Shown: one piece after another, positions 1 to 64,000 of the stretch
Layout of the letters: each line of letters opens with the position of its first letter
Position numbering within the stretch: position 1 is the stretch's first letter
Assembly: GCF_002494345.1 (NCBI RefSeq)
Contig: NZ_NXNI01000001.1
Span: 806,001 to 870,000, forward strand
DNA length: 64,000 nt
Direction of reading: 5' to 3'
DNA from: Natrinema ejinorense
Lineage (GTDB): Archaea; Halobacteriota; Halobacteria; Halobacteriales; Natrialbaceae
Position numbers and translations under genes: made by a program
Notes under the pieces: model-generated
What the model was told of the DNA's origin: nothing
Seen by the model: only the letters and a program-made list of their open reading frames with translations
Databases searched by the model: none

Positions 1-53
1 TTCCGAACGTGTTCGGGAAGAACGGGAGGGCCGTCCGGGCCAAACCTCGAACC

Positions 54-1436
54 ATGAACGGAATACCTGGCGGGTTACGGACCGACCAGCAGCCGCCGAT
101 GGTGATCCCGTTGCGGCACTTCCTCCTCGCGCTGGGATTTCTCGCCGTCGGAATCGGTGGCGGGACCGTGATGGCCGTAACGACGCTCCCCGGACGCCCG
201 GGGCTGGCACACCTCCACGTGTTGCTCGTGGGCTGGATTGCGGTGACGATCATGGGTGCGATGACCCAGTTCGTCCCCGTCTGGTCGGGCGTGACGATAT
301 ACTCGCGACGGGTGGCAGTCGCACAACTGTGGCTCGTCACCGTCGGACTGGCCGGCTTCGGGGCAGCGTTACTCGCCGGCGCGCTCGAGTGGCTCCCGGT
401 CGGCGCTACGCTCATGCTCACCGGGATCTGGCTCTTCGTCTACAACGTCGGACGAACCCTCGCACGCGCACGCCCGTTCGGCTTCACGGAGCGACACTTC
501 GCGCTCGCGCTCGCGTGTTTCGCCCTCGTCGCACCGTTCGGGCTCCTGCTGGCGATCGACTTCACGACGCCGGTGTTCGAGTCGCTGCCGGTGTCCCGGT
601 TCGACCTCCACCTCGCTCACGCGACGCTCGCGCTGTTCGGTGCCGTGTTCGCGACGGTCGTCGGGGCGCTCTTCCAGCTCGGGAAGATGTTCACCCAGGC
701 GGAGCCCGACCGGCACAGCGACCGGTTGCTCGCCCTCGAGCAACTCTGTTTCCCCGCCGGGCTCGTCGCGCTCGCACTCGGCCGAGGCCTGACCGTCGAG
801 CCGCTGGCGCGGGCCGGCGGGATCGCCTTCCTCCTCGGACTCGCGGCGTTCGCGGTCGTGATCGGGCGGCTACTGGCCGGGGCGACCGTCGAACGGTCCC
901 CCATGCTCGTTCGCTACTGGGTCGTCGTCGCGGCGCTGGTCACGTGGGTCGTCCTCGCCGCACCGACGTGGTGGGCCGACCCGCTCACGTACGAATCGCT
1001 GTTCGGCCATCCCGACGCACAGGCGCTGTTGTTGCTCGGCGTGTTCGGCTTCGTCGTCATCGGCTCGCTCTACCACATCGTCCCCTTTATCATCTGGATC
1101 GAGCGCTACAGCGATCGGCTCGGGTTCGAACAGGTCCCGATGATCGACGACCTCTACGACGACCGGCTCGAGCGGGCGGATTTCTGGGCGACGCTCGCCG
1201 GGTTCGCCGGCCTCTCGGTGGCACCGCTGATCGGGGCTCCCGCCGCCGTGGTCACCGCGAGTCACGTCCTCGCGACGGTCGGGATCGCGCTGTTCATCGC
1301 GAACACCCTGCTGACGATCCACCGCCACGGGCCCGACGGGATCGGCGGCGTACTCGTGAGCGCACTCGAGTCGAGCGAGGAGACGCCCCCTGCGGGTAGT
1401 GGAGAGCCAGACGTCGACGTCTCGCCCGAGCAGTAA
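54..1436 (+). CDS. Heme-copper oxidase subunit I-like membrane protein
   Basis: The 460-residue protein is almost entirely hydrophobic, with about twelve predicted membrane segments and an acidic C-terminal tail. Histidine-bearing segments such as GLAHLHVLLVGW, DLHLAHATLALFG and GSLYHIVPF are spaced as in cbb3-type cytochrome oxidase subunit I and its non-catalytic or NO-related relatives. A role in heme binding or respiration is therefore inferred; an active oxidase is not shown, because no subunit II or III gene is nearby. The ATG at 54 is preferred over an upstream GTG at 9 because the extra residues are basic and unlike the family, and ATG 102 is also possible. A convergent gene at 1681-2895 encodes a second protein of the same general type. 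Confidence 0.6.
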   Translation: MNGIPGGLRTDQQPPMVIPLRHFLLALGFLAVGIGGGTVMAVTTLPGRPGLAHLHVLLVGWIAVTIMGAMTQFVPVWSGVTIYSRRVAVAQLWLVTVGLAGFGAALLAGALEWLPVGATLMLTGIWLFVYNVGRTLARARPFGFTERHFALALACFALVAPFGLLLAIDFTTPVFESLPVSRFDLHLAHATLALFGAVFATVVGALFQLGKMFTQAEPDRHSDRLLALEQLCFPAGLVALALGRGLTVEPLARAGGIAFLLGLAAFAVVIGRLLAGATVERSPMLVRYWVVVAALVTWVVLAAPTWWADPLTYESLFGHPDAQALLLLGVFGFVVIGSLYHIVPFIIWIERYSDRLGFEQVPMIDDLYDDRLERADFWATLAGFAGLSVAPLIGAPAAVVTASHVLATVGIALFIANTLLTIHRHGPDGIGGVLVSALESSEETPPAGSGEPDVDVSPEQ

Positions 1437-1496
1437 CCGCGGGCTCGAGCCTGTCTCTCACCTGCTTATCGGGGGAGGCGTCACCGCTGGTCGTAG

Positions 1497-1680
1497 CGCT
1501 GGGAGTCGATCGGCTCGTTCTGCTACCTCGCACACGGACGCAACGAGGCCGCGTTCCCCGACGCGGACGTGCTCTGGGCCATCGTCGGAGCGGTCGTCCT
1601 CGTCTCCCTCGTCGTCCACGGGATCACCGCGACGCCGGCCGTCCGCTGGCTCGACACGGGCGGAGTCATAGCCCGCGTCG
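1497..1680 (+). pseudogene. C-terminal remnant of a CPA1-type cation/proton antiporter
   Basis: Frame +3 holds an open stretch of about 60 codons that reads like the last two segments of an NhaP-type Na+/H+ antiporter: a glycine-serine-phenylalanine segment (IGSFCYLAHG), then ADVLWAIVGAVVLVSLVVHG and ITATPAVRWLD. Intact antiporters have about 400-600 residues before this point. Here a stop codon at 1494 lies directly upstream and no N-terminal part is found in the preceding 60 bases. The open frame simply runs into the antisense of the next gene. This is a decayed gene end rather than a functional protein. Confidence 0.6.
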
Positions 1681-2895
1681 TCATCTCGCACGCTCGAGAA
1701 AGATCGTCCAGAGGACGCCGGCATAGAGGGTCGCACCGAGCACCGAGAGCCACCGTCCCGTCCCGACGAGGGGTGGAACTGCACTGAGCGATCCGACGAC
1801 GGCGGATCCCAGGCCGGCGACGAGCGCGACGACCGACGCCCTCGCAGTTCGGTCTCCGATACCGGGGACGGAGGCGACGGCAGGTGGATAGAAGTGGTAG
1901 GTGACGCCGACGATCGTCAGCGCGAGGAAGCCACCGACGGCCAGCCGGTAGTGGGCGTCGAACGCAGTCGCGGGAACGCTCGAGGCGGGCAGGAACGCGA
2001 ACGTCAGGCCGAGCGCCGCGACCAGGAGCCCGGAGGCCGCCCCGGCGAGTATCGCCCAGCCGCCGACGCGTCGGCGATCGGTTTGCCGATGGAATCCGAC
2101 GACGGCGACCCCGAAGCCGACGAGCGCGGTCGCCTGGAGCCCGGCACCGACGCGAAACAGCGATCCGCTACGGAAGTCGACCGCGAGCAGTGCGGGACCG
2201 ACGATTCCGGCACCGACGACGAGGGAAACCAGCAGGGGGTTCACCGAGGCGACCAACAGCCGCGGTAACAGCCGAAACCCGATCGCGAACACGAGCAGTG
2301 CGGCCGTTCCGGCCGCGAACACGTGGGTCACCGCCGGCCCGGTCGTCGGAAGTCCCGGCGGCTCGAGGCCGAGTTCGCCCGCAATCGACAGCGACGCGCC
2401 GACGAGCAGGTACGCGAACACGACGGGAAGGGCGGCGTTCGCGATTCGATCGACTCGTTTGCGGTGGGTCTCGGTCGCGCCCGTGCCGGTTTCTCGCCCC
2501 GCCGGATTATCCCGGACGGTCCAACCGAGGACGGCGACGAAGACGAGGCAGCCGACGAGCCAACTCGTCGCACTCGCGGCCCCGAGTATCGGCGGTCCGA
2601 GTCCCACACCGGCCGCGAACGCACCGATCGTTCCGACCAGTGCAAACGGAAGGTGGACCGCCGGTGCGCGCGGAACGGCCAGTTCACGCGCGAAGTACGA
2701 CGGGACGAGCGTGTACGCCTTCCCGAAGACGACGTGGAGGACGAACCCGAACACGCCGAGGGGAACGGTCGCCGCTCGCGACAGGCCCGTCGCGACGGCG
2801 ACCTGCCACGCGAGGAAGAAGCCGACGCCGACCGCGACGAACGCGCGCGACCAGCGCGTGACGGTTGCGGTCGCGTTTCCGGGCCCAGTCGCCAT
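1681..2895 (-). CDS. Polytopic membrane protein, heme-copper oxidase-like
   Basis: The protein has 404 residues and about eleven predicted membrane helices. Conserved-looking histidines lie in FGFVLHVVFGKAYTLVP, AVTHVFAAGTAALL and VGVTYHFYPPAV. This pattern recalls the cbb3/NnrS-like branch of the heme-copper oxidase fold and resembles the protein of the convergent gene at 54-1436. It starts three bases after the stop of the gene at 2899-3477, so the two are probably co-transcribed. Catalytic function cannot be claimed: no clear Cu-ligand set or partner subunit is visible. The family assignment rests on general topology and His-containing segments. Confidence 0.55.
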   Translation of the reverse strand: MATGPGNATATVTRWSRAFVAVGVGFFLAWQVAVATGLSRAATVPLGVFGFVLHVVFGKAYTLVPSYFARELAVPRAPAVHLPFALVGTIGAFAAGVGLGPPILGAASATSWLVGCLVFVAVLGWTVRDNPAGRETGTGATETHRKRVDRIANAALPVVFAYLLVGASLSIAGELGLEPPGLPTTGPAVTHVFAAGTAALLVFAIGFRLLPRLLVASVNPLLVSLVVGAGIVGPALLAVDFRSGSLFRVGAGLQATALVGFGVAVVGFHRQTDRRRVGGWAILAGAASGLLVAALGLTFAFLPASSVPATAFDAHYRLAVGGFLALTIVGVTYHFYPPAVASVPGIGDRTARASVVALVAGLGSAVVGSLSAVPPLVGTGRWLSVLGATLYAGVLWTIFLERAR

Positions 2896-2898
2896 CGA

Positions 2899-3477
2899 TC
2901 AGAACGGGGAGTGCACGGTCGTTTCGTCGCCCTCCTGCCCGGCAGCCCCCGGCCCGCTGCCGGCCGGCTCGCTCGGTACCTCGCCGGACTCGCGGTACTG
3001 GCTCTCGAGTCGCTCGAGCGTCTCGTTGAGGTGCTCGGACTGGTGGTGGGTCGACCGAACGCGGACGCGGACGAGTTCGTACTCGTGGCGATCGCTCAGG
3101 CCGTTCCACGCCCGAAACGATCCCTTGACGAGCGCGTCGGCCTGCGGACAGAACTCCGTCGTCGGACTGAACTCCGCCCGGAGCACGGTCGGATCGTCGG
3201 CGTCGACCGCATACCGGTATCCCGCGTCGGGATGGCGACGATCGAGATTGAGCCGCGCCAGGTTGTAGCCGAACGTCGCGTCGTAGACGCCCCGTTCCTC
3301 GAACAGCTCCTGGGTAACCTCGTGGAAGGCGACGTGATCGTCACCCTCGAGGACGTCGTGCCCCTCGAGGAACGACCCTGGCTCCGGGATGTGTGCGGGT
3401 TCGAACGCCGTCAACTGGTCGAAGCCACCCTCGCCGTCGCCCGCCGCCGTCGAACGTCCGCCCGAAAACGGATTCAT
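2899..3477 (-). CDS. Conserved haloarchaeal protein, divergent MIP18/DUF59-like
   Basis: The protein has 192 residues from ATG 3477; an alternative ATG lies at 3525. It is soluble and acidic. The segment FSPTTEFCPQADALVKG, followed about 35 residues later by STHHQSEHLNETLE, lines up in order and spacing with the conserved core of MIP18/DUF59 iron-sulfur assembly proteins (PT-x3-C, then THxSE-x2-N-x2-L). That match was made by eye and is an inference. The next gene, 3 bases downstream, is a heme-copper-oxidase-like membrane protein, so a role in maturing a respiratory metalloprotein would make sense. The C-terminal 25 residues are low complexity. Confidence 0.55.
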   Translation of the reverse strand: MNPFSGGRSTAAGDGEGGFDQLTAFEPAHIPEPGSFLEGHDVLEGDDHVAFHEVTQELFEERGVYDATFGYNLARLNLDRRHPDAGYRYAVDADDPTVLRAEFSPTTEFCPQADALVKGSFRAWNGLSDRHEYELVRVRVRSTHHQSEHLNETLERLESQYRESGEVPSEPAGSGPGAAGQEGDETTVHSPF

Positions 3478-3773
3478 TGTACGTCGAGCAACGGCCCGGA
3501 TTCCCCAGTAGCTCGTCCCGAACATGTGCCCCCATTCGTCAATCGGCCCCCGATTACCGCGAATTCCCGTTCGCTTCGGACACAACCGCTCGTTTCGCCT
3601 CGACTGTCTATCCTTGAACAGTTTTTGATTTCGTGAATGAAATAAGATCATAGAAAAATCTATGTAAAATAAATACTCTGATGTATATATTTGGTGTCCA
3701 ATGCTCATAAGTGGCGTCCAAGCTCGGATTGGGGCCAGAGGATTTATACTGGATCAAAGAAAGAGTCCGGCCA

Positions 3774-4055
3774 ATGCTACTCTCAGCCGATCGGTCGGAA
3801 TCAGCAGATGGGCAGTCTATCAGCTTCAACGTAATCGCTGCGATCGCCGAACAGGAAGGCGTCGATCCCGTCGATCTCGAGCCGCCGGAATACGATGCCC
3901 TCTACGAGAGCATCAACCCCGAAGCACTCGACTCGCTCTTCGAGACTCGAGCGAACGGTCACCAGCGACCGACTGGTCGCGTCGAGTTCCCGTTCTGTGG
4001 CTACGATGTCGTCGTCACGAGCGACGGGGAGGTCGATGTCTCCGGTCCCGAGTAA
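3774..4055 (+). CDS. HalOD1 output domain protein
   Basis: The 93-residue protein matches the halobacterial output domain 1 pattern: a helix of the type ISFNVIAAIAEQEGVDPVDL, then YESINPEALDSLF, then a beta hairpin VEFPFCGYDVVVTSDGEVDV. HalOD1 proteins are small stand-alone or fused domains associated with haloarchaeal signalling, and their molecular function is not known. The ATG at 3774 starts directly before the domain. A GTG at 3711 would add 21 residues unlike the family. The upstream 150 bases are AT-rich and hold several TATA-like stretches (around 3650-3700), consistent with its own promoter. Confidence 0.75.
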   Translation: MLLSADRSESADGQSISFNVIAAIAEQEGVDPVDLEPPEYDALYESINPEALDSLFETRANGHQRPTGRVEFPFCGYDVVVTSDGEVDVSGPE

Positions 4056-4527
4056 GACGCCTGCCGTCGGTCGATTCGCGTTCGCCACGCCGCGGGAGCC
4101 GATCGAACCCCGTCCGTTTCCGGACCGGCGAGCAACGGGGCGGCCCGTACCGTCGCCGCGTTCCCCGTCGGCGCGGCTCTCGTACTCGGTCTCGATCGAC
4201 GAAATATCGCGGCCATCCTCGGCGCATCAGTGTCGTTGAACGGCAGTGAACGCCCGCTCGCGGACCGGCGGCAACACCGAGGCCGGCCAGCAGCGACAGT
4301 GCGGCCATCGTTTCAACGACCACCAGCGGCCTCCAGCACCTGCTTGAGGGCGGTCGCGTCGATTGCGTCGTCGACGTCCCGCAGCTCGCTGTCGCGAAGC
4401 CGACCGTCGACGATCTCGCGGCCGTCGTCGTCCGCGGACGGGTGCGGACAGCAGTCTCGGTCGATGACCGAGACGCAGCGAACTCTCGGGCCGGTCGGGG
4501 CGCTCTGAACGACCGGTCCCGGGCCGC
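4056..4527. other. Intergenic region with a possible decayed small gene
   Basis: No complete gene is visible. On the minus strand, 4313-4480 carries about 55 codons with typical haloarchaeal usage, including SVIDRDCCPHPSADDDG and ALKQVLEAAGGR, ending in TGA. However, it has no ATG, GTG or TTG between the coding-looking part and the upstream nuclease gene. Just past its stop, a short hydrophobic frame begins at 4305 (MAALSLLAGLGV) and would need a frameshift to continue sensibly. Both look like 5'-truncated or frameshifted remnants. Confidence 0.3.
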
Positions 4528-5280
4528 TCAGTCGCCCCTCGTGGCCGCTTCGAACACGTTCTCGTGGAGTCGGTCCGCGACGATCTCCATCAACGGTTCC
4601 ATGTTGCGCGTGTCCGCCCGATTGTACTCGACGAGCGTCTCGAGGGAGCGCTCGTCCCCGCGTTCGTACTCGTGCCAGAGACGTACCGCGTCCCGCCCGC
4701 TGATGTCTGGCATGTCGCGGTCGATACCGAGGTCTTTCTCGATCGCTTTTAGGCCCCCGTCGAGCCCCAGTTTCTTGCAGGGGTACATGAGGTCGACGTG
4801 TGGGAGATCGACGTCGACGTCGAAACACGTCTCCAGGAAGGGGACGTCGAAGCGCTGGCCGTTGAACGTGACGAGCAGCGCCGACTCGGCGAGTTCGCGC
4901 TCGAGGCGCGCCGCCGTGAGATCGCGCCCCTTGACGAAGGTCTTCGTTTCGCCGGTACGATGCAGGCTTACGGTCGTCACGTCGTTCGACGCGGCGTCGA
5001 GTCCGGTCGTCTCGATGTCCAGAAAGCACGTTTCGTCGCTGACGTTCTCGTAACACCGCCAGCGGCTCGAGGCGGGTAACGCGTCCGCGAAAACGGAGAC
5101 GTCGCCGCGCTCGAGATGGGTCCAGCCCTCGTCGATGAAGTCCTCGATACGGTCGGCCAGCGTCGACCCGACGACGCTGCCGTCGAACTCGTCCCAGTGC
5201 GTAATGCCGTTCTCCCACAGGCGTCGTTCGGTGGTTTCCCCAACGCCGCGGACGGGAATGAAACTGTTCTCGATTCGCAC
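4528..5280 (-). CDS. YprB/MrfB-like RNase H-fold nuclease
   Basis: The 250-residue protein has a helix-hairpin-helix-like N-terminus (IPVRGVGETTERRLWENG), then a DEDD exonuclease-type domain. Exo I is DIETTGLDA near residue 88, Exo II is TFNGQRFDVPF near residue 138, and Exo III is YNRADTRNM near residue 218. These place it in the YprB ribonuclease H-like family, whose Bacillus member MrfB is an exonuclease in DNA repair. The acidic metal-binding residues are all present, so it is probably an active 3'-5' nuclease. It stands alone; a longer relative with the same domain lies at 37981-39666 beside an MrfA-like helicase. Confidence 0.8.
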   Translation of the reverse strand: MRIENSFIPVRGVGETTERRLWENGITHWDEFDGSVVGSTLADRIEDFIDEGWTHLERGDVSVFADALPASSRWRCYENVSDETCFLDIETTGLDAASNDVTTVSLHRTGETKTFVKGRDLTAARLERELAESALLVTFNGQRFDVPFLETCFDVDVDLPHVDLMYPCKKLGLDGGLKAIEKDLGIDRDMPDISGRDAVRLWHEYERGDERSLETLVEYNRADTRNMEPLMEIVADRLHENVFEAATRGD

Positions 5281-5366
5281 ACCAGTGCAGGGGAACGGGG
5301 TGAGTAAAAACGCTTGGATCGGCCGTCATCGACTCGGTTTCCGCGATCCGATCGGCCCTGAACGTG

Positions 5367-6032
5367 TTAGAGTTCGATCCAGTCGGTGGTCGTATCCGCG
5401 TCCCGGAGGTGCCACCGCTGTTCGTCGGTCCCGTTCCGGGACCGAACCGTGACGACGGCATCGAACATCGGCTCGAGGAGATTGACGGCGTCGTGATCGG
5501 CCGCGAGCGGCAGGTGATAGTGGCCCATTCCACACGCCCGTGTGACGCGGGCCGTCATCACGTGGAGCAGACGAAACACCGTCTCGGCATCGTACGCTCG
5601 GAGCAGGGGAACCATCGAGTCGACACAGACGCGAAGCTCCGACGGCTCGAGGCCGTCGGCGGCATCGGCGAACTCGTCGATCGTCTCGATGATTTCGATT
5701 CCGAGCGTTCCCAGCGGTGGCTGCCCGCTCTCCGTTCGGGTGTTCGCTCCCGCCTCGAGTACTGCGCTCGAATCGATCGTGTGTGTCCGCTCGCCCGCGG
5801 CAGTTTCGGTCCGTTCGCAGGCGACGTGGTCGTCCGCGCTCGTGACGAACAGGCGGTACCGAGAATCGCGTTTCGCTGCCCCGAGCAGTTGTTGACAGGC
5901 CGTCTCGTGTGTACCCGCCGCCGCGCCAACGAGCAAAACGTTGCTCCCCTCCCGCTTGAGTGCGTCCAGCGTTCGCGCGAACGTCGCGCGATCGGACACG
6001 ACTCCCCCTTGCTCGTCTTCCATTCGTGTCAT
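5367..6032 (-). CDS. DUF7504 family protein, degenerate RecA/KaiC-like fold
   Basis: The 221-residue haloarchaeal protein has a RecA-like outline: a strand and turn SNVLLVGAAAGTHETACQQL where a Walker A loop would be, and later CVDSMVPLLRAYDAETVFRLLHVM resembling a Walker B strand plus helix. The Walker lysine is missing (GAAAGTHET), so nucleotide hydrolysis is unlikely. The family number DUF7504 is from memory. Such proteins are common in haloarchaeal signalling neighbourhoods, and a HalOD1 protein lies 1.3 kb away. The start may be 6032 or the second ATG at 6023. Function is unknown. Confidence 0.65.
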   Translation of the reverse strand: MTRMEDEQGGVVSDRATFARTLDALKREGSNVLLVGAAAGTHETACQQLLGAAKRDSRYRLFVTSADDHVACERTETAAGERTHTIDSSAVLEAGANTRTESGQPPLGTLGIEIIETIDEFADAADGLEPSELRVCVDSMVPLLRAYDAETVFRLLHVMTARVTRACGMGHYHLPLAADHDAVNLLEPMFDAVVTVRSRNGTDEQRWHLRDADTTTDWIEL

Positions 6033-6161
6033 CGGTCAGCCGGAATCAGTATAAAAATTGTGGCTACAATCAGATCCGAAAAGATGTCTCCGATCGGGAC
6101 GGTTCCCTCGCGTCGTCCACCCGATCGTCCGGTTTTTCACACCAGCGATCGTAGGGTGGAT

Positions 6162-6887
6162 ATGGCCGATCAGGACGACGAACTCGTCGACGCCGTTCGC
6201 GAGCTGGCACGGACGATCGACGCCCTCCGGACGGAACTCGAGGGATCGCGCCCGCGCCGCAGGCCGCCGCTCCGACCGCCAACTCCCCGTGAACTGCTTC
6301 GATTTACCGACGACGTCGCGCTGCCGGCCACACTGGCCGTCCTCGAGACGAGCGTCCGCGCGCTCGAGGCGTTCCAGCGGAGCCTGAAACTCCTCCGAAC
6401 CGAGCGAGAGGCCCGTGACCGAACGACGGCAGCCGCCGAGACGACCAGCGAGCGCGCGACCGAACTCCGCCGAACGACGCTCTCCCAGCTCGACACCGTC
6501 CTCGCAGAGCTCCAGCGGGCCGCGTCGGGGGACGGACTGCCGGCCAACGAACAGGCGCGTGACCTCCTCGAGGAGGCGCGTGAACTCCGCGACGACGTGG
6601 ACACCCGCCTTCGGAACGCCGCTGACCGCGAACGGGAGGCGACGGATCAAGACCGAACGACATCCGAGAGGAGCGTCACGATCGATATCGAAGAGGGGCT
6701 GCCGATGGACTCGGGGACGGACGATGACGACGCCGATCCGGCCGTCGACGTCGACGCCGAACTCGAGACGCTTCGGGATCGGTACGCCGACGCGGACGAC
6801 GACGGCCCGCACGAGGACGAGGGCGACGAATCAGTGACGGACGATGGCGGAGCGGATGACGGCGGAAGCGATCCTGACGAGAGTTGA
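6162..6887 (+). CDS. DUF7547 family protein
   Basis: The 241-residue soluble protein starts at the ATG at 6162, 129 bases after the divergent DUF7504 start. It has a helical N-terminal part (DDELVDAVRELARTIDALRT), a proline-rich linker with PPTPRELLRFTDDVALPATL, a long helical or coiled-coil middle (residues about 80-165), and an extremely acidic tail rich in Asp and Gly. This order matches the haloarchaeal family remembered as DUF7547. No catalytic motif is visible. The tail suggests a soluble cytoplasmic protein, and nothing is known about its role. Confidence 0.65.
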   Translation: MADQDDELVDAVRELARTIDALRTELEGSRPRRRPPLRPPTPRELLRFTDDVALPATLAVLETSVRALEAFQRSLKLLRTEREARDRTTAAAETTSERATELRRTTLSQLDTVLAELQRAASGDGLPANEQARDLLEEARELRDDVDTRLRNAADREREATDQDRTTSERSVTIDIEEGLPMDSGTDDDDADPAVDVDAELETLRDRYADADDDGPHEDEGDESVTDDGGADDGGSDPDES

Positions 6888-6999
6888 AGCCACGACGGTA
6901 ACGACTATCGAAGTTGTCGAACGGTAGTGGCACCCGCCCGCGAACCGGCAGCCAGCGACGGCCGGCGCTGACTGCGCGGCGACAGGCGATCAACCGATT

Positions 7000-7407
7000 T
7001 TATACCGGCTCGAACCGGTACCCGTCCCACTCCTGGCTCTCGGGCTCTCTGATGCCCGCGCCGGGTTCGCGGAGTTCGTCGACGTGGACGGGTCGGATCG
7101 TATCGCCCGTTTCGACGTCGCCGGTCGTCAGCTGGCCGATCGCCCGGACCGACTGTCCCTCACCGTCGGACCCGGTCCGGCTGCTCGAGGCGTCGTCCGA
7201 CGCTTCGCCGATGTCGAACTCGACGATCGCGAGGTGGTTCGGTTCGCGGACGCCCGGCGGCGTCGCGGTGCTGGTCGTCCAGGTGACGATCTTCCCGGTA
7301 TACTCGCTGAGATCGATCGTTTCGACCGGCTCCGCGCCGCCGGGTCCACACGGATGACCGGGGTAGCTGATCGTTCCGTCCTCGTAGCGTGTCGCCTCCA
7401 GTGTCAT
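7000..7407 (-). CDS. Beta-ketothiolase OB-fold (DUF35) subunit, copy 1
   Basis: The 135-residue protein is the small subunit of a two-subunit thiolase. The OB-fold core is clear (GKIVTWTTSTATPPGVREP, LAIVEFD, VRAIGQLTTGDVETGD). The N-terminal zinc ribbon typical of DUF35 proteins has been lost: the region reads ISYPGHPCGPGG, with one Cys instead of four. Its start codon overlaps the stop of the thiolase gene by four bases (ATGA), so translation is probably coupled. Relative to copy 2 it carries an insert of about 16 residues (around EASDDASSSRTGSDG). By analogy with other thiolase-DUF35 pairs it likely shapes the acyl-CoA site of the complex. Confidence 0.8.
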   Translation of the reverse strand: MTLEATRYEDGTISYPGHPCGPGGAEPVETIDLSEYTGKIVTWTTSTATPPGVREPNHLAIVEFDIGEASDDASSSRTGSDGEGQSVRAIGQLTTGDVETGDTIRPVHVDELREPGAGIREPESQEWDGYRFEPV

Positions 7408-8561
7408 TGTGCAGCCTCCATGATTGTCGTGATCACGCAGTTGCCAAAGCCGCCGACGTTACAGCACAGCCCCACGTCCGCCTCGACCTGTCGCGGGCCG
7501 GCCTCGCCGACGAGTTGTTCGTAAATCTCGACGCCCTGGGCGACGCCGCTGGCACCCAGCGGGTGCCCCTTCGACTTGAGGCCACCTGAGGTGTTGGTCG
7601 GCAACTCGCCGTCGCGTTCCGTGTATCCCTCCTCGACGAGCGTCCAGGCCTCGCCCTGCCCGGCGAAGCCCAGTCCCTCCATCTGGAGGAACTCGAGGAT
7701 GGTGAACATGTCGTGGAGTTCGGCCACGTCGATGTCGTCTGGACCGTAGCCGCTCATCTCGTAGGCACCTTTGCCGCTTTCGACGACGCCCCCCATCACG
7801 GTCGGATCCTCGCGTTCGTGGACCACCTGCGTGTCGGTCGCGCCGTCGACGCCCGAAACGACCGCGTAGGTGTCGGTATACTCCCGTGCGACTGACTCGG
7901 GACAGAACAGCAACGCCGCCGAGCCGTCCGTGATCGGACAGAAATCGTACAGCCGTAGCGGGTCGGCGACGATCGGCGACTCCAGGATCGTCTCGAGGTC
8001 GACTTCCTTCTGGAACTGCGCGTGGGGATTGTCCACGCCGTTCCTGTGATTCTTGACCGCAACCTTCCCGAGGCTCTCGCGAGAGGCGTCGAATCGCTCG
8101 AGGTAGTGACGCGCCGTCAGCCCGGCGAAGGACGGCAACGTCACACCGTGTTTGTATTCGACCGGGTGCGTCACCGAGGCGATGATATCCGTCGTCTCGG
8201 CGGTCGACCGATGCGTCATCTTCTCGCCGCCGACGAGCAGGGTCATGTCGCTGGCCCCGCTTGCGATCGACTGCCAGGCGGCGTAGATCCCCGCCCCGCC
8301 GCTCGCGCTCGTCTGGTCGACGCGCTGCGTGTACGCCGGCATGCCACCGAGGTCGTGGACCAGCGCGTTCATCACGCCCGTCTGTCCCTCGAACTCGCCG
8401 CTCGTCATGTTCGAGACGTACAGGTGGTCGAGGTCGTCCGCGGCGACACCTGCATCCTCGAGACACTCGATCCCCGCTTCCGCGAGGAGATCCACGATCC
8501 ACGCGCCCTCGCGTCGTCCGAACTGGGTCATCGAAGCGTCGATGATCGCAACACGTTCCAT
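7404..8561 (-). CDS. Haloarchaeal-type beta-ketothiolase catalytic subunit, copy 1
   Basis: The 385-residue protein has the thiolase fold of the SCP-x/archaeal type. The active-site loop reads RVDQTSASGGAG, so the usual nucleophilic Cys is Ser. Candidate histidines lie in ELHDMFTILEF and KGHPLGASG. The Gly-rich end is CCNVGGFGN. A Ser-His-His set has been reported for the two-subunit beta-ketothiolases of Haloferax mediterranei (recalled, not checked). The reaction is condensation or cleavage of acyl-CoA and acetyl-CoA, relevant to polyhydroxyalkanoate precursors or fatty/branched acid breakdown. A TATA-like stretch at 8600-8608 lies upstream. This copy and the one at 9090-10247 are close paralogues. 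Confidence 0.85.
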   Translation of the reverse strand: MERVAIIDASMTQFGRREGAWIVDLLAEAGIECLEDAGVAADDLDHLYVSNMTSGEFEGQTGVMNALVHDLGGMPAYTQRVDQTSASGGAGIYAAWQSIASGASDMTLLVGGEKMTHRSTAETTDIIASVTHPVEYKHGVTLPSFAGLTARHYLERFDASRESLGKVAVKNHRNGVDNPHAQFQKEVDLETILESPIVADPLRLYDFCPITDGSAALLFCPESVAREYTDTYAVVSGVDGATDTQVVHEREDPTVMGGVVESGKGAYEMSGYGPDDIDVAELHDMFTILEFLQMEGLGFAGQGEAWTLVEEGYTERDGELPTNTSGGLKSKGHPLGASGVAQGVEIYEQLVGEAGPRQVEADVGLCCNVGGFGNCVITTIMEAAQ

Positions 8562-8733
8562 ATATGCTGAACCCTCTGCCGATGGCTGACCACGAACGCC
8601 GATTTAAAACTACGGGGGAAACCCACTCAACGAATCCGACACACCGACCGACGCTCTTCTCGAGGTGGGGTTCAGCGATCGGCGCAGACGGCTGTCAGGG
8701 GTGATCAGGAGCGATCCGGCAGTCGGCGACGGC

Positions 8734-9093
8734 TTACACCGGCTCGAACCGGGACCCGTCCCACTCCTGGCTCTCGGGCTCTCTGATGCCCGCACCGGGT
8801 TCACGGAGTTCGTCGACGTGGACGGGCCGGACCTCGTCGCCGGTTTCGACATCGCCGGTGGTCAGTTGACCGATCGCGCGGACCGACTCACCCTCGACGT
8901 CGAACTCGACGATCGCGAGGTGGTTCGGTTCGCGGACGCCCGGCGGCGTCGCGGTGCTGGTCGTCCACGTGACGACCTCGGCGGTGTACTCGCTGAGATC
9001 GACCGTTTCGACCGGCTCCGTGCCGCCAGGGCCGCGCGGGTGGCCGGGGTAGGTAATCGATCCGTCGTCGTAGCGCGTCGCTTCCATGGTCAT
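8734..9093 (-). CDS. Beta-ketothiolase OB-fold (DUF35) subunit, copy 2
   Basis: The 119-residue protein is the partner of the thiolase at 9090-10247, with the same four-base ATGA overlap. The OB-fold strands match copy 1 almost residue for residue, while the mid-domain insert of copy 1 is absent. The zinc-ribbon region (ITYPGHPRGPGG) has no cysteine at all, so metal binding there is excluded. Both copies end in the same EPESQEWDG segment. It is probably required for thiolase activity or stability rather than catalytic itself. Confidence 0.8.
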   Translation of the reverse strand: MTMEATRYDDGSITYPGHPRGPGGTEPVETVDLSEYTAEVVTWTTSTATPPGVREPNHLAIVEFDVEGESVRAIGQLTTGDVETGDEVRPVHVDELREPGAGIREPESQEWDGSRFEPV

Positions 9094-10247
9094 TGTGCAG
9101 CCTCCATGATGGTCGTAATCACGCAGTTTCCGAAGCCACCGACGTTACAGCACAGCCCCACGTCCGCCTCGACCTGTCGCGGGCCGGCCTCACCCATCAG
9201 CTGTTCGTAGATCTCGACACCCTGGGCGACACCACTCGCACCCAGCGGATGCCCTTTGGACTTGAGACCGCCCGAGGTGTTGATCGGCAACTCGCCGTCG
9301 CGTTCCGTGTAGCCGTCCTCGACGAGCGTCCAGGCCTCGCCCTGCTCGGCAAAGCCCAGTCCCTCCATCTGGAGGAACTCGAGGATGGTGAACATGTCGT
9401 GGAGTTCGGCCACGTCGATGTCCTCCGGGCCGTAACCGCTCATCTCGTAGGCTCCCTTGCCGCTCTCGACGACGCCCCCCATCACGGTCGGATCCTCGCG
9501 CTCGTGGACGACGTGGGTGTCCGTCGCGCCGTCGATCCCCGAAATAACGACGTAGTCGTCCGTATACTCCGCAGCGACGGATTCCGGACAGAGCATGAGT
9601 GCCGCCGAGCCGTCCGTGATCGGACAGAAGTCGTACAGCCGCAACGGGTCGGCGACGATCGGCGACTCCAGGACCGTCTCGAGGTCGACTTCCTTCTGGA
9701 ACTGGGCGTGAGGGTTGTCGACGCCGTTCCTGTGGTTCTTGACTGCCACCTTCCCGAGGCTCTCCCGGGGCGCGTCGAACCGCTCGAGGTAGTGACGCGC
9801 CGTCAGCCCGGCGAAGGACGGCAGCGTGACGCCCGTCTTGTACTCGACGGGGTGGGTCAGCGACGCGATGACGTCGGTGGCTTCCCCGGTCGTCTTGTGG
9901 GTCATCTTCTCGCCGCCGACGAGCAGGGTCATGTCGCTGGCCCCGCTTGCGACCGACTGCCAAGCGGCGAAGATCCCCGCCCCGCCGCTCGAACTCGTCT
10001 GGTCGACTCGCTGCGTGTACGCCGGCATCGCGTCGAGGTCGTGAGCCAAGGCGTTGGGCACGCCGGTCTGGCCCTCGAACTCGCCGCTCGCCATGTTCGA
10101 GACGTACAGATGCTCGACCGCGTCGGCCTCGACACCCGCATCCTCGAGACACTCGACGCCAGCCTCGGCGAGGAGGTCCTGGATCCACTCCCCTTCCCGC
10201 TGCCCGAACTGGGTCATTGAAGCGCCGATGATTGCAACACGTTCCAT
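9090..10247 (-). CDS. Haloarchaeal-type beta-ketothiolase catalytic subunit, copy 2
   Basis: The 385-residue protein is a paralogue of copy 1 and identical to it at roughly nine residues in ten by eye. The nucleophile loop is RVDQTSSSGGAG, again Ser in place of Cys, and ELHDMFTILEF and KGHPLGASG are conserved. Differences are scattered, for example FCPESVAREY versus LCPESVAAEY, and lie mostly at surface-type positions. The start at 10247 matches the first residues of copy 1 (MERVAII). An ATG at 10259 would add four residues. A TATA box at 10271-10280 gives an almost leaderless transcript for this pair. Confidence 0.85.
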   Translation of the reverse strand: MERVAIIGASMTQFGQREGEWIQDLLAEAGVECLEDAGVEADAVEHLYVSNMASGEFEGQTGVPNALAHDLDAMPAYTQRVDQTSSSGGAGIFAAWQSVASGASDMTLLVGGEKMTHKTTGEATDVIASLTHPVEYKTGVTLPSFAGLTARHYLERFDAPRESLGKVAVKNHRNGVDNPHAQFQKEVDLETVLESPIVADPLRLYDFCPITDGSAALMLCPESVAAEYTDDYVVISGIDGATDTHVVHEREDPTVMGGVVESGKGAYEMSGYGPEDIDVAELHDMFTILEFLQMEGLGFAEQGEAWTLVEDGYTERDGELPINTSGGLKSKGHPLGASGVAQGVEIYEQLMGEAGPRQVEADVGLCCNVGGFGNCVITTIMEAAQ

Positions 10248-10270
10248 ATCCCAAGGCACTCAGGTCAGCG

Positions 10271-10280
10271 ATTTATATGA
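10271..10280 (-). promoter_or_regulatory. TATA box of thiolase copy 2
   Basis: The minus-strand sequence TCATATAAAT is centred about 28 bases before the ATG at 10247. This is the usual haloarchaeal distance for a leaderless or nearly leaderless transcript. Confidence 0.55.
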
Positions 10281-10508
10281 TGTGGTTAGTAACCAGTTCT
10301 CGAACCGGATTCGTCCCGACTCGGGACGATCGAATCCGGCCACGGTCGTTACAGCCCTCGTAGTTCGTCTATCGTAGCCACTGAAACAACCGACGCACTA
10401 CTCACATCGCTGTCGTGCGAGTCGGTGTGGAGTGACTGTCAGTGGCCACGATAGCGCGACTCGCCGGCAAGCGCTAACGGCTACCGAGTTCGCCACGGGA
10501 CAGATCGA

Positions 10509-11810
10509 TTACGCCGACTCGGCCGCCGCCGTCCGCAACTCGCTTGCACGCGAGCGGGCCTGGGAGATGACCGCGGGTCGCGCCTCGAAGGAGACGACGA
10601 CGTCCTCGTCGCCGTAGGTGACGTCGTCGACGGTCGCGTTGTCGTGAATCCACGAGACGACGCTCATCGTGTCGTCCGTCATCGGCAACATGAGCCGCTC
10701 TTCTTCCCAGTCGGGCAGTTCGTCGTCGATCCGCTCGAGGAGGCGGTCGACGTTGCGCCCGTCCTTGGCGCTGACCGCGACCGGGTTCGGTGCGAGCGAC
10801 GAGAGCGCCTCGCGCTTTTCGGCGAGGTCCTCGTCGCTGACCTGATCGATCTTGTTCAGGACGGTCACGATCGGGGCCTCGTTGCGCTCGTAGAGGGTGT
10901 CGTGGGAGGTGACCAGCTTCTCGTGGATCTCGTCGATCGGTTCGCTGACGTCGACGACGAGCAACACTAGATCCGCCCGGTAGACCGAATCCAGCGTCGA
11001 CTTGAACGACTCGACCAGCCAGTGGGGGAGGTCGCTGATGAATCCGACGGTGTCGGTCACCAGCACGTCTCGCCGATCGATGTCCGCCCGCCGGGTCGTC
11101 GTCCCGAGCGTCGTGAACAGCTTGTCCTGGGACTCGGCCGTCGGATCCAGATCGGGGTGGAGCTCCTCGTTTTCCTCGACCTCGAGGTCGGTCGCGAGCT
11201 GGCGCAACAGGGTCGACTTGCCCGCGTTGGTGTAGCCGGCCAGTGCGACCAGATCGAATCCCGAATCGCGCCGGCGCTCCCGGCGGTGCTGTTCGGTCTG
11301 CTCGATTCGCTCGAGTTCGTCGTTGATCCGGCTGATCTGGGCCTTGATGTCTCGCTCGCGGCTCTCGTCGTACTCGCCAAGCCCCATGAAGCCGGGGTGT
11401 TCCTCGCGCTTGGCGAGGCTGGTCTTGGCCTCCGCGCGCGGGAGTTCGTACCGGAGTTCGGCCAGCTCGACCTGAAGCTGGGCCTTCCGCGTCTGGGCGC
11501 GCTGGCCGAAGATCTCGAGGATCAGGGTAAAGCGGTCGACGACTTCGACGCCCTCGGGCAGGAGCTGCCCGAGGTTGTACATCTGGTAGGGACCGAGCCG
11601 GTTGTCGAAGACGACGGTCGTGGCGTCGGTTTCCGCGACCAACTCGGCTAACTCCTGGGCCTTTCCTTCGCCGATCTGGAGGGCCGGGTCGGCCCGTCTG
11701 GACTGGGTGACTTCGCCGACGACGGTATAGCCCGCCGCGCGGGCCAGGTCGCGGATCTCGCTCGTATCGGCCGTGCCGGAATCGACGCGTTTGGCGATAA
11801 TCGTGTTCAT
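10509..11810 (-). CDS. hflX: GTPase HflX
   Basis: The 433-residue ribosome-associated GTPase has the N-terminal HflX domain with IGEGKAQELAELV and FDNRLGPYQMYNLGQLL. A helical segment RDIKAQISRINDELERIE follows. The G domain then carries G1 GYTNAGKSTLL, G3 DTVGFISDLPHWLVESFKST, G4 NKID and G5 VSAKDG. HflX binds the large ribosomal subunit and in bacteria splits stalled ribosomes. The ATG at 11810 begins directly at the domain (MNTIIAKR); an upstream ATG at 11924 would add a basic extension absent from the family. It appears monocistronic. Confidence 0.92.
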   Translation of the reverse strand: MNTIIAKRVDSGTADTSEIRDLARAAGYTVVGEVTQSRRADPALQIGEGKAQELAELVAETDATTVVFDNRLGPYQMYNLGQLLPEGVEVVDRFTLILEIFGQRAQTRKAQLQVELAELRYELPRAEAKTSLAKREEHPGFMGLGEYDESRERDIKAQISRINDELERIEQTEQHRRERRRDSGFDLVALAGYTNAGKSTLLRQLATDLEVEENEELHPDLDPTAESQDKLFTTLGTTTRRADIDRRDVLVTDTVGFISDLPHWLVESFKSTLDSVYRADLVLLVVDVSEPIDEIHEKLVTSHDTLYERNEAPIVTVLNKIDQVSDEDLAEKREALSSLAPNPVAVSAKDGRNVDRLLERIDDELPDWEEERLMLPMTDDTMSVVSWIHDNATVDDVTYGDEDVVVSFEARPAVISQARSRASELRTAAAESA

Positions 11811-12163
11811 GCGGGTGGCTGTGTGTATGCCGGGCGTGATCGGACGTGCTCGCTCGAGCGCTGCCGCTCGTCGGTCCCGTGACCCGTGGTTCTCGGGTGC
11901 CGGCTGCACCGACGTGGCGGGCACCGCCGCGTGGACCCGGATACGTTAACGATGCCGACCGAACACCTCGGTTGGACGCACGTCGTTCATAGCCGGTCGT
12001 ACGCGACGAACCGCCTTGAATCCCGCGCCCGATACGTCACCTGGCTCGTGGGTTCACGCCGTCGAGCCGCCGAACCCCGCGACAGCGGCCCGTGTCCACT
12101 GTGCTCTCGTCGGAGGTCGCCGACCACAACAATCATAGGAACTGACTCGAATGGGAGCGAACG
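11811..12163. other. Intergenic region between hflX and the FUN14 gene
   Basis: This divergent intergenic region of 353 bases has no convincing gene. It is GC-rich over the first 250 bases. The last 30 bases before the FUN14 start are more AT-rich (ACAACAATCATAGG at 12126-12139) and may hold its promoter. No repeat or RNA gene was seen. Confidence 0.4.
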
Positions 12164-12481
12164 ATGATCGATCTCGATCCGACGACCCTCGGGCTGGAGT
12201 TCGGGGGCGGCGCAGCTATCGGCGGCATCATCGGGTTCGCCGCCAAGAAGATCGCGAAACTCCTCGCGATCATCGTCGGCGTTCAGTTGATGCTCTTTCG
12301 CTACCTCGAGTCCCAGGGCATCCTCTTCGTCGACTGGAATCGACTCTCGGCCGGACTGCTGAAAACCCAACAACGCGCACAGGGTGCGGCGGACGTCCAC
12401 TGGATCCAGTCGATCGTGTCGACGCTGTCGATCGGTGCGGGCTTTACCGGCGGCTTCCTGGTCGGTTTCAAACGCGGATAA
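12164..12481 (+). CDS. FUN14 family membrane protein
   Basis: The 105-residue protein has the FUN14 layout: a glycine-rich first helix (GGGAAIGGIIGFAAKKIAKL), a second hydrophobic helix LLAIIVGVQLMLFRYLE, an amphipathic stretch containing VDWNRLSAGLL, and a C-terminal glycine-rich membrane helix SIGAGFTGGFLVGFKRG. In eukaryotes FUNDC1 is a mitochondrial mitophagy receptor. Archaeal members are common, small and functionally uncharacterised. The start ATG at 12164 is the first in-frame Met of the domain. The SBDS gene converges from the other side, 31 bases away. Confidence 0.8.
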   Translation: MIDLDPTTLGLEFGGGAAIGGIIGFAAKKIAKLLAIIVGVQLMLFRYLESQGILFVDWNRLSAGLLKTQQRAQGAADVHWIQSIVSTLSIGAGFTGGFLVGFKRG

Positions 12482-12512
12482 CGCCGGCGTTCGGCGGCTG
12501 CGAGCGACCCCG

Positions 12513-13238
12513 CTATCGCGTCTTCAGATCGTCTTTGTCCTTGACGATTTCCGTCTCCGCGTTGCCGCTGGTGTGTTCGTTGACGGTGTCGTAAAACTCG
12601 TTTTGGAGCCCCGCCGGGAAGGTGAGCACGCCGATCCAGGAGCCGTCGTTTTGCCACTCCTCGCGCTCGAGGTCGCCGAACTGACGGATCTTCGCCTGTG
12701 CGCTGCCGGCGTAATCGGCCGGCACCTGCACGGCGACGGTGACTTCCTCGAATCGGATCGGGATCACCGGCCGCAGGGCGTCCAGCGCGTCGTCGACCTG
12801 TTCCTGGACCGGCTCCATCGGATCGACGGTAAAGCCGGCCTCCTCCAGGGCGTTCTGGATCCGTTCGGGCGGATGCGGTGCGTTGTCCATCTGTGGGTTG
12901 ACCGCGTTGCGCGTGATGGTATCGATCAACTGCTTGCGTTTCTGTTCTTGCATCTCGCGGCGCTGATCGGCCGTGATCTGAATCTCCCCTTGTTTGATCA
13001 CGTCGGGAATGATCTCGAGTGGCTCCGTGGTATCGAAGACCGTCTCGAGGTCGGCCTCCGCAGGTCGATCCCCGCGAGAGGCGTCTTCGAAGACGTCTTC
13101 GGCGGCGATCACGTCTTCGAGGTCCCCCTCGAACTCGTCGCGTTTGATTTCCAGCGCCGCGTCCGGGTCTACGAGCACTTCGAAACGCGCCCCGTGTGAT
13201 TCGAGTCGCGCTGTCACCGCCTCGTCAAGCGAAATCAT
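12513..13238 (-). CDS. Ribosome maturation protein SBDS homologue
   Basis: The 241-residue protein has the three SBDS domains. The N-terminal FYSH domain includes GARFEVLVDPDAALEIKR. The middle helical domain includes GEIQITADQRREMQEQKR and IDTITRNAVNPQ. The C-terminal ferredoxin-like domain includes RFEEVTVAVQVPADYAGSA. SBDS evicts the anti-association factor aIF6 from nascent large subunits together with an EF-2-like GTPase. The ATG at 13238 matches the family start. The gene sits downstream of psmA in the same orientation with a gap of about 170 bases, as in the archaeal proteasome/RNA-processing superoperon. Confidence 0.92.
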   Translation of the reverse strand: MISLDEAVTARLESHGARFEVLVDPDAALEIKRDEFEGDLEDVIAAEDVFEDASRGDRPAEADLETVFDTTEPLEIIPDVIKQGEIQITADQRREMQEQKRKQLIDTITRNAVNPQMDNAPHPPERIQNALEEAGFTVDPMEPVQEQVDDALDALRPVIPIRFEEVTVAVQVPADYAGSAQAKIRQFGDLEREEWQNDGSWIGVLTFPAGLQNEFYDTVNEHTSGNAETEIVKDKDDLKTR

Positions 13239-13408
13239 ACCGGACTCTTCCCTCGCCAATGAAAAGAGTGTTTCCCGACGGAGGCGGCAGTCACGGCCGA
13301 CTCCGTCGGGCCGTCTCGAGACCCGCCCGGACGGCCACGCCGCTGGTCGTCGGTGATCGACTGTCCACACACCGGCAGCCGAAAACGGAACGGACGTCGT
13401 CGACTCGA

Positions 13409-14170
13409 TTACTCGGCGGACTTTTCGTCGTCCTCACCGGTATCGAGGAGGTCGTTCTCCTCGAGGTAGTCGGCGATGCGGTCCTGGTCGAACTGTTCGA
13501 AGGACTCGGTTTCGGCGTCGACGGTCGCCAGTCCCACTTCGTTGGGGAGCAGGGAGCCGTCGTTGACCGACGCGAGGGCGTCGAGGGCGAGTTGAATGCC
13601 GCCATCCAGGTCGGCCTCGTCGTCGTAGTGCTCCTCGAGGTAGTTCTGGAGTTCGCCGCGGTCGGAACCGACGGCCAGCGCCTTCCACTCGTAGGGGGTC
13701 CCCGAGGGGTCGGTCTCGAACAGGCGCGGTTCGCCGTTCTGGATGCCGCCGACGATCAGCGCGACGCCGAAGGGCCGGGCGCCGCCGACCTGGGTGTACT
13801 GCTGGATGTGGTCGGTGACTTCCTTGGTCAGCGTCTCGACGCCGATCGGCTCGCCGTATCGGAGCTGGTTGACCTGCGTCTGGCGGCGTGCGAAGTCGAT
13901 CAGCTGGCGGGCGTCGGCGACGTGGCCCGCGCTGGCGATACCGATGTGGTCGTCGGCCTTGTGAATCTTTTCGACGCTCGAGTCCTCGAGCAGCGGGGAG
14001 GGGACTCGTTTGTCGACCGCGAGGACGACGCCGCCGTTCGTTCGGACTCCGATACTCGCCGTGCCTCGTTTGACCGCCTCACGAGCGTACTCGACCTGGT
14101 AGAGTCGGCCATCGGGCGAGAAGATCGTGATGCCGCGGTCGTACGCCTGTTGTTGTTGTTGTCCCTGCAT
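13409..14170 (-). CDS. psmA: Proteasome subunit alpha
   Basis: The 253-residue alpha-ring subunit of the 20S proteasome has the alpha signature AYDRGITIFSPDGRLYQVEY at the N-terminus after a short Gln-rich start (MQGQQQQQ). No N-terminal threonine nucleophile is exposed, as expected for alpha subunits. The acidic C-terminal tail is typical of halophiles. Alpha subunits form the gated outer ring and dock PAN-type ATPases. The gene begins four bases after the rnp2 stop, so it is co-transcribed with the RNase P genes upstream, a classic archaeal linkage. Confidence 0.95.
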   Translation of the reverse strand: MQGQQQQQAYDRGITIFSPDGRLYQVEYAREAVKRGTASIGVRTNGGVVLAVDKRVPSPLLEDSSVEKIHKADDHIGIASAGHVADARQLIDFARRQTQVNQLRYGEPIGVETLTKEVTDHIQQYTQVGGARPFGVALIVGGIQNGEPRLFETDPSGTPYEWKALAVGSDRGELQNYLEEHYDDEADLDGGIQLALDALASVNDGSLLPNEVGLATVDAETESFEQFDQDRIADYLEENDLLDTGEDDEKSAE

Positions 14171-14174
14171 AGTA

Positions 14175-14660
14175 TCACACGAGATCGTAATCGAGGTCTG
14201 TCGCGCCCACGAACGCCTCATCGAGCCGGACGTCCCCAACGCCGTCCCGCAGGACGGCGACTCGCTCTTCGTTCCCGAACACGACGTTTCTCTCGTCGGA
14301 ATCTTGCCCGCCGCGTCCTAAATAGTTTTCTTCAGCCGCCCGGATCGTGCCACTGATACCGCGGACCCGAATCCCGACGGGAGCGCCGTCGATCTCGTCG
14401 ATACAGGCCAGTGCCGCGCGAGCGGGTTCGGTCTCGCCACGTCGGACCTTGACGATCGCTTCCCCCCGTCCTTCGGCGAACTCGAACCGAACGACCGTCA
14501 GATCGGCGCCGGCGCTGCCCGGATCGCCCAGGAGGTTCTGGCCCGCGTACCACAGCTCCCGCTGGAACGAACGGCCGTCGATCCGCTCGTCGGGCCAACT
14601 CTCGAGTTCGACGGCGAGATATCGCCAGCGCGGCCGGAGGTGTTTCGGGAGATGTTTCAT
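14175..14660 (-). CDS. rnp2: Ribonuclease P protein component 2 (Pop5 family)
   Basis: The 161-residue protein starts MKHLPKHLRPRWRYLAVELE, the Pop5 signature, and continues with the RRM-like core (SFQRELWYAGQNLLG, LTVVRFEFAEGRGEAIVKV, IRVRGISGTIRAAEENYL). It binds the specificity/catalytic RNA of archaeal RNase P together with Rnp3 and helps mature tRNA 5' ends. Its partner rnp3 lies one gene upstream. The C-terminal 25 residues extend beyond many archaeal homologues, a common halophile feature. Confidence 0.92.
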   Translation of the reverse strand: MKHLPKHLRPRWRYLAVELESWPDERIDGRSFQRELWYAGQNLLGDPGSAGADLTVVRFEFAEGRGEAIVKVRRGETEPARAALACIDEIDGAPVGIRVRGISGTIRAAEENYLGRGGQDSDERNVVFGNEERVAVLRDGVGDVRLDEAFVGATDLDYDLV

Positions 14661-14661
14661 C

Positions 14662-15291
14662 CTATTCGGCCGCCGCGTCGACGTCGGTCGGGCCCCGTTC
14701 TGCGACCAGCACGCCCACCTGGTCGTGGACCCGTTCGACGGCCGTCAGCGAGAAGCCGGCGTCGGTAAAGGCATCCGCGAGCACGCCGACGGTCGCCGGA
14801 TCGTCGACCTCGGGCGAGTAGAACGGCTCGTCGGGGTCGGGCTCCCCAAAGAACATCACGTCTCCGAGGACGAACCGGCGGGGCTCGAGGTCGGCGATGA
14901 CCGCGATCGCCTCGCGCTTTTCCTCGTCCGAGAGGTGATGTAAGGCGAAGTTCGAGGTGACCACGTCGACCGGACCGTCGTACGCCGGGTCTCGGAAGGT
15001 GCCGTGATCGAACGCGAGGTTCTCGAGGCCCGCCTCGTCGGCTTTCCGCGTCGCTTCGGCCATCATCTCCTCGCTGATGTCGCGGCCGACCACCCGCTTC
15101 GCGTCGGGGGCGAGCGCGAGCGCGATCGCACCCGTTCCGGTCGCGAGGTCGAGGACGACGTCGTCCTCGCCGGGGGCGGCGTGTTCGACAACGAGGTTCG
15201 CACAGGCGTGGTACTCCTCGGATTTCGAGTCGTCGTACTCGCCGGCCTTCTCGTCGAACCGGGCGGCGTGTTCCTCAAGCGTCCTCTTCAT
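14662..15291 (-). CDS. Class I SAM-dependent methyltransferase in the RNase P operon
   Basis: The 209-residue protein has a Rossmann methyltransferase domain: motif I VVLDLATGTGAIALALAP, the acidic ribose-binding position in VVGRDIS, and motif IV VDVVTSNFALHHLSDEEK. The N-terminal helix (EEHAARFDEKAGEYDD) is of UbiE/MenG style. The substrate is unknown. Its start overlaps the end of rnp3 by 17 bases, and it ends one base before the rnp2 start codon, so it is translated within the RNase P operon. Conserved placement would suggest an RNA or translation-related substrate, but that is only inferred from context. Confidence 0.85.
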   Translation of the reverse strand: MKRTLEEHAARFDEKAGEYDDSKSEEYHACANLVVEHAAPGEDDVVLDLATGTGAIALALAPDAKRVVGRDISEEMMAEATRKADEAGLENLAFDHGTFRDPAYDGPVDVVTSNFALHHLSDEEKREAIAVIADLEPRRFVLGDVMFFGEPDPDEPFYSPEVDDPATVGVLADAFTDAGFSLTAVERVHDQVGVLVAERGPTDVDAAAE

Positions 15292-15979
15292 ACCTGCCTC
15301 GTTGGACCCCCGGCTCAATGAACGACTCGGAGTCGACGCGGCGATTGCGATCGGCCAGGCGGCCCCACGCCGCGAGGCCGTCCTCGACGAACTCGCCGGA
15401 AAAGCCGATCTCCTCCCCGAGCGCCACGAGTTCCCGGGGGGCCCGCAACTCGAGGTGCGAGGTCGGATCCCCACTCACGACGTAGGGGGCGTCGTAGTGG
15501 GCGACGATTTCCCGGAGCTTTCGTAGCGATTGCAGGATCCGGACACGACGACCGCCGCTCTCTCGCAGCACCCCCGAGAGGTTGAACTCGAGGCGGACGC
15601 CGTTTTCGACGGCGGCTTTCACTAACACGTGGTTGATGTCGCCGCTCTCGGTCATCGGATGTGCGAGCACGTCGACTTTCGGCTGTTCGACGGCGAAGCG
15701 ATTCAACGCCGTCGTCCCGCCGTGGATCCCGACGATCGTTTCCGACGTTCGATAGTTCCCCACCGACCCGCTCGCTTGCTGGGGGTCGTCGGCCCGAATC
15801 TCGACCCCCTCGACGACGTCGATCCCGTACTCGTCGCGAATCCGCTCGGGATCGTAGTCCGCTCGAGCGTCGTCGTGATTGCGCACGACCACGCCCTCGT
15901 AGCCGTAGTCGGCCGCCGTTCGTGCGAGCCTGGCGACCGTGCTCTGTCCGTCGGGATGGGCGTGGACGGCCTCGTACAT
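15275..15979 (-). CDS. rnp3: Ribonuclease P protein component 3 (Rpp30 family)
   Basis: The 234-residue protein has the PHP-like TIM barrel of Rpp30: MYEAVHAHPDGQSTVARLAR, GYEGVVVRNHDD, VEGVEIRADD, KVDVLAHPM and LEFNLSGVLRESGGRRV. Rpp30 pairs with Pop5 on archaeal RNase P RNA. The gene is first in the operon rnp3 - methyltransferase - rnp2 - psmA, all on the minus strand. The start ATG at 15979 is supported by the conserved first residues. The C-terminal tail overlaps the methyltransferase start. Confidence 0.92.
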   Translation of the reverse strand: MYEAVHAHPDGQSTVARLARTAADYGYEGVVVRNHDDARADYDPERIRDEYGIDVVEGVEIRADDPQQASGSVGNYRTSETIVGIHGGTTALNRFAVEQPKVDVLAHPMTESGDINHVLVKAAVENGVRLEFNLSGVLRESGGRRVRILQSLRKLREIVAHYDAPYVVSGDPTSHLELRAPRELVALGEEIGFSGEFVEDGLAAWGRLADRNRRVDSESFIEPGVQRGRYEEDA

Positions 15980-16138
15980 ATGTGACCCGTCTCACGGCGT
16001 CGACTTGGGGTTTGCGCCATGTGGCGACCGACTGATCGAATACGGAATTCGATCGTAGAGAGCGTTCGTTAGTCCCAAACCGTAGCTGAAAGTCCCAGCA
16101 GACGAGAGTGACGCAATCAGCCGATGACGGGAGATCCG

Positions 16139-16432
16139 TCACACGAACGTCCTGAAAGAGACGATCCCCACTGTGAGCATCAGGAGACCGAGAGCGACCA
16201 CGATGACGGCACCGCCACAGTTGACGACGCGGTAAATCAACGAATGCTCCCGATCGAAATCCTTCCTCGTGAAGACGTTGTCGAGACCGACCGCGAAGGT
16301 AAACGTCGTTCCGAGCCCGATAACCGCGGTGGTCACGAACCCAGCGAGTACAAGGCTGACGACAGTCACGAGACTTCCGATCAGTCCCAGTCCGAGACCG
16401 ACGACATATAGCTGCTGGGTGACCATCGTCAC
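16139..16432 (-). CDS. Small membrane protein of unknown function
   Basis: The 97-residue protein is not recognised as a named family. Three membrane helices are apparent (VVGLGLGLIGSLVTVVSLVL, VTTAVIGLGTTFTFAVG, AVIVVALGLLMLTVGIVSF) with a charged loop TRKDFDREHSL between the second and third. It probably sits in the cytoplasmic membrane. It lies 159 bases upstream of rnp3 in the same orientation, but the gap suggests a separate transcript. The start could be either of two nearby Mets (16432 or 16426). Confidence 0.6.
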   Translation of the reverse strand: MTMVTQQLYVVGLGLGLIGSLVTVVSLVLAGFVTTAVIGLGTTFTFAVGLDNVFTRKDFDREHSLIYRVVNCGGAVIVVALGLLMLTVGIVSFRTFV

Positions 16433-16794
16433 ACTGAGCCGACACTACAATCGCGGCGGATATGTATCTGCCGACCGTGCGCTCCGCCGGAACCGACTTC
16501 CAATCCACTACTGAGGGGCGTACAGAATTACATGGCCGGGAGCGCGCCCGAACGAATCGTGAGGGCGCGGGACTCGGGGGAGGGCAGGCGCTTACCCGTA
16601 ATCTACCGCGAGCGAACGAAGTGAGCGAGCGGCCTTTTTGGTCGAGATTTTTTGCGCGAGTGGTGAACGAAGTGAACCCGAGCGGAAAAAAGGTCGGTGC
16701 GAGTGCTTTTGATCGAAATGTTACCGAGTGACGGCGGACTGTGCGACAGCTACGCTGTCGTCAGTCCGCCAGAACGCAGCGTAAAATTTCGGTT
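16433..16794. other. Intergenic region with a haloarchaeal repeat motif
   Basis: No gene is visible in these 362 bases. The region 16609-16685 carries two variants of a motif often seen between haloarchaeal genes: CGAGCGAACGAAGTGAGCGA at 16610-16629 and GTGAACGAAGTGAACC at 16663-16678, separated by T-rich stretches and followed by a run of A. A strong hairpin (16733-16770) closes the region next to the tbsP stop. Confidence 0.5.
16733..16770 (-). terminator. Long hairpin downstream of tbsP
   Basis: GGCGGACTG (16733-16741) pairs perfectly with CAGTCCGCC (16762-16770). Inside it, CGACAGC (16744-16750) pairs with GCTGTCG (16754-16760), leaving a three-base loop. It lies 24 bases after the tbsP stop on the minus strand. 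It is a likely 3'-end processing or termination structure, although no long U-run follows directly. Confidence 0.5.
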
Positions 16795-17613
16795 CTAGTT
16801 GAGAATGCTCTGGGCGACCGTCGCGAGCTGGCCGTTGTCGGCCTCGCTGAGTCGGTCGTCGCCGATCTTGAGACGCAGGCGCGGGCGGCCGACGTCGATC
16901 GGGACCTTTTCGGTGTCGATCAGGCCCATGTCCTCGAGTTTGGTCTTCGTCCGGGAGAACGTGGCCTTCGAGGCGATGCCGACGTCTTCGCCCCACTTGC
17001 TGATGTCGTAGAGCAGCGCCTCGTTTTTGGCTGCGACGAGCAGCGAGATGGTGACCTCGTCGAGCCCGTTGCCGTCCCCGCGAGCGGTTTCGAGGGAGTT
17101 GAGGATCGCGGTGAAATCCGCCTCGGCTTCGGGACTGATCTCGTCGGCGAGGGTTTCGCGGACGTCCGTAATCGGGGGTGTCCGAAGGTTGAATTCGGTG
17201 GCACCGTCCCAGCGACCGGCGTAGGTGTCGAAGGTGTCCGCGACGAAGCTCTCGTCGTCGGTGATCAACCCGCCAACGCGGTCGCCGGCGTGGACGATGG
17301 CGATCACGCGATCGTCGCTGACCAGCAGCGAGTTTTCGGGTGCTTCCTCGAGCGTTCGCATCGCGAGTGCGCCCTCGCTGATGAGATCGGCCGCGTTCGA
17401 GGCGACGATGAAGTCGTCCATGACGTCTTTCAGGGTTCGTTCGTCGGCGAGCATGTGGACCGACGGCAGTTCCCCGTCGAACGCCGTCGCGACGGCGACG
17501 AACTCTTCGATGGCGTCCGCAGACGGGTTGACCATATATACGTCACCGGTCGCGTCCTCGAGCATGGAGTCGAGGATATCGTCAATCTGATGGTTTAGTA
17601 AATTCGAGGTCAT
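16795..17613 (-). CDS. tbsP: Transcriptional regulator TbsP
   Basis: The 272-residue protein matches the haloarchaeal TbsP family, a regulator named for its link to the sugar regulator TrmB. The long N-terminal domain holds MVNPSADAIEEFVAVATAFD and DVMDDFIVASNAADLISEGA. A C-terminal winged-helix DNA-binding domain follows (YDISKWGEDVGIASKATFSR, then KTKLEDMGLIDTEKV and a basic wing GRPRLRLKIG). In Haloferax-type archaea TbsP is thought to act in the switch between glycolysis and gluconeogenesis; that role is from memory. The gene stands alone, with an AT-rich promoter about 30 bases upstream and a strong hairpin downstream. Confidence 0.85.
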   Translation of the reverse strand: MTSNLLNHQIDDILDSMLEDATGDVYMVNPSADAIEEFVAVATAFDGELPSVHMLADERTLKDVMDDFIVASNAADLISEGALAMRTLEEAPENSLLVSDDRVIAIVHAGDRVGGLITDDESFVADTFDTYAGRWDGATEFNLRTPPITDVRETLADEISPEAEADFTAILNSLETARGDGNGLDEVTISLLVAAKNEALLYDISKWGEDVGIASKATFSRTKTKLEDMGLIDTEKVPIDVGRPRLRLKIGDDRLSEADNGQLATVAQSILN

Positions 17614-18063
17614 GTCTATACAGAAGTAATCGGGATCGGCCTACTTAATTTTGGTGGCCGTTTGCACACCAGAACTTCTCGTTTAGCGCCTGAACCGGTG
17701 ATTTTTGTCCCTACATTCGTTAGTTCGCCAACGAAACGATCCTATCTCAGACGGACATGTGAATCGAGAGATACCATCGGCGGGTCGGCCACTGTCTCGA
17801 GTGCCGGTATCAGTATCGGCCCTCCAGCAGTGCGGACATCTCGGGGACTGGATGGGGTGATTCGAATTGTCAATCTGCCAACAATAACTATATACAGGAA
17901 CCGTGTTATTACCGTATCGTATGGGTGTTCGACACAATCGACTGTGGTGGGTCGTACAGGAGTTAGCAGAGCGGACGAGAACCGGGCAGAACGCGGATCG
18001 GTCATCGCTGCGATTGACGGCGCGAGCAAAGCGGGTCAGTACGTACGGCGGGCCGTAACCGAG
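17614..18063. other. Intergenic region upstream of tbsP
   Basis: The 450 bases contain no gene that can be claimed. The tbsP promoter probably lies at 17640-17650 (minus-strand AAATTAAGTAG). On the plus strand a good TATA element, AATAACTATATAC at 17883-17895, is followed 30 bases later by ATG 17921, which opens a 45-codon frame ending at 18058. Its codon usage is atypical and nothing in it is recognisable. Confidence 0.35.
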
Positions 18064-20199
18064 TTATCGATCGAACCGGCGACTCAATTCTTTCGACCAG
18101 TAGATGTCGCCATCGTAGATAACTGAGGCCTCCGTTTCTTCGAGCATCGTCGCGAGTTCCGGCTCGGTAAGCGTAAAGCTCGATTCGTTGCCACAGAGGA
18201 AGGCATACTCGTTGGTTTCGGTGTGGGGAAAGTAGTACGAGCCGGTGACTCGCGTCGAGTAGCAATCGAGTGTCAGTAGATACTGCGGTTCGCTCCCGAC
18301 GTCATCGAGTTCCTCGAGTGTGGCGGTCGTCGGAAAGGGGGTCTCGCCCTGTGTGAGCGAGTGGGTGCCGTCGCCGACGACGGCGTAGTCTTTGCCCATC
18401 ATGATCCGTCTGCGGGCAAGTCCCATGGCTCGTTCGATACTGAAGCCGTGAACGAGCAGTTTGGCGAACGTCGAGCCGACCTTGACGGCGTGGTCGTTCA
18501 GGACTTTCGTGAACGTGACGGCACCGGCGACGCTACCTTTTTGGATCAGTCCCATCCCTTCGTAGAACGAGCCACAGGCGTTCAGGAAGAACGTCTGGGC
18601 GTTACAGCGTTCGAGGCTCGAGGTCGAAAGCGTGCCGTCGGGACAACACAGCCCGTCGGTCTCGCAGTGACCGATGTAGTGGACGAAGTCGTGGTCGTCC
18701 TCGAAAACGCGGGCGAGTGCGGCCGTGTCGAGCGATTCCGCCACGGTGACGTCCATCGACAGTTCGTCGGAGCGTTGGTGATAGATTTCGGCGACGTCGT
18801 CGTGTTCGCCGGCCATCTCCGGATCGTTCAGGACGACACAGATCGAGGTCGAATCGCTCGTCCGTTCGAGGAAGTTCAGACGGTTGTGATAGGCCTCGGG
18901 GGTGGACTTGAAGACATCGATCGGGACGCCATCGGCGAGCCAGCCGTGGGTTCGGCCGTTCCGGAGTCCTGGTTTGACGATGTCGACCGAGGCGACCTGT
19001 CCGGTGCTCGCTCTGTTCGGGTCAGACGGCCGTCCGCTTGCGGTCTTGAGTCCGGGATCACCACCCCGATAGAAGTCCGCGAGCGAACGTTCGACCAGTT
19101 CCTGGCCCTCGAGTTCCGAGGTCTGGGGCGTGTAGATCATGCTCAGCCGATCGAGCAGGAACGGGAGCGTCTCGACGCTGTCGTAGGCAGGAGTGACGTA
19201 CGTCGAGAGATGCCACTCCGGAAGCCGGTGTTTGATCGCCGCGTAGGGGACGTCGAGGTAGGTCGCGAGCCGATCCTGGGGGGTGGCGTCGTACAGCGCG
19301 TTGGCATCGAGCTCGAGTGCGTCGAGCAGGCTGTACTCCGAGAGGGTCGTTCCGTACGGGCCGACGTTACGGACGAGACAGTCGAGGAAGAAGGTCTTCC
19401 GGAGCAACCGTTCGACGTCGCGCTCGAGTTCGGGCATCGGCGCGAGTCGCTCCTCGATCGCGTGATCGGCGAGTCGGAGTCGGGGCCGGGCGTGATCCGT
19501 CCCGGCTCCCGTCGCCGTCGTCCGCACGGTTGCCTGCAGATAGTACGCCAGCGGCGCAGTCACGAACAGCGACTCGTAGTCCGGCGGGACGACCAGTTCG
19601 ATCCCGTGATCGGGGGTATCGGACCGAATACAATCCGGGATCTCGAGGGTATCGCCGTGCTCGATCAGTGACGGGTGGCCCCGAAGCGTGGGGTACGATC
19701 GGTCCGGTCGCTCCGTTTTGTGTGAGGCAGCCATCCGCGTAATGGCCTCGGCGATGGCCGAGGGGGAGTCGGGGACGGTGATCGTCCCGGCGGGGAACTC
19801 GTGACGACAGCGGACGCCGAGGATGACGCGCGTTCGGTCCGGAAAGGAGACGACGATCTCCTCGTAATCGTCGGTCTTTCGGATCGTTGCGGAGCCGGAG
19901 AATCGAAGGTAGGACTTGATCTCCGTGTCGATGTCGATGACGTACTCGTCGGGGGACAACGAGAGCGGTTCCCCAGTGGGGTCGAGTTCGTACTGATCCT
20001 CGAGGCCGAGGGAGAACGCGTAGACGACCGCGTGCGGGAACCGGAGTTCGTCAGTCGTCAGAACGATCGTGTCGTCGACCGGCCGCGAGATGTCGACGCC
20101 GGAGCCGTCGACGACGAGTTCGTCACCGGAGACCGTTAGCTCGGCGTTGTCCGCATCAGTGACGTGGAGAGTGTCGCCGTCTACCGCCCACTCTATCAT
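18064..20199 (-). CDS. CHAT-domain putative cysteine protease
   Basis: The 711-residue protein's last 230 residues match the CHAT (caspase-like) fold. A catalytic His lies in DFVHYIGHCETDG near residue 507. A catalytic Cys lies in TFFLNACGSFYEG near residue 541. The usual following segment is present too (SVAGAVTFTKVLNDHAVKVG, then FAKLLVHGFSIERAMGLARR). The first 450 residues form a beta-rich region and helical segments I do not recognise, presumably a sensing or substrate part. No signal peptide or membrane helix is seen, so it is cytoplasmic. It is transcribed divergently from glyA with no obvious partner gene. Bacterial CHAT proteases act in cell-death and defence systems; the function here is unknown. 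Confidence 0.75.
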   Translation of the reverse strand: MIEWAVDGDTLHVTDADNAELTVSGDELVVDGSGVDISRPVDDTIVLTTDELRFPHAVVYAFSLGLEDQYELDPTGEPLSLSPDEYVIDIDTEIKSYLRFSGSATIRKTDDYEEIVVSFPDRTRVILGVRCRHEFPAGTITVPDSPSAIAEAITRMAASHKTERPDRSYPTLRGHPSLIEHGDTLEIPDCIRSDTPDHGIELVVPPDYESLFVTAPLAYYLQATVRTTATGAGTDHARPRLRLADHAIEERLAPMPELERDVERLLRKTFFLDCLVRNVGPYGTTLSEYSLLDALELDANALYDATPQDRLATYLDVPYAAIKHRLPEWHLSTYVTPAYDSVETLPFLLDRLSMIYTPQTSELEGQELVERSLADFYRGGDPGLKTASGRPSDPNRASTGQVASVDIVKPGLRNGRTHGWLADGVPIDVFKSTPEAYHNRLNFLERTSDSTSICVVLNDPEMAGEHDDVAEIYHQRSDELSMDVTVAESLDTAALARVFEDDHDFVHYIGHCETDGLCCPDGTLSTSSLERCNAQTFFLNACGSFYEGMGLIQKGSVAGAVTFTKVLNDHAVKVGSTFAKLLVHGFSIERAMGLARRRIMMGKDYAVVGDGTHSLTQGETPFPTTATLEELDDVGSEPQYLLTLDCYSTRVTGSYYFPHTETNEYAFLCGNESSFTLTEPELATMLEETEASVIYDGDIYWSKELSRRFDR

Positions 20200-20343
20200 T
20201 CGGTTGGCTGAATGTCACTGGGAGAAGTTAGTTGTATCGGGGGTACCTGTTCCAAACGGCAATTACTGTTAGGGAGTACTCGATAGTGGCTCGACTTGCC
20301 GGGGAAGGGTACACTTATACAGCCGCCAGACTGCAGTTCGGAT

Positions 20344-21591
20344 ATGAACCACGACAAGGTTCGGGACGTCGATCCCGCCGTCGCCGACGCCCTCGAGGCC
20401 GAGGTAGACCGCCAGCGAGAGACGTTACAGATGATCGCCAGCGAGAACCACGCAAGCGAGGCGGTCATGGACGCGCAGGGCAGCGCCCTGACCAACAAGT
20501 ACGCCGAGGGCTACCCCGGCGAGCGCTACTACGGCGGTTGTGAGTACGCCGACGAGGTCGAGCAACTCGCGATCGACCGCGCCACGGAACTGTTCGGTGC
20601 CGACCACGTCAACGTCCAGCCCCACTCGGGCACGCAGGCCAACCAGTCGGTCTACTTCGCGATGCTCGAGCCCGGCGACAAGATCCTCTCGTTGGATCTC
20701 AACCACGGCGGCCACCTCAGTCACGGTCACCCGGCGAACTTCACGGGGCAGCTCTACGAGGTCGAACAGTACGAGGTCGACCCCGAAACGGGCTACATCG
20801 ATTACGACGACCTCGCGGACCACGCCGCCGAGTTCGATCCCGACATCATCGTGTCGGGGTACTCCGCATACCCGCGCGAGATCGAGTGGGAGCGGGTTCA
20901 GGCGGCCGCCGACGACGTCGACGCGCTCCACCTCGCGGACATCGCCCACATCACCGGGCTCGTCGCCGCCGGCGTCCACCCCTCGCCGGTCGGCGTCGCC
21001 GACTTCGTCACCGGCTCGACTCACAAGACCATCCGCGCCGGCCGCGGCGGGATCGTCATGTGCGACGAGGAGTACGCCGACGACATCGACGCCGCCGTCT
21101 TCCCCGGCGGCCAGGGCGGCCCGCTCATGCACAACATCGCCGGCAAGGCCGTCGGCTTCAAGGAAGCCCTCGAGCCCGCGTTCGAGGACTACGCCGAACA
21201 GACGGTCGCGAACGCCCAGGCGCTGGGTGACTCCCTCGCCGAGAACGGCCTCTCGCTGGTCTCGGAGGGGACCGACAACCACCTCGTGCTCGTCGATCTG
21301 CGCGAGAGCCACCCGGATACGTCCGGCGGCGACGCCGAGGATGCCCTCGAGGAGGCCGGTATCGTCCTCAACGGCAACACGGTGCCCGGCGAGACGCGTT
21401 CGCCGTTCAACCCGAGCGGAATCCGTGCCGGCACGCCGGCACTGACGACCCGCGGGTTCGACGAGAACGACTGCCGGACGGTCGGTGACCTGATCGCCCG
21501 CGTCGTCGACGCCCCCGAAGACGAGGCCGTCATCGAGGAGGTCCGCGCCGAGGTCGACGACCTCTGCGACGCCAACCCGCTCTACGAGTAG
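20344..21591 (+). CDS. glyA: Serine hydroxymethyltransferase
   Basis: The 415-residue PLP enzyme interconverts serine and glycine with a (tetrahydro)folate-type carrier. Diagnostic segments are LQMIASENHASEAVMDAQGS, NKYAEGYPGERYYGG, NVQPHSGTQANQSVYF, the PLP-lysine motif TGSTHKTIRAGRGG, and GQGGPLMHNIAGKAVG. The length and start (ATG 20344) fit the family. folD lies 1.1 kb downstream in the same orientation, so the two one-carbon steps are physically linked. thyA and folA, which use the same cofactor pool, lie 20 kb further on. Confidence 0.95.
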   Translation: MNHDKVRDVDPAVADALEAEVDRQRETLQMIASENHASEAVMDAQGSALTNKYAEGYPGERYYGGCEYADEVEQLAIDRATELFGADHVNVQPHSGTQANQSVYFAMLEPGDKILSLDLNHGGHLSHGHPANFTGQLYEVEQYEVDPETGYIDYDDLADHAAEFDPDIIVSGYSAYPREIEWERVQAAADDVDALHLADIAHITGLVAAGVHPSPVGVADFVTGSTHKTIRAGRGGIVMCDEEYADDIDAAVFPGGQGGPLMHNIAGKAVGFKEALEPAFEDYAEQTVANAQALGDSLAENGLSLVSEGTDNHLVLVDLRESHPDTSGGDAEDALEEAGIVLNGNTVPGETRSPFNPSGIRAGTPALTTRGFDENDCRTVGDLIARVVDAPEDEAVIEEVRAEVDDLCDANPLYE

Positions 21592-21791
21592 TCGACGGCC
21601 GCGTCGCCTCGGCCGGCCCGGCTGCGAACCGTACGCTATCCGTTTTTCGGTGCCTTCTTTCAGCGGGCCCGAGACCGTCGAGATCCACGACCGCGTTGGT
21701 GCTGGGAACCACGTCGCCGATCGTCGCCCGTGTCGAGCGAGATCGCTTCGGACCGAATATCTTTTGTAACTTACCAATGAGTCTAGTTAGC

Positions 21792-22604
21792 ATGAGTGAC
21801 GAAACGGCGACGGCGATGTACCGAACCAGAACCGACGCGTTGACCACCGACGTCGGCGAGGGACGGCCGGTCGTCTTCGCCCACGGGACGTTGATGGATC
21901 GGACGATGTTCGAGCCCCAACTCGAGGCCCTCAAAGACGAGTACCGGGCCGTCGCCTACGACCTGCGGGCGCGGACGGACCGGTATGCACCGGAGTACGA
22001 TCTGTGGGATCTGGCCGACGACTGTGCGGCGCTGCTCGACGGGATCGGGGAGGACAACGCGGTCATCGCCGGCATGTCGATGGGCGGGTTCATGGGGCTG
22101 CGCTTTGCCCTCGAGTACCCCGAGCGGGTCGACGGGCTGGTCTTGATCGACTCGATGGCGACGCCCCATCCCGAGGAGGAACGGGCGGAGTACGAGGCAC
22201 TCGTCGAGCCCTACGAGGACGTGCTCGATCCGCTGCCCCGCGAGATCGCGGCGGGCTCGACTGGCGAACTGTTCGGCCAGACGACCCACGAGGAGAACCC
22301 GGAACTCGTCGAGGCGTGGGTGGATCGCTGGGCCACCTATCCCGGCCGGGCGGTCCACCACGAACTCAACTCGTGGCTCGGTCGCGAGGACGTGACCGAC
22401 CGGCTCTCGGAGATCGACGTGCCGGTCCTGATCGTCCACGGCGAGGAGGACCCCTCGATCGCGCCCGAACAGGCCGAGCCGATGGTCGAGGAGCTGCCCG
22501 ACGCCGAGATGGCACTGATCCCGGAGGCGGGACACACCTCGAACCTCGAGGGGCCGGAGGCGGCAAACGACGCGATCCGGACGTTCCTCGACGAGCGGTT
22601 CTGA
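21792..22604 (+). CDS. Alpha/beta hydrolase
   Basis: The 270-residue protein shows a complete alpha/beta-hydrolase triad: nucleophile in IAGMSMGGFMGLR (Ser near residue 99), Asp in VHGEEDPSIAP and His in PEAGHTSNLEG. The oxyanion-type strand is VVFAHGTLMDR. It is the size of esterases, lactonases or haloalkane-dehalogenase-like enzymes, and the substrate cannot be predicted. Two starts are possible, 21777 and 21792; the latter gives MSDETATAMY. It lies between glyA and folD but has its own AT-rich upstream region, so co-regulation is uncertain. Confidence 0.85.
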   Translation: MSDETATAMYRTRTDALTTDVGEGRPVVFAHGTLMDRTMFEPQLEALKDEYRAVAYDLRARTDRYAPEYDLWDLADDCAALLDGIGEDNAVIAGMSMGGFMGLRFALEYPERVDGLVLIDSMATPHPEEERAEYEALVEPYEDVLDPLPREIAAGSTGELFGQTTHEENPELVEAWVDRWATYPGRAVHHELNSWLGREDVTDRLSEIDVPVLIVHGEEDPSIAPEQAEPMVEELPDAEMALIPEAGHTSNLEGPEAANDAIRTFLDERF

Positions 22605-22702
22605 GAAGATGTATCCACGTACGTGTATATTCGGGCCGATACTGGCCCAGTTCTAAGCACGAATCCGGGGATTAATGAGCCTCGCGGTCGCCCACTCGAG
22701 TA

Positions 22703-23596
22703 ATGACCGAGATCATCGACGGCAACGCCGTCGCGAGCGAGATTCGGGACGATCTGACCGACGCGATCGAGACACTCGCCGACGCAGGTTCACGGCCGGG
22801 ACTGGCAACCGTGCTCATGGGCGACGATCCCGCGAGCCAGACCTACGTAAATATGAAACAACGCGATTGTGAGGAGGTCGGCATCGAGAGCCACCACGTC
22901 GATGTCGACGGCGATGCCCCGCCCGAGGAACTCTACGATGCCATCGCGGACCTCAACGACGACTCCGAGGTCCACGGCTACATCGTTCAGGCCCCGGTTC
23001 CGGACCACGTCGACTACCGGGACGTGATCCGCCGGGTCGATCCGATCAAGGACGTCGACGGCTTCCACCCCGAGAACGTCGGTCGGCTCGTCGCCGGCGA
23101 TGCCCGATTCCGCCCGTGTACGCCACACGGCGTCCAGAAGTTGCTCGAGTCCGCGAATATCGATACCGAAGGAAAAGACGTGACCATCGTCGGCCGCTCG
23201 GACATCGTCGGCAAGCCACTCGCCAATCTGCTGATCCAGAAGTCCGACGACGGCAACGCGACCGTGACGGTCTGTCACTCCCGAACCGACGATCTCGCCG
23301 CAAAAACCCGGAACGCGGACATCGTCGTCGCCGCCGCCGGCGTCCCGGAACTCGTCGACGGCTCGATGCTCGAGGACGGTACGGTCGTCATCGACGTGGG
23401 TGTCAACCGCGTCGACGCCGACACCGACAAGGGGTACGAACTCGTCGGCGACGTCGAGTTCGAGAGCGCGAAAGAGAAAGCGAGCGCGATCACGCCCGTC
23501 CCCGGCGGCGTCGGCCCGATGACCCGTGCGATGTTGCTCTACAACACGGTCAAAGCCGCGAGCCTGCAGGAAGACGTCGCCGTCGACCTCCCCTGA
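22703..23596 (+). CDS. folD: Methylenetetrahydrofolate dehydrogenase/cyclohydrolase FolD
   Basis: The 297-residue bifunctional enzyme converts 5,10-methylene-THF to 10-formyl-THF. Visible motifs are ATVLMGDDPASQTYVNMKQR (with the catalytic Lys of the YxxxK-type site), GYIVQAPVPDHVD, IKDVDGFHPENVG, VTIVGRSDIVGKPLANLL and the C-terminal PVPGGVGPMTRAML. Length and ATG 22703 fit FolD. With glyA upstream it provides purine precursors, and purD is also in this window. Confidence 0.95.
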   Translation: MTEIIDGNAVASEIRDDLTDAIETLADAGSRPGLATVLMGDDPASQTYVNMKQRDCEEVGIESHHVDVDGDAPPEELYDAIADLNDDSEVHGYIVQAPVPDHVDYRDVIRRVDPIKDVDGFHPENVGRLVAGDARFRPCTPHGVQKLLESANIDTEGKDVTIVGRSDIVGKPLANLLIQKSDDGNATVTVCHSRTDDLAAKTRNADIVVAAAGVPELVDGSMLEDGTVVIDVGVNRVDADTDKGYELVGDVEFESAKEKASAITPVPGGVGPMTRAMLLYNTVKAASLQEDVAVDLP

Positions 23597-23763
23597 GTCG
23601 CCGGTCCGGGGTTCGATTTCGCGTCTCCCGCTTTTCGTCGCGTTCGCCGGCTCCGGTTTCGATCTCGGCGAACGGAATCGATCGCCACGAACGGTGACAC
23701 GGCCGCGTCGATGGCGGCCCCGCCGGCTCCGTTTTCCGCGTCGGTCGCTCGTTCTCCGTCGAG

Positions 23764-24489
23764 TCAGTCGATCGAACCGAACTCGAGGCTCTCTAACCGT
23801 CCCTGTGCCTGTGTGAACGCGACCTCGTCGCCGCGCAGGCCGTTTGTCAGGTCGCGGGTCGCCTCGACGAGCCGTTCGGCGGTCCGTGGCTCGACGTCGC
23901 CGTCGAGCATCCGGAGCCGCGTGACGTGTTCGCCCAGCGTCTCGAGTGCGCTTCGTTCGCTCGCGGTCAGGTCGCGCTCGTCCGTCCAGGTCCGAACGTC
24001 GCGTCGGTACTCGCGGACCGCGTTCGCGTACGCGAGGCCGCGGGCCGCCCGGAGCGAGCGAGGGACGTCGTCGACGGGCGGACGCTCGCCCTGATCGGCA
24101 TCCCGGAGTAACGCGAGGAAGTACAGCTCTTCGCGCTCCTCGAGGTGGATTTCGCGGGCGACGATGTCGGCGACGTGGAGCAGTTCGGTCGCGGCGAGGT
24201 AGGTATCGTCGAGTTCGCGGAGCGTCCCGGCGTTGACGAATCCGCGTCGGCGAACGTACTCGCGACAGCGGTCCCGAGCGCGTTCGGCGAGGTCGTCGGT
24301 CGCGACGTCGTCGATCGCGTTCCGAACGGGGGTGAGATCGAACGCCACCTGGAGATCGGTGTGTTCGGTGCGTTCGTCGACGCCGACGCTTTGCAGGCTT
24401 CCACAGCCCGGACAGCCGACGCTCCCGGTCTCGTAGTACGACCAGCGGGTCCCACACTCCGTGCACTCGCGCTCACCCCGGATTTTCAT
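23764..24489 (-). CDS. DUF7117 family zinc-ribbon protein
   Basis: The 241-residue protein starts with a four-cysteine zinc ribbon (ECTECGTRWSYYETGSVGCP, then GCGSLQSVG). A helical domain with no catalytic motif follows, containing VNAGTLRELDDTYLAATELL, DIVAREIHLEEREELYFLAL and an arginine-rich stretch. The family number is from memory. The zinc ribbon suggests nucleic-acid or protein contact. The ATG at 24489 is directly before the ribbon. The gene converges on folD and lies 304 bases from a divergent lipoprotein gene. Confidence 0.7.
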   Translation of the reverse strand: MKIRGERECTECGTRWSYYETGSVGCPGCGSLQSVGVDERTEHTDLQVAFDLTPVRNAIDDVATDDLAERARDRCREYVRRRGFVNAGTLRELDDTYLAATELLHVADIVAREIHLEEREELYFLALLRDADQGERPPVDDVPRSLRAARGLAYANAVREYRRDVRTWTDERDLTASERSALETLGEHVTRLRMLDGDVEPRTAERLVEATRDLTNGLRGDEVAFTQAQGRLESLEFGSID

Positions 24490-24793
24490 GCGAGCGGCTA
24501 CGGTCGGGATACCAAAAGGCCCACCGGACCGGCGACGAGTGCTCGAGCGATGCGATCGGCGGCCGGCGAGGACCGACCGTGGAGGGGAGCCGGCACCGAC
24601 GACCCTCGATCGTGACGGAACGGCTGACCGAGCGGTGTGGGACGACGACAGTCGTCCGCGCCTGAGCGTCGTTTGCGTCGGAACGTCGTTCGATCGACGA
24701 TGATGGTCATCGGCGTCGCGGCGTTCAACAGGTGATTAACGGGCGGCAGGTGCAGGCCACATCGAAACCAACCGGAACGTCCTACCCGAATAT
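24490..24793. other. Intergenic region, divergent promoters
   Basis: No gene or repeat is seen in these 304 bases between the DUF7117 gene and the lipoprotein gene. The sequence is GC-rich throughout, and no confident TATA box could be picked for either side. Confidence 0.4.
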
Positions 24794-25438
24794 ATGTCCG
24801 GTACCCAACTGAACCGACGGACGTTCGTGGCCGCGGCAGGAACAGCAAGCGCACTCGCGTTAGCCGGATGTGCTGACGGCGGCCCGGGCGGCGAAGACAA
24901 CGAAACGGAAGACGGCAACGGAGAACCTGCTGGTGACAACGAGACCGACGAGGAGAGCGGCGGCGGAACGTATACGCTGACAGCGACGGTTCAGGACGAC
25001 CAGGAAGAGCCGGTCGAAGGCGCGACCGTCACTCTCGAGGAGGCGGGCGTCGGCGGCATGGGCGACGAAGGGATGGGGAACGAATCGGAGAACGAGTCGG
25101 CCAACGAGTCACCCACCGAATCTGCCAACGAGTCCGAGAACGAGTCAGCCAACGAGTCCGAGAACGAATCGGCCAACGAGACCGAAGACGGTGCCGCCAC
25201 CCAGAGTTTCCCGATGGAAGACGAAACCGATGAGAACGGCGAAGTCGAGTTCGAGGAACTCGAGGACGGAGAGTACACTGTAAGCGCCGAAGACGGTGGG
25301 CAGACAGCCGAGGACGACGTCGAAATCGAGGGGGCTGACGGAGAGGTCACCCTGATGCTCGGCGAAGACGGTGGGGCCGCAAACGAAACCGAAGACGGCA
25401 ACGAGACGACGGGTGACAACGAGACCGAAGACGTGTAA
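24794..25438 (+). CDS. Tat-type lipoprotein with Asn-Glu-Ser repeats and an Ig-like domain
   Basis: The 214-residue exported protein has a twin-arginine signal (LNRRTFVAAAG) followed by a lipobox (LALAGC), so it is probably Tat-exported and lipid-anchored outside the membrane. A Gly/Asp/Glu linker is followed by a beta domain of carboxypeptidase-regulatory or Ig-like type (TYTLTATVQDDQEEPVEGAT, ENGEVEFEELEDGEYTVSAE). That domain is interrupted by a low-complexity array of ESENESANES type and ends with another Asn/Glu/Thr/Asp-rich tail. NES and NET triplets are sequons for N-glycosylation. Function is unknown; a cell-surface spacer or binding role is inferred. Confidence 0.7.
   Translation: MSGTQLNRRTFVAAAGTASALALAGCADGGPGGEDNETEDGNGEPAGDNETDEESGGGTYTLTATVQDDQEEPVEGATVTLEEAGVGGMGDEGMGNESENESANESPTESANESENESANESENESANETEDGAATQSFPMEDETDENGEVEFEELEDGEYTVSAEDGGQTAEDDVEIEGADGEVTLMLGEDGGAANETEDGNETTGDNETEDV
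25078..25194 (+). repeat. Coding tandem repeat (Asn-Glu-Ser array)
   Basis: About eleven degenerate units of a 9-15-base repeat (variants of GAGAACGAGTCGGCC) encode ENES/ANES peptides inside the lipoprotein gene. It is imperfect, in frame throughout and bounded by non-repetitive coding sequence, so copy number may vary between strains. Confidence 0.75.
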
Positions 25439-25680
25439 CCGATCTCCGATCGTCGCAATCGAGACGCTCCCATCGAACCTGGCCCGTCTCGGGAACGACC
25501 TGTCTACTCAGTGGTGTTTCGGTGGAGCTGTCGAACGATTCTGACGATCGTTTCAGGACGGAAACCGCTCTTTCCGGATCGAAACGGAGGATCGACGTCG
25601 CCGCCGACTCGCGACTCTCGACCGACGGCCCGGGACTCGGCGTGGCGGCTTTTTTGCCCCCTCGGTCGATACTACTCCGT

Positions 25681-25827
25681 ATGCGTGACGAAGACGAGAT
25701 CCGCGAGCAGTACGAGTTCCTCAAAGAACACCTCGAGAGCGACGACATGCGACACGACGGTGTCGAAGAGATGTTTACCTACTACAAGCGCGCGATCGGC
25801 TGGGTGCTCGAGGAAGAACACATCTGA
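25681..25827 (+). CDS. Small acidic haloarchaeal protein
   Basis: The 48-residue protein begins MRDEDEIREQYEFLKEHLES and continues with MFTYYKRAIGWVLEEEHI. It is predicted to be two amphipathic helices. Codon usage is fully haloarchaeal, and the ATG at 25681 follows an AT-richer stretch. I recognise it only as a type of small conserved haloarchaeal protein; no function is assigned. It precedes the structured non-coding region at 25892-26070. Confidence 0.6.
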   Translation: MRDEDEIREQYEFLKEHLESDDMRHDGVEEMFTYYKRAIGWVLEEEHI

Positions 25828-26290
25828 TCGAGGGTGTGTCGGGAGCGGTCGACCCGGCGACCGACCGTACACCGTGTCGTTACATTTAAGTCCCTCCAAC
25901 GGAATCTTTCACGTGACGCTTCGCTTGGAGGGCCGAAGCGTCAGCGGGGACCAATTCAGGGCGGCAAGCGATCGCGTGACATTTTTCCGTCACGCGATCT
26001 GCTTTCCTGTTTCGATGTACTACACGCTGGAGCGACGCGAGTGTGGTAGTCACGACTTCGTTCGAAGCCGATAGCCGACAGCGTTATTCAATATAATTGT
26101 ACCGAAACGTAATCACTGAACTGTAAACATGAACCGCTCATTATGTGTGATCGAGCGAGCGATTCGTCACGGGTGTTATGGGTTGTCTGTCCCGAAAACG
26201 TGGCGCCTCACTGGTAATAGCCCTCTTTCGATCGGAACAACCCGATAGCCTTATTAAAATTCGACAGTAAGTGTGATTGGTACTTTCCCA
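25828..26290. other. Non-coding region with dense secondary structure and promoters
   Basis: Besides the structured element (separate entry), this gap holds a TATA-like TACATTTAAG at 25881-25890 and an imperfect stem around 26018-26050. It also has a palindrome CTTCGTTCGAAG at 26056-26067, a strong TATA AATATAAT at 26090-26097 and the PadR gene promoter TTATTAAAAT at 26251-26260. ATG 26129 opens a 39-codon frame ending at 26248, at the right distance from the second TATA, but its codon usage is not convincing. Confidence 0.5.
25892..26004 (+). ncRNA. Candidate structured small RNA
   Basis: Three perfect pairings lie within 113 bases. CCCTCCAA (25892-25899) pairs with TTGGAGGG (25925-25932). 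TGACGCTTCG (25914-25923) pairs with CGAAGCGTCA (25934-25943), and the first two stems interleave. GATCGCGTGAC (25970-25980) pairs with GTCACGCGATC (25989-25999) around an ATTTTTCC loop, extended by AAGC/GCTT with one bulged base. A TATA-like TTTAAG lies about 25 bases before 25912, so a transcript could start within or before the first arm. The direction is inferred from that box and from the position of the T-run. No known RNA family is recognised. Confidence 0.4.
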
Positions 26291-26566
26291 ATGTACGACC
26301 TGACAGGATTTCAGCGTGACTTGCTCTACGTCATCGCTGGCGAGGACGAGCCCCACGGACTGGCGATCAAAGAGGAACTCGAGCAGTACTACGAGAAAGA
26401 GATCCATCACGGCCGGCTCTATCCCAACCTCGACACCCTCGTCGACAAGGGACTCGTCGAAAAGGGCCGCCGCGATCGGCGAACGAACTTCTATACGCTC
26501 ACCCGTCGCGGTCGCCGCGAACTCGAGGCGCGACGCGAGTGGGAATCCCAGTACGTCGAGTTATAA
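26291..26566 (+). CDS. PadR family transcriptional regulator
   Basis: The 91-residue winged-helix regulator follows the PadR pattern: LTGFQRDLLYVIAGEDEPHG, LAIKEELEQYYEKEIHHGRL, YPNLDTLVDKGLVEKG and a wing RRDRRTNFYTLTRRGRREL. The C-terminal dimer helix is short. Stand-alone PadR-like proteins in haloarchaea regulate neighbouring or distant operons, and the target is unknown here. The ATG at 26291 follows a TATA box (26251-26260) at about 35 bases. The next gene, an MgtC/DUF4010 membrane protein 129 bases on, is a candidate target. Confidence 0.88.
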   Translation: MYDLTGFQRDLLYVIAGEDEPHGLAIKEELEQYYEKEIHHGRLYPNLDTLVDKGLVEKGRRDRRTNFYTLTRRGRRELEARREWESQYVEL

Positions 26567-26695
26567 AACGCGTCCGTCGACGCAGTCCGATTTCGCCACC
26601 GCCGTCGGAGACCGACCCCAGTCACTACTGCGGTTCGTGTGGTCCCGCTCGTCACCGGCGCGTCGTTTATATGCGGCCATAGCAAACGAGCAATA

Positions 26696-28003
26696 GTGAA
26701 CGAGGCTGCGCTGCAGGTCGCCAACGCGCCTCTCGAGGAACCGGTCGTCCGGCTCGCGCTGGCCGGCGCACTGGGGATGTTCCTCGGCCTCGAGCGCGAG
26801 TGGTCCCAGAAGTCCGCCGGCATCCGAACGTTTTCACTGATCAGCCTGCTCGGCGCGGTCTTTACCGTCCTCGTCCGCGAGGGCGACGTCGGCGAAAGCC
26901 TCCTCTTTCTGGGTGGGCTGTTGGTGATCGTCCAGGGAGTGTTGCTCGCCGTCCAGGGGCTTACCGAAGACGACCCGGCCGACACGGGACTCTCGTTGAC
27001 GACGTCGGTCTCGATGCTCGTCACCTACGGCATCGGGGTGCTGGTCGCTGCCGGGTTCATCCTCGAGGGGGTTACCGTCGCCGTCCTCTCGTCGCTGTTG
27101 CTCGTGTTGAAGCGGGAACTCCACGAATTCGCCTGGGGGCTCTCCCGCGAGGAAATGCGTTCGACGACGGAGTTCGCCATCCTCGCGTTCGTCATCTATC
27201 CGCTCCTTCCGGCCACGTACGAGCCCGAGGTCGCAGGGGTCACGATCCCGCTCGAGCCCCAGGTCATCTGGCTGATGGTCGTCGCCGTCGCGGGGATCGG
27301 CATCGTCAACTACGCGATCGTCTCGACATACGGCGGGCGCGGCATCGCGGTCACCGGCTTCTTCGGCGGCCTGGCCTCCTCGACGGCCGTCGTCGGAACG
27401 ATGCTCGATCACGTCAACCAGCGCCCCGAGGCAGCCTCCTACGCCGTCGCCGCGATCCTGCTGGCGAACGCCGCCATGGCCACCCGCAACCTCGCGATCG
27501 CGGTCGGCTTCACCGCCGGCGGCGAGACCGGCATTCTCGTCGAGGCGGTCGTTCCCCTGGGTGCCGTCATCCTGCTCGCCTTCGCCGTCGCCGCCCTCAC
27601 GGCTGATTGGAGCGAGTCCGGCCCCATGGAACTCGAGAGCCCGTTCTCGCTGAAAAACGCCCTCGCGTTCGGGGCCGTCTTCCTGGTCGTCCTCGTGTTC
27701 GGATCGCTGGCCGAGACGTGGTTCGGAACGCTGGGCTTCTACGCGACCGCCGTCGCCAGCGGCTTCGTCTCGAGTGCCGGCGCGACGACCTCCGCCGTCG
27801 TCCTCTATCGTGGCGGGCAGCTCGGTCCGGCCGAAGCGACGATCGCGATCTTGCTCGCGACGGTCTCGAGCATCGTCGTCAAGGCGTTGCTGGCAACGAC
27901 GTCGACGAACGACGGCTTTCGGAACCGCGTCGCGGCCTACAGTACGATCCTCCTGGTGGGCGGTGGGCTGGCCGCAGCGGCGATCGCCGTCGTTTCGGCC
28001 TGA
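26696..28003 (+). CDS. MgtC/SapB and DUF4010 membrane protein
   Basis: The 435-residue polytopic protein opens with an MgtC/SapB domain (ALAGALGMFLGLEREW, then GIRTFSLISLLGAVFTVLV) and continues into a DUF4010 domain with about eight more helices (GFFGGLASSTAVVGTML, FYATAVASGFVSSAGATTSA, AEATIAILLATVSSIVVKAL). Roughly twelve or thirteen membrane helices are expected. MgtC proteins are linked to Mg2+ homeostasis and stress, but the two-domain form has no established activity. The GTG start at 26696 is chosen because it begins the conserved N-terminus; an upstream GTG at 26639 would add residues unlike the family. Confidence 0.85.
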   Translation: MNEAALQVANAPLEEPVVRLALAGALGMFLGLEREWSQKSAGIRTFSLISLLGAVFTVLVREGDVGESLLFLGGLLVIVQGVLLAVQGLTEDDPADTGLSLTTSVSMLVTYGIGVLVAAGFILEGVTVAVLSSLLLVLKRELHEFAWGLSREEMRSTTEFAILAFVIYPLLPATYEPEVAGVTIPLEPQVIWLMVVAVAGIGIVNYAIVSTYGGRGIAVTGFFGGLASSTAVVGTMLDHVNQRPEAASYAVAAILLANAAMATRNLAIAVGFTAGGETGILVEAVVPLGAVILLAFAVAALTADWSESGPMELESPFSLKNALAFGAVFLVVLVFGSLAETWFGTLGFYATAVASGFVSSAGATTSAVVLYRGGQLGPAEATIAILLATVSSIVVKALLATTSTNDGFRNRVAAYSTILLVGGGLAAAAIAVVSA

Positions 28004-28035
28004 CTACCTTTACTCATCCCGTTCTATGTGACGAT

Positions 28036-29415
28036 ATGGACCGAGCAACCGCACGACCGGAGGTAGCGACGATCCCCGGTGAACGGGCCAGCGAGTGGGT
28101 CGACTATCACCAGCGATTCGCCGCCCCCAGCACGTACGTCTACGAGTTCGTCTGGGACGCCGGCGGCGAGGCGATCGGCCCGTTCTGTACCGACGTCGAC
28201 GGCAACGTCCTGTTGGATTTCACGAGTCACGTCGCGGCCGCACCGCTTGGCTACAACAATCCGACGATCCGTGAGAAGCTCCGTGAGTTCGACCTCGTCG
28301 ATCCGCTAAAGATCGCGGGCCAGGACTTCTACGTCAGCGGCGGCGGGTCACCGGACGACCCCGACTTCCCCGGCCCGACGCAGCTGATGGACCGACTGGT
28401 CGCGATGACCGAGGACTACGACATGGACCGAGTCTTCCTCTCGAACTCCGGTGCGGAGGCCGTCGAAAACGCCATCAAGATCTGCTACGCCGCGGGCGGT
28501 CACCGCGCGGTCACCTTCGAGGGGGGCTTCCACGGCCGCACGCTCGGCGCGCTCTCGCTCAACCGGTCGAAGACCGTCCACCGACGCGGGTTCCCGGAGA
28601 TTCCGGGCGTCGTCAGCGTCCCCTATCCCGCCACCGACGAGGAATACGATACCCGCTGGCGAACGGACGGCCCCGGCGGGAACGTCGTCGCCGACGCGCT
28701 CCACCCCGAGCGCGGCGTCGTCGACCCCGACGAGGTCGCCTTTCTGATCCTCGAGCCGATCCAGGGCGAAGGCGGCTACCGGGTCGCCCATCCCGAGTTC
28801 GCCCGCGATCTCGAGGCGCTCCGCGAACGGTACGATCTCCGAATCATCGCGGACGAGATCCAGTCCGGGCTGGGTCGTACGGGCAAGCCGTGGGCCGTCG
28901 ACCACCTCGATCTCACGCCCGACGTCATCACGAGTGCGAAAGGGCTCCGCGTCGGCGCGACGATCTCGCGGTCGGACGTGTTTCCCGAAGAAAAGGGTCG
29001 CCTCTCCTCGACGTGGGGCGCGGGCGATCTCGTCGCCGCCATGCAAGGCGTGCTCACGATCGATACGATCCACGAGGAGAATCTGCTCGCGAACGTCCGC
29101 GAGCGGGGGGAGCAGTTGCGAACGATACTCGAGGACGCCGTCGAAGACGGTGAGGCACCCGGCATGGTCGACACCCGCGGCCGCGGACTGATGCTCGCTG
29201 TCGAATTCGATACGAAAGAGCGTCGCGACGCAGTCCTCGAGAGCGCGTTCCGCCGTGGCCTGTTGACGCTGGGCTGTGGCTACAAGACGCTTCGATTGCT
29301 ACCACCCCTCGACGTAACTAAACGAGAGATCGAGCTGGGGACGAGGCTGTTGCTCGAGTCGATCGGGGAGGCCGCGGACAGGAGTCGGACCGACTCGAAC
29401 GAACGTGGACAGTGA
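28036..29415 (+). CDS. Class III aminotransferase (GabT-like)
   Basis: The 459-residue fold-type I PLP enzyme carries FLSNSGAEAVENAIKIC, FEGGFHGRTLGALSL, EPIQGEGGYRV, IADEIQSGLGRTGKPWAVD and the PLP lysine in VITSAKGLRVG. The family transfers omega-amino groups (GABA, acetylornithine, beta-alanine and similar). The tail GCGYKTLRLLPPLDVT resembles GabT and 5-aminovalerate/L-lysine-type transaminases, but the substrate cannot be fixed. The ATG at 28036 is the first Met compatible with the fold. It begins 33 bases after the MgtC-type gene, so they may share a transcript. Confidence 0.88.
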   Translation: MDRATARPEVATIPGERASEWVDYHQRFAAPSTYVYEFVWDAGGEAIGPFCTDVDGNVLLDFTSHVAAAPLGYNNPTIREKLREFDLVDPLKIAGQDFYVSGGGSPDDPDFPGPTQLMDRLVAMTEDYDMDRVFLSNSGAEAVENAIKICYAAGGHRAVTFEGGFHGRTLGALSLNRSKTVHRRGFPEIPGVVSVPYPATDEEYDTRWRTDGPGGNVVADALHPERGVVDPDEVAFLILEPIQGEGGYRVAHPEFARDLEALRERYDLRIIADEIQSGLGRTGKPWAVDHLDLTPDVITSAKGLRVGATISRSDVFPEEKGRLSSTWGAGDLVAAMQGVLTIDTIHEENLLANVRERGEQLRTILEDAVEDGEAPGMVDTRGRGLMLAVEFDTKERRDAVLESAFRRGLLTLGCGYKTLRLLPPLDVTKREIELGTRLLLESIGEAADRSRTDSNERGQ

Positions 29416-29501
29416 CTCGAGCGCTCACGACAGTATCGGACATCGGGTCGCCATGGGAACTCCATCGGCACTGCTGACAATTCACGGCCAGGAGCGATCG
29501 T

Positions 29502-30836
29502 TCACTCGACCCTTCTGGGAGCGGGTTCTTCCACCTCGTCCGTGACGACCACTCGGTCAGGCAGCTCGGGATTCGGTTCCCGACCCAGGGTGAGCAGTCG
29601 CTCGGTGAGTGTGAGTTCTTCCGCGACCGGACTCGGTTTCGCAATTTCCTCGTATTCGACCGCTACGCCCCCGTCATCAGCTGTGATTGTGACGACACAC
29701 AGCTGGTACGACGGGTAGAAGACTGGCGGCAGTCGACCGGCGATGACATCTCGCCGGTGGAGCCGCTTCAGCCACGTCCCAGTGTTGACGAGCAGCCTGC
29801 CGTCGAGTTCTATCTCCGTCGGGCGATGGGTGTGTCCGTAGCAAAAAACCGCCGTCTCCGGCCGGTCATCGAATACTTGGCGGGCAGCGTTCTTGTACGG
29901 CTCCTCGGGATCGACCGTGAGGTCCGTTTCGACGACACCGAAGCGATCGATCGTCTCCCTGAGATCGCGGAGGAAGAAAAACAGGGGTATTCCCACGAGC
30001 AACAACAGTCCGGCGATCGCCACATTGATTACGAGGAGTAAGTGAACAGCCGCCCCTGCCAGGCCGAACTGAGCGAGGAACGCATCCGCCGTCTCGACGG
30101 GCAGCGTCCAGACGCCGGCCAGATCGAGCCCCGCGAGAACCGCGAGGATGACACTGAGGTTGAACAGAAACAGGAAGGGGACCGTGGCGTATCGCAGGAG
30201 CGGATTCATTTCACGGTAGAAGTACTTCGAGACGAGCCACGTCGGCATTCGCTCGGTGGGCGTTACTGCCTGAACGTCTTTCAACCAGTTGTACCGTCCC
30301 CGTTCGGACAGCTGTCCGGCCCGACTCGTCACGTGGGTGTTGTAAAAGTACCCCAACGGTGTCGCGTGGGGATTTCCGAAGTCCTCGATTCGGTTGTTGG
30401 GATCCTGCTGGTGACCGTGCTCGAACCAAATCGTTCGATCGCCGACCCGGCGGGTAACTGACTCGGCCTGAACGAGCTCGACGTTGTACTCGGCGAGCCG
30501 GTCGACGTACTCGTCGTACGCAGCGAGTTCGTGGTCGTGATTACCCGGAAGCAGCGTGATCGGGACGGACTCGCCAGTCGCACGGAACTGCTCGAACAGT
30601 TCCGAATACTTCTCGACGAGAACGTCGAACTTCTCTAACCCCTCGAGTTCGGTGAACTCCCAGAGACCGAACGCATCGCCGTTAATGATCAACTCCGCAT
30701 CCTCGTCGGTCGTTTCCAACCGCTCGAGGAAGGCGAGCAACTCCGACAGGAAATCGATATGTCCGAGTTGTTCGTCGCCGCCGATATGGAGGTCACTGAT
30801 CACGTAATAGACCGGATCGTCAGTGCCGTCGGTCAT
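29502..30836 (-). CDS. Metallophosphoesterase with two membrane helices
   Basis: The 444-residue calcineurin-like phosphoesterase has all metal motifs in order: ISDLHIGG, INGDAFGLWEF, LPGNHDHE, FEHGHQQDPNN and CYGHTHRP. Between the fourth and fifth motifs, about 80 residues are inserted that contain two hydrophobic helices (FLFLFNLSVILAVLAGL and LLLVINVAIAGLLLLVGIPL). The catalytic domain is therefore tethered to the membrane. The insert splits the catalytic fold in sequence, and both halves are complete. The substrate could be a lipid or nucleotide phosphoester, such as a UDP-diacylglucosamine hydrolase type; this is not determined. Confidence 0.85.
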   Translation of the reverse strand: MTDGTDDPVYYVISDLHIGGDEQLGHIDFLSELLAFLERLETTDEDAELIINGDAFGLWEFTELEGLEKFDVLVEKYSELFEQFRATGESVPITLLPGNHDHELAAYDEYVDRLAEYNVELVQAESVTRRVGDRTIWFEHGHQQDPNNRIEDFGNPHATPLGYFYNTHVTSRAGQLSERGRYNWLKDVQAVTPTERMPTWLVSKYFYREMNPLLRYATVPFLFLFNLSVILAVLAGLDLAGVWTLPVETADAFLAQFGLAGAAVHLLLVINVAIAGLLLLVGIPLFFFLRDLRETIDRFGVVETDLTVDPEEPYKNAARQVFDDRPETAVFCYGHTHRPTEIELDGRLLVNTGTWLKRLHRRDVIAGRLPPVFYPSYQLCVVTITADDGGVAVEYEEIAKPSPVAEELTLTERLLTLGREPNPELPDRVVVTDEVEEPAPRRVE

Positions 30837-30976
30837 CGATGGAGACGTCTTCGCCCACTACTAAAATTGTTTCAGACGGGTGACGCGGGAATCGTACCCC
30901 GAGTCAGCACGCCTCGCGACCAGCAGTCGCCTCCGTGAACGCCGATCTCCGCCGAGCGGTTGCAGTCTATTCGGCG

Positions 30977-32269
30977 TTACTCACCGCGAATCTCGGTCAT
31001 GTGATCGATTCGCTTCTGGACGAGGTCGGCCTTGCCGATGTCGTGACGGATCCGAAGTCCCTCCTCGCCGGCAACTGCGAGCGCGTCTTCCGCGATCTCC
31101 TCGGCCTCGGCGATCGAGTCGGCGACGCCGACCAGCGCGAACGACCGCGAGGTGGTCGTGTAGATGCCGTCGTCCCGCTCTTCGACGCTGGCGTAGTACA
31201 GCAAGGCGTCACCCGCACTGTCCTCGTCGACCTGCACCTTCGCACCCGCCTCGGGATCGGTCGGGTACCCCTCCGGAACGGCGTACTTACAGACCGTCGC
31301 CTGCTCGGCGAACGCGAGTTCCGGCAGCGCCTCGCCGTCGCGGGCGGCGGTGAGCACGTCGAGGAAGTCGGTCTCGAGGACGGGCAGCGTATTCATCGCC
31401 TCGGGATCACCGAAGCGGGCGTTGAATTCGACGACGCGCGGGCCGGTCTCGGTCAGCATGAACTGGCCGTAGAGGATGCCGCGGTAGTCTTCGAGGGCGT
31501 CGACGGTCGCCTCGATGATCGAAACGGCCTCGTCGTAATCGCCCTCGGTCATGAACGGCAACTCGTCGGTCGCGTCGGAGTAGCTGCCCATGCCGCCCGT
31601 GTTCGGGCCCTCGTCGCCCTCGTAGGCGCGCTTGTGGTCCTGCACTGCCGGCGCGGTCCGGAACTCGCCGTTCGCGACGAACGCCTGAATCGTGAACTCC
31701 TCGCCGATCAGTCGCTCCTCTAAGACGATCCGGTCGTAGTCGGACTCGCGGATGTACGCCTTGCCCTCCTCGGCGGTGACTTGATCGCCGATGACCTTGA
31801 CGCCCTTGCCGCCGGTCAGCCCGGCGGGCTTGATCGCGAGGTCGCCGTCGTAGTCGTCGATGAAGTCACAGGCCGCCGCCATGTCATCGAAGGTCTCGAA
31901 GTCCGGACAGCCAGGAACGTCGTTTTCCCGCATGAAGCGGCGCTGGAACGCCTTGTCCGTCTCGATGCGGGCGTCTGCCGCTTTGGGGCCGAACGCGTAG
32001 ACGCCAGCGGCCTCGAGTGCGTCCGCGACGCCGGCTTCGAGCGGGGCTTCGGGGCCGATGACGGCGATCGTCGCGTCGACGTCCTCGGCGTAGTCGACGA
32101 CTGCCTCGGGGTCGGTCGTCTCGAGCGACTCGAATCCGGCGGCGAGACGGGCGATACCGGGATTCTTGTTGCCGGCACAGGCGTACAGGTCGGCTTCGCT
32201 GTCCTCGAGCGCACGGGCGATGGCGTGTTCGCGGCCACCGCCGCCGATCAGGAGCACGGTCTCTCGCAT
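30977..32269 (-). CDS. purD: Phosphoribosylamine-glycine ligase
   Basis: The 430-residue ATP-grasp enzyme catalyses the second step of purine synthesis, joining glycine to phosphoribosylamine. The N-terminal nucleotide-sensing segment is LLIGGGGREHAIARAL. The ATP-grasp core shows KPAGLTGGKGVKVIGD, EEFTIQAFVANGEFR and GPNTGGMGSYSD. The metal site is VVEFNARFGDPE. The ATG at 32269 matches the family N-terminus. The gene is divergent from a lipoprotein gene, and its glycine supply links it to glyA. Confidence 0.95.
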   Translation of the reverse strand: MRETVLLIGGGGREHAIARALEDSEADLYACAGNKNPGIARLAAGFESLETTDPEAVVDYAEDVDATIAVIGPEAPLEAGVADALEAAGVYAFGPKAADARIETDKAFQRRFMRENDVPGCPDFETFDDMAAACDFIDDYDGDLAIKPAGLTGGKGVKVIGDQVTAEEGKAYIRESDYDRIVLEERLIGEEFTIQAFVANGEFRTAPAVQDHKRAYEGDEGPNTGGMGSYSDATDELPFMTEGDYDEAVSIIEATVDALEDYRGILYGQFMLTETGPRVVEFNARFGDPEAMNTLPVLETDFLDVLTAARDGEALPELAFAEQATVCKYAVPEGYPTDPEAGAKVQVDEDSAGDALLYYASVEERDDGIYTTTSRSFALVGVADSIAEAEEIAEDALAVAGEEGLRIRHDIGKADLVQKRIDHMTEIRGE

Positions 32270-32374
32270 GGTCGATAGCGGAACGCACGAACCTGTAAGC
32301 GTTGCTCTTTCCTCGAGCCGAAAGTATGCACGATCATGGCGATACGACCGAGCGCATCCCGCTCGAATCGAGAG

Positions 32375-32384
32375 AAAATATATA
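32375..32384 (+). promoter_or_regulatory. TATA box of the 32409 lipoprotein gene
   Basis: AAAATATATA is centred 29 bases before ATG 32409, in an otherwise GC-rich region. The transcript should be leaderless or nearly so. Confidence 0.6.
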
Positions 32385-32408
32385 CCGCCTGGTTGTAACA
32401 TTCCGTTC

Positions 32409-33236
32409 ATGAACCGCCGCCCGTTGCTTCAGGCCCTCGCCACCGGTGGTGCCCTCCTCTCGGCCGGCTGTACCGAGTCGCTTCCGCTCACCGGGACGCG
32501 GTTGGAGACCGACGACGTGTTCGGGGAGTACTGGTACGAAGAGACGGATCTCCTCGTCCAGTTCCGCGACGATGTCGACGTAGAGCAGGCGATCCTCGTC
32601 GATTCCTCGACCGACGAGGAATTCGATCGCGTCGAGGGACCGGTCGGAACCGTTCGCTTCCCCGTGCTCTTCCCGAATCGCCTCGAGACGGCCCTCTCCA
32701 GTTATCCGGGGCTTCGCGTCCGAGCCGAGACGCCCGACGGGACGGCACACCTCTCCGTCTGGGAGGTGATCCACGGCGTGACGAGTGCCGTCGAACCGCT
32801 CCCGGACGGTCGCGCCAGGTTCACGCTCGAGAATCAGGGTGATGCGCCGCTTCTCGCGCGCTTCGTCGCGATCTACGGCGACGTTCCGAACCCGACGGTC
32901 GATCCGCAGGCCGACTCGTTCGACCCGTCGACGTTCGATCCGGGGCCGGGCATCATCGGTATCGAGGAGAATCGTCCGCTCTCACCCTCGAGAACCGATC
33001 TCGTCGTCCCGCCGGGCGAGACGAAACCGTTCGAAACGACCTACGCACCGTTCGCGTTCCCCGACGGTGTCGACGCGGCCGACTGTGCCGGGGACGAGCG
33101 AACCGGCAGAATCGCCGTCGTTCCCGGTTCCGGCGGCAGCATGGCCTACGACTTCACGTATCGCCTCGAAGGCGAGCCGGCCAACGTCGAGGGACGAGCG
33201 GCGGCCTGTCCCGATCCGGTCGTCGACTCGAACTGA
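32409..33236 (+). CDS. Putative Tat lipoprotein of unknown function
   Basis: The 275-residue exported protein has a very short signal with twin Arg (MNRRPLLQALATGG) and the lipobox LSAGC, so it is a lipid-anchored surface protein. The mature part is all-beta and acidic, with a repeated beta-sandwich feel (DLLVQFRDDVDVEQAILVDS, ARFTLENQGDAPLLARFVAI, VVPPGETKPFETTYAPFAF). Two cysteines near the C-terminus (DAADCAGDE and AAACPDP) could form a disulfide. No family is recognised. The start is fixed by the TATA box 29 bases upstream. Confidence 0.7.
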   Translation: MNRRPLLQALATGGALLSAGCTESLPLTGTRLETDDVFGEYWYEETDLLVQFRDDVDVEQAILVDSSTDEEFDRVEGPVGTVRFPVLFPNRLETALSSYPGLRVRAETPDGTAHLSVWEVIHGVTSAVEPLPDGRARFTLENQGDAPLLARFVAIYGDVPNPTVDPQADSFDPSTFDPGPGIIGIEENRPLSPSRTDLVVPPGETKPFETTYAPFAFPDGVDAADCAGDERTGRIAVVPGSGGSMAYDFTYRLEGEPANVEGRAAACPDPVVDSN

Positions 33237-33304
33237 CGCACACGCGGCTTCAGATCCTGAAGCTGCGGGTTTTACCTTACGGCATCCGAAACGGAGTGCC
33301 ACGT

Positions 33305-33646
33305 ATGGGCGAGGACTGCGACGTCGAAACTATCGGGAGCGTTCTGGAAGACGCCGTCGCCCGGTCGATCCTCGTTCACGCCCGCACGGAATCGCTGTCG
33401 GCGAGCGCGCTCGCCGAACGGTGCGACGTCTCGACGGTGACGATCTACCGACGACTCGAGACGCTTCGCGAACACGACCTCGTCGTGGAATCGACGGTTC
33501 CCGAGCGTGACGGCAACCACTACAAGGCGTACCGGACGAACGTCCGTCGCCTGACGGTCTCTCTCACCGAGGAGGGGTTCGGACTGGAGATCGAACGCAA
33601 GGACACGCCTGCCGACCGGCTCACCAGCCTCATAGAGGAGATGTAA
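33305..33646 (+). CDS. ArsR-like winged-helix regulator
   Basis: The 113-residue protein has a clear HTH: GSVLEDAVARSILVHARTES, SASALAERCDVSTVTIYRRL (recognition helix) and a wing around VVESTVPERDGNHYKAYR. This is the HTH_20/ArsR-like type common in haloarchaea. It ends two bases before the start of a small membrane protein gene (33649), and this regulator/DUF7521 pairing recurs in halophiles. No metal-binding cysteine pair typical of ArsR sensors is seen. It probably regulates its own operon. Confidence 0.8.
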   Translation: MGEDCDVETIGSVLEDAVARSILVHARTESLSASALAERCDVSTVTIYRRLETLREHDLVVESTVPERDGNHYKAYRTNVRRLTVSLTEEGFGLEIERKDTPADRLTSLIEEM

Positions 33647-33648
33647 CT

Positions 33649-33981
33649 ATGATTCCGACCACCGACCCGTCGTTCGAAGCGATCGTACAGGGGAGCCTAA
33701 TGCTCGTCTTGACCATCCTCGGCCTCGCCATCGTCGTCGTCGCGTTTCAGGGCTATCGACGGAACCAGAGCCGTCCCATGCTGTTTCTCGCGGTCGGATT
33801 CGCCGCAATAATCGTCCCCGAACTCGCGATGACGGTCATCACGAGGTTCATCGAGGTCTCCCAGTTCAGGGCGATAACCGTGTATCAGGTGACGAACGTC
33901 TTCGCGTTCCTCTGTATCCTCCGCGCGATCACGATGGAACCCGATCGCTCACGAGCCGGTGACGGTCGTCACGACTACTGA
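33649..33981 (+). CDS. DUF7521 family membrane protein
   Basis: The 110-residue protein has three membrane helices (SLMLVLTILGLAIVVVAFQG, MLFLAVGFAAIIVPELAMTV, VYQVTNVFAFLCILRAI) separated by the polar turn YRRNQSRP, the hallmark I associate with the haloarchaeal family DUF7521. It directly follows an HTH regulator gene with a two-base gap, so the two form a transcriptional unit. A membrane-sensor role together with the regulator is inferred; nothing is experimentally known to me. Confidence 0.7.
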   Translation: MIPTTDPSFEAIVQGSLMLVLTILGLAIVVVAFQGYRRNQSRPMLFLAVGFAAIIVPELAMTVITRFIEVSQFRAITVYQVTNVFAFLCILRAITMEPDRSRAGDGRHDY

Positions 33982-34077
33982 CGAACGCACACAGCGACGC
34001 ACTCGATCGGTGGGCACGGACTCTACTTCTGAAGCCGCGGTGGACGGTATTTGGAACCCGACCCGGTAGTCGGATCC

Positions 34078-35082
34078 ATGGCCGAATCAACAGTCGACGG
34101 CAACCCCGACCGATCCGTCGGCGACAGACTCCTGTACGACTCGAGCGGAAGCCGACTGCGTGCGACGTGGCGGGTACTCGTCCCGGTCGTCGTCGCCGTC
34201 ACGCTCTACGTCGTCGGTCAGTTGCTGCTCAGACGCGTCGGTACCGGCGTGTTCGAGCCGATCGCAGACGGGATGTCGGCGGTGGCCAGCACCGCAGTGC
34301 TACTCGTCGCGCTGTCGGTGGTGATCACCCTCTCGGGAGCAGCGGCGCTGCTCGTCGCGTCACGGCTCGATCGGCGTCCCCTCTCGAGGTACGGCTTCGA
34401 CGGTTCCCGACGGTGGCTCGGGGACTTCGCTGCGGGTATCCTCATCGGCGTCGCTGCCAGCGTGGGGGCGGTCGGCTACCAGGTCGCTCGAGGAGACGCC
34501 ACCCTTACTACGGCGGTGACGGGCGTCGGCACCGACTCCGCGTTCGTGGGCGGGATCGTCCTGTTGGTGATACTCGTGTTCTTCCTCGCTAACAACGCGT
34601 TCGAGGAGATCGTCTTCCGGGCCATCCTCATCGAGAACGCGGCCGACGGGCTCCGTTCCAGATCGATGGCCGAGCCGACGGCCGTCCTCGGTGCGGTCGC
34701 CGTCAGCCTCCCCGTATTCGGTGCACTCCACCTGCTCGGCGGCGGTTTCGCGGCCGTCGTCACGAGCGCCATCGGCGGCATCCTGTTCGCGGCGGCCTAC
34801 GTCCTCACGGGCCAGCTGGCGTTGCCGATCGGCGTCCACTTCGGCGGCGTCGCCGTCCTCAGCGTTCACCAGCAACCCGTTTCCGCCGATCCGGAACTGA
34901 CGCTGCCATCGCTCGTCGTCGCCGAACCGACCGGCGACCCGTCGCTCCTCGCGGGTGTCGAGTTCTGGATCGTCAGATTACTCCTCGGCGTCGCGCTGAT
35001 CTCCCTCTGGGTGTACGCGACGGACGGCGAGATTTCGATCGCCCAGCGAGTGCGTTCCGCCACTGCTGACTCGGAGCGGTGA
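34078..35082 (+). CDS. CPBP family intramembrane metalloprotease
   Basis: The 334-residue protein has about eight membrane helices. The CPBP/ABI (Rce1-like) motifs are present: EExxxR in NNAFEEIVFRAILIE, a His in VFGALHLLGGGFAA and another His in GVHFGGVAVL. These coordinate the catalytic metal, so activity is expected. Eukaryotic Rce1 trims prenylated CAAX proteins, while prokaryotic members process peptides or protect against bacteriocins. The substrate is unknown. The ATG at 34078 is favoured over an upstream start at 34051 because it matches the cytoplasmic leader length of relatives. Confidence 0.85.
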   Translation: MAESTVDGNPDRSVGDRLLYDSSGSRLRATWRVLVPVVVAVTLYVVGQLLLRRVGTGVFEPIADGMSAVASTAVLLVALSVVITLSGAAALLVASRLDRRPLSRYGFDGSRRWLGDFAAGILIGVAASVGAVGYQVARGDATLTTAVTGVGTDSAFVGGIVLLVILVFFLANNAFEEIVFRAILIENAADGLRSRSMAEPTAVLGAVAVSLPVFGALHLLGGGFAAVVTSAIGGILFAAAYVLTGQLALPIGVHFGGVAVLSVHQQPVSADPELTLPSLVVAEPTGDPSLLAGVEFWIVRLLLGVALISLWVYATDGEISIAQRVRSATADSER

Positions 35083-35304
35083 CGCTCGAGCCGTCAGAAG
35101 AATTAGCACAGCTGTCCCGCTATTTGGGCTGGCCGTACGCGTACCCCTCCCGGAGACCGCCGAGACGAATCGTAGCTGGCGGTACGGCGTCGGGGCGAGT
35201 ATCGCGGCGTCGCTGCCGATCGGGGTCATCCGTTCGTTCGGGGACTGTTCGGGGGATGGGAACTGCGGGGCGCATCCTCGCCGTAACGCGGTCGAACGGA
35301 TTCG

Positions 35305-37977
35305 TCAGGCGTAAAACAGCGGCGGTCGCCGATCGCCCCCGTACTCCTCGTCGGGGAGGTGGGGCTCGAGCGCCCCCTCGTCCGCGTCGCCCAGCAACTG
35401 ATCCAGCACGTCCACGGCCGCGTCGCGGTGCAGCGGCTGGTTGTCGTTCCCACACTGGTCGTCCATCACGCAGGCCGGACAGCCGTCGACGTTCCCGCAG
35501 TCGCAGTCCGCGATCAGTTCTCGAGCGCGCTCGGCGACGGCCTCGTAGTTCTCGTAGATCGCCCGCGCGAAGCCCAGTCCGCCCTCGATGCCGTCGTAGA
35601 TGAACCAGCCGCTGGCGGGGGTGCGATCGAGACCGTTCGCGATCTCCCGTACCGTGGCCTCGGCGGCGGCGATGTTTCGCGGCGCGCCGTCGCCCCCACT
35701 GCCCGCGGTTCCGAACTGGGAGCTCGCGTCCGCATCCGTGTCTGCCTCCCGATCGAGATGCGAGTCGATCGTCAGGGTCGCGAGGCCGCCGAGGTCGCGC
35801 TTGTCGACCATCAACTCGAGGGGCGCGACGCCGATCGTCGCGTGCTCGGCGGCGTGGAGCCCGCCCGCGTAGCCCAGATGGGCCGTCCCCGCCAGCCCGT
35901 CCTCGAGTTCGGGCACCTCGAAGCTCCGGTATTTCTCTATCAGCGCAGCCTCGACGCGCTGGGGCACCTCGAGCCAGCACAGTTGCGTTTCCATCTCGAG
36001 TGGCGGGTTCTCGGTTGGGATCCCCTGCTCCGTGCGCTTGCCGCCGTGAACCGCGACCTTGTCGTAGCTGCCGTGATACACGAGTACTCGACCGCGGCCG
36101 AAGCGCAGCGTGAACTCGCCGATGTCGCGGGACTCCTCCGAGACGGCGTCCAGCACCGTCACGTCGGTGCGCGTTCGCGTGTAGTAGTCGACGTCCGTCG
36201 GCCGGACGGTCACGGAGGGCCGGGGCGCGTCGTGGTCGACGCCCGTCACCTCGTATTGCTGGCCCTGATGCAGCCGGACCGCGCCCTCGTGGAAGTCCCG
36301 CAGCACTCGTTCTTTCGCGAGCGGCTCCATGCCCGGGTCGTGGCGCTCGTCGACGCCGTCGGCGAGTTCGACCTCGTACTCCTGGCCCGTCGTCGCGTAC
36401 AGCGAAATCGTCCGTTGGGGTCGCGGCGGCCCCACGTAGGAGACGCCGGTCTCGAGGGACCCCCGTAACTGGCCCGCGCGCCGCCACATTTCGACGGCCC
36501 GCTCGAGACGCTCGCGGTCGGCGAAGGTCCCTCCGTCGGCGTCGTCGATCGCGAGTTCGTCGGCCGCACAGCGCAGGTGCTGGGCGAACACCGCGTCGTT
36601 GTTCACGTCGACGACGGCGTCCTCGACGTCGGCCTCGAGCAGGTAGTCGGGATTCGAGACGACGTACTGGTCGAGCGTTCGGTGTTCGGCGACCAGCACC
36701 GACAGGGCCCGCTTCGTCCCGCGACCCGCGCGGCCGATCTGCTGCCAGAACGACTGGCGCTGCCCCGGGTAGCCCAGTTGCACTGTCGCGTCCATCTCGC
36801 CGACGTTGATCCCCAACTCGAGGGCGTTGGTCGAGGCGACGCCGTCGAGCACGCCGGTCTTGAGCTGGTGTTCGGTCCCGTGGCGTTTCTTCCGCGAGTG
36901 ACCCGCGTGGTAGGGTTCGATGGCGCTCCCTCGGTCGGGGGTCGTGTAGTAGCGGCGGTTGTCGTGGCGGTGTTTCGACGCCCGCTTGACCGAGAGTTCG
37001 GCGAGTTTCCTCGAGGGAGTAAAGAGCAGCGTCTGGGCGTCGTGGTAGGTGAGATGCGAGAGCATCCGCGGGGCCTCGACGGTGGCGGGGACGCGCTCGA
37101 CGATGGCATCTTCGGCCGCGTCGGCCGTCCCCTCCTGTGCCGGCTCGCCGTCGTCCTCGCGAGCCCGTGGCGGCGGGTTCCAGAGCACCAGATCCCGCGG
37201 CCCCGTGGGAGAGCCGTCCTCGTCGACGACCGTCACGGATTCGTCGATCAGCGCCGCTGAGTGCGCTGCGGGGTTGCCGATCGTCGCGCTCGTGAGAACG
37301 AACTGCGGGTCGGCGTCGTAGTAGCTGAGGACCCGCTTCAGCCGGCGAACGATCCACGCGACGTGCATTCCGTGGACGCCCGTGTAGGTGTGGGACTCGT
37401 CGATCACGACGAGGTCGCAGGCCGAGAGGAACCGCGCCCAGCGGTCGTGATCGTGGAGGTACGTGTTCACGCCCGCGAAGTTCGAGATGATGACGTCGGC
37501 CTCCTCGCGGATCCGCTTGCGATTGCGCCCGCGCTCGGTGTCGCCGTCGTAGACCCGGACCGTGATCTCGAGTCCCAACTCGTCGAAGAGGTCGTTCAGC
37601 TCCCGCTCCTGATCCCGTGAGAGGGCCTTCGTCGGGTAGAGAACGTACGCCGTAGCGTCCTCGTTTCGAGCGCGGGCCGCGAGATAGTTTCTGGCGATCT
37701 GAAGGGCGTAGATCCGGGTCTTCCCCGACGACGTGCTCGTCGCGACGCAGACGTTCTCCTCGCGGGCCAGCGCCTCGAGGGCCGCGGCCTGATGCGAGTA
37801 GAGGGCGTTCTCGAGCGACGCGGCCAGTTCGGGACGGAGAACGCGCTCGTTGGGTACCGTCGACGCCTCGCGGCCGGGCCGCTCGAGGACGGTGATGTCG
37901 TCGTCGGCTCGGTAGCCGGGGAAGGTGTCGACCAGTTCGTCGCCGGTGACCGGCACGGCCGCGTGTTCGCTACTCAT
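35305..37977 (-). CDS. MrfA/Hrq1-like DEAD-box DNA helicase with Zn domain
   Basis: The 890-residue SF2 helicase has motif I TSTSSGKTRIYAL near residue 80, motif II VVIDESHTYTG, motif III LTSATIGNP and motif VI QQIGRAGRGTKR. The C-terminal region has the MrfA/DUF1998 module with a cysteine cluster (CDCGNVDGCPACVMDDQC) that binds zinc in relatives. Bacillus MrfA and fungal Hrq1 are 3'-5' helicases for mitomycin-type and crosslink damage. The gene starts three bases after the stop of the RNase-H-fold nuclease gene (37981-39666). That order, nuclease plus helicase, mirrors bacterial mrfB/mrfA. Confidence 0.9.
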   Translation of the reverse strand: MSSEHAAVPVTGDELVDTFPGYRADDDITVLERPGREASTVPNERVLRPELAASLENALYSHQAAALEALAREENVCVATSTSSGKTRIYALQIARNYLAARARNEDATAYVLYPTKALSRDQERELNDLFDELGLEITVRVYDGDTERGRNRKRIREEADVIISNFAGVNTYLHDHDRWARFLSACDLVVIDESHTYTGVHGMHVAWIVRRLKRVLSYYDADPQFVLTSATIGNPAAHSAALIDESVTVVDEDGSPTGPRDLVLWNPPPRAREDDGEPAQEGTADAAEDAIVERVPATVEAPRMLSHLTYHDAQTLLFTPSRKLAELSVKRASKHRHDNRRYYTTPDRGSAIEPYHAGHSRKKRHGTEHQLKTGVLDGVASTNALELGINVGEMDATVQLGYPGQRQSFWQQIGRAGRGTKRALSVLVAEHRTLDQYVVSNPDYLLEADVEDAVVDVNNDAVFAQHLRCAADELAIDDADGGTFADRERLERAVEMWRRAGQLRGSLETGVSYVGPPRPQRTISLYATTGQEYEVELADGVDERHDPGMEPLAKERVLRDFHEGAVRLHQGQQYEVTGVDHDAPRPSVTVRPTDVDYYTRTRTDVTVLDAVSEESRDIGEFTLRFGRGRVLVYHGSYDKVAVHGGKRTEQGIPTENPPLEMETQLCWLEVPQRVEAALIEKYRSFEVPELEDGLAGTAHLGYAGGLHAAEHATIGVAPLELMVDKRDLGGLATLTIDSHLDREADTDADASSQFGTAGSGGDGAPRNIAAAEATVREIANGLDRTPASGWFIYDGIEGGLGFARAIYENYEAVAERARELIADCDCGNVDGCPACVMDDQCGNDNQPLHRDAAVDVLDQLLGDADEGALEPHLPDEEYGGDRRPPLFYA

Positions 37978-37980
37978 GTG

Positions 37981-39666
37981 TTAGAAATCGCTCAGTCCGG
38001 TCTGCTCGCTGTCGGTGCCGTCGCCCGCGTCCCGTCGGGTCGCCGTTCGTCTCGTCGCCTCGGGTCCAGCCCGCTCGGAGCCCAACCCGCTCGTGCTCGA
38101 GGGAGCGACCGACGACGAGCCGCTCGAATCGGGCCGACGCGAGGCCGAGCCGCGCTCGGGCGACGACGCCGACGCCGTCGGTTCCGCCAGCAGTCGCTCG
38201 TAGACGTGCCAGAGCGCCCGGCAGTCGTCCTCGCAGTAGGCCTCGTGGCGGTCCCACTCGAGTTCGGTTCCCGTCCGCATGAACCGCTGGTAGGCCGCCG
38301 CTGTCGCCGCGCCGTCGAGTCCCGTGGCCGCGTCCTCGTAGCCCAGCGCAGCCGCGACGGCCTCGAGTTGGTTCGTCCGGCCGGGCAGCAGGGCGTTTTC
38401 GTTCCCCACGGCCCAGAGGTAGAGGTCGAGTTTCGGGATCGATTCCCACTCGTCGGTGTAGTAGGGGAGGTGTTTGGCGATGAAGGCCCCGAGATGGCGA
38501 TAGTCGAACCGCCAGCCGTTCCACGTGAGCAGGGCCCGATTCGGGTGCATGCCCAGCAGCCAGTCGCAGAACGCCTCGAGCACCGACGCCGGGTCCGTCG
38601 GATCGTCCGTCTCGACGAACGCGCGATAGGTGTCCGTGGCGGGGTCGTAGACCCCGACCTGCCAGATGATCGTCGGCGAGAGGCCGTCGGTTTCGATATC
38701 GAGACACAGCGGCGGCTGCGACCAGTTCTCACCCGGGAGCGACTCGTCGGTCACTCGTCTCGGCTCGCCGGTCTCGAGGACCGTCGCGTGCCGGTGGATC
38801 CGCCGCGCGCGGTCGCGACCGATGCCGGGGAGATCGGCCAGCGTTTCGAGGGGGGTCTCGAGGAGGTCGGCCCGCGTCGTCACGCCGCGATCGGCGAGCC
38901 GTCCGGCCGTCTTCGGGCCGATTCCGGCGACGGCCTCGAGGCCGAAGTCGGTCACCGCGTGGGTGTCGACCCCGTCGATCCCGTCGGCGGTGACGGTCAC
39001 CGTCGCGATCGACTGGCGGTTCCCGTAGCCCTCGACGGGGCCGACACCCCGGAGGCGAACGGCGACGCAGTCTCCCTCGACGGGATCGGTATCGTCGAGG
39101 TCGCTGTGGCCGATGACGTCGTGGTCGACCGCGCGGACCTCGCCGCTCGGTGATTCGAGGAGCCACAGTTCGTCGTAGCCGGCCGGTTCGCTCCCCGTCA
39201 GAACGGTCGTCACCTGGCCGGTCGGCAGCGCCGTCGCGAGCGTCGCTGCCCCCTCGAGGGTCGTTTCGAGCGCCGTCGGTCGAACGGCCGTCGCGACGTC
39301 GTCACAGACGATCGCGGCGACGCGCGAGTCGGCGATCGGCCGGTCGCTCGAGCGCGCCTCCGACGATGCCCGAAGCGATTCGAGCCCCTGTGCGACGGCG
39401 ATCTCGATGGCGTCGGAACCGCCGTCGGCACGGATTCGTTCTCGATGCGGGGCCGGCCCGCTGCCGGTCTCGAGGGGCGGGTGAAACGCCGGCGCGTCGA
39501 ACGACCGTCGAGCCCTGGCGAAGGCCTGTGGCTCGCGCTCCGGACCGAGCACCCAGACGGCGTCCGGTTCGAGGGTCGCCTCGAGATCCGCGAGCGTCGC
39601 GGCGGGGCGGTCGGTGATCGCGGACGGCGGGAGGGCGAGCAGGCAGACGCCGTCTCGGGCAGTCAT
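37981..39666 (-). CDS. MrfB-like exonuclease with HhH motifs and a PIP-like tail
   Basis: In the 561-residue protein, residues 1-230 form a domain I do not recognise. Residues about 240-290 carry tandem helix-hairpin-helix motifs (AVAGIGPKTAGRLADRG, LADLPGIGRDRARRIH). An RNase-H-fold exonuclease domain follows: Exo I LCLDIETDGLS, Exo II TWNGWRFDYRHLGAF and Exo III YCEDDCRALWHVYE. A 70-residue disordered Ser/Arg/Gly linker leads to the end SEQTGLSDF, which resembles a PCNA-interacting motif (QxxLxxF). The ATG at 39666 is preferred. It is co-transcribed with the helicase three bases downstream. Confidence 0.85.
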   Translation of the reverse strand: MTARDGVCLLALPPSAITDRPAATLADLEATLEPDAVWVLGPEREPQAFARARRSFDAPAFHPPLETGSGPAPHRERIRADGGSDAIEIAVAQGLESLRASSEARSSDRPIADSRVAAIVCDDVATAVRPTALETTLEGAATLATALPTGQVTTVLTGSEPAGYDELWLLESPSGEVRAVDHDVIGHSDLDDTDPVEGDCVAVRLRGVGPVEGYGNRQSIATVTVTADGIDGVDTHAVTDFGLEAVAGIGPKTAGRLADRGVTTRADLLETPLETLADLPGIGRDRARRIHRHATVLETGEPRRVTDESLPGENWSQPPLCLDIETDGLSPTIIWQVGVYDPATDTYRAFVETDDPTDPASVLEAFCDWLLGMHPNRALLTWNGWRFDYRHLGAFIAKHLPYYTDEWESIPKLDLYLWAVGNENALLPGRTNQLEAVAAALGYEDAATGLDGAATAAAYQRFMRTGTELEWDRHEAYCEDDCRALWHVYERLLAEPTASASSPERGSASRRPDSSGSSSVAPSSTSGLGSERAGPEATRRTATRRDAGDGTDSEQTGLSDF

Positions 39667-40106
39667 CGCTCGTCGGAACGGCCGCACCGATAAAGACGGT
39701 TTGGATACCGAAGTGAAAGTGAAACGACCCGAACCGACCGGAACGGAAACCGGATCGCCCGGATCGACTCGAGCGGGACGCTACTGCAACGGGACCGCGA
39801 ACTCGTCGACGCGGTGCTCCGCGAGGGAACGCACGACCTCAACTGGACCGGCGTCGATACGATTTCGTCGTTCAGCGAGCGCTACGAGGTCGACTTGCAG
39901 GAGCGGCATCCGCCGTTCCCGATCAACGGGGGTGACAGCGACCGCTAGATAGCGTGTGTCAGCACGGCCAGTATCGATCGCGTTTCGCTACTATTAATCG
40001 AGATTCGATACTATCGATCTAGCCTATCCGGGTATCATACCGAGTCGGTACAGTAGATGTTTTTCTTTGACCACGATGTAAGTACAGGCGTCTGCTATCG
40101 TTCCCT
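39667..40106. other. Intergenic region containing a thyA fragment
   Basis: Apart from the thymidylate synthase remnant (separate entry), the region has AT-rich sequence at 39980-40075, including CTATTAATCGAG at 39990-40001. The T-rich stretch at 40059-40069 may be the promoter for the gene starting at 40107. No other gene is seen. Confidence 0.5.
39781..39948 (+). pseudogene. Thymidylate synthase N-terminal fragment
   Basis: Fifty-five codons ending at TAG 39946 include LVDAVLREGTHDLNWTGVDT and ISSFSERYEVDLQE. These match residues about 6-40 of the intact thyA at 40980 almost residue for residue. After that the match is lost (ERHPPFPING), and no start codon fits upstream. Most of the enzyme, including the catalytic Cys, is absent. 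It is a dead fragment of a duplicated or displaced thyA. Confidence 0.8.
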
Positions 40107-40802
40107 GTGAGACGACGTCAACTCCTCGCTGGCGGCGGCCCGTTCGTACTCGGTACAGTGTCCGGCTGTGTCGGCAGGTTCCAGCCCGCCAACACGCGGC
40201 GTGAGGCAGATCGCGTACACTTCACGGAAATAGCGGGCGACTACGTCGTTTCGATCCAAAACGAACTGACCGAATCAGTGGATGCGTCGGTCGCAGTGAC
40301 TGCTGCCAACGGGGCGACGGAGGAAGAAACCGTCTCGGTCGAACCAGGAGGCGAGACGCCGGTCAGGGGCTTGTTCACGACGGGGCCGGAACCGTACACC
40401 GTGTCGGTGTCGACCGACGAAACGGCGACGGAACGGACGCTGCGGCCGACCGAGTCACCGTACGACGAGTTTGCGTACACGATTTCGTCGGACGGGATCA
40501 GCTTCCAGAAGGGATACAGACCGACATCCGATATCGTGATCTCGAACGATAGTGACGAGCGCGTCGACGTCCGAGTAACTATCAGCGATTCTGCGGACAG
40601 CGCTACTGTCTACGATATCATCACTCTCCCGCCGGACGACCTCGTGGCCTTCCGAGATGTCTTCGCGGCCGGGAACGAGTACGACGCCACCGTCCGGGCC
40701 AACGGGATGACGAAATCGACGACACTCCTGAATTCAGACACGAACAGTCTCTGGATCGACGTCGAGCGTCACGATCTCCGCCTCTCCGTCTCGGAACGGT
40801 GA
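40107..40802 (+). CDS. Putative exported lipoprotein of unknown function
   Basis: The 231-residue protein has a short Tat-like signal (RRRQLLAGGGPFVLG) and the lipobox TVSGC, indicating a surface lipoprotein. The mature part consists of two beta-sandwich-like repeats (VSIQNELTESVDASVAVTAA, VSVEPGGETPVRGLF; then IVISNDSDERVDVRVTISDS, TLPPDDLVAFRDVFAAG), suggesting duplicated Ig-like domains. The GTG at 40107 is the only start that keeps the full signal. It sits between the thyA fragment and the intact thyA, which suggests insertion or rearrangement here. Confidence 0.65.
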   Translation: MRRRQLLAGGGPFVLGTVSGCVGRFQPANTRREADRVHFTEIAGDYVVSIQNELTESVDASVAVTAANGATEEETVSVEPGGETPVRGLFTTGPEPYTVSVSTDETATERTLRPTESPYDEFAYTISSDGISFQKGYRPTSDIVISNDSDERVDVRVTISDSADSATVYDIITLPPDDLVAFRDVFAAGNEYDATVRANGMTKSTTLLNSDTNSLWIDVERHDLRLSVSER

Positions 40803-40979
40803 GTGTCTCTCCTCGGAACGAGCCTGGATCGTGTCTGGAACTCCGCGACTGGCTGCTTTCGCTCCCCTCGAGGGGGTCGAAACGTTCGAGAACGACGAGA
40901 CAGTCGTCGATCCTGTTCCCGGCCTGATGGCTTCCGGATCGTGCGTTATTATGGTTGTTCGGTCGCTACAGTACGGGCA

Positions 40980-41996
40980 ATGCGACAGTATCTCGATCTC
41001 GTCGACGCAGTGCTCCGCGAGGGCACGTACAAGCCCAACCGGACCGGCGTCGACACGATTTCGTCGTTCAGCGAGCACTACGAGGTCGACCTCCAGGAGG
41101 GGTATCCGCTCCTCACGACCAAGGAGATGGACGGCTACCGCTGGAACTCGATGCTGCATGAAGTCTGCTGGTATCTCTCCGGCGAGGAACACATCCGTGA
41201 CCTCCGGGAGGAGACCAAAATCTGGGACGCCTGGGCCGACGAGGAGGGGCGGCTCGACACCGCCTACGGCCGCTTCTGGCGACGGTTCCCGGTTCCGGAC
41301 GAGGACGCGCAACTCGAGGGCGAATCCTGGCCCGACGAGAGCCAGCAGTGGGTCACCGAGGAAGCCGACGGTCGGAAGACGTTCGATCAACTGCGGTACG
41401 TCATCGACACGCTCTCCGACTCGCCCAACTCGCGGCGGCTCGTCGTCAACGCCTGGCATCCCGCCAACGCGGCCGTCTCGACGCTCCCACCCTGTCACTA
41501 CTCTTTTGTCTTCAACGTCCAGGGCGATCGGCTGAACTGCCATCTCACGCAGCGCTCGGGCGACACCGCGCTCGGCATCCCGTTCAACATCGCGGCCTAC
41601 GCGCTTCTGACGAAAGTGATCGCCCAGCAGACCGGCTTCGAGCCCGGCACCTTCGCTCACACCGTCGTCGACACGCACGTCTACTGTGGCCGCGGCGAGC
41701 GCGGCGAGTGGTACGCCGACAACCTCGAGGCGCTCCAGTCGAGGCTGGCCGACGCCGACGAGCGGGAGGACTATCTGGATATCAAAGCGTGGCTCGAGTC
41801 CGAAGCCCCGGCCGAGGCCGCAGGTGACGACCGGCTCGATCACGTCCCCGGCCTGCTCGAGCAACTGTCGCGAGCGCCCCTCGAGCGACCGACCCTCGAG
41901 GTCGCGGACGTCTCGATCGACGAGTTGGCCTACGAGGACGTCGAGCTTCGGGGCTACGAGTCCCACGACGGCATCGAGTTCTCGGTGGCCGAATGA
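40980..41996 (+). CDS. thyA: Thymidylate synthase
   Basis: The 338-residue ThyA-type enzyme makes dTMP from dUMP and methylene-THF. Motifs: REGTYKPNRTGVDTISSFSE (dUMP phosphate Arg), LHEVCWYLSGEEHI, the catalytic Cys in STLPPCHYSFVFNV, CHLTQRSGDTALGIPFNIA and HTVVDTHVYCG. It is longer than the roughly 264-residue E. coli form because of acidic inserts, as in other haloarchaea. The ATG at 40980 follows a TATA-like GTTATTATGG (about 31 bases). folA follows with a four-base ATGA overlap. Confidence 0.95.
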   Translation: MRQYLDLVDAVLREGTYKPNRTGVDTISSFSEHYEVDLQEGYPLLTTKEMDGYRWNSMLHEVCWYLSGEEHIRDLREETKIWDAWADEEGRLDTAYGRFWRRFPVPDEDAQLEGESWPDESQQWVTEEADGRKTFDQLRYVIDTLSDSPNSRRLVVNAWHPANAAVSTLPPCHYSFVFNVQGDRLNCHLTQRSGDTALGIPFNIAAYALLTKVIAQQTGFEPGTFAHTVVDTHVYCGRGERGEWYADNLEALQSRLADADEREDYLDIKAWLESEAPAEAAGDDRLDHVPGLLEQLSRAPLERPTLEVADVSIDELAYEDVELRGYESHDGIEFSVAE

Positions 41997-42550
41997 GCGA
42001 GGATCGGACCGTACCGGGGGACGCGACGCCCGCGTTCGAGACCGAGCGCGAACTCGTCGGTATCGTGGCCGTCGCGGACAACGGCGTCATCGGACGCGAC
42101 GGCGACATGCCCTGGCACATCCCCGCCGACCTTCAGCACTTCAAGGAGACGACGATGGACCACCCCGTCATCATGGGACGAGTGACCTACGAGGGGATCC
42201 TCGAGACGCTGGGCGAACCGCTCCCCGGCCGGACGACGGTCGTGCTGACGAGTCGGGACCTCGAGACGGCCGAGGGTGCTGTGGTCGCCCACGGGCTCGA
42301 GGAGGCCGTCGACCGAGCCGACCGGGCAGCGCGGGAGCGCCACGACGATGCGGATCGGATCTTCGTCGCGGGCGGAGCGACCGTCTACGACCAGTTCCTG
42401 CCCGCGCTCGATCGGGTGATCGTGACGGAGGTCCACGACGACCTCGAGGGCGATACGTACTTCCCGGATTGGAACCGGGAATCGTTTCGTGAGACGACTC
42501 GGGACGAGCGCGACGGGTTCGCGTTCGTGGAGTTCGTTCGGCGAAACTGA
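41993..42550 (+). CDS. folA: Dihydrofolate reductase
   Basis: The 185-residue enzyme regenerates tetrahydrofolate from dihydrofolate produced by ThyA. It shows the DHFR signature VAVADNGVIGRDGDMPWHIP, then DLQHFKETTMDHPVIMGRVT, LPGRTTVVLTSR and FVAGGATVYDQFLP. The N-terminal 20 residues are an acidic extension. The start overlaps the thyA stop, so the pair is translationally coupled. A GC-rich stem (ACGGGC at 42551-42556 with GCCCGT at 42566-42571) follows the stop and may mark the transcript end. Confidence 0.95.
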   Translation: MSEDRTVPGDATPAFETERELVGIVAVADNGVIGRDGDMPWHIPADLQHFKETTMDHPVIMGRVTYEGILETLGEPLPGRTTVVLTSRDLETAEGAVVAHGLEEAVDRADRAARERHDDADRIFVAGGATVYDQFLPALDRVIVTEVHDDLEGDTYFPDWNRESFRETTRDERDGFAFVEFVRRN

Positions 42551-43056
42551 ACGGGCGTGGGGGCTGCCCGTCGACGGTTTCGCTCGTCGTCTCCGCCAGG
42601 CGACGCGGTCGATCGATTCGCCGTGGAACTGCGGATATGGGTCTCAGACGGACCCCTGTCGGTCGGTGCCGGCCCAGCCGCGACCCGTCGGGGGAGGCCG
42701 GGACACAGTGACAGCAGCCGGTCACAGGTCGGCACAAGAGTATCCCATCTGCCTCTCACAGGATCATCCTCGGAGTTATGTTCTACTTGTCTCCACACAA
42801 TACGCCGTTTGACGGGTGAAGCTCCCGATATTCGAACTGATAGCGCAATACGACGGTGGAGCATCCCGACGGTCATATCCGGCCGTCGGTGGCTATCGCT
42901 CACCAGGGAGTGAGAGCTCGAAACGCCGACACAGCACGCCTCCGACTCCCCGTTCTCCGAATATGGCTCTTCTTTGACGATGAAACGATCGGACTCACTT
43001 ATAGAAAGTTAGCTCGAGAACCATCTGTCCCACAGCCAGGGATGCAGGTGAGATAC
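42551..43056. other. Intergenic region downstream of folA
   Basis: No gene is recognised in about 500 bases. A short GC-rich hairpin sits directly after folA. The last 80 bases hold a promoter-like block: TGAAAC at 42981-42986 and CTTATAG at 42998-43004. The same two elements with the same 17-base offset occur upstream of the paralogous gene at 44074. Confidence 0.5.
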
Positions 43057-43485
43057 ATGACTGGAGATACCGACGAGCGGTTCGATGACTCGAGACACTC
43101 GTTCACAAAAACAGAGGCTCTCGCCACGGCGGGACTCGCCCTCGGCGCGAGCGCGACGGCGGGGACCGCTGTCGCACAGGACGACGAGCAGGTCGTCGTG
43201 TACGAAGACGACTACCGGCCGAATGTCGATTTCGATGTCGTCTCGGAGATAGAGGGCGAAATGAAAGTAAATCTGATCGAGGCTTCCGGGTCGGCCGATG
43301 ACGTATTCGACGATCCGGATGACTGGGACGTGTTCGTCATCAACTACGACATGGACACGGATGCCCCGACGTGGGGGCTCCTGTTCACCGAGGAAGTCGA
43401 CCTCGACGTCGGCGACAGCGAGTCGATGGGCGAGGACGGTGTCTTCCGGAACTCCCGACTGAACCTCGTCGAAGTCGGACTGTGA
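43057..43485 (+). CDS. Exported haloarchaeal protein, paralogue A (degenerate Tat signal)
   Basis: The 142-residue protein is of an unrecognised family. Its N-terminus has a signal-like hydrophobic segment (ALATAGLALGASATAGTAVAQ) and an AxA-type cleavage region. Where a twin-arginine motif is expected it reads DDSRHSFTK, so the second Arg is His. The mature part is very acidic, with EASGSADDVFDDPDDWDVF and DAPTWGLLFTEEVDLDVGD, which closely match the protein at 44074. Alternative starts are ATG 43042 and GTG 43048. It ends where the paralogue continues into a Gly/Asn-rich tail. Confidence 0.6.
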   Translation: MTGDTDERFDDSRHSFTKTEALATAGLALGASATAGTAVAQDDEQVVVYEDDYRPNVDFDVVSEIEGEMKVNLIEASGSADDVFDDPDDWDVFVINYDMDTDAPTWGLLFTEEVDLDVGDSESMGEDGVFRNSRLNLVEVGL

Positions 43486-44073
43486 TTCCACACTGATTCG
43501 GATCGAGGGTTTTTCTAGGTGCTGCCCCCCCACCTGTTTCGCGATCGACTCTCCCCACACAGCACGCCGACCCCCCACGCGTTGCCGGCTGTCCGTGCTC
43601 GAGAACTCCAGTCCCAGAGCTGTTCGAGGCGAGGAGAATCACTGAACGTGACCGGTCCCCCGTGATGGATTTTGCGGGGACAGTCCGAGGAAATCGTTTG
43701 TTTTGGTGTATGAACAGTTCCAAGCACCACCGCTACGACCGCAAGAGCGCCTTGTAGAACGGTTACGACGGTGGAATCGTATATCGACGTATGCGACCCG
43801 CCGCAGTCGAAATGGATCACTCTCGACTTCGGCCGGTTAGTAACGGTAACAGACAGCAGCGTCTCCGATGAGATCCGTTTCGCTCGATAAACAACTATTG
43901 CTGATAGCTAGTTCCCGTTGCTCTCTGAAACAGCGAGATACGGGAGTATAGGCACGGAGGAGTCAGATCTCGAGATATTAGTTCGTCTTAGACGGTGAAA
44001 CAATGGCGTTGACTTATGCGAAAATTGGGTCAAGGGTCGTCTGCCCCCGAAGGAGGGGACTCAAGTGAGAGAC
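43486..44073. other. Intergenic region between the two paralogous exported-protein genes
   Basis: In about 590 bases no gene can be supported. A minus-strand frame near 43720-43820 has a hydrophobic stretch but no family resemblance. The promoter block of the downstream gene (TGAAAC 43996-44001, CTTATG 44013-44018) lies at the end. A purine-rich AGGAGGGG at 44051-44058 could serve as a ribosome-binding site for a GTG at 44065. Confidence 0.45.
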
Positions 44074-44622
44074 ATGACAGAAGACAATACTGGACTATTC
44101 GACGACTCGAGACGCTCGTTCATGAAGAAAGGAGCGCTCGCGACGGCGGGACTCGCCCTCGGCGCAGGCGCGACAGGAACTGCTGCCGCCCAGGAAGACG
44201 GCACGGTGCTCGTGTACAGCGACGACTACATGCCCGGCGTCGACTTCGAGGTCGTCTCGGCGCTGAACACCTCGACGAAAGAGGATCTGCTCGAGGCTTC
44301 CGGGTCGGCGGACGACGTGTTCGACGATCCGGACGACTGGGAGGCGTACGTCATTAGCTACGACCTCGGCGTGGACGCCCCGACGTGGGGCTTCCTGTTC
44401 ACGGAGGACCTCAGCCTCAGTTCCGGTGACAGCGGAACGATGGGCGAAGACGGAGAGTTCCGCGAATCTCCGATTGGCCTGGTCGAGGTTACTCCCGGTG
44501 CGACCGCTAACGGCAACGGCAACGGAGAGGAAGAAGATACCGAAGAAGAAAACGGCGGCAACGGTGCCGGTGCGAACGGCGGCGGCGGTGGTGGCGGCAA
44601 CACCACCGACGGCGGCAACTGA
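44074..44622 (+). CDS. Exported haloarchaeal protein, paralogue B (Tat signal)
   Basis: The 182-residue protein has an intact twin-arginine signal (DDSRRSFMKKGALATAGLAL) ending in AAAQ, then the same mature core as the protein at 43057 (YMPGVDFEVVS, EASGSADDVFDDPDDWEAY, DAPTWGFLFTED). A low-complexity tail of Gly, Asn and Glu ends the protein. A GTG at 44065 with a well-spaced purine-rich box is an alternative start. It is likely secreted or cell-surface. Function is unknown, and the family appears haloarchaea-specific. Confidence 0.65.
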   Translation: MTEDNTGLFDDSRRSFMKKGALATAGLALGAGATGTAAAQEDGTVLVYSDDYMPGVDFEVVSALNTSTKEDLLEASGSADDVFDDPDDWEAYVISYDLGVDAPTWGFLFTEDLSLSSGDSGTMGEDGEFRESPIGLVEVTPGATANGNGNGEEEDTEEENGGNGAGANGGGGGGGNTTDGGN

Positions 44623-44811
44623 CGCACCGAGCATCCAACCGACGTGACGACGGTGCGGTGACGGTCAGTCCGGCTCCCCAGTCGTCGTTCAGTCGCGTTT
44701 TTTCCACGGTGACAGCGTTGACACCACAGCACACACCGACAAATGTTGGGTTCAGTGGGGAATACTTGCAATTCTCGACGGATTCAAATTCACGGGCCTC
44801 TAACTCGAGGC

Positions 44812-47589
44812 ATGGCACCCGACGACTTCTCGGATGCGATCCGGGAGTTCGAACACGGCAACGAGACGTACAAGATGGCCGATCTCACGGTCCTCGAGGA
44901 TCGAGGACTCTGCGATCTCGAGAAACTTCCCGTGAGTATCCGAGTGCTCCTCGAGTCGGTCGTCCGGAACGCGGACGGCGAGCACATCGACGCCGAGGAC
45001 ATCCGTAACGCGGCGTCGTGGCAGCCCGAGGTCCCCGACGTGGAGGTCCCGTTCCAGCCCTCGCGCGTCGTTTTGCAGGACCTGACCGGCGTCCCCGCGG
45101 TCGTGGACCTCGCGGCGCTGCGGTCGGCAGCCGACCGCAAAGGCGTCGATCCCACCGTCGTCGAACCCGAGGTCCCCTGTGACCTCGTGATCGACCACAG
45201 CGTACAGGTCGATTACTTCGGCAACGACGAGGCCTACGAACGGAACGTCGAACTCGAGTACGAGCGCAACGAGGAGCGCTATCGGTCGATCAAGTGGGCC
45301 CAGCAGGCCTTCGACGAGTTCAACGTCGTCCCGCCGGGGACGGGGATCGTCCATCAGGTCAACTTGGAGCACCTGGGACGGGTCGTCCACGCACGTGCGG
45401 ACGACGACGGCGACCAGTGGCTCCTGCCCGATACGCTCGTCGGGACGGACAGCCACACGCCGATGATCGGCGGCATCGGCGTCGTCGGCTGGGGCGTCGG
45501 CGGGATCGAGGCCGAGGCCGCGTTGCTCGGCCAGCCGATCACGATGAGCCTCCCCGAGGTCGTCGGCGTGCGCCTCTCCGGGGAACTCCCCGAGGGCGCG
45601 ACCGCGACCGACCTCGTCCTCCACATCACCGAGCAGCTCCGACAGGTGGGCGTCGTCGACAAGTTCGTCGAGTTCTTCGGCCCCGGCGTCGCGGAGCTCT
45701 CCGTCGCCGACCGCGCGACCATCTCGAACATGGCTCCCGAACAGGGATCGACGATCAGCATGTTCCCCGTCGACGAGAAGACCCTCGACTACCTCGAACT
45801 GACGGGTCGCGACGAGGACCACATCGACCTCGTTCACGAGTACCTCGAGGCCCAGGGCCTGTTCGGCGAGCAGGAACCGGAGTACACCGAGACCGTCGAG
45901 TTCGACCTCGGCGACGTCGAACCCAGCCTCGCGGGTCACAAGAAGCCCCACTCCCGGATCCCGATGGGAGATCTGGACGAGCACTTCGCGACGCTGTTGC
46001 AAGACGAAGGCGTTCTCGGTCAGGGCGGCGAACCCGCTATCGGTGACGGTGGCGGCGTCGAAGCGGACGCCGGCGCGGAGGGCTCCGCGGCCGTCGAACC
46101 CGGGCTCGGACTCGAGGAACGCGTCCCCATCGAACTCGAGGACGGCTCGGAGGTCGAGATCGGGCACGGCAGCATCGTCGTCAGCGCGATCACCTCTTGT
46201 ACGAACACTTCGAACCCGTCGGTGATGATGGCGGCCGGCTTGCTCGCCCAAAACGCCGTCGAGGCCGGACTCGACGTCCCCGAGTACGTCAAGACTTCGC
46301 TCGCGCCGGGCAGCCGCGTCGTCACCGAGTATCTGAAACAGGCCGACCTCCTCGAGCCCCTCGAGGAGCTTGGCTACCACGTCGTCGGCTACGGCTGTAC
46401 GACCTGTATCGGCAACTCCGGGCCGCTGCCGGACGCGATCGAGGCCGCGATCGACGAACACGATCTCTGGACGACGAGCGTCCTCTCGGGCAACCGTAAC
46501 TTCGAGGCCCGCATTCACCCGAAGATCCAGGCGAACTATCTCGCGAGTCCGCCGCTGGTCGTCGCCTACGGCCTCGCCGGACACATCGACATCGACCTCG
46601 AGGAGGAGCCCATCGGTACCGACGACGATGGCGAGCCGGTCTTCCTCGAGGACATCTGGCCCGACAGCGACGAGATCCACGAGGCGATCCACGGCAGCGT
46701 CTCGCCCGAACTCTTCGAGGAAAAATACTCGCAGGTCTACGACGGCGACGACCGGTGGGACGCGCTCGAGGCCCCGACCGGCGAGGTCTACGACTGGGAC
46801 TCCGAGTCGACCTACATCCGCGAGCCGCCGTTCTTCCAGGACTTCCCGCTCGAGAAGCCCGGCGTCGAGAACGTCGACGACGCACGCTGTCTGCTGACGC
46901 TGGGCGATACGGTGACGACCGACCACATCAGTCCGGCCGGCCAGTTCAGCGAGGACCTGCCTGCCGGCCAGTGGCTGAAAGAACGCGGCGTCGAGCCCCA
47001 CGAGTTCAACACCTACGGCTCCCGCCGAGGGAATCACGAGGTCATGATGCGCGGGACGTTCGCGAACGTCCGCATCGAAAACGAGATGCTCGACGGTGTC
47101 GAGGGCGGGTACACGATTCACCACCCGACGGGCGAAGAGACCACCGTCTTCGAGGCCAGCGAGCGCTACCGCGAGGAGGACACGCCGCTGATCGTCATGG
47201 CCGGCGAGGAACTGGGAACCGGCTCGAGTCGCGACTGGGCGGCCAAGGGGACCGATCTGCTCGGCATCCGCGCGACGATCGGCCAGAGCTACGAGCGCAT
47301 CTACCGCGACAACCTGATCGGCATGGGTGTCCTGCCCCTGCAGTTCCAGGATGGCGACGGCTGGGAGGAACTCGGGCTCGACGGCTCCGAGCACTTCACC
47401 ATCGAGGGGCTCGCGGACGGGCTCGAACCCAACGCCGAACTGACCGTGACCGCGGAGGCCGACGACGGCTCGACCACCGAGTTCGACGTGACCGCACAGG
47501 TCGCCACGCCCGCCGCGGTCGAGTACGTCGAGAACGGGGGCGTCCTCCACCTCGTGCTCCGGCGGCTGCTCACCGAGGAACTGCAGTAG
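44812..47589 (+). CDS. acnA: Aconitate hydratase
   Basis: The 925-residue enzyme isomerises citrate and isocitrate in the citric acid cycle. The [4Fe-4S] ligands lie in AITSCTNTSNPSVMMAAG and GYGCTTCIGNSGPLP. The substrate-binding segments VGTDSHTPMIGGIGVVGWGV and GSSRDWAAKGTDLLG are present, and the swivel domain contains LGDTVTTDHISPAG. Length fits the AcnA/IRP type. An acidic, Gly-rich insert around residues 400-450 is halophile-specific. The ATG at 44812 is the first Met of the conserved start. It appears monocistronic. Confidence 0.95.
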   Translation: MAPDDFSDAIREFEHGNETYKMADLTVLEDRGLCDLEKLPVSIRVLLESVVRNADGEHIDAEDIRNAASWQPEVPDVEVPFQPSRVVLQDLTGVPAVVDLAALRSAADRKGVDPTVVEPEVPCDLVIDHSVQVDYFGNDEAYERNVELEYERNEERYRSIKWAQQAFDEFNVVPPGTGIVHQVNLEHLGRVVHARADDDGDQWLLPDTLVGTDSHTPMIGGIGVVGWGVGGIEAEAALLGQPITMSLPEVVGVRLSGELPEGATATDLVLHITEQLRQVGVVDKFVEFFGPGVAELSVADRATISNMAPEQGSTISMFPVDEKTLDYLELTGRDEDHIDLVHEYLEAQGLFGEQEPEYTETVEFDLGDVEPSLAGHKKPHSRIPMGDLDEHFATLLQDEGVLGQGGEPAIGDGGGVEADAGAEGSAAVEPGLGLEERVPIELEDGSEVEIGHGSIVVSAITSCTNTSNPSVMMAAGLLAQNAVEAGLDVPEYVKTSLAPGSRVVTEYLKQADLLEPLEELGYHVVGYGCTTCIGNSGPLPDAIEAAIDEHDLWTTSVLSGNRNFEARIHPKIQANYLASPPLVVAYGLAGHIDIDLEEEPIGTDDDGEPVFLEDIWPDSDEIHEAIHGSVSPELFEEKYSQVYDGDDRWDALEAPTGEVYDWDSESTYIREPPFFQDFPLEKPGVENVDDARCLLTLGDTVTTDHISPAGQFSEDLPAGQWLKERGVEPHEFNTYGSRRGNHEVMMRGTFANVRIENEMLDGVEGGYTIHHPTGEETTVFEASERYREEDTPLIVMAGEELGTGSSRDWAAKGTDLLGIRATIGQSYERIYRDNLIGMGVLPLQFQDGDGWEELGLDGSEHFTIEGLADGLEPNAELTVTAEADDGSTTEFDVTAQVATPAAVEYVENGGVLHLVLRRLLTEELQ

Positions 47590-47779
47590 GACTCGAGTGA
47601 CGGAATCGATTTTTCGTTCTTCGGTACGGCTCTCGCGAATCTTCCACCGATAACCGGACGTGAGGGGTCAGTATCGGCCACTCGCCGGCATGCCGTCGTC
47701 CGCGGAGTCGAGACGATCGTTCGGCAGGTGAGTCCTAACAGAAATGGAGAGTCGCCGCCGCTTCATCGGCGTCGTCATG

Positions 47780-48631
47780 CTACGCGGTTTCATCAGCAAA
47801 GCGATCGATATCGGCGAGCACGTCCCTAAACGGCACTGTCCCCCGGTCTTGAATCGTTTCCGGGTCGAGCACGTCTGCGTCGAGAATCTCTTGTGGTGTG
47901 AGCCACGACCACTCACAGCCCTCGTTCGCGTCGTTCGTCTCGTTGAGTTCGTGCTCGAGGAACCCTCTGCTAAACGGGGCGAGGAGCGGCGGATCCTGAC
48001 TCCCTTCGAAGGTGTCCTCGTAGTCGGGGATGTCCTCCTCCGTGAGGTCACCGACGATAATCCGCATGCTCATTCCGAGAACGTGGTGTGGACCACAGTA
48101 CAAGTCGTACACACCCGCTTCGGTGAACTCGTAGAGCCATGCGCTATCGATGCTGAGAACGGGTGACGAGAACGGCGGCACCCCGTCAGGCACTCGCTGT
48201 TGGAAGCCCATTCCGGGATGATACGCCGTAATCGTGTGATCGGGACTTTCGGGAGTGAACTGCACGACGTCGCCAGCGTTCACGTGGATGCCGCTTGGAT
48301 CGAAGTGGAAGAAGGGCGTTCGGTCCGGATCGTTCGGGTCGTCCGGTTCGTCCGTGTGGAGTTCGACTACGTGATCGGGCTCTAGGTTCTCGGGGACCGC
48401 CGTGGCATCCGGTGTCGCGAAGCCGTACTGGGGATCGATCCGTCGAGAACTCGTCGCTTCGTCGTCCGGGCCATTGGATTCGTCACCGGAGGCAATCGCC
48501 GTGTTGCTGCCAAGCGAAAGCATGGTCCCTGCGCTCAACACTTTCAAGAGCGGTCGCCGCTCGAAATCGAACCGCTTGTTCAGTGGGTTATCGAACGATT
48601 CTTCGGTTCTCTCTTCGTCGGGTGCCATCAT
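47780..48631 (-). CDS. Blue copper (cupredoxin) domain protein
   Basis: The 283-residue protein has a signal-like segment (RRPLLKVLSAGTMLSLGSNT) with an Arg pair, suggesting Tat export. The cupredoxin domain (about residues 85-195) has the type 1 copper ligands: a His in DHTITAYHPG and the Cys-His-Met cluster YDLYCGPHHVLGM. A C-terminal extension of about 90 residues (SRGFLEHELNETND, then SWLTPQEILDADVL) is unlike simple halocyanins. It is probably an extracytoplasmic electron carrier or copper-binding protein. The gene converges on aconitase. Confidence 0.8.
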   Translation of the reverse strand: MMAPDEERTEESFDNPLNKRFDFERRPLLKVLSAGTMLSLGSNTAIASGDESNGPDDEATSSRRIDPQYGFATPDATAVPENLEPDHVVELHTDEPDDPNDPDRTPFFHFDPSGIHVNAGDVVQFTPESPDHTITAYHPGMGFQQRVPDGVPPFSSPVLSIDSAWLYEFTEAGVYDLYCGPHHVLGMSMRIIVGDLTEEDIPDYEDTFEGSQDPPLLAPFSRGFLEHELNETNDANEGCEWSWLTPQEILDADVLDPETIQDRGTVPFRDVLADIDRFADETA

Positions 48632-49009
48632 TATCCCCCTCTGTGTCCATGCTGCACTGCATCAGGGATGTCAATATTGATATGCTTATAGTGGCACGAT
48701 CGTTTCGTATTCGTAAAAACAGGTAACCGACACATCCGATCGCTGGTATCCGTCGACTGCGATTCGTCGCCTTAGTCATGGTAATCGTTGAGACACCACA
48801 ACGAACGCCTCAAATTGGTCGTTGAGAGATACGTGTGGTGGGGGAAGATACGGAATCCAGCTACAGAAGAACCCGTTACGCCTCGTGCGCGAACGGAGAC
48901 GTGCGTTGCACGTCAACGAATGGTAGATAACTCCCTTCGATCGACCGCCGCTGCGGTCGGAACGGGCACGGACAGCGGTCTTTTACAACCGCCGCCCGTA
49001 GATGCGTTC
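48632..49009. other. Divergent promoter region
   Basis: These 378 bases lie between the cupredoxin gene and the DUF255 gene. No gene is supported. AT-rich sequence at 48672-48700 probably drives the cupredoxin gene. TCTTTTACAACC at 48979-48990 lies about 26 bases before ATG 49010. Confidence 0.45.
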
Positions 49010-51199
49010 ATGACAACCCCGACGTCACGGAACCGGCTCGAGGACGAGGAGAGTCCCTACCTGCGCCAGCACGCGGACAACCCCGTCAACTGGCAGCCCT
49101 GGGACGAGAAGGCACTCGAGGCCGCCACGGAACGCGACGTGCCGATCTTCCTCTCGATCGGCTACTCGGCGTGTCACTGGTGTCACGTGATGGAAGAGGA
49201 AAGCTTCGAAGACGAAGCGGTCGCCGACGTGCTCAACGAGAACTTCGTCCCGATCAAGGTCGACCGCGAGGAACGCCCGGACATCGACAGCATCTACATG
49301 ACCGTCTGTCAACTCGTCTCCGGCCGGGGCGGCTGGCCGCTGTCGGCGTGGCTCACCCCCGAGGGCAAGCCCTTCTTCGTCGGGACCTACTTCCCGAAAG
49401 AGGGCCAGCGCGGCCAGCCCGGCTTCCTCGAGCTCTGTGAGCGCATCAGCGACTCCTGGGAGAGCGAGGACGACCGCGCCGAGATGGAGAACCGCGCCCA
49501 GCAGTGGACCGACGCGGCGAGGGATCAACTCGAGGAGACTCCAGCGGCCGCCGGGGCAGAAGCCGGCGGGTCTCCAGCACCGCCCTCGAGCGACGTCCTC
49601 GAGACGGCCGCGGACGCGATCCTGCGAAGCGCCGACCGCCAGTACGGTGGCTTCGGCTCGGGGGGACCGAAGTTCCCACAGCCCTCGCGGTTGCGCGTTC
49701 TCGCCAGAGCGTCCGATCGAACCGGACGGGAAGAGTATCTCGAGGTGCTCGAGGAAACCCTCGACGCGATGGCAGCGGGCGGGCTCTACGACCACGTCGG
49801 CGGCGGCTTCCACCGCTACTGCGTCGATCGGGACTGGACGGTCCCACACTTCGAGAAGATGCTCTACGACAACGCCGAGATCCCCCGCGCGTTCCTCGCC
49901 GGCTACCAGCTGACCGGCGAGGACCGCTACGCGACGGTCGTCGCGGAGACCCTCGAGTTCGTCGACCGGGAACTGACCCACGAGGAAGGCGGCTTCTTCA
50001 GTACGCTCGACGCGCAGAGCGAATCGCCCGAGACCGGCGAGCGCGAGGAGGGTGCGTTCTACGTCTGGACCCCCGCGGAGGTCCGTGCTGTCCTCGAGAA
50101 CGAAACCGACGCCGAGCTCTTCTGTGAACGCTACGACGTTACGGAATCGGGGAACTTCGAGGGTCGAAATCAGCCCAACCGGGTGGCGAGGGTATCGGAA
50201 CTCGCCAGCCAGTTCGATCTCGAGGAGAGCGAGATCCTGAAACGACTCGAGTCGGCCCGCCAGCAGCTGTTCGAGGCTCGCCAGCAGCGGCCCCGGCCCG
50301 CCCGCGACGAGAAGGTGCTCGCGGGCTGGAACGGGCTCATGATCTCGACGTACGCCCAAGCGGCGCTGGTCCTCGGCGAGGACGCGTACGCCGAGACCGC
50401 CGTCGACGCCCTCGAGTTCGTCCGCGAGAAACTCTGGGACGACGAGGAAAAGCGGCTCTCGCGGCGATACAAAGACGGGGACGTCAAGATCGACGGCTAC
50501 CTCGAGGACTACGCCTTCCTCGCGCGGGGCGCACTGGATTGCTACCAGGCGACCGGCGAGGTCGACCACCTCGCCGTCGCGCTCGAGCTGGCGCGCGTCA
50601 TCGAGACCGAGTTCTGGGACGCGGACCGGGGAACGCTCTACTTCACGCCCGAGAGCGGCGAATCGCTCGTGACCCGGCCACAGGAACTGGGCGATCAGTC
50701 GACGCCGTCGGCGACCGGCGTGGCGGTCGAAACGCTGCTCGCACTCGAGGCATTCGCCGACGAGGCGTTCGAGGGGATCGCCGCGACCGTCCTCGAGACG
50801 CACGCAAACGAGATCGAGGCGAGCCCACTGGAACACGCGACGCTCTGTCTCGGGGCCGACCGGCTCGCGTCGGGCGCGCTCGAAGTGACCGTGGCCGCCG
50901 ACGAGTTCCCCGAGGAGTGGCGCGACCGGTTCGCGTCGCGGTATCTTCCCGATCGGCTCTTCGCGCTGCGACCGCCGACCGAGGGCGCGCTCGAGGGGTG
51001 GCTCGATCGACTGGCGCTCGAAGACGCACCCGCGATCTGGGCGGGTCGAGAAGCGCGGGACGGCGAGCCGACGCTGTACGTCTGCCGTGACCGGACGTGT
51101 TCGCCGCCCACGCACGACGTCGAGACGGCCCTCGAGTGGCTCGGTGAGAACGGCGACCGGGGCGAGGCGACGACCGACGGCCCCGAAAGTCCGTTCTAG
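49010..51199 (+). CDS. DUF255 thioredoxin-like/glycosidase-like protein (YyaL/SPATA20 family)
   Basis: The 729-residue protein has a thioredoxin-like DUF255 domain at the N-terminus: SPYLRQHADNPVNWQPWDEK, then IGYSACHWCHVMEEESFED with a CHWC active site, and KVDREERPDIDSIYMTV. It is followed by an (alpha/alpha)6-type domain (GGFGSGGPKFPQPSRLR, GGGFHRYCVDRDWTVPHFEK, DEKVLAGWNGLMISTYAQAA). The whole follows the bacterial YyaL and human SPATA20 layout closely. Its biochemical role is unknown. The ATG at 49010 is supported by the TATA box 26 bases upstream. Confidence 0.92.
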   Translation: MTTPTSRNRLEDEESPYLRQHADNPVNWQPWDEKALEAATERDVPIFLSIGYSACHWCHVMEEESFEDEAVADVLNENFVPIKVDREERPDIDSIYMTVCQLVSGRGGWPLSAWLTPEGKPFFVGTYFPKEGQRGQPGFLELCERISDSWESEDDRAEMENRAQQWTDAARDQLEETPAAAGAEAGGSPAPPSSDVLETAADAILRSADRQYGGFGSGGPKFPQPSRLRVLARASDRTGREEYLEVLEETLDAMAAGGLYDHVGGGFHRYCVDRDWTVPHFEKMLYDNAEIPRAFLAGYQLTGEDRYATVVAETLEFVDRELTHEEGGFFSTLDAQSESPETGEREEGAFYVWTPAEVRAVLENETDAELFCERYDVTESGNFEGRNQPNRVARVSELASQFDLEESEILKRLESARQQLFEARQQRPRPARDEKVLAGWNGLMISTYAQAALVLGEDAYAETAVDALEFVREKLWDDEEKRLSRRYKDGDVKIDGYLEDYAFLARGALDCYQATGEVDHLAVALELARVIETEFWDADRGTLYFTPESGESLVTRPQELGDQSTPSATGVAVETLLALEAFADEAFEGIAATVLETHANEIEASPLEHATLCLGADRLASGALEVTVAADEFPEEWRDRFASRYLPDRLFALRPPTEGALEGWLDRLALEDAPAIWAGREARDGEPTLYVCRDRTCSPPTHDVETALEWLGENGDRGEATTDGPESPF

Positions 51200-51445
51200 G
51201 GCCGCCCCTCGAGGGGGCGACGTGTTACCGAGGTCGACCGGGTGAGCGAAGCCATCGAGGGACGGTCTAGTAAAAAGTTCGCTGTCCTGTGCGATTCGGT
51301 GGGTCGCATCCAACGGGATCGAGGGTCTGCCGCCGAGACTCTGCAGGCGCGTCTAACTTTAGCGCATTTTAATTCCAGTAATGCAAAATCTCGGCGCATT
51401 ATGCCGGATGTTCAAACACCGATTCGTACTATATCGACACATTCA

Positions 51446-51455
51446 TAGTTATAAT
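51446..51455 (+). promoter_or_regulatory. TATA box of the DUF7556 gene
   Basis: TAGTTATAAT is centred about 21 bases before ATG 51472, within an AT-rich island. A leaderless transcript is expected. Confidence 0.5.
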
Positions 51456-51471
51456 CGTACTATCCCCGCTC

Positions 51472-51645
51472 ATGGTGCCTGAAGCAGAGTCGATCGGAAG
51501 CCGATCGGACGATACAGCTGATGTCGTCACAGCGGTCGACGAGATCGACGGTTCCCCACACCTCGTCATCGCGGATATCGCACGGGACGACGGGTGGATC
51601 GCCATGACCGAGGGAGATGCCGTCTCGCTCGAGGAGTGGCGGTAA
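51472..51645 (+). CDS. DUF7556 family small protein
   Basis: The 57-residue acidic protein has the core VVTAVDEIDGSPHLVIADI followed by ARDDGWIAMTEGDAVSLEEW. This matches a haloarchaeal family of very small proteins that I recall as DUF7556. It has no signal peptide or membrane helix and no catalytic motif. The ATG at 51472 sits just downstream of a TATA box. Function is unknown. Confidence 0.7.
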   Translation: MVPEAESIGSRSDDTADVVTAVDEIDGSPHLVIADIARDDGWIAMTEGDAVSLEEWR

Positions 51646-51756
51646 CTGCTTTCAGGAAACCGACCCTCGGCGTCGATCGATCCCTGATCGACGCCGGGGG
51701 CCGGTGCGGTACAGTACTGGACGGCGTGGTCTGGGCCCCGACCGCTCGAGCGACAG

Positions 51757-52380
51757 CTACTGGGTGAGGTACTCGAGGGCGGCTTCGTCGCTCACCTGGC
51801 CGAAATCCCGGTAGTACTGGCCGACGGCTCGGAAGTCGGCGGGCGTCTCGAGTGCGATCACCGCGTCGGCCTCCTCCTCGAGGGCCTCGGTCGACCGCGG
51901 AGAGCCGACGGGGACGGCCAGCACGACTCGTTCCGCCCCGGCCTCCCGAACCTGTCGGAGGCAGGCCGTCGCCGTCGCGCCGGTCGCGACCCCGTCGTCG
52001 ACCACCACGACTCGTCGTCCACGGAGATCAGGCATGCCGGTCCCGTCGCGATAGCGATCCGCCTTTCGACGCGCGTTTTCCGCTTCCTCGGTTCGGATCT
52101 CCTCGAGGACGGACTCGGAGACGTTCAGTCGGTCGATCAACTCGTCGTTGTACCAGACGCTGCCGTCGCTGGCGACCGCACCGAGGGCGACCTCCGGATT
52201 CTTCGGCGCACCCATCTTCCGTGCGACGACGACGTCGAGCGTCGCGTCGAGCACGTCGGCGACCGGCCGGGCGACCGGTAACGCGCCGCGGGGAATCCCG
52301 AAGACGATGTCGGCCTCGAGGTCGCGGTCCTCGAGGGCCGCTGCGAGGCGTTCGCCGGCGTCGGTTCTGTCCTCGAACAT
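51757..52380 (-). CDS. Phosphoribosyltransferase family protein
   Basis: The 207-residue type I PRTase has a PRPP-binding loop VVVVDDGVATGATATAC near residue 125, preceded by strands DIVFGIPRGALPVARPVA and LDVVVARKMGAPKNPEVALG. The flexible hood and C-terminal domain are minimal. Similar small PRTases are often labelled as erythromycin-esterase-associated or orphan PRTases, and the base acceptor is unknown. It is transcribed divergently from a decayed NnrD gene. Confidence 0.85.
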   Translation of the reverse strand: MFEDRTDAGERLAAALEDRDLEADIVFGIPRGALPVARPVADVLDATLDVVVARKMGAPKNPEVALGAVASDGSVWYNDELIDRLNVSESVLEEIRTEEAENARRKADRYRDGTGMPDLRGRRVVVVDDGVATGATATACLRQVREAGAERVVLAVPVGSPRSTEALEEEADAVIALETPADFRAVGQYYRDFGQVSDEAALEYLTQ

Positions 52381-52503
52381 GGTCGACCGGGACTACGACG
52401 GCGTCGTACTATGTGTTTTCGTCGCACACGCCGGGAACGGGCGTCGTCTGGGATCGGAACTCGCCTGCCAAACGTCTACACGGCGTCGCTCGGGACGGAA
52501 CGT

Positions 52504-52776
52504 ATGGCACGGCTCCAGCAAACGCTCTTGAACGTTACCGAGGAGAGCGGACACGACAACGGCCGCGTCGGGATCGTCGGCGGGAGCGTCGCGGGGACCG
52601 GGGATACGATGGCCGGCATCGTGGCGTCGCTGCTCGGGCAGGGGATGGAGCGCCGCGAGGCCGCCGAACTCGGTGCGTGGCTCCTCGGCAAGACCGGCGA
52701 ACTCGCGACGGCGGAGTACGGACCTGGCGTCGTCGCGACCGACGTCATCGAGCGGATTCCGCGGACGATTCGGTGA
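52504..52776 (+). pseudogene. NAD(P)HX dehydratase with large internal deletion
   Basis: The 90-codon frame joins the two ends of a YjeF/NnrD-type carbohydrate kinase fold. The first 35 residues (LLNVTEESGHDNGRVGIVGG) are the N-terminal strand. The next residues, AGTGDTMAGIVASLLGQGME, are the C-terminal GTGD catalytic motif, which normally comes some 150-200 residues later. The end AEYGPGVVATDVIERIP is normal. The reading frame is kept across the join, so a small protein may still be made, but the nucleotide and substrate sites are missing. Confidence 0.65.
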
Positions 52777-52851
52777 CGGTCGGTCCGTGAGAACCTCCTC
52801 GAGCCACGCACGAGGAACGCGAATCCCCGAGACACACCAGCCCCTCGCGGC

Positions 52852-53511
52852 TCACTCGGTCCGCCGCCGGAGTCGCCCGCGGAGGACCGGGGTCGCCGGA
52901 AACAGCCCGATTCCGGTCCGTTCGATCTCGAGGACGTCCAGGGCGTCGTGCCCGACGAACCGCTCGATCGTCTCGCGGTTCAACTGACAGCCGCCGGCGG
53001 CGCGTTCCCACAGCGGCGTGAGTCGATCCTGCGCTCGGGCGCGCCAGCCGTCGTTGCGGACGTGCTCGAGGAAGCGCAGTTCGCCCCCGGACCGCAGGAC
53101 GCGAGCCACCTCGTCCAGGGCGGCGTCGGGGTCGTCGATGGTACAGAAGGCCGCTCCCGAGAGGACGACATCGAAGCTGTCGGCCGCGTAGGGGAGCGAT
53201 TCGCCGCGGGCGTCGCGCAGGTGAACGCGCAGGCCAGTCTGCGACGCTTTCCGGACGGCGCGCTGTCGCCTATTCGGATCCGGTTCGACCGCGTGGTACT
53301 CGAGGTCGTCGCCGGCGTCGGCCGCGTACGGAAACATCGCGCCGTTTCCCGCACCGAGGTCGAGGACGCGCCCGGAGAGGTCGGCCGCGAGATACTCGCG
53401 ATGGGGACCGATCAGAAACCGATCCGGCATGAATCGATCGTACAGCACGGTGAAGAGGGGATGTGAAAGCCGCCCCTCACCCGTGGCGTGTCGTGGCGTG
53501 CGGTCCGTCAT
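52852..53511 (-). CDS. Class I SAM-dependent methyltransferase (UbiE-like)
   Basis: The 219-residue protein has a Rossmann methyltransferase core: motif I GRVLDLGAGNGAMFPYAADA, an acidic residue in HAVEPDPNRRQRA, ESLPYAADSFDVVLSGAAFC and a post-motif region LRSGGELRFLEHVRNDGW. The segment ending ELRFLEHVR is typical of methyltransferase-11 proteins of the METTL7 type. The substrate is a small molecule or lipid and remains unknown. The ATG at 53511 is chosen over 53532. It is divergent from the histidine kinase gene. Confidence 0.85.
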   Translation of the reverse strand: MTDRTPRHATGEGRLSHPLFTVLYDRFMPDRFLIGPHREYLAADLSGRVLDLGAGNGAMFPYAADAGDDLEYHAVEPDPNRRQRAVRKASQTGLRVHLRDARGESLPYAADSFDVVLSGAAFCTIDDPDAALDEVARVLRSGGELRFLEHVRNDGWRARAQDRLTPLWERAAGGCQLNRETIERFVGHDALDVLEIERTGIGLFPATPVLRGRLRRRTE

Positions 53512-53697
53512 AGCGCGACTCGATGGGACCAACGACGACCCGACTGATACCGGTTTCCCACGCTGCTCGAGATGTCCGTCGCGAAATCCGGGAACCGACG
53601 TTCGACGAGAGCGTCACAACACTCACAGCCGCCGGTGTGCGATCCTGGTCGACACGACGGCACAACCCTCATGCTGACGGTCCCCTGACTACGACTA

Positions 53698-55806
53698 GTG
53701 GGTCCCTGGAATCGTGCGCTCTCTGTGCTGGGAGGGCGCCACATCATTGTCGCACTCGGCGCGATGTATGTCGCAGTCGCCACAGCACGGGCCGTCGTGC
53801 GAATCACGTCGGGGATACCGTTCGGAAACGTCTTCATCACGTCAGTGCTCATCGCTGGCCCTGGAGTCGTCCTCCTCGTCGTCGGCTATCGATTGCTCTC
53901 CTTCGATATCCGAACGGAATTCTACGCAGCCATCGCGGGCTGGTGTCTCGGTGGCCTCGGCGTCATTCTCGGCGTTCTCGTCCTCTACAGTCTCCAGCCC
54001 GGGGAGATCGTCGACAGTCCGTCGACGATCCTCATCCTGACGGCCCTCGGGAGCGTCGCCGGCCTCGGAGCCGGGATCTACGACGCGGAGGCCAAAACGC
54101 GAACCCGGGAACTCGAGCAGCGCAACCGCGAACTCGAGGCCGCGCGATCCGAACTCGAGGAAACGATCGCCCGACTCGAAGACACGAACACTCAACTCGC
54201 GAAGTCGAACGAACGCCTCGAGCACTATCGGGAGTACACTGACGACGTCTTGAACGCCGTTCGCGACGTGTTTTACGTGCTCGAGCCCGACGGGACGTTT
54301 CAGCGGTGGAACGAAACCGCCTGTGAGGTGACCGGCTACTCGGACGACGAGATCGCCTCGATGACTGCCGTGGAGTTCGTCGAGGAGCACAATCACGCGG
54401 TGATCGAGGACGCGATACGGGAGGGGTTCGAGACCGGAAGCCTCCAGCTCGAAACGGCACTTCGAACCAGCGACGGCGAGGCGATTCCGTACGAGTTCGT
54501 GGCTTCGAGCCTCGAGACGCCCGACGGCGAATCGGTGTTAGCAGGGGTCGGTCGGGATATCTCCGAGCGCGTGGCCCGCGAGCACGAACTCCAGCAACGC
54601 GCCCAGCAACAATGCGTCGTCGCCGAACTCGGGCAACTCGCTCTCGAGACGAACGACCTCGACGAGCTCATGGCAGAAGCGACGCGGCAGGTGGCGGGCG
54701 TTCTGGATACCGACTACTGCAAGGTCCTCGATCTCGACGACGCCGGCGAGCGGCTCGTCCTCCGTCAGGGGGTCGGCTGGCGGGACGGGCTCGTCGGGAC
54801 GGAGACGGTATCGGCCGTCGAATCGGCGTCCCAGGCCGCGTACACCCTCGAGACCGATCAGCCGGTCGTCGTCGACGACCTCGGGACGGACGACCGGTTC
54901 AGTGGCCCGGCGTTGCTGACGAGCCACGACGTCCACAGCGGCATCAGTACTATCATCGGCCCCGTCGACGAGCCGTGGGGGATTCTGGGGACACACGACA
55001 CCGACAACAGGTCGTTCACCGAGGAGGACGTCACCTTCGTCCAGAGCGTCGCGAACGTCCTCGCCGAAGCGATCGAGCGCGGACAGTACCAGGCGGAACT
55101 CGAGGACCTGGTCGGGGACCTCGAGGAATCGAACGAGCGCCTGGAGCAGTTCGCCTACGCGGCCTCCCACGACCTCCAGGAGCCCCTGCGGATGGTCTCG
55201 AGTTACCTGCAACTGATCGAGCGCCGGTACGGCGACGACCTCGATGCGGACGGCGAGGAGTTCCTGGCGTTTGCCGTCGACGGGGCCGATCGCATGCGCG
55301 AGATGATCAACGGGCTGCTCGAGTACTCACGCGTCGAGACGCGCGGTGACGACCTCGAACCGGTCGACCTCGAGGCAGTTCTCGAGGACGCTCGCAAGAA
55401 CCTCCAGATGAAGATCGAGGGCTGCGACGCGGAGATCACGGCGGAGCCGCTTCCTCGAGTCGAGGGTGACGAGGGACAGTTGCGTCAGGTGTTCCAGAAC
55501 TTGCTGTCGAACGCGGTCGAGTACAGCGGCGAGGAGCCCCCGCGAATCCACGTCTCCGCCGAACGGAACGGAACGGACTGGACCGTCTCGGTCGACGACA
55601 ACGGGATCGGTATCGAGCCGGGCGCACAGGAGCGCATCTTCGAGGTGTTCCACCGGCTCCACGGGTACGAGGACCACGCCGGAACCGGCATCGGCCTCGC
55701 GCTCTGCGAACGGATCGTCGAACGACACGGCGGGGACATCTGGGTCGAATCCACGCCGGGAGAGGGAACGACGGTCTCGTTTACGCTGCCGGCACCGCCG
55801 AACTGA
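53698..55806 (+). CDS. Sensor histidine kinase (four TM helices, PAS, GAF)
   Basis: In the 702-residue protein, four membrane helices occupy residues about 10-120 (from IIVALGAMYVAVATARAVV to LILTALGSVAGLGAGIY). A coiled coil (residues 130-175) leads to a PAS domain (VFYVLEPDGTFQRWNETACE) and then a GAF domain (VAGVLDTDYCKVLDLDDAG). The HisKA dimerisation helix has the phospho-His in AYAASHDLQEPLRMVSSYLQ. The HATPase has N, G1 and G2 boxes (QNLLSNAVEYSG, VDDNGIGIEPG, GTGIGLALCERIVERHGG). No response regulator gene is adjacent. The GTG start at 53698 is the only one that keeps the first helix. Confidence 0.92.
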   Translation: MGPWNRALSVLGGRHIIVALGAMYVAVATARAVVRITSGIPFGNVFITSVLIAGPGVVLLVVGYRLLSFDIRTEFYAAIAGWCLGGLGVILGVLVLYSLQPGEIVDSPSTILILTALGSVAGLGAGIYDAEAKTRTRELEQRNRELEAARSELEETIARLEDTNTQLAKSNERLEHYREYTDDVLNAVRDVFYVLEPDGTFQRWNETACEVTGYSDDEIASMTAVEFVEEHNHAVIEDAIREGFETGSLQLETALRTSDGEAIPYEFVASSLETPDGESVLAGVGRDISERVAREHELQQRAQQQCVVAELGQLALETNDLDELMAEATRQVAGVLDTDYCKVLDLDDAGERLVLRQGVGWRDGLVGTETVSAVESASQAAYTLETDQPVVVDDLGTDDRFSGPALLTSHDVHSGISTIIGPVDEPWGILGTHDTDNRSFTEEDVTFVQSVANVLAEAIERGQYQAELEDLVGDLEESNERLEQFAYAASHDLQEPLRMVSSYLQLIERRYGDDLDADGEEFLAFAVDGADRMREMINGLLEYSRVETRGDDLEPVDLEAVLEDARKNLQMKIEGCDAEITAEPLPRVEGDEGQLRQVFQNLLSNAVEYSGEEPPRIHVSAERNGTDWTVSVDDNGIGIEPGAQERIFEVFHRLHGYEDHAGTGIGLALCERIVERHGGDIWVESTPGEGTTVSFTLPAPPN

Positions 55807-55914
55807 GACGCTACATCGTACCCGTTCCTCGGCTGGACCGCGATCGAGTGCTGGATGTCCGATTCCGGCAATCGTCTCGAGCGTTTTATGGCCGAACGTG
55901 CCGGTATTCCCCGT

Positions 55915-56982
55915 ATGACAGACGACCGACTGCGGATGACTCCCGGCCCGACGGAGGTCCCCACAGCCGTCCGCGAGCGGATGAGCGAACCGACGCCGAA
56001 TCCGGACGTCGAGTCCGAGTTCTTCGCGTTCTACCGCGATCTGACCGACGAACTCGGGGCGATCTACGGCGACGACGACGTCGTCGTCCTCGGCGGCGAG
56101 GGGATCCTCGGGCTCGAAGCGGCCATCGCGTCGCTGGTCGAACCGGGCGATCGGGTGCTGTGTATCGCGAACGGGCTCTACGGCGAGGGGTTCGCCGACT
56201 TCGTCGAAATGTACGGCGGAGAAGCGGTCGTCTGTGCCTCCTCGTGGCGGGAACCGCTCGATCTCGAGGCGATCGAATCCGAACTCGAGACGAACTCGTT
56301 CGACGTCGCAACGATGGTTCACTGCGAGACGCCGACGGGCGTGCTGAACGATATCGAACCGGTCCTCGAGCGACTCGAGGCCCACGACGTCGTCACCGTC
56401 GTGGACGCAGTCTCCTCGCTCGGCGGCGTTCCAGTGCCGACCGACCGGATCGACGTCTGCTTGGGGGCCTCACAGAAGTGTTTCAGTGCGCCGCCGGGAC
56501 TGACAGTCTGCTCGGTCAGCGACCGCGCCTGGGAACGAATCGAGTCCGTCGAAACGGAGAGCCTGTACACCGATCTCGAGCCCTGGCGCGACGCTGCCGA
56601 CGAGGAGTGGTTCCCCTACACGCACCTGTCTGCGAACCTCTACGGCCTCGAGACGGCGGTCGACCTGCTACTCGATGAGGGCCTCGAATCCGTCTACGCA
56701 CGCCACGAGGAGGCCGCAACGCGCTGTCGGGCCCGCGCCGCCGAGTTGGGGCTGGCGCTCTATCCCGACGAGTCGGTGGCGTCTCCGACCGTGACCGCTC
56801 TCGAGGTCCCCGGTCGAGCGGAACACCTCCAGGAAACGCTGGTCGACGAGCACGAGATCGTCCTCGCGACGGGCCTCGACGATCTCGCCGAGGACGTACT
56901 CCGGATCGGTCACATGGGACACAACGCACGCGTCGACCGCGTCGAACGGACGATGGACGCGCTCGAAGTCGCCCTCGAGTAG
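55915..56982 (+). CDS. Class V PLP-dependent aminotransferase
   Basis: The 355-residue protein begins RMTPGPTEVPTAVRERM, the hallmark of alanine-glyoxylate/serine-pyruvate type aminotransferases. Other matches are VVVLGGEGILGLEAAIASLV, VHCETPTGVLNDIEP, VVDAVSSLGG and the PLP lysine in LGASQKCFSAPPG. Glyoxylate, serine or phosphonate-type substrates are all possible within the family. The ATG at 55915 is the first Met of the conserved start. A link to the serine/glycine genes elsewhere in the window is possible but not shown. Confidence 0.88.
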   Translation: MTDDRLRMTPGPTEVPTAVRERMSEPTPNPDVESEFFAFYRDLTDELGAIYGDDDVVVLGGEGILGLEAAIASLVEPGDRVLCIANGLYGEGFADFVEMYGGEAVVCASSWREPLDLEAIESELETNSFDVATMVHCETPTGVLNDIEPVLERLEAHDVVTVVDAVSSLGGVPVPTDRIDVCLGASQKCFSAPPGLTVCSVSDRAWERIESVETESLYTDLEPWRDAADEEWFPYTHLSANLYGLETAVDLLLDEGLESVYARHEEAATRCRARAAELGLALYPDESVASPTVTALEVPGRAEHLQETLVDEHEIVLATGLDDLAEDVLRIGHMGHNARVDRVERTMDALEVALE

Positions 56983-57293
56983 TACTCAGCACCGCCGTGC
57001 GATCCAGCGAGAACGACGAATGCCAGCCGATCGCACAGCCGTGGTGTGGTCGGTCGGACGAATTCGGCTGCTCCCGTGGTGTCCCTGCGTGTCGGTCGAA
57101 CCTTGGCAGGGAAACCATACTTTAGACCATAATACCAACGCCGAAGAAATTATTGTCGATTTTCAAACAATCGTATCACACCAGTGAAGCGGTGTAATTA
57201 TGCTGTTTGCTATAAAGAACCTGACTGAAAGGATTCGATAGTGATAAATAAAGATTAAGGTCATCGCCGTCCGTCTGTTTGTGTAGACGCACC
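56983..57293. other. AT-rich promoter region upstream of cstA
   Basis: No gene is seen in these 311 bases. The second half (57118-57255) is strikingly AT-rich for this chromosome, with several TATA-like elements (GATAAATAAAG at 57242-57252 is best placed). An inverted repeat ACACC/GGTGT at about 57178-57195 could bind a regulator. Confidence 0.5.
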
Positions 57294-59144
57294 ATGACAC
57301 AGGTAATCTGGATCATCGCGGCGGTACTGGTGACGTTCACAGCCGGCTACGTGGGGTACTCGCGATATCTCACGCGATTCGTCGAACTCGATGAGGAGGC
57401 GGAGACGCCGGCACACAAATACGAGGACGGACAGGAGTACGTCCCATCGAAGAAACCGGTGTTGCTGGGCCACCACTACTCGAGTATCGCGGGTGGAGCC
57501 CCGATCGTCGGACCGATCACGGCCGGTGCCATCTGGGGATGGGTGCCGGCGTTGCTGTGGATCGCACTGGGAAATCCGTTGATGGGGGCGGTTCACGACT
57601 TCGTGTCGCTCTCGGGCAGCCTCCGTCACGAGGGGAAGTCGATCGGCTACATGATCGGCGAATACGTCGGAGAGAGCGGCAAAAACATGCTGTTGTGGTT
57701 CGCGTTCCTGACGATCATGCTCGTCGTGGCCGTGTTCGCGTTGGTGGTCGCGATCGTTTTCCACGCGTATCCACAGGTGGTAACGGCGTCGACCATCTAC
57801 ATCCTCCTGGCGTTGGTCTTCGGCGTCTACCTCTACCAGTTCAACGGCCCGTTCATCCCAGGAACGATCGTCTTCGTGGTGGGGGTCTTCGCTGCTGTCT
57901 GGGTGGGACTCCAGTATCCGCTGGCGCTGTTCGCCGGCGACTACCCCGCCGGGACGATCGTGTTGCTCAGCGGTGACGGGAGTGTGATGCCGGGTGCAGC
58001 CGCACTCGAGGCGGTGGGAGGCGGTAACACCGCAGGCTGGATCCCGTTCGTGCTGGTCTACGCTGCGATCGCAAGCGCACTCCCGGTCTGGGTGTTGCTT
58101 CAACCTCGAGACTACCTCTCGTCGTTCCTGCTGTACACCGGTGTCGGTGGCGCGACCGTCGCCATCGTCGTCGGGACGTTCCTCGGCACCTCGTCGGAAC
58201 CACTCGTCATCGACAGCACGATCGGTGCGTTCGAAGGGTTCTGGGGCGTCGAAGCGGCCGGCTACGCACCGTTGTTCCCGCTGCTGTTCATCACGATCGC
58301 CTGCGGGACGATTAGCGGGTTCCACTCGCTGGTGTCGTCGGGGACGACCGCCAAGCAACTCGACAACGAGACCGACGCCCGCTTGATCGGCTACGGCGGG
58401 ATGCTCGGGGAGGGTCTGCTCGCCGCGGTCGCTCTCTCGACGCTCGCGGTGTGGGGTGCCCCCGATGTCGCGGGCGGTATCGGCGCTGCCCTCCCGAATT
58501 TCGCTTCGGGCGGCGGTATCATCCTCACGAGCTTCGGGATTCCCCAGACCGTCGGTGCCGTGTTCATGGCGCTGGTTCTGTGTAGCTTCCTGCTCACGTC
58601 GACGGACACGGCCGTTCGGCTCGGCCGCTACATGATGGAAGAGATCGTCGGCACGCCCGCGGGCCGGACCGATACGGGGCTGAACCTCGATCCGCGCTCG
58701 ATCGCACGCGGTCGATACACGAACCCGATCGTACAGATCGTCCCCGCGTACCTGCTCGTCGTCTCCGGTCAGTGGGTCGTCCTCTGGCAGCTCTTCGGCG
58801 GCGCGAACCAGCTGCTCGCGGCGCTGGCGCTGCTTACCGCGACCGTCTGGCTGGCAAACTGGGACGACAACAAACAGCTCGTCTCCACCGGGGTTCCGAT
58901 GGCGATCATGGTCACGATCACCGTCCTCGGGCTACTGATCCTGGTGTTCTACGAGAACCTCTATCTGAACCTGCTCCAGGGCGAAGCGGGGTCCCTCGAG
59001 GCGATGATCTCGTCGGGCGTACAGATGGTGCTCGGACTGGTTCTCGTCGGCCTGGCGCTCGCACTCGTCAGATTGGGGTACAACAACATTCAGACCGTCC
59101 GTCGCAGCCCCGACCGGCCCGCAGCCGAACCGGGCGACGACTGA
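57294..59144 (+). CDS. cstA: Carbon starvation protein CstA
   Basis: The 616-residue transporter has about sixteen to eighteen membrane helices. CstA hallmarks are YVPSKKPVLLGHHYSSIAGG, APIVGPITAGAIWGWVPALL, NPLMGAVHDFVSLSGSLRHE, GTISGFHSLVSSGTTAKQLD and LTSTDTAVRLGRYMMEE. The family takes up peptides or pyruvate under carbon limitation. The ATG at 57294 matches the family N-terminus (VIWIIAAVLVTFTAGYVGY). The long AT-rich upstream region suggests regulated expression. Confidence 0.93.
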   Translation: MTQVIWIIAAVLVTFTAGYVGYSRYLTRFVELDEEAETPAHKYEDGQEYVPSKKPVLLGHHYSSIAGGAPIVGPITAGAIWGWVPALLWIALGNPLMGAVHDFVSLSGSLRHEGKSIGYMIGEYVGESGKNMLLWFAFLTIMLVVAVFALVVAIVFHAYPQVVTASTIYILLALVFGVYLYQFNGPFIPGTIVFVVGVFAAVWVGLQYPLALFAGDYPAGTIVLLSGDGSVMPGAAALEAVGGGNTAGWIPFVLVYAAIASALPVWVLLQPRDYLSSFLLYTGVGGATVAIVVGTFLGTSSEPLVIDSTIGAFEGFWGVEAAGYAPLFPLLFITIACGTISGFHSLVSSGTTAKQLDNETDARLIGYGGMLGEGLLAAVALSTLAVWGAPDVAGGIGAALPNFASGGGIILTSFGIPQTVGAVFMALVLCSFLLTSTDTAVRLGRYMMEEIVGTPAGRTDTGLNLDPRSIARGRYTNPIVQIVPAYLLVVSGQWVVLWQLFGGANQLLAALALLTATVWLANWDDNKQLVSTGVPMAIMVTITVLGLLILVFYENLYLNLLQGEAGSLEAMISSGVQMVLGLVLVGLALALVRLGYNNIQTVRRSPDRPAAEPGDD

Positions 59145-59222
59145 CGCCACGCTGAGGCCGCTCGTTTTTTCGCCGTCGTCGCGGCTACGGTCCGAAAGCA
59201 ACGCAAAGCGCGCCGAGTCGCG

Positions 59223-62200
59223 TTACCAGTATTGATCGAGCCCGGTCTGTTCCTGCCCGCTCTTGACCTCCTCCCAGGAGATATCCAACGCCTCGAGGAT
59301 CCGTTCGATCGGTCCCTGCAGCGTCTTCTCGAGCATCTTCTCGTAGTCGACCTCGAACGCCTCGGGGATCTGGTCCTCGTACTCGAAACAGATGACGTCA
59401 GGGTCGCGTTTGAACGCGCCGTAGCGGGGATCAGTGCGGGCGTCGAACCCTTCCTCGGCCTCGAGCCGTTCGAAGAAGGACGGATCGACGCGGTCGAGGT
59501 AGAGCCGTTTTGGCTTGCTCCCGCGCTGGAAGTTGGTTCCGAGCAGGAGGTTGGCGTACTTCGCACCCCTGACCTGTGCCGTGTCGGTGTCGTAGTTGTC
59601 CAGCCGTTTGCCGATCCCGCCCGGAATCGCGATCTCCTCGAGGGAGATCTCGCCGGCCAGTACGTCCTCGATGACGCCGTTGACGTACTCCTTCGCGCCT
59701 TCGATGTCGCCCTCGCGGACGATCATCTCGATGACCCGATGCTGGACCTCCTTGGTGATCGGCGCGATGTCCGAACGCTGGTACTCGAAGCCGACGATGT
59801 CGACGTCGTTGACGTCCTTGCCCTCCTTCCAGGTGATGTGGCCCGCGTAGCGTTTCTTCTTGCCCGCTTGGAAGAACCGCCGGTAGAGCTTCTCGAACTC
59901 GATCTGGAAGCGGTGGAACTCGGCACCTAGTTCTTCGCGCGCAAAATCGTCGTACCGACCGTTGATGTGGTCTTCGAGGTCGAACGACGTTTCGATAGCT
60001 TCCGCTTTCGATACGTCGGTACCGAGTTCGAGCATGACGCTGTCGGTGTCACCGTAGGTAACCTCGTAGCCTTCCTCGTTAGCAGCGGTCTCGGTAAACT
60101 CGATGACTTCGCGACCAGTGGCAGTGATGGCAGATGCTGCTTCCTTGTCGTACAGGCGGAACCGCTCCCAACCCGAGACGCCGTACAGCGATTGACCGAC
60201 GAACTGGAACTTCCCGTTTCGGCCGGCGAGTAGCGTATGGTTGTCCTCGACGGTAACGCAGCAAACACCGTCGTCAGCAGTACTTCGAGACGCACTTCGG
60301 TGCATTCGAAGCGTGTTTTTCGAGCCCTCAGTGACGTAGATTCGCCACGAGCCGCTATCACGATTGTAGTTTGCTGTTACGCCGAGATGTGCACAGAGAC
60401 GGAGGATGTCGTCCCGAAGCCGGTCGCTCGAGGTAGTATACCGCCAGGAGTTGACCTGCCGATCGCCATCGCCGTCGATGAGTACCTCGAGGAACCGTCG
60501 TTTCTGTTGGCTGCTGCACTCGAAGACAAACTCGGGGATTCGCTTCTCGAAACTGCCGTCGCCACAGTGCGACGTCAATAGATCACCGAGGAGTTTCGAT
60601 GTGACCGTGTAACATCGATCATCGACGTAGTAGTCGAAATCCATGTCATCGAGCAATTCGCCGATCGTCGCGTGGTGGTCGACGCCGCCGTCGGCAACCG
60701 GCAGTTTGTCCTGTGCCAGGTTTACCGTCGTTGCCGAACCGCGGAAATTCTCGCCGAACTGCTTGTCTTCGGACGTATAGATATTTCCTTCCGTTACGAA
60801 CCATGCAAGCAGGTCGAGGAAATCGTCTCCATCGTAGGTCCGGGGAATCCATTTCCGGCCGGATTCCCGGTGAATGAAACTCATCTCACAGACCGCTTCG
60901 ATGTACTCACGGTGGTCCTCGAACTCCTCGTCCGTGAAGACGTACCCCGTTTTGCCGACATCAGCTTTCGGTACGCGACGCGGCGTCCAGCCCAATTCCG
61001 CCGTGAACGTACGGCCGTGAACGGACGGCCTGACCCACACTTCGTATTCGCCGTCGATCAGTTCCGTGAGATCGACCTCCTCGAGCTTGTCTCCGTCGGG
61101 GCCCGCCCACCCGTGAGGGAGCTCATAGTTCGTCGCTCGGTCGAGGTTTCCGGCCTCGACAAAGCTGTACTCGTCTTCCGTGATCCCGTTTGTCTCGTTC
61201 TTTCGGACGAGCATGCGGTGATTCGGCGTGACGCGGAAGTCTATCTTGCTCGTCTCGATATCGATCAGACCGCCGTCGTAGTCGGGATAGTCGTGGGTTT
61301 CGACGATCGACTTGATTTCCAGTTCTTCCGTCTCCGGATCGAGCGAATACACTTCGTCGCCGATCTCGAGATCGGTGATCTCGCGCACGCCACTAGGGGT
61401 CAAAACCTCCGTATCCGGCGTAAAGCAGTTCATGATGACCTTCACCGCGCCCTGTTGGCGGTCGTACTGCTCGTACTCGAGGCTCCCGGGTTCGTGCTCG
61501 TTTCGCAGTTCCTTCTTCTCCTCGCGCTCGGCGAGCAGTTCGGTGATCATCTCGCGCATGACGCCGTCGGGCTCCTTGCGGAAGTGGATCCCATCGTCTC
61601 CGACCGGTGCGACGTAGGTCTCACCGTCATATTCGTCGGGATCGACCCGCGTCTCCGGCGAGGCGTTGATCGTCGTCATACACATCGGGTACAGCGACTT
61701 CAGGTCGAGCACGGTCACGTTCTCCTTGACGCCCGTGATCGGCTCGAACACCGCCCCGCCCTCGTACTCCTCGCCGGCCTCCTGCTGGCCCTTCGATGGC
61801 AGCGCGAACCGCCCGTAGGCCTCGTGGAGGACGTACATGTCGACCGCGTCGCCCGGCGTCGGCGCGTCTTCGAGTTTGCAGCCGACGAACGAGCGCACCT
61901 CGTCCCAGAACGTGATGATCTCCTGCTGGCGGTCGAGTTCGACGCAGAGTTCGACGTCCCGCAGGTTGTACTCGAGTAGCTGCGTGGGGTCGTCTTCCCA
62001 GAGGTCGCCGATGTCGCCGGCGTAGCGTTCCTTGCCCACGCCCAACTCCTCCTCGCCGACGGCGTCGAGCCGGTAGGAGTCCAGTTCGGAGAAGACCATC
62101 CGCTGGTAGCCATAGAGCAGGTCGAAGACGATCCGGCCCTTGATGTCGGGGCCGCCCCAGTTGCTGCGCCAGACCTCGTCGACCCGCGAGAGCCGGTCGA

Positions 62201-63197
62201 TCGAGAGGTCGTACTCGTGGTGGGGACCCGCGAGCTCCTCGAGGCGGTCGAGGAAGTACGGCGCGTCGAAGTCCTCGAAGTTCCAGCCCGTGAGGACGTC
62301 GGGGTCGGTTTCCTCGACGTACTCGATGAAGGCCTCGAGCATCGCTTCTTCCTCCGCGAAACACCGCACTTCGTGGTCGATTTCGCCCTCGATGGGTTCG
62401 TACGCCGTGATCTCGGTTGGAATCTCGCCGTCGCCGATCGGGGCCTCGTAGAGCCACATGACGTACTCGTCGCGATAGGAGTCGTGGCTGGTGAGACAGA
62501 CGATCGGCTCCTCGCCGTCCTCGGGGAATCCCGAGCGATCGTCGACCTCGATGTCGAAGGTGTTGACGCGCGGGTCGGCCTGCACGTCGGCCGCCTCGAC
62601 CTCGTCGTGGGGGACGACCAGCGAGTCGTCGTCGGCGCGGCGTTCGGGGACCCTGATCCCGCTGCGGACGTCCTTGTCGATCAGGAACCGGTTCGGGAAC
62701 AGGATGTCGGCCTCGTAGTGCTCGAACTCGTCGCGCACTTTCCCGACATCTCGGGGCGTCTGGCCGAAGATCTTGGTGAGGCTCTCGCCCCGGATGCTCT
62801 CGTAGGGTTCGCCGTCCTCGTCGTACTCCGCGCTGCCCGTGAGTCGCTCGTACTGCTCCTCGGGCGGTCGCTCGAGGCTCTCCGTCGGCGCGTAGAAGTA
62901 GGGTTTGAAGCCGACGATCTGTACGTGCTCTAACTCGCCCTCGGGTGTTCGTCCGAAGACGTGCATGATCGGTCGCTCCTCGTCGCCGTAGCCGGCGATC
63001 GTGTAATCGACCTGCATCACGGCAAGCTCGAGTTGGCCCGTCGATTCGGGGAGCGTCTCCTCGACGACATCGATCACCTCCGCAGCGTTCGAGCCGCCGT
63101 TGCCGGCGACGGCTACCGCCTCTTCCGTCGGCCGGTCGTCGGTCCCGTCGGAGTCGCCGCCGAACTCCGCGAGTCCGGTCTGGCCCGCCTCAGTCAT
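59223..63197 (-). CDS. polB: DNA polymerase B with intein
   Basis: The 1324-residue precursor holds a 912-residue family B replicative polymerase interrupted by an intein at residues 591-1002. The exonuclease motifs are NTFDIEVDDRSGF, NFEDFDAPYF and YNLRDVELC. Polymerase motif A is LDLKSLYPMCM. Motif B is QGAVKVIMN joined to SLYGVSG after splicing, and motif C is YGDTDSV. The C-terminus SGQEQTGLDQYW is a good PCNA-interacting (PIP) box, and the N-terminus (GQTGLAEF) is similar. The ATG at 63197 is preferred over an upstream start because of family length. It provides chromosomal DNA synthesis with 3'-5' proofreading. Confidence 0.95.
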   Translation of the reverse strand: MTEAGQTGLAEFGGDSDGTDDRPTEEAVAVAGNGGSNAAEVIDVVEETLPESTGQLELAVMQVDYTIAGYGDEERPIMHVFGRTPEGELEHVQIVGFKPYFYAPTESLERPPEEQYERLTGSAEYDEDGEPYESIRGESLTKIFGQTPRDVGKVRDEFEHYEADILFPNRFLIDKDVRSGIRVPERRADDDSLVVPHDEVEAADVQADPRVNTFDIEVDDRSGFPEDGEEPIVCLTSHDSYRDEYVMWLYEAPIGDGEIPTEITAYEPIEGEIDHEVRCFAEEEAMLEAFIEYVEETDPDVLTGWNFEDFDAPYFLDRLEELAGPHHEYDLSIDRLSRVDEVWRSNWGGPDIKGRIVFDLLYGYQRMVFSELDSYRLDAVGEEELGVGKERYAGDIGDLWEDDPTQLLEYNLRDVELCVELDRQQEIITFWDEVRSFVGCKLEDAPTPGDAVDMYVLHEAYGRFALPSKGQQEAGEEYEGGAVFEPITGVKENVTVLDLKSLYPMCMTTINASPETRVDPDEYDGETYVAPVGDDGIHFRKEPDGVMREMITELLAEREEKKELRNEHEPGSLEYEQYDRQQGAVKVIMNCFTPDTEVLTPSGVREITDLEIGDEVYSLDPETEELEIKSIVETHDYPDYDGGLIDIETSKIDFRVTPNHRMLVRKNETNGITEDEYSFVEAGNLDRATNYELPHGWAGPDGDKLEEVDLTELIDGEYEVWVRPSVHGRTFTAELGWTPRRVPKADVGKTGYVFTDEEFEDHREYIEAVCEMSFIHRESGRKWIPRTYDGDDFLDLLAWFVTEGNIYTSEDKQFGENFRGSATTVNLAQDKLPVADGGVDHHATIGELLDDMDFDYYVDDRCYTVTSKLLGDLLTSHCGDGSFEKRIPEFVFECSSQQKRRFLEVLIDGDGDRQVNSWRYTTSSDRLRDDILRLCAHLGVTANYNRDSGSWRIYVTEGSKNTLRMHRSASRSTADDGVCCVTVEDNHTLLAGRNGKFQFVGQSLYGVSGWERFRLYDKEAASAITATGREVIEFTETAANEEGYEVTYGDTDSVMLELGTDVSKAEAIETSFDLEDHINGRYDDFAREELGAEFHRFQIEFEKLYRRFFQAGKKKRYAGHITWKEGKDVNDVDIVGFEYQRSDIAPITKEVQHRVIEMIVREGDIEGAKEYVNGVIEDVLAGEISLEEIAIPGGIGKRLDNYDTDTAQVRGAKYANLLLGTNFQRGSKPKRLYLDRVDPSFFERLEAEEGFDARTDPRYGAFKRDPDVICFEYEDQIPEAFEVDYEKMLEKTLQGPIERILEALDISWEEVKSGQEQTGLDQYW
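60192..61427 (-). mobile_element. PolB intein with LAGLIDADG homing endonuclease
   Basis: The 412-residue intein lies between VKVIMN and SLYGVSG in polymerase motif B. Block A starts with Cys (CFTPDTEVLTPSGVREI), and block B contains FRVTPNHRMLV. The homing endonuclease has both LAGLIDADG helices (LLAWFVTEGNIY and LEVLIDGDGDRQ) with their acidic residues, so it may be active. The C-terminal end is ...TLLAGRNGKFQFVGQ, i.e. Gly-Gln before the +1 Ser instead of the usual His-Asn. The intein DNA looks less GC-rich than the host gene, as expected for a mobile insert. Confidence 0.93.
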
Positions 63198-63325
63198 GAT
63201 ACCGGGTTTTGCAGTCGCCGGATAAAAACCCCTCCGTCTGGAGTGGTCCCCAGTGACGACGCTCGACTCGTCGGACGACTGCCCGACGTCGGGAGTGCAG
63301 CGCCCACGTTTGCGGAAGCAGCAAG

Positions 63326-63335
63326 ACATATAAAT
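63326..63335 (+). promoter_or_regulatory. TATA element in the polB-DUF7331 intergenic region
   Basis: ACATATAAAT is centred about 50 bases before ATG 63381, giving a short leader. polB on the other strand more likely uses a TTTTTATCC element near 63226-63234, about 32 bases before its ATG. Confidence 0.45.
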
Positions 63336-63380
63336 TGGTAACACATAGCATAGATTCAGGTGACCGATGTGTCCACCCAT

Positions 63381-63545
63381 ATGAACGACGACGTGACGGA
63401 TCAGCGCGAACCGAGTAGTGAACCCGCGGGGACCGCAACGATCGAGTCCTACGAGACCGAAGACGGCGTCGTCTTCTATGACGCCGAGAATCCGCTGGCG
63501 TGGGTAGAGACCTCCCGGACGCTTACTCTCGAGGAACTGGCCTGA
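63381..63545 (+). CDS. DUF7331 family small protein
   Basis: The 54-residue protein has an acidic disordered start and the conserved core IESYETEDGVVFYDAENPLA ending in WVETSRTLTLEEL. It matches a haloarchaeal family recalled as DUF7331. It has no membrane helix or signal and no known function. The gene is divergent from polB and may have its own TATA box at 63326-63335. Confidence 0.75.
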   Translation: MNDDVTDQREPSSEPAGTATIESYETEDGVVFYDAENPLAWVETSRTLTLEELA

Positions 63546-63680
63546 GACGGGCTGCTGTCGCTGTTTTTTCGTCGCACCCGCGACCGCTGTGGGGCTGGGA
63601 CGACACTGACTGACAGGAGTCCGGACGAAACGGCACTCGCGAAGCGAACGTTTTTCCTTCCGCTGGGCATCGTCTCGAAC

Positions 63681-64000
63681 GTGGTATTCGACCGGACCGA
63701 GAACGAGCCCGAGGAGTGGGACCCAGAGGAGGAGTTCTACGATCCCGAGAGCGACTCGTTGACGATTCCACAGGTCTCGATGGAGGACGACGATCCGGAC
63801 GACGACCTGGGCGAACTCACGAACCCGGTCGAGGCGCCAACCGTTTCGACCGGCGAAATGGACGTTCCCGACGAGATCCTCCAGACCTTCTGGGTGCTGG
63901 TGGTGGTGCTCAACGCCGCCGTGTTGCTCGTCTCGCTCGGTCTGTTGATCCTGGCCTTCGAGGGGAACCTGACCCGTGGGGGACCCCTCGTCGGTGGTGG
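63681..64000 (+). CDS. DUF7322 family protein (partial, runs off the window)
   Basis: The open frame from GTG 63681 continues past the window end, with 106 codons visible. It has a very acidic N-terminus (ENEPEEWDPEEEFYDPESDS) containing a proline-rich stretch, then EMDVPDEILQTFWVLVVVLN leading into one membrane helix (AVLLVSLGLLILAFEGNL). The order of acidic region and single helix matches a haloarchaeal family recalled as DUF7322. Function is unknown, and the C-terminus is not available. Confidence 0.65.
   Translation, partial: MVFDRTENEPEEWDPEEEFYDPESDSLTIPQVSMEDDDPDDDLGELTNPVEAPTVSTGEMDVPDEILQTFWVLVVVLNAAVLLVSLGLLILAFEGNLTRGGPLVGG

Follow-up and report, generated by a model that had tools for sequence, protein, structure and literature searches.

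A widespread and largely unannotated family of CHAT-like proteases in haloarchaea

A single open reading frame in the 64-kb window (the whole stretch of DNA analysed here) raises the question of whether haloarchaea encode a caspase-like protease of their own and, if so, whether it serves in defence or in a process shared by the whole class. In the current analysis the gene has been compared with its homologs, its predicted fold with known structures, and its locus with those of its relatives. The comparison reveals a real family of CHAT-like proteins, widespread in haloarchaea and largely unannotated. The window protein is probably a caspase-fold cysteine protease, as judged from its structural model, and the protease activity itself is one that we infer. 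It is a good candidate for a protease of cell signalling. The features of the locus are collected in the table.

Table. Features of the CHAT-like protease locus (positions in the window; domains of the protein are given as predicted)
Feature	Position	Strand	Basis
CHAT-like protease gene (type A)	18064..20199	-	711 aa + stop codon, single ORF
N-terminal beta-sandwich, residues 1-134	19798..20199	-	AlphaFold2; weak supersandwich likeness, Z at most 7.6
Middle alpha/beta module, residues 145-335	19195..19767	-	AlphaFold2 and signature residues
Flexible length-variable linker, residues 362-407	18979..19116	-	pLDDT <50; gap-rich in alignment
Caspase-fold (CHAT) catalytic domain, residues 448-616	18352..18858	-	VIA-align match to SAVED-CHAT 8tl0
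Predicted catalytic His511 codon	18667..18669	-	Invariant in type A; after strand 505-509
Predicted catalytic Cys542 codon	18574..18576	-	Invariant in type A; after strand 536-540
C-terminal alpha+beta domain, residues 620-711	18067..18342	-	AlphaFold2; recognisable also in type C
glyA (serine hydroxymethyltransferase), conserved upstream divergent neighbour	20344..21591	+	Pfam SHMT 1.4e-151
tbsP (transcriptional regulator), conserved downstream neighbour	16795..17613	-	NCBIfam equivalog TransRegTbspHalo 5.7e-123

The catalytic dyad and its predicted fold

The first-pass annotation of this DNA had recognised both the His and the Cys of a caspase-like CHAT domain, and the homologs bear this out. 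In the translation of the ORF at 18064-20199 the two lie in the motifs HYIGHC (residues 507-512) and NACGS (residues 540-544). A set of 74 haloarchaeal loci was fetched, the aligned members of which are 39-86% identical to the window protein. H511 and C542 are identical in 75/75 aligned proteins of type A, the type to which the window protein belongs, and the Cys is thus the opposite of the poorly conserved residue for which the annotation had allowed. Both residues are also identical in 130 family members of a wider alignment, down to about 20-25% identity, and since the dyad persists to such a distance the two motifs are no chance occurrence. N540 and D459 are likewise invariant in type A, and the mean identity within this type is 70% in residues 446-616 vs 42-56% elsewhere. 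Of 75 homologs, at least 97% keep the start Met and W4, which supports the start of the 711-residue protein. A third cysteine, C519 (window 18643-18645), lies eight residues past the catalytic His and is invariant in types A, B and M, while C512 is invariant in type A only; a redox or structural role is possible for them.

Standard libraries give little information on the protein. No match was obtained for it in Pfam, NCBIfam, PADLOC or the PDB sequences, a PDB profile search with the family returned a single chance match (E 0.57), and 18/56 homologs match the Pfam CHAT family PF12770 weakly, with a best E of 1.9e-05. Some plasmid relatives carry the public annotation 'CHAT domain-containing' or 'caspase family protein'. 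A literature search retrieved no paper on this protease family or on HVO_2861-2863. No membrane or export segment was seen in the window protein, whose maximum 19-residue hydropathy is 0.96.

An AlphaFold2 model of the full-length protein, built on an alignment of 56 sequences (pLDDT 83.5, pTM 0.84), has a caspase-type fold with strands at residues 451-457, 482-488, 505-509, 536-540, 558-562 and 605-609. H511 follows the third of these strands and C542 the fourth, with a small beta section between them. Clan CD of cysteine peptidases is defined by a catalytic His after strand 3 and a catalytic Cys after strand 4 (PMC4357240), and the predicted placement, which the annotation had proposed to check by structure prediction, is the arrangement of this clan. 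Many chains of clan CD are matched, with Z from 17.4 to 11 in VIA-align and a Foldseek E of 1.6e-07. The top PDB match is the SAVED-CHAT protease 8tl0 (Z 17.4, rmsd 2.3, 168 residues), followed by gingipain, separase, DdvA and TPR-CHAT/Csx29.

Several of the clan CD matches align already from residue 328-337 or so of the window protein, the segment that corresponds to the inactive caspase-like subdomain of gingipain, separase and Csx29. The front left unexplained is therefore about 335 residues long and not 450, as had been estimated at first. That the N-terminal region is unusual was correctly noted, and the C-terminal domain had been missed.

Each of the known systems resembles the window protein in part. 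SAVED-CHAT, an ancillary protease of type III CRISPR, has the closest catalytic domain, but its CHAT part alone aligns, no SAVED match is found among those listed, and the window protein is not accompanied by a CRISPR locus. Csx29 (TPR-CHAT, of the type III-E CRISPR Craspase) shares a large front followed by a two-part caspase region with a His/Cys dyad (Z 11.6-12.6 over residues 337..612). It differs in having TPR repeats, where the model predicts a beta-sandwich and an alpha/beta module, and the haloarchaeal protein is chromosomal and class-wide, with neither a CRISPR array nor a Cas7-11 neighbourhood. Separase (C50) and gingipain (C25) pair an active with an inactive caspase-like subdomain (Z 12-17 over about 328..618), and in gingipain RgpB, too, helix 1 begins with an acidic residue; identity to them is only about 9-15%, the model of the archaeal protein lacks the helical repeats of separase, and the protein showed no membrane or export segment. 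DdvA (8rw5/8rot), a transmembrane anti-sigma factor, has a similar caspase-like region (Z about 16), unlike the haloarchaeal protein in being anchored in the membrane.

Front modules and paralogs with a decayed protease site

Residues 1-362 were also folded separately, with a pLDDT of 90.8, and a fold search with this model gave no confident known fold. The N-terminal part (1-134) resembles sugar-mutarotase-like and YidC-like sandwiches (Z at most 7.6) and residues 136-361 resemble Cwp8 (Z 7.0); a Z of about 7 is the background level, common for unrelated pairs. A sugar-sensing role of the front was considered and dropped, the mutarotase-like match lying only at background Z. No SAVED sensor domain appears among the matches listed for the N-terminal model. 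The middle module has a characteristic signature comprising R167..P170..R173..P176, L217..Y220..A223, D273..R277 and P327-W329.

The tree and the neighbourhoods separate the family into types A, B, C and M. Type B comprises paralogs with an intact site in varied places; members found beyond the class Halobacteria make up type M. Type C is a single clade of ten loci (L107-L116, e.g. L116 4016-6202; support 100), mostly of one genus (g30), whose members have lost the His, the Cys, N540 and G510. They keep R167, P170, R173, P176, L217, Y220, D273 and R277, and mostly W329; P170, R173, L217, Y220, A223, D273, R277 and W329 are largely common to types A, B, M and C. The type-C proteins match the family profile mainly over about 34-350. 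The possibility that proteins matching only this part carry a different effector was rejected, as profile comparison showed their C-terminal half to be a decayed CHAT domain followed by the C-terminal domain (hhalign E 4.4e-11). On these sequence grounds the type-C proteins are classed as pseudoproteases. Type-C loci share neighbours only among close relatives. At four of them (L107 1777-2706, also L108, L109 and L114) a divergent TbsP-family regulator is encoded within a few genes of the type-C gene, that of L107 matching Pfam HTH_TbsP_C at 2e-17.

The dyad has been lost separately in a tandem pair (L122) and in one of the four type-M proteins (L117). The L122 stretch (1-6589) encodes three family members in tandem, one of them cut by the end of the fetched stretch, and in the two complete copies the His is replaced by E and the Cys by P. 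Another family member (L123 3197-4821) is broken into two frames that overlap, and its gene is apparently decaying.

As the front signature is kept in at least three lineages with a decayed protease site, the front probably has a function apart from catalysis, and a module selected without its protease presumably binds something. The front is thus presumed to bind a ligand or a partner, which is a guess in view of N-terminal fold matches at background level. The earlier idea of the front as a sensor or regulatory module is supported independently by the dead paralogs, which have kept its signature. Members of at least three lineages persist after loss of the dyad, and one could suppose on this basis that type A, too, uses its caspase fold as a scaffold or a platform for binding. 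Such a non-proteolytic role is exceedingly improbable, given that the dyad and the core around it are the most conserved part of type A, in which H511, C542, N540 and D459 do not vary.

Distribution, the glyA-tbsP locus and the question of defence

A profile search identifies the family in 365/391 genomes of Halobacteria, most of them with two copies. Type A is present in about 230/391 genomes by our own tally of the profile-search rows with a best E <1e-185; an exact DNA motif was also tried as a marker of this type and discarded, as it undercounts (131/391). Beyond Halobacteria the family occurs in four genomes of one other family (f19) among the matches listed in the phylum sample. All four of these type-M loci (L117-L120) lie near genes for a DnaG-like primase, an acetyltransferase and a UPF0146-like small protein (names assigned by eye). 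Paralogs are also encoded on haloarchaeal megaplasmids (25 PLSDB records).

The window genome has two family members. The second copy (L076), of type B and 35% identical, lies between the genes of a Cdc6-like AAA ATPase and a VCA0040-like membrane protein, the latter undecaprenyl phosphate translocase-like. This setting is not repeated at other type-B loci, and no conserved neighbours emerged among them. Elsewhere in the window (7000-10259) a thiolase gene is duplicated in tandem, the copies being 90% identical, each with an adjacent small partner gene that is OB-fold-like.

Type A occupies a fixed place, between a divergent glyA upstream and, in the same orientation, tbsP downstream; tbsP is there in 89/94 type-A loci (69/74, and 20/20 newly sampled over eight family labels). 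This constancy, the TbsP-family paralogs near four type-C loci and the precedent of CHAT proteins controlling transcription (Csx29-Csx30) raise the possibility that the protease cleaves the metabolic transcription factor TbsP or is regulated with it. The gap between the type-A gene and tbsP is, however, mostly 200-500 bp, which gives no clear operon, and most genomes that lack type A still have TbsP. Among 19 genomes in which both glyA and tbsP are present and type A is absent, the two genes are adjacent and divergent in 12, at a distance of 129-766 bp. Type A either occupies the gap between glyA and tbsP or has disappeared from it. The stability of the pair without type A points clearly to vertical inheritance and away from a defence gene carried by an island, and does not make TbsP a proven partner; the fixed locus could also reflect no more than slow rearrangement at this place. 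The weight initially given to the glyA-CHAT-tbsP order as a sign of a functional tie was accordingly lowered after the 19-genome comparison, and a partnership with TbsP is distinctly unlikely. The search for conserved neighbours proposed in the first-pass annotation has thus yielded a fixed position for type A, yet the flanking pair persists without it.

The CHAT domain is a common effector of defence systems. An antiviral or abortive-infection protease, in which the front senses infection and CHAT kills or arrests the cell, was the framing first given to this gene, and it would agree with the SAVED-CHAT CRISPR protease as best fold match, with the paralogs on megaplasmids, and with the pseudoprotease and tandem copies (L122), which suggest diversification. 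This framing has not found support. The family is near-universal in the class, and type A occupies one housekeeping site on the chromosome, among glyA, tbsP and other housekeeping genes. PADLOC gives no match for the window protein and one marginal match (0.013) among 56 homologs, its matches to ten nearby genes being partial and to generic domains. No relatives were found in phage records and viral contigs. The 64-kb window holds no CRISPR-like repeat array, in agreement with the earlier remark that no CRISPR locus is near. Presence throughout the class, a fixed site and the lack of any match to defence systems or viruses all speak against a role as defence effector, which we consider unlikely for the family; if there is such a role, the copies on plasmids and in tandem are its likeliest carriers. 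There is no evidence so far for a virus-defence or cell-death enzyme.

Expected cleavage specificity, the Haloferax member and a proposed mechanism

D459 is situated just before helix 460-477 (helix 1). This residue is D in 40/40 type-A proteins, D or E in 25/25 of type B and 4/4 of type M, and S in 6/10 of type C. In gingipain RgpB the Asp163 that binds Arg in P1 is located in helix 1, and the Asp-specific caspases have a conserved Arg in the S1 pocket (PMC4357240). In the region of L1 and helix 1 no Arg is invariant and D459 is the invariant residue, its placement in S1 following from topology. An acidic D459 and the lack of a conserved Arg lead us to expect Arg or Lys in P1, and with low confidence we suggest that cleavage after Arg/Lys is likelier than after Asp in the modelled site.

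All of the 15 sampled genomes of one genus (g43) hold exactly one family member, of type B by score. We take this genus to be Haloferax, several of its genomes encoding a DHFR that is 90-93% identical to that of H. volcanii. The Haloferax copy that was examined (L127) keeps HYIGH and NAC. Extracts of H. volcanii possess a caspase-like LEVD/VEID/IETDase activity with a preference for Asp in P1, for which no gene homologue is known (PMC3615174), and the family might be, or be related to, its source, as the first-pass annotation had proposed for the window protein. That proposal is weakened by the finding that Haloferax encodes only the paralog B and not the window type, by the acidic D459, which fits Arg/Lys in P1, and by reports of caspase-like activity in archaea far outside the range in which the family was found (PMC3615174). 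We regard it as improbable.

Csx29 provides a precedent (PMC10028731): it is switched allosterically via its non-catalytic part, signals from beyond the active CHAT domain bringing its His and Cys into line, and it makes one cut in its substrate, an inhibitor of a sigma factor. By analogy, the window protein may be a cytosolic single-polypeptide cysteine protease of the caspase/separase fold under allosteric control. The front beta-sandwich and alpha/beta module would bind a ligand or a partner, and binding would realign H511 and C542 in the CHAT domain. The active CHAT domain would then cleave a regulatory protein, or a few of them, with Arg/Lys as the probable residue in P1, as D459 suggests. 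Ligand sensing, activation, substrate, specificity and role are those that we infer. To this reading, in which the protease is inherited throughout the class and serves in regulation or the stress response under allosteric control, rather than as a defence-island effector, we give an even chance.

Metazoan caspases have pseudo-caspase regulators. A wider, ligand-gated system can be imagined for the class, in which the active types A and B share their sensor with dead paralogs acting as decoys or regulators and the Haloferax member underlies the caspase-like activity; we consider this very improbable.

Haloarchaea have a reported caspase-like activity and stress responses with no known gene. 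The allosteric class-wide protease favoured here would belong to a family whose clan CD site is intact in most members of the class, and which the standard family libraries miss in the case of the window protein. Two features of the family are of value in this respect: each Haloferax genome sampled has one copy only, and the decayed paralogs allow what the front module does to be separated from catalysis.
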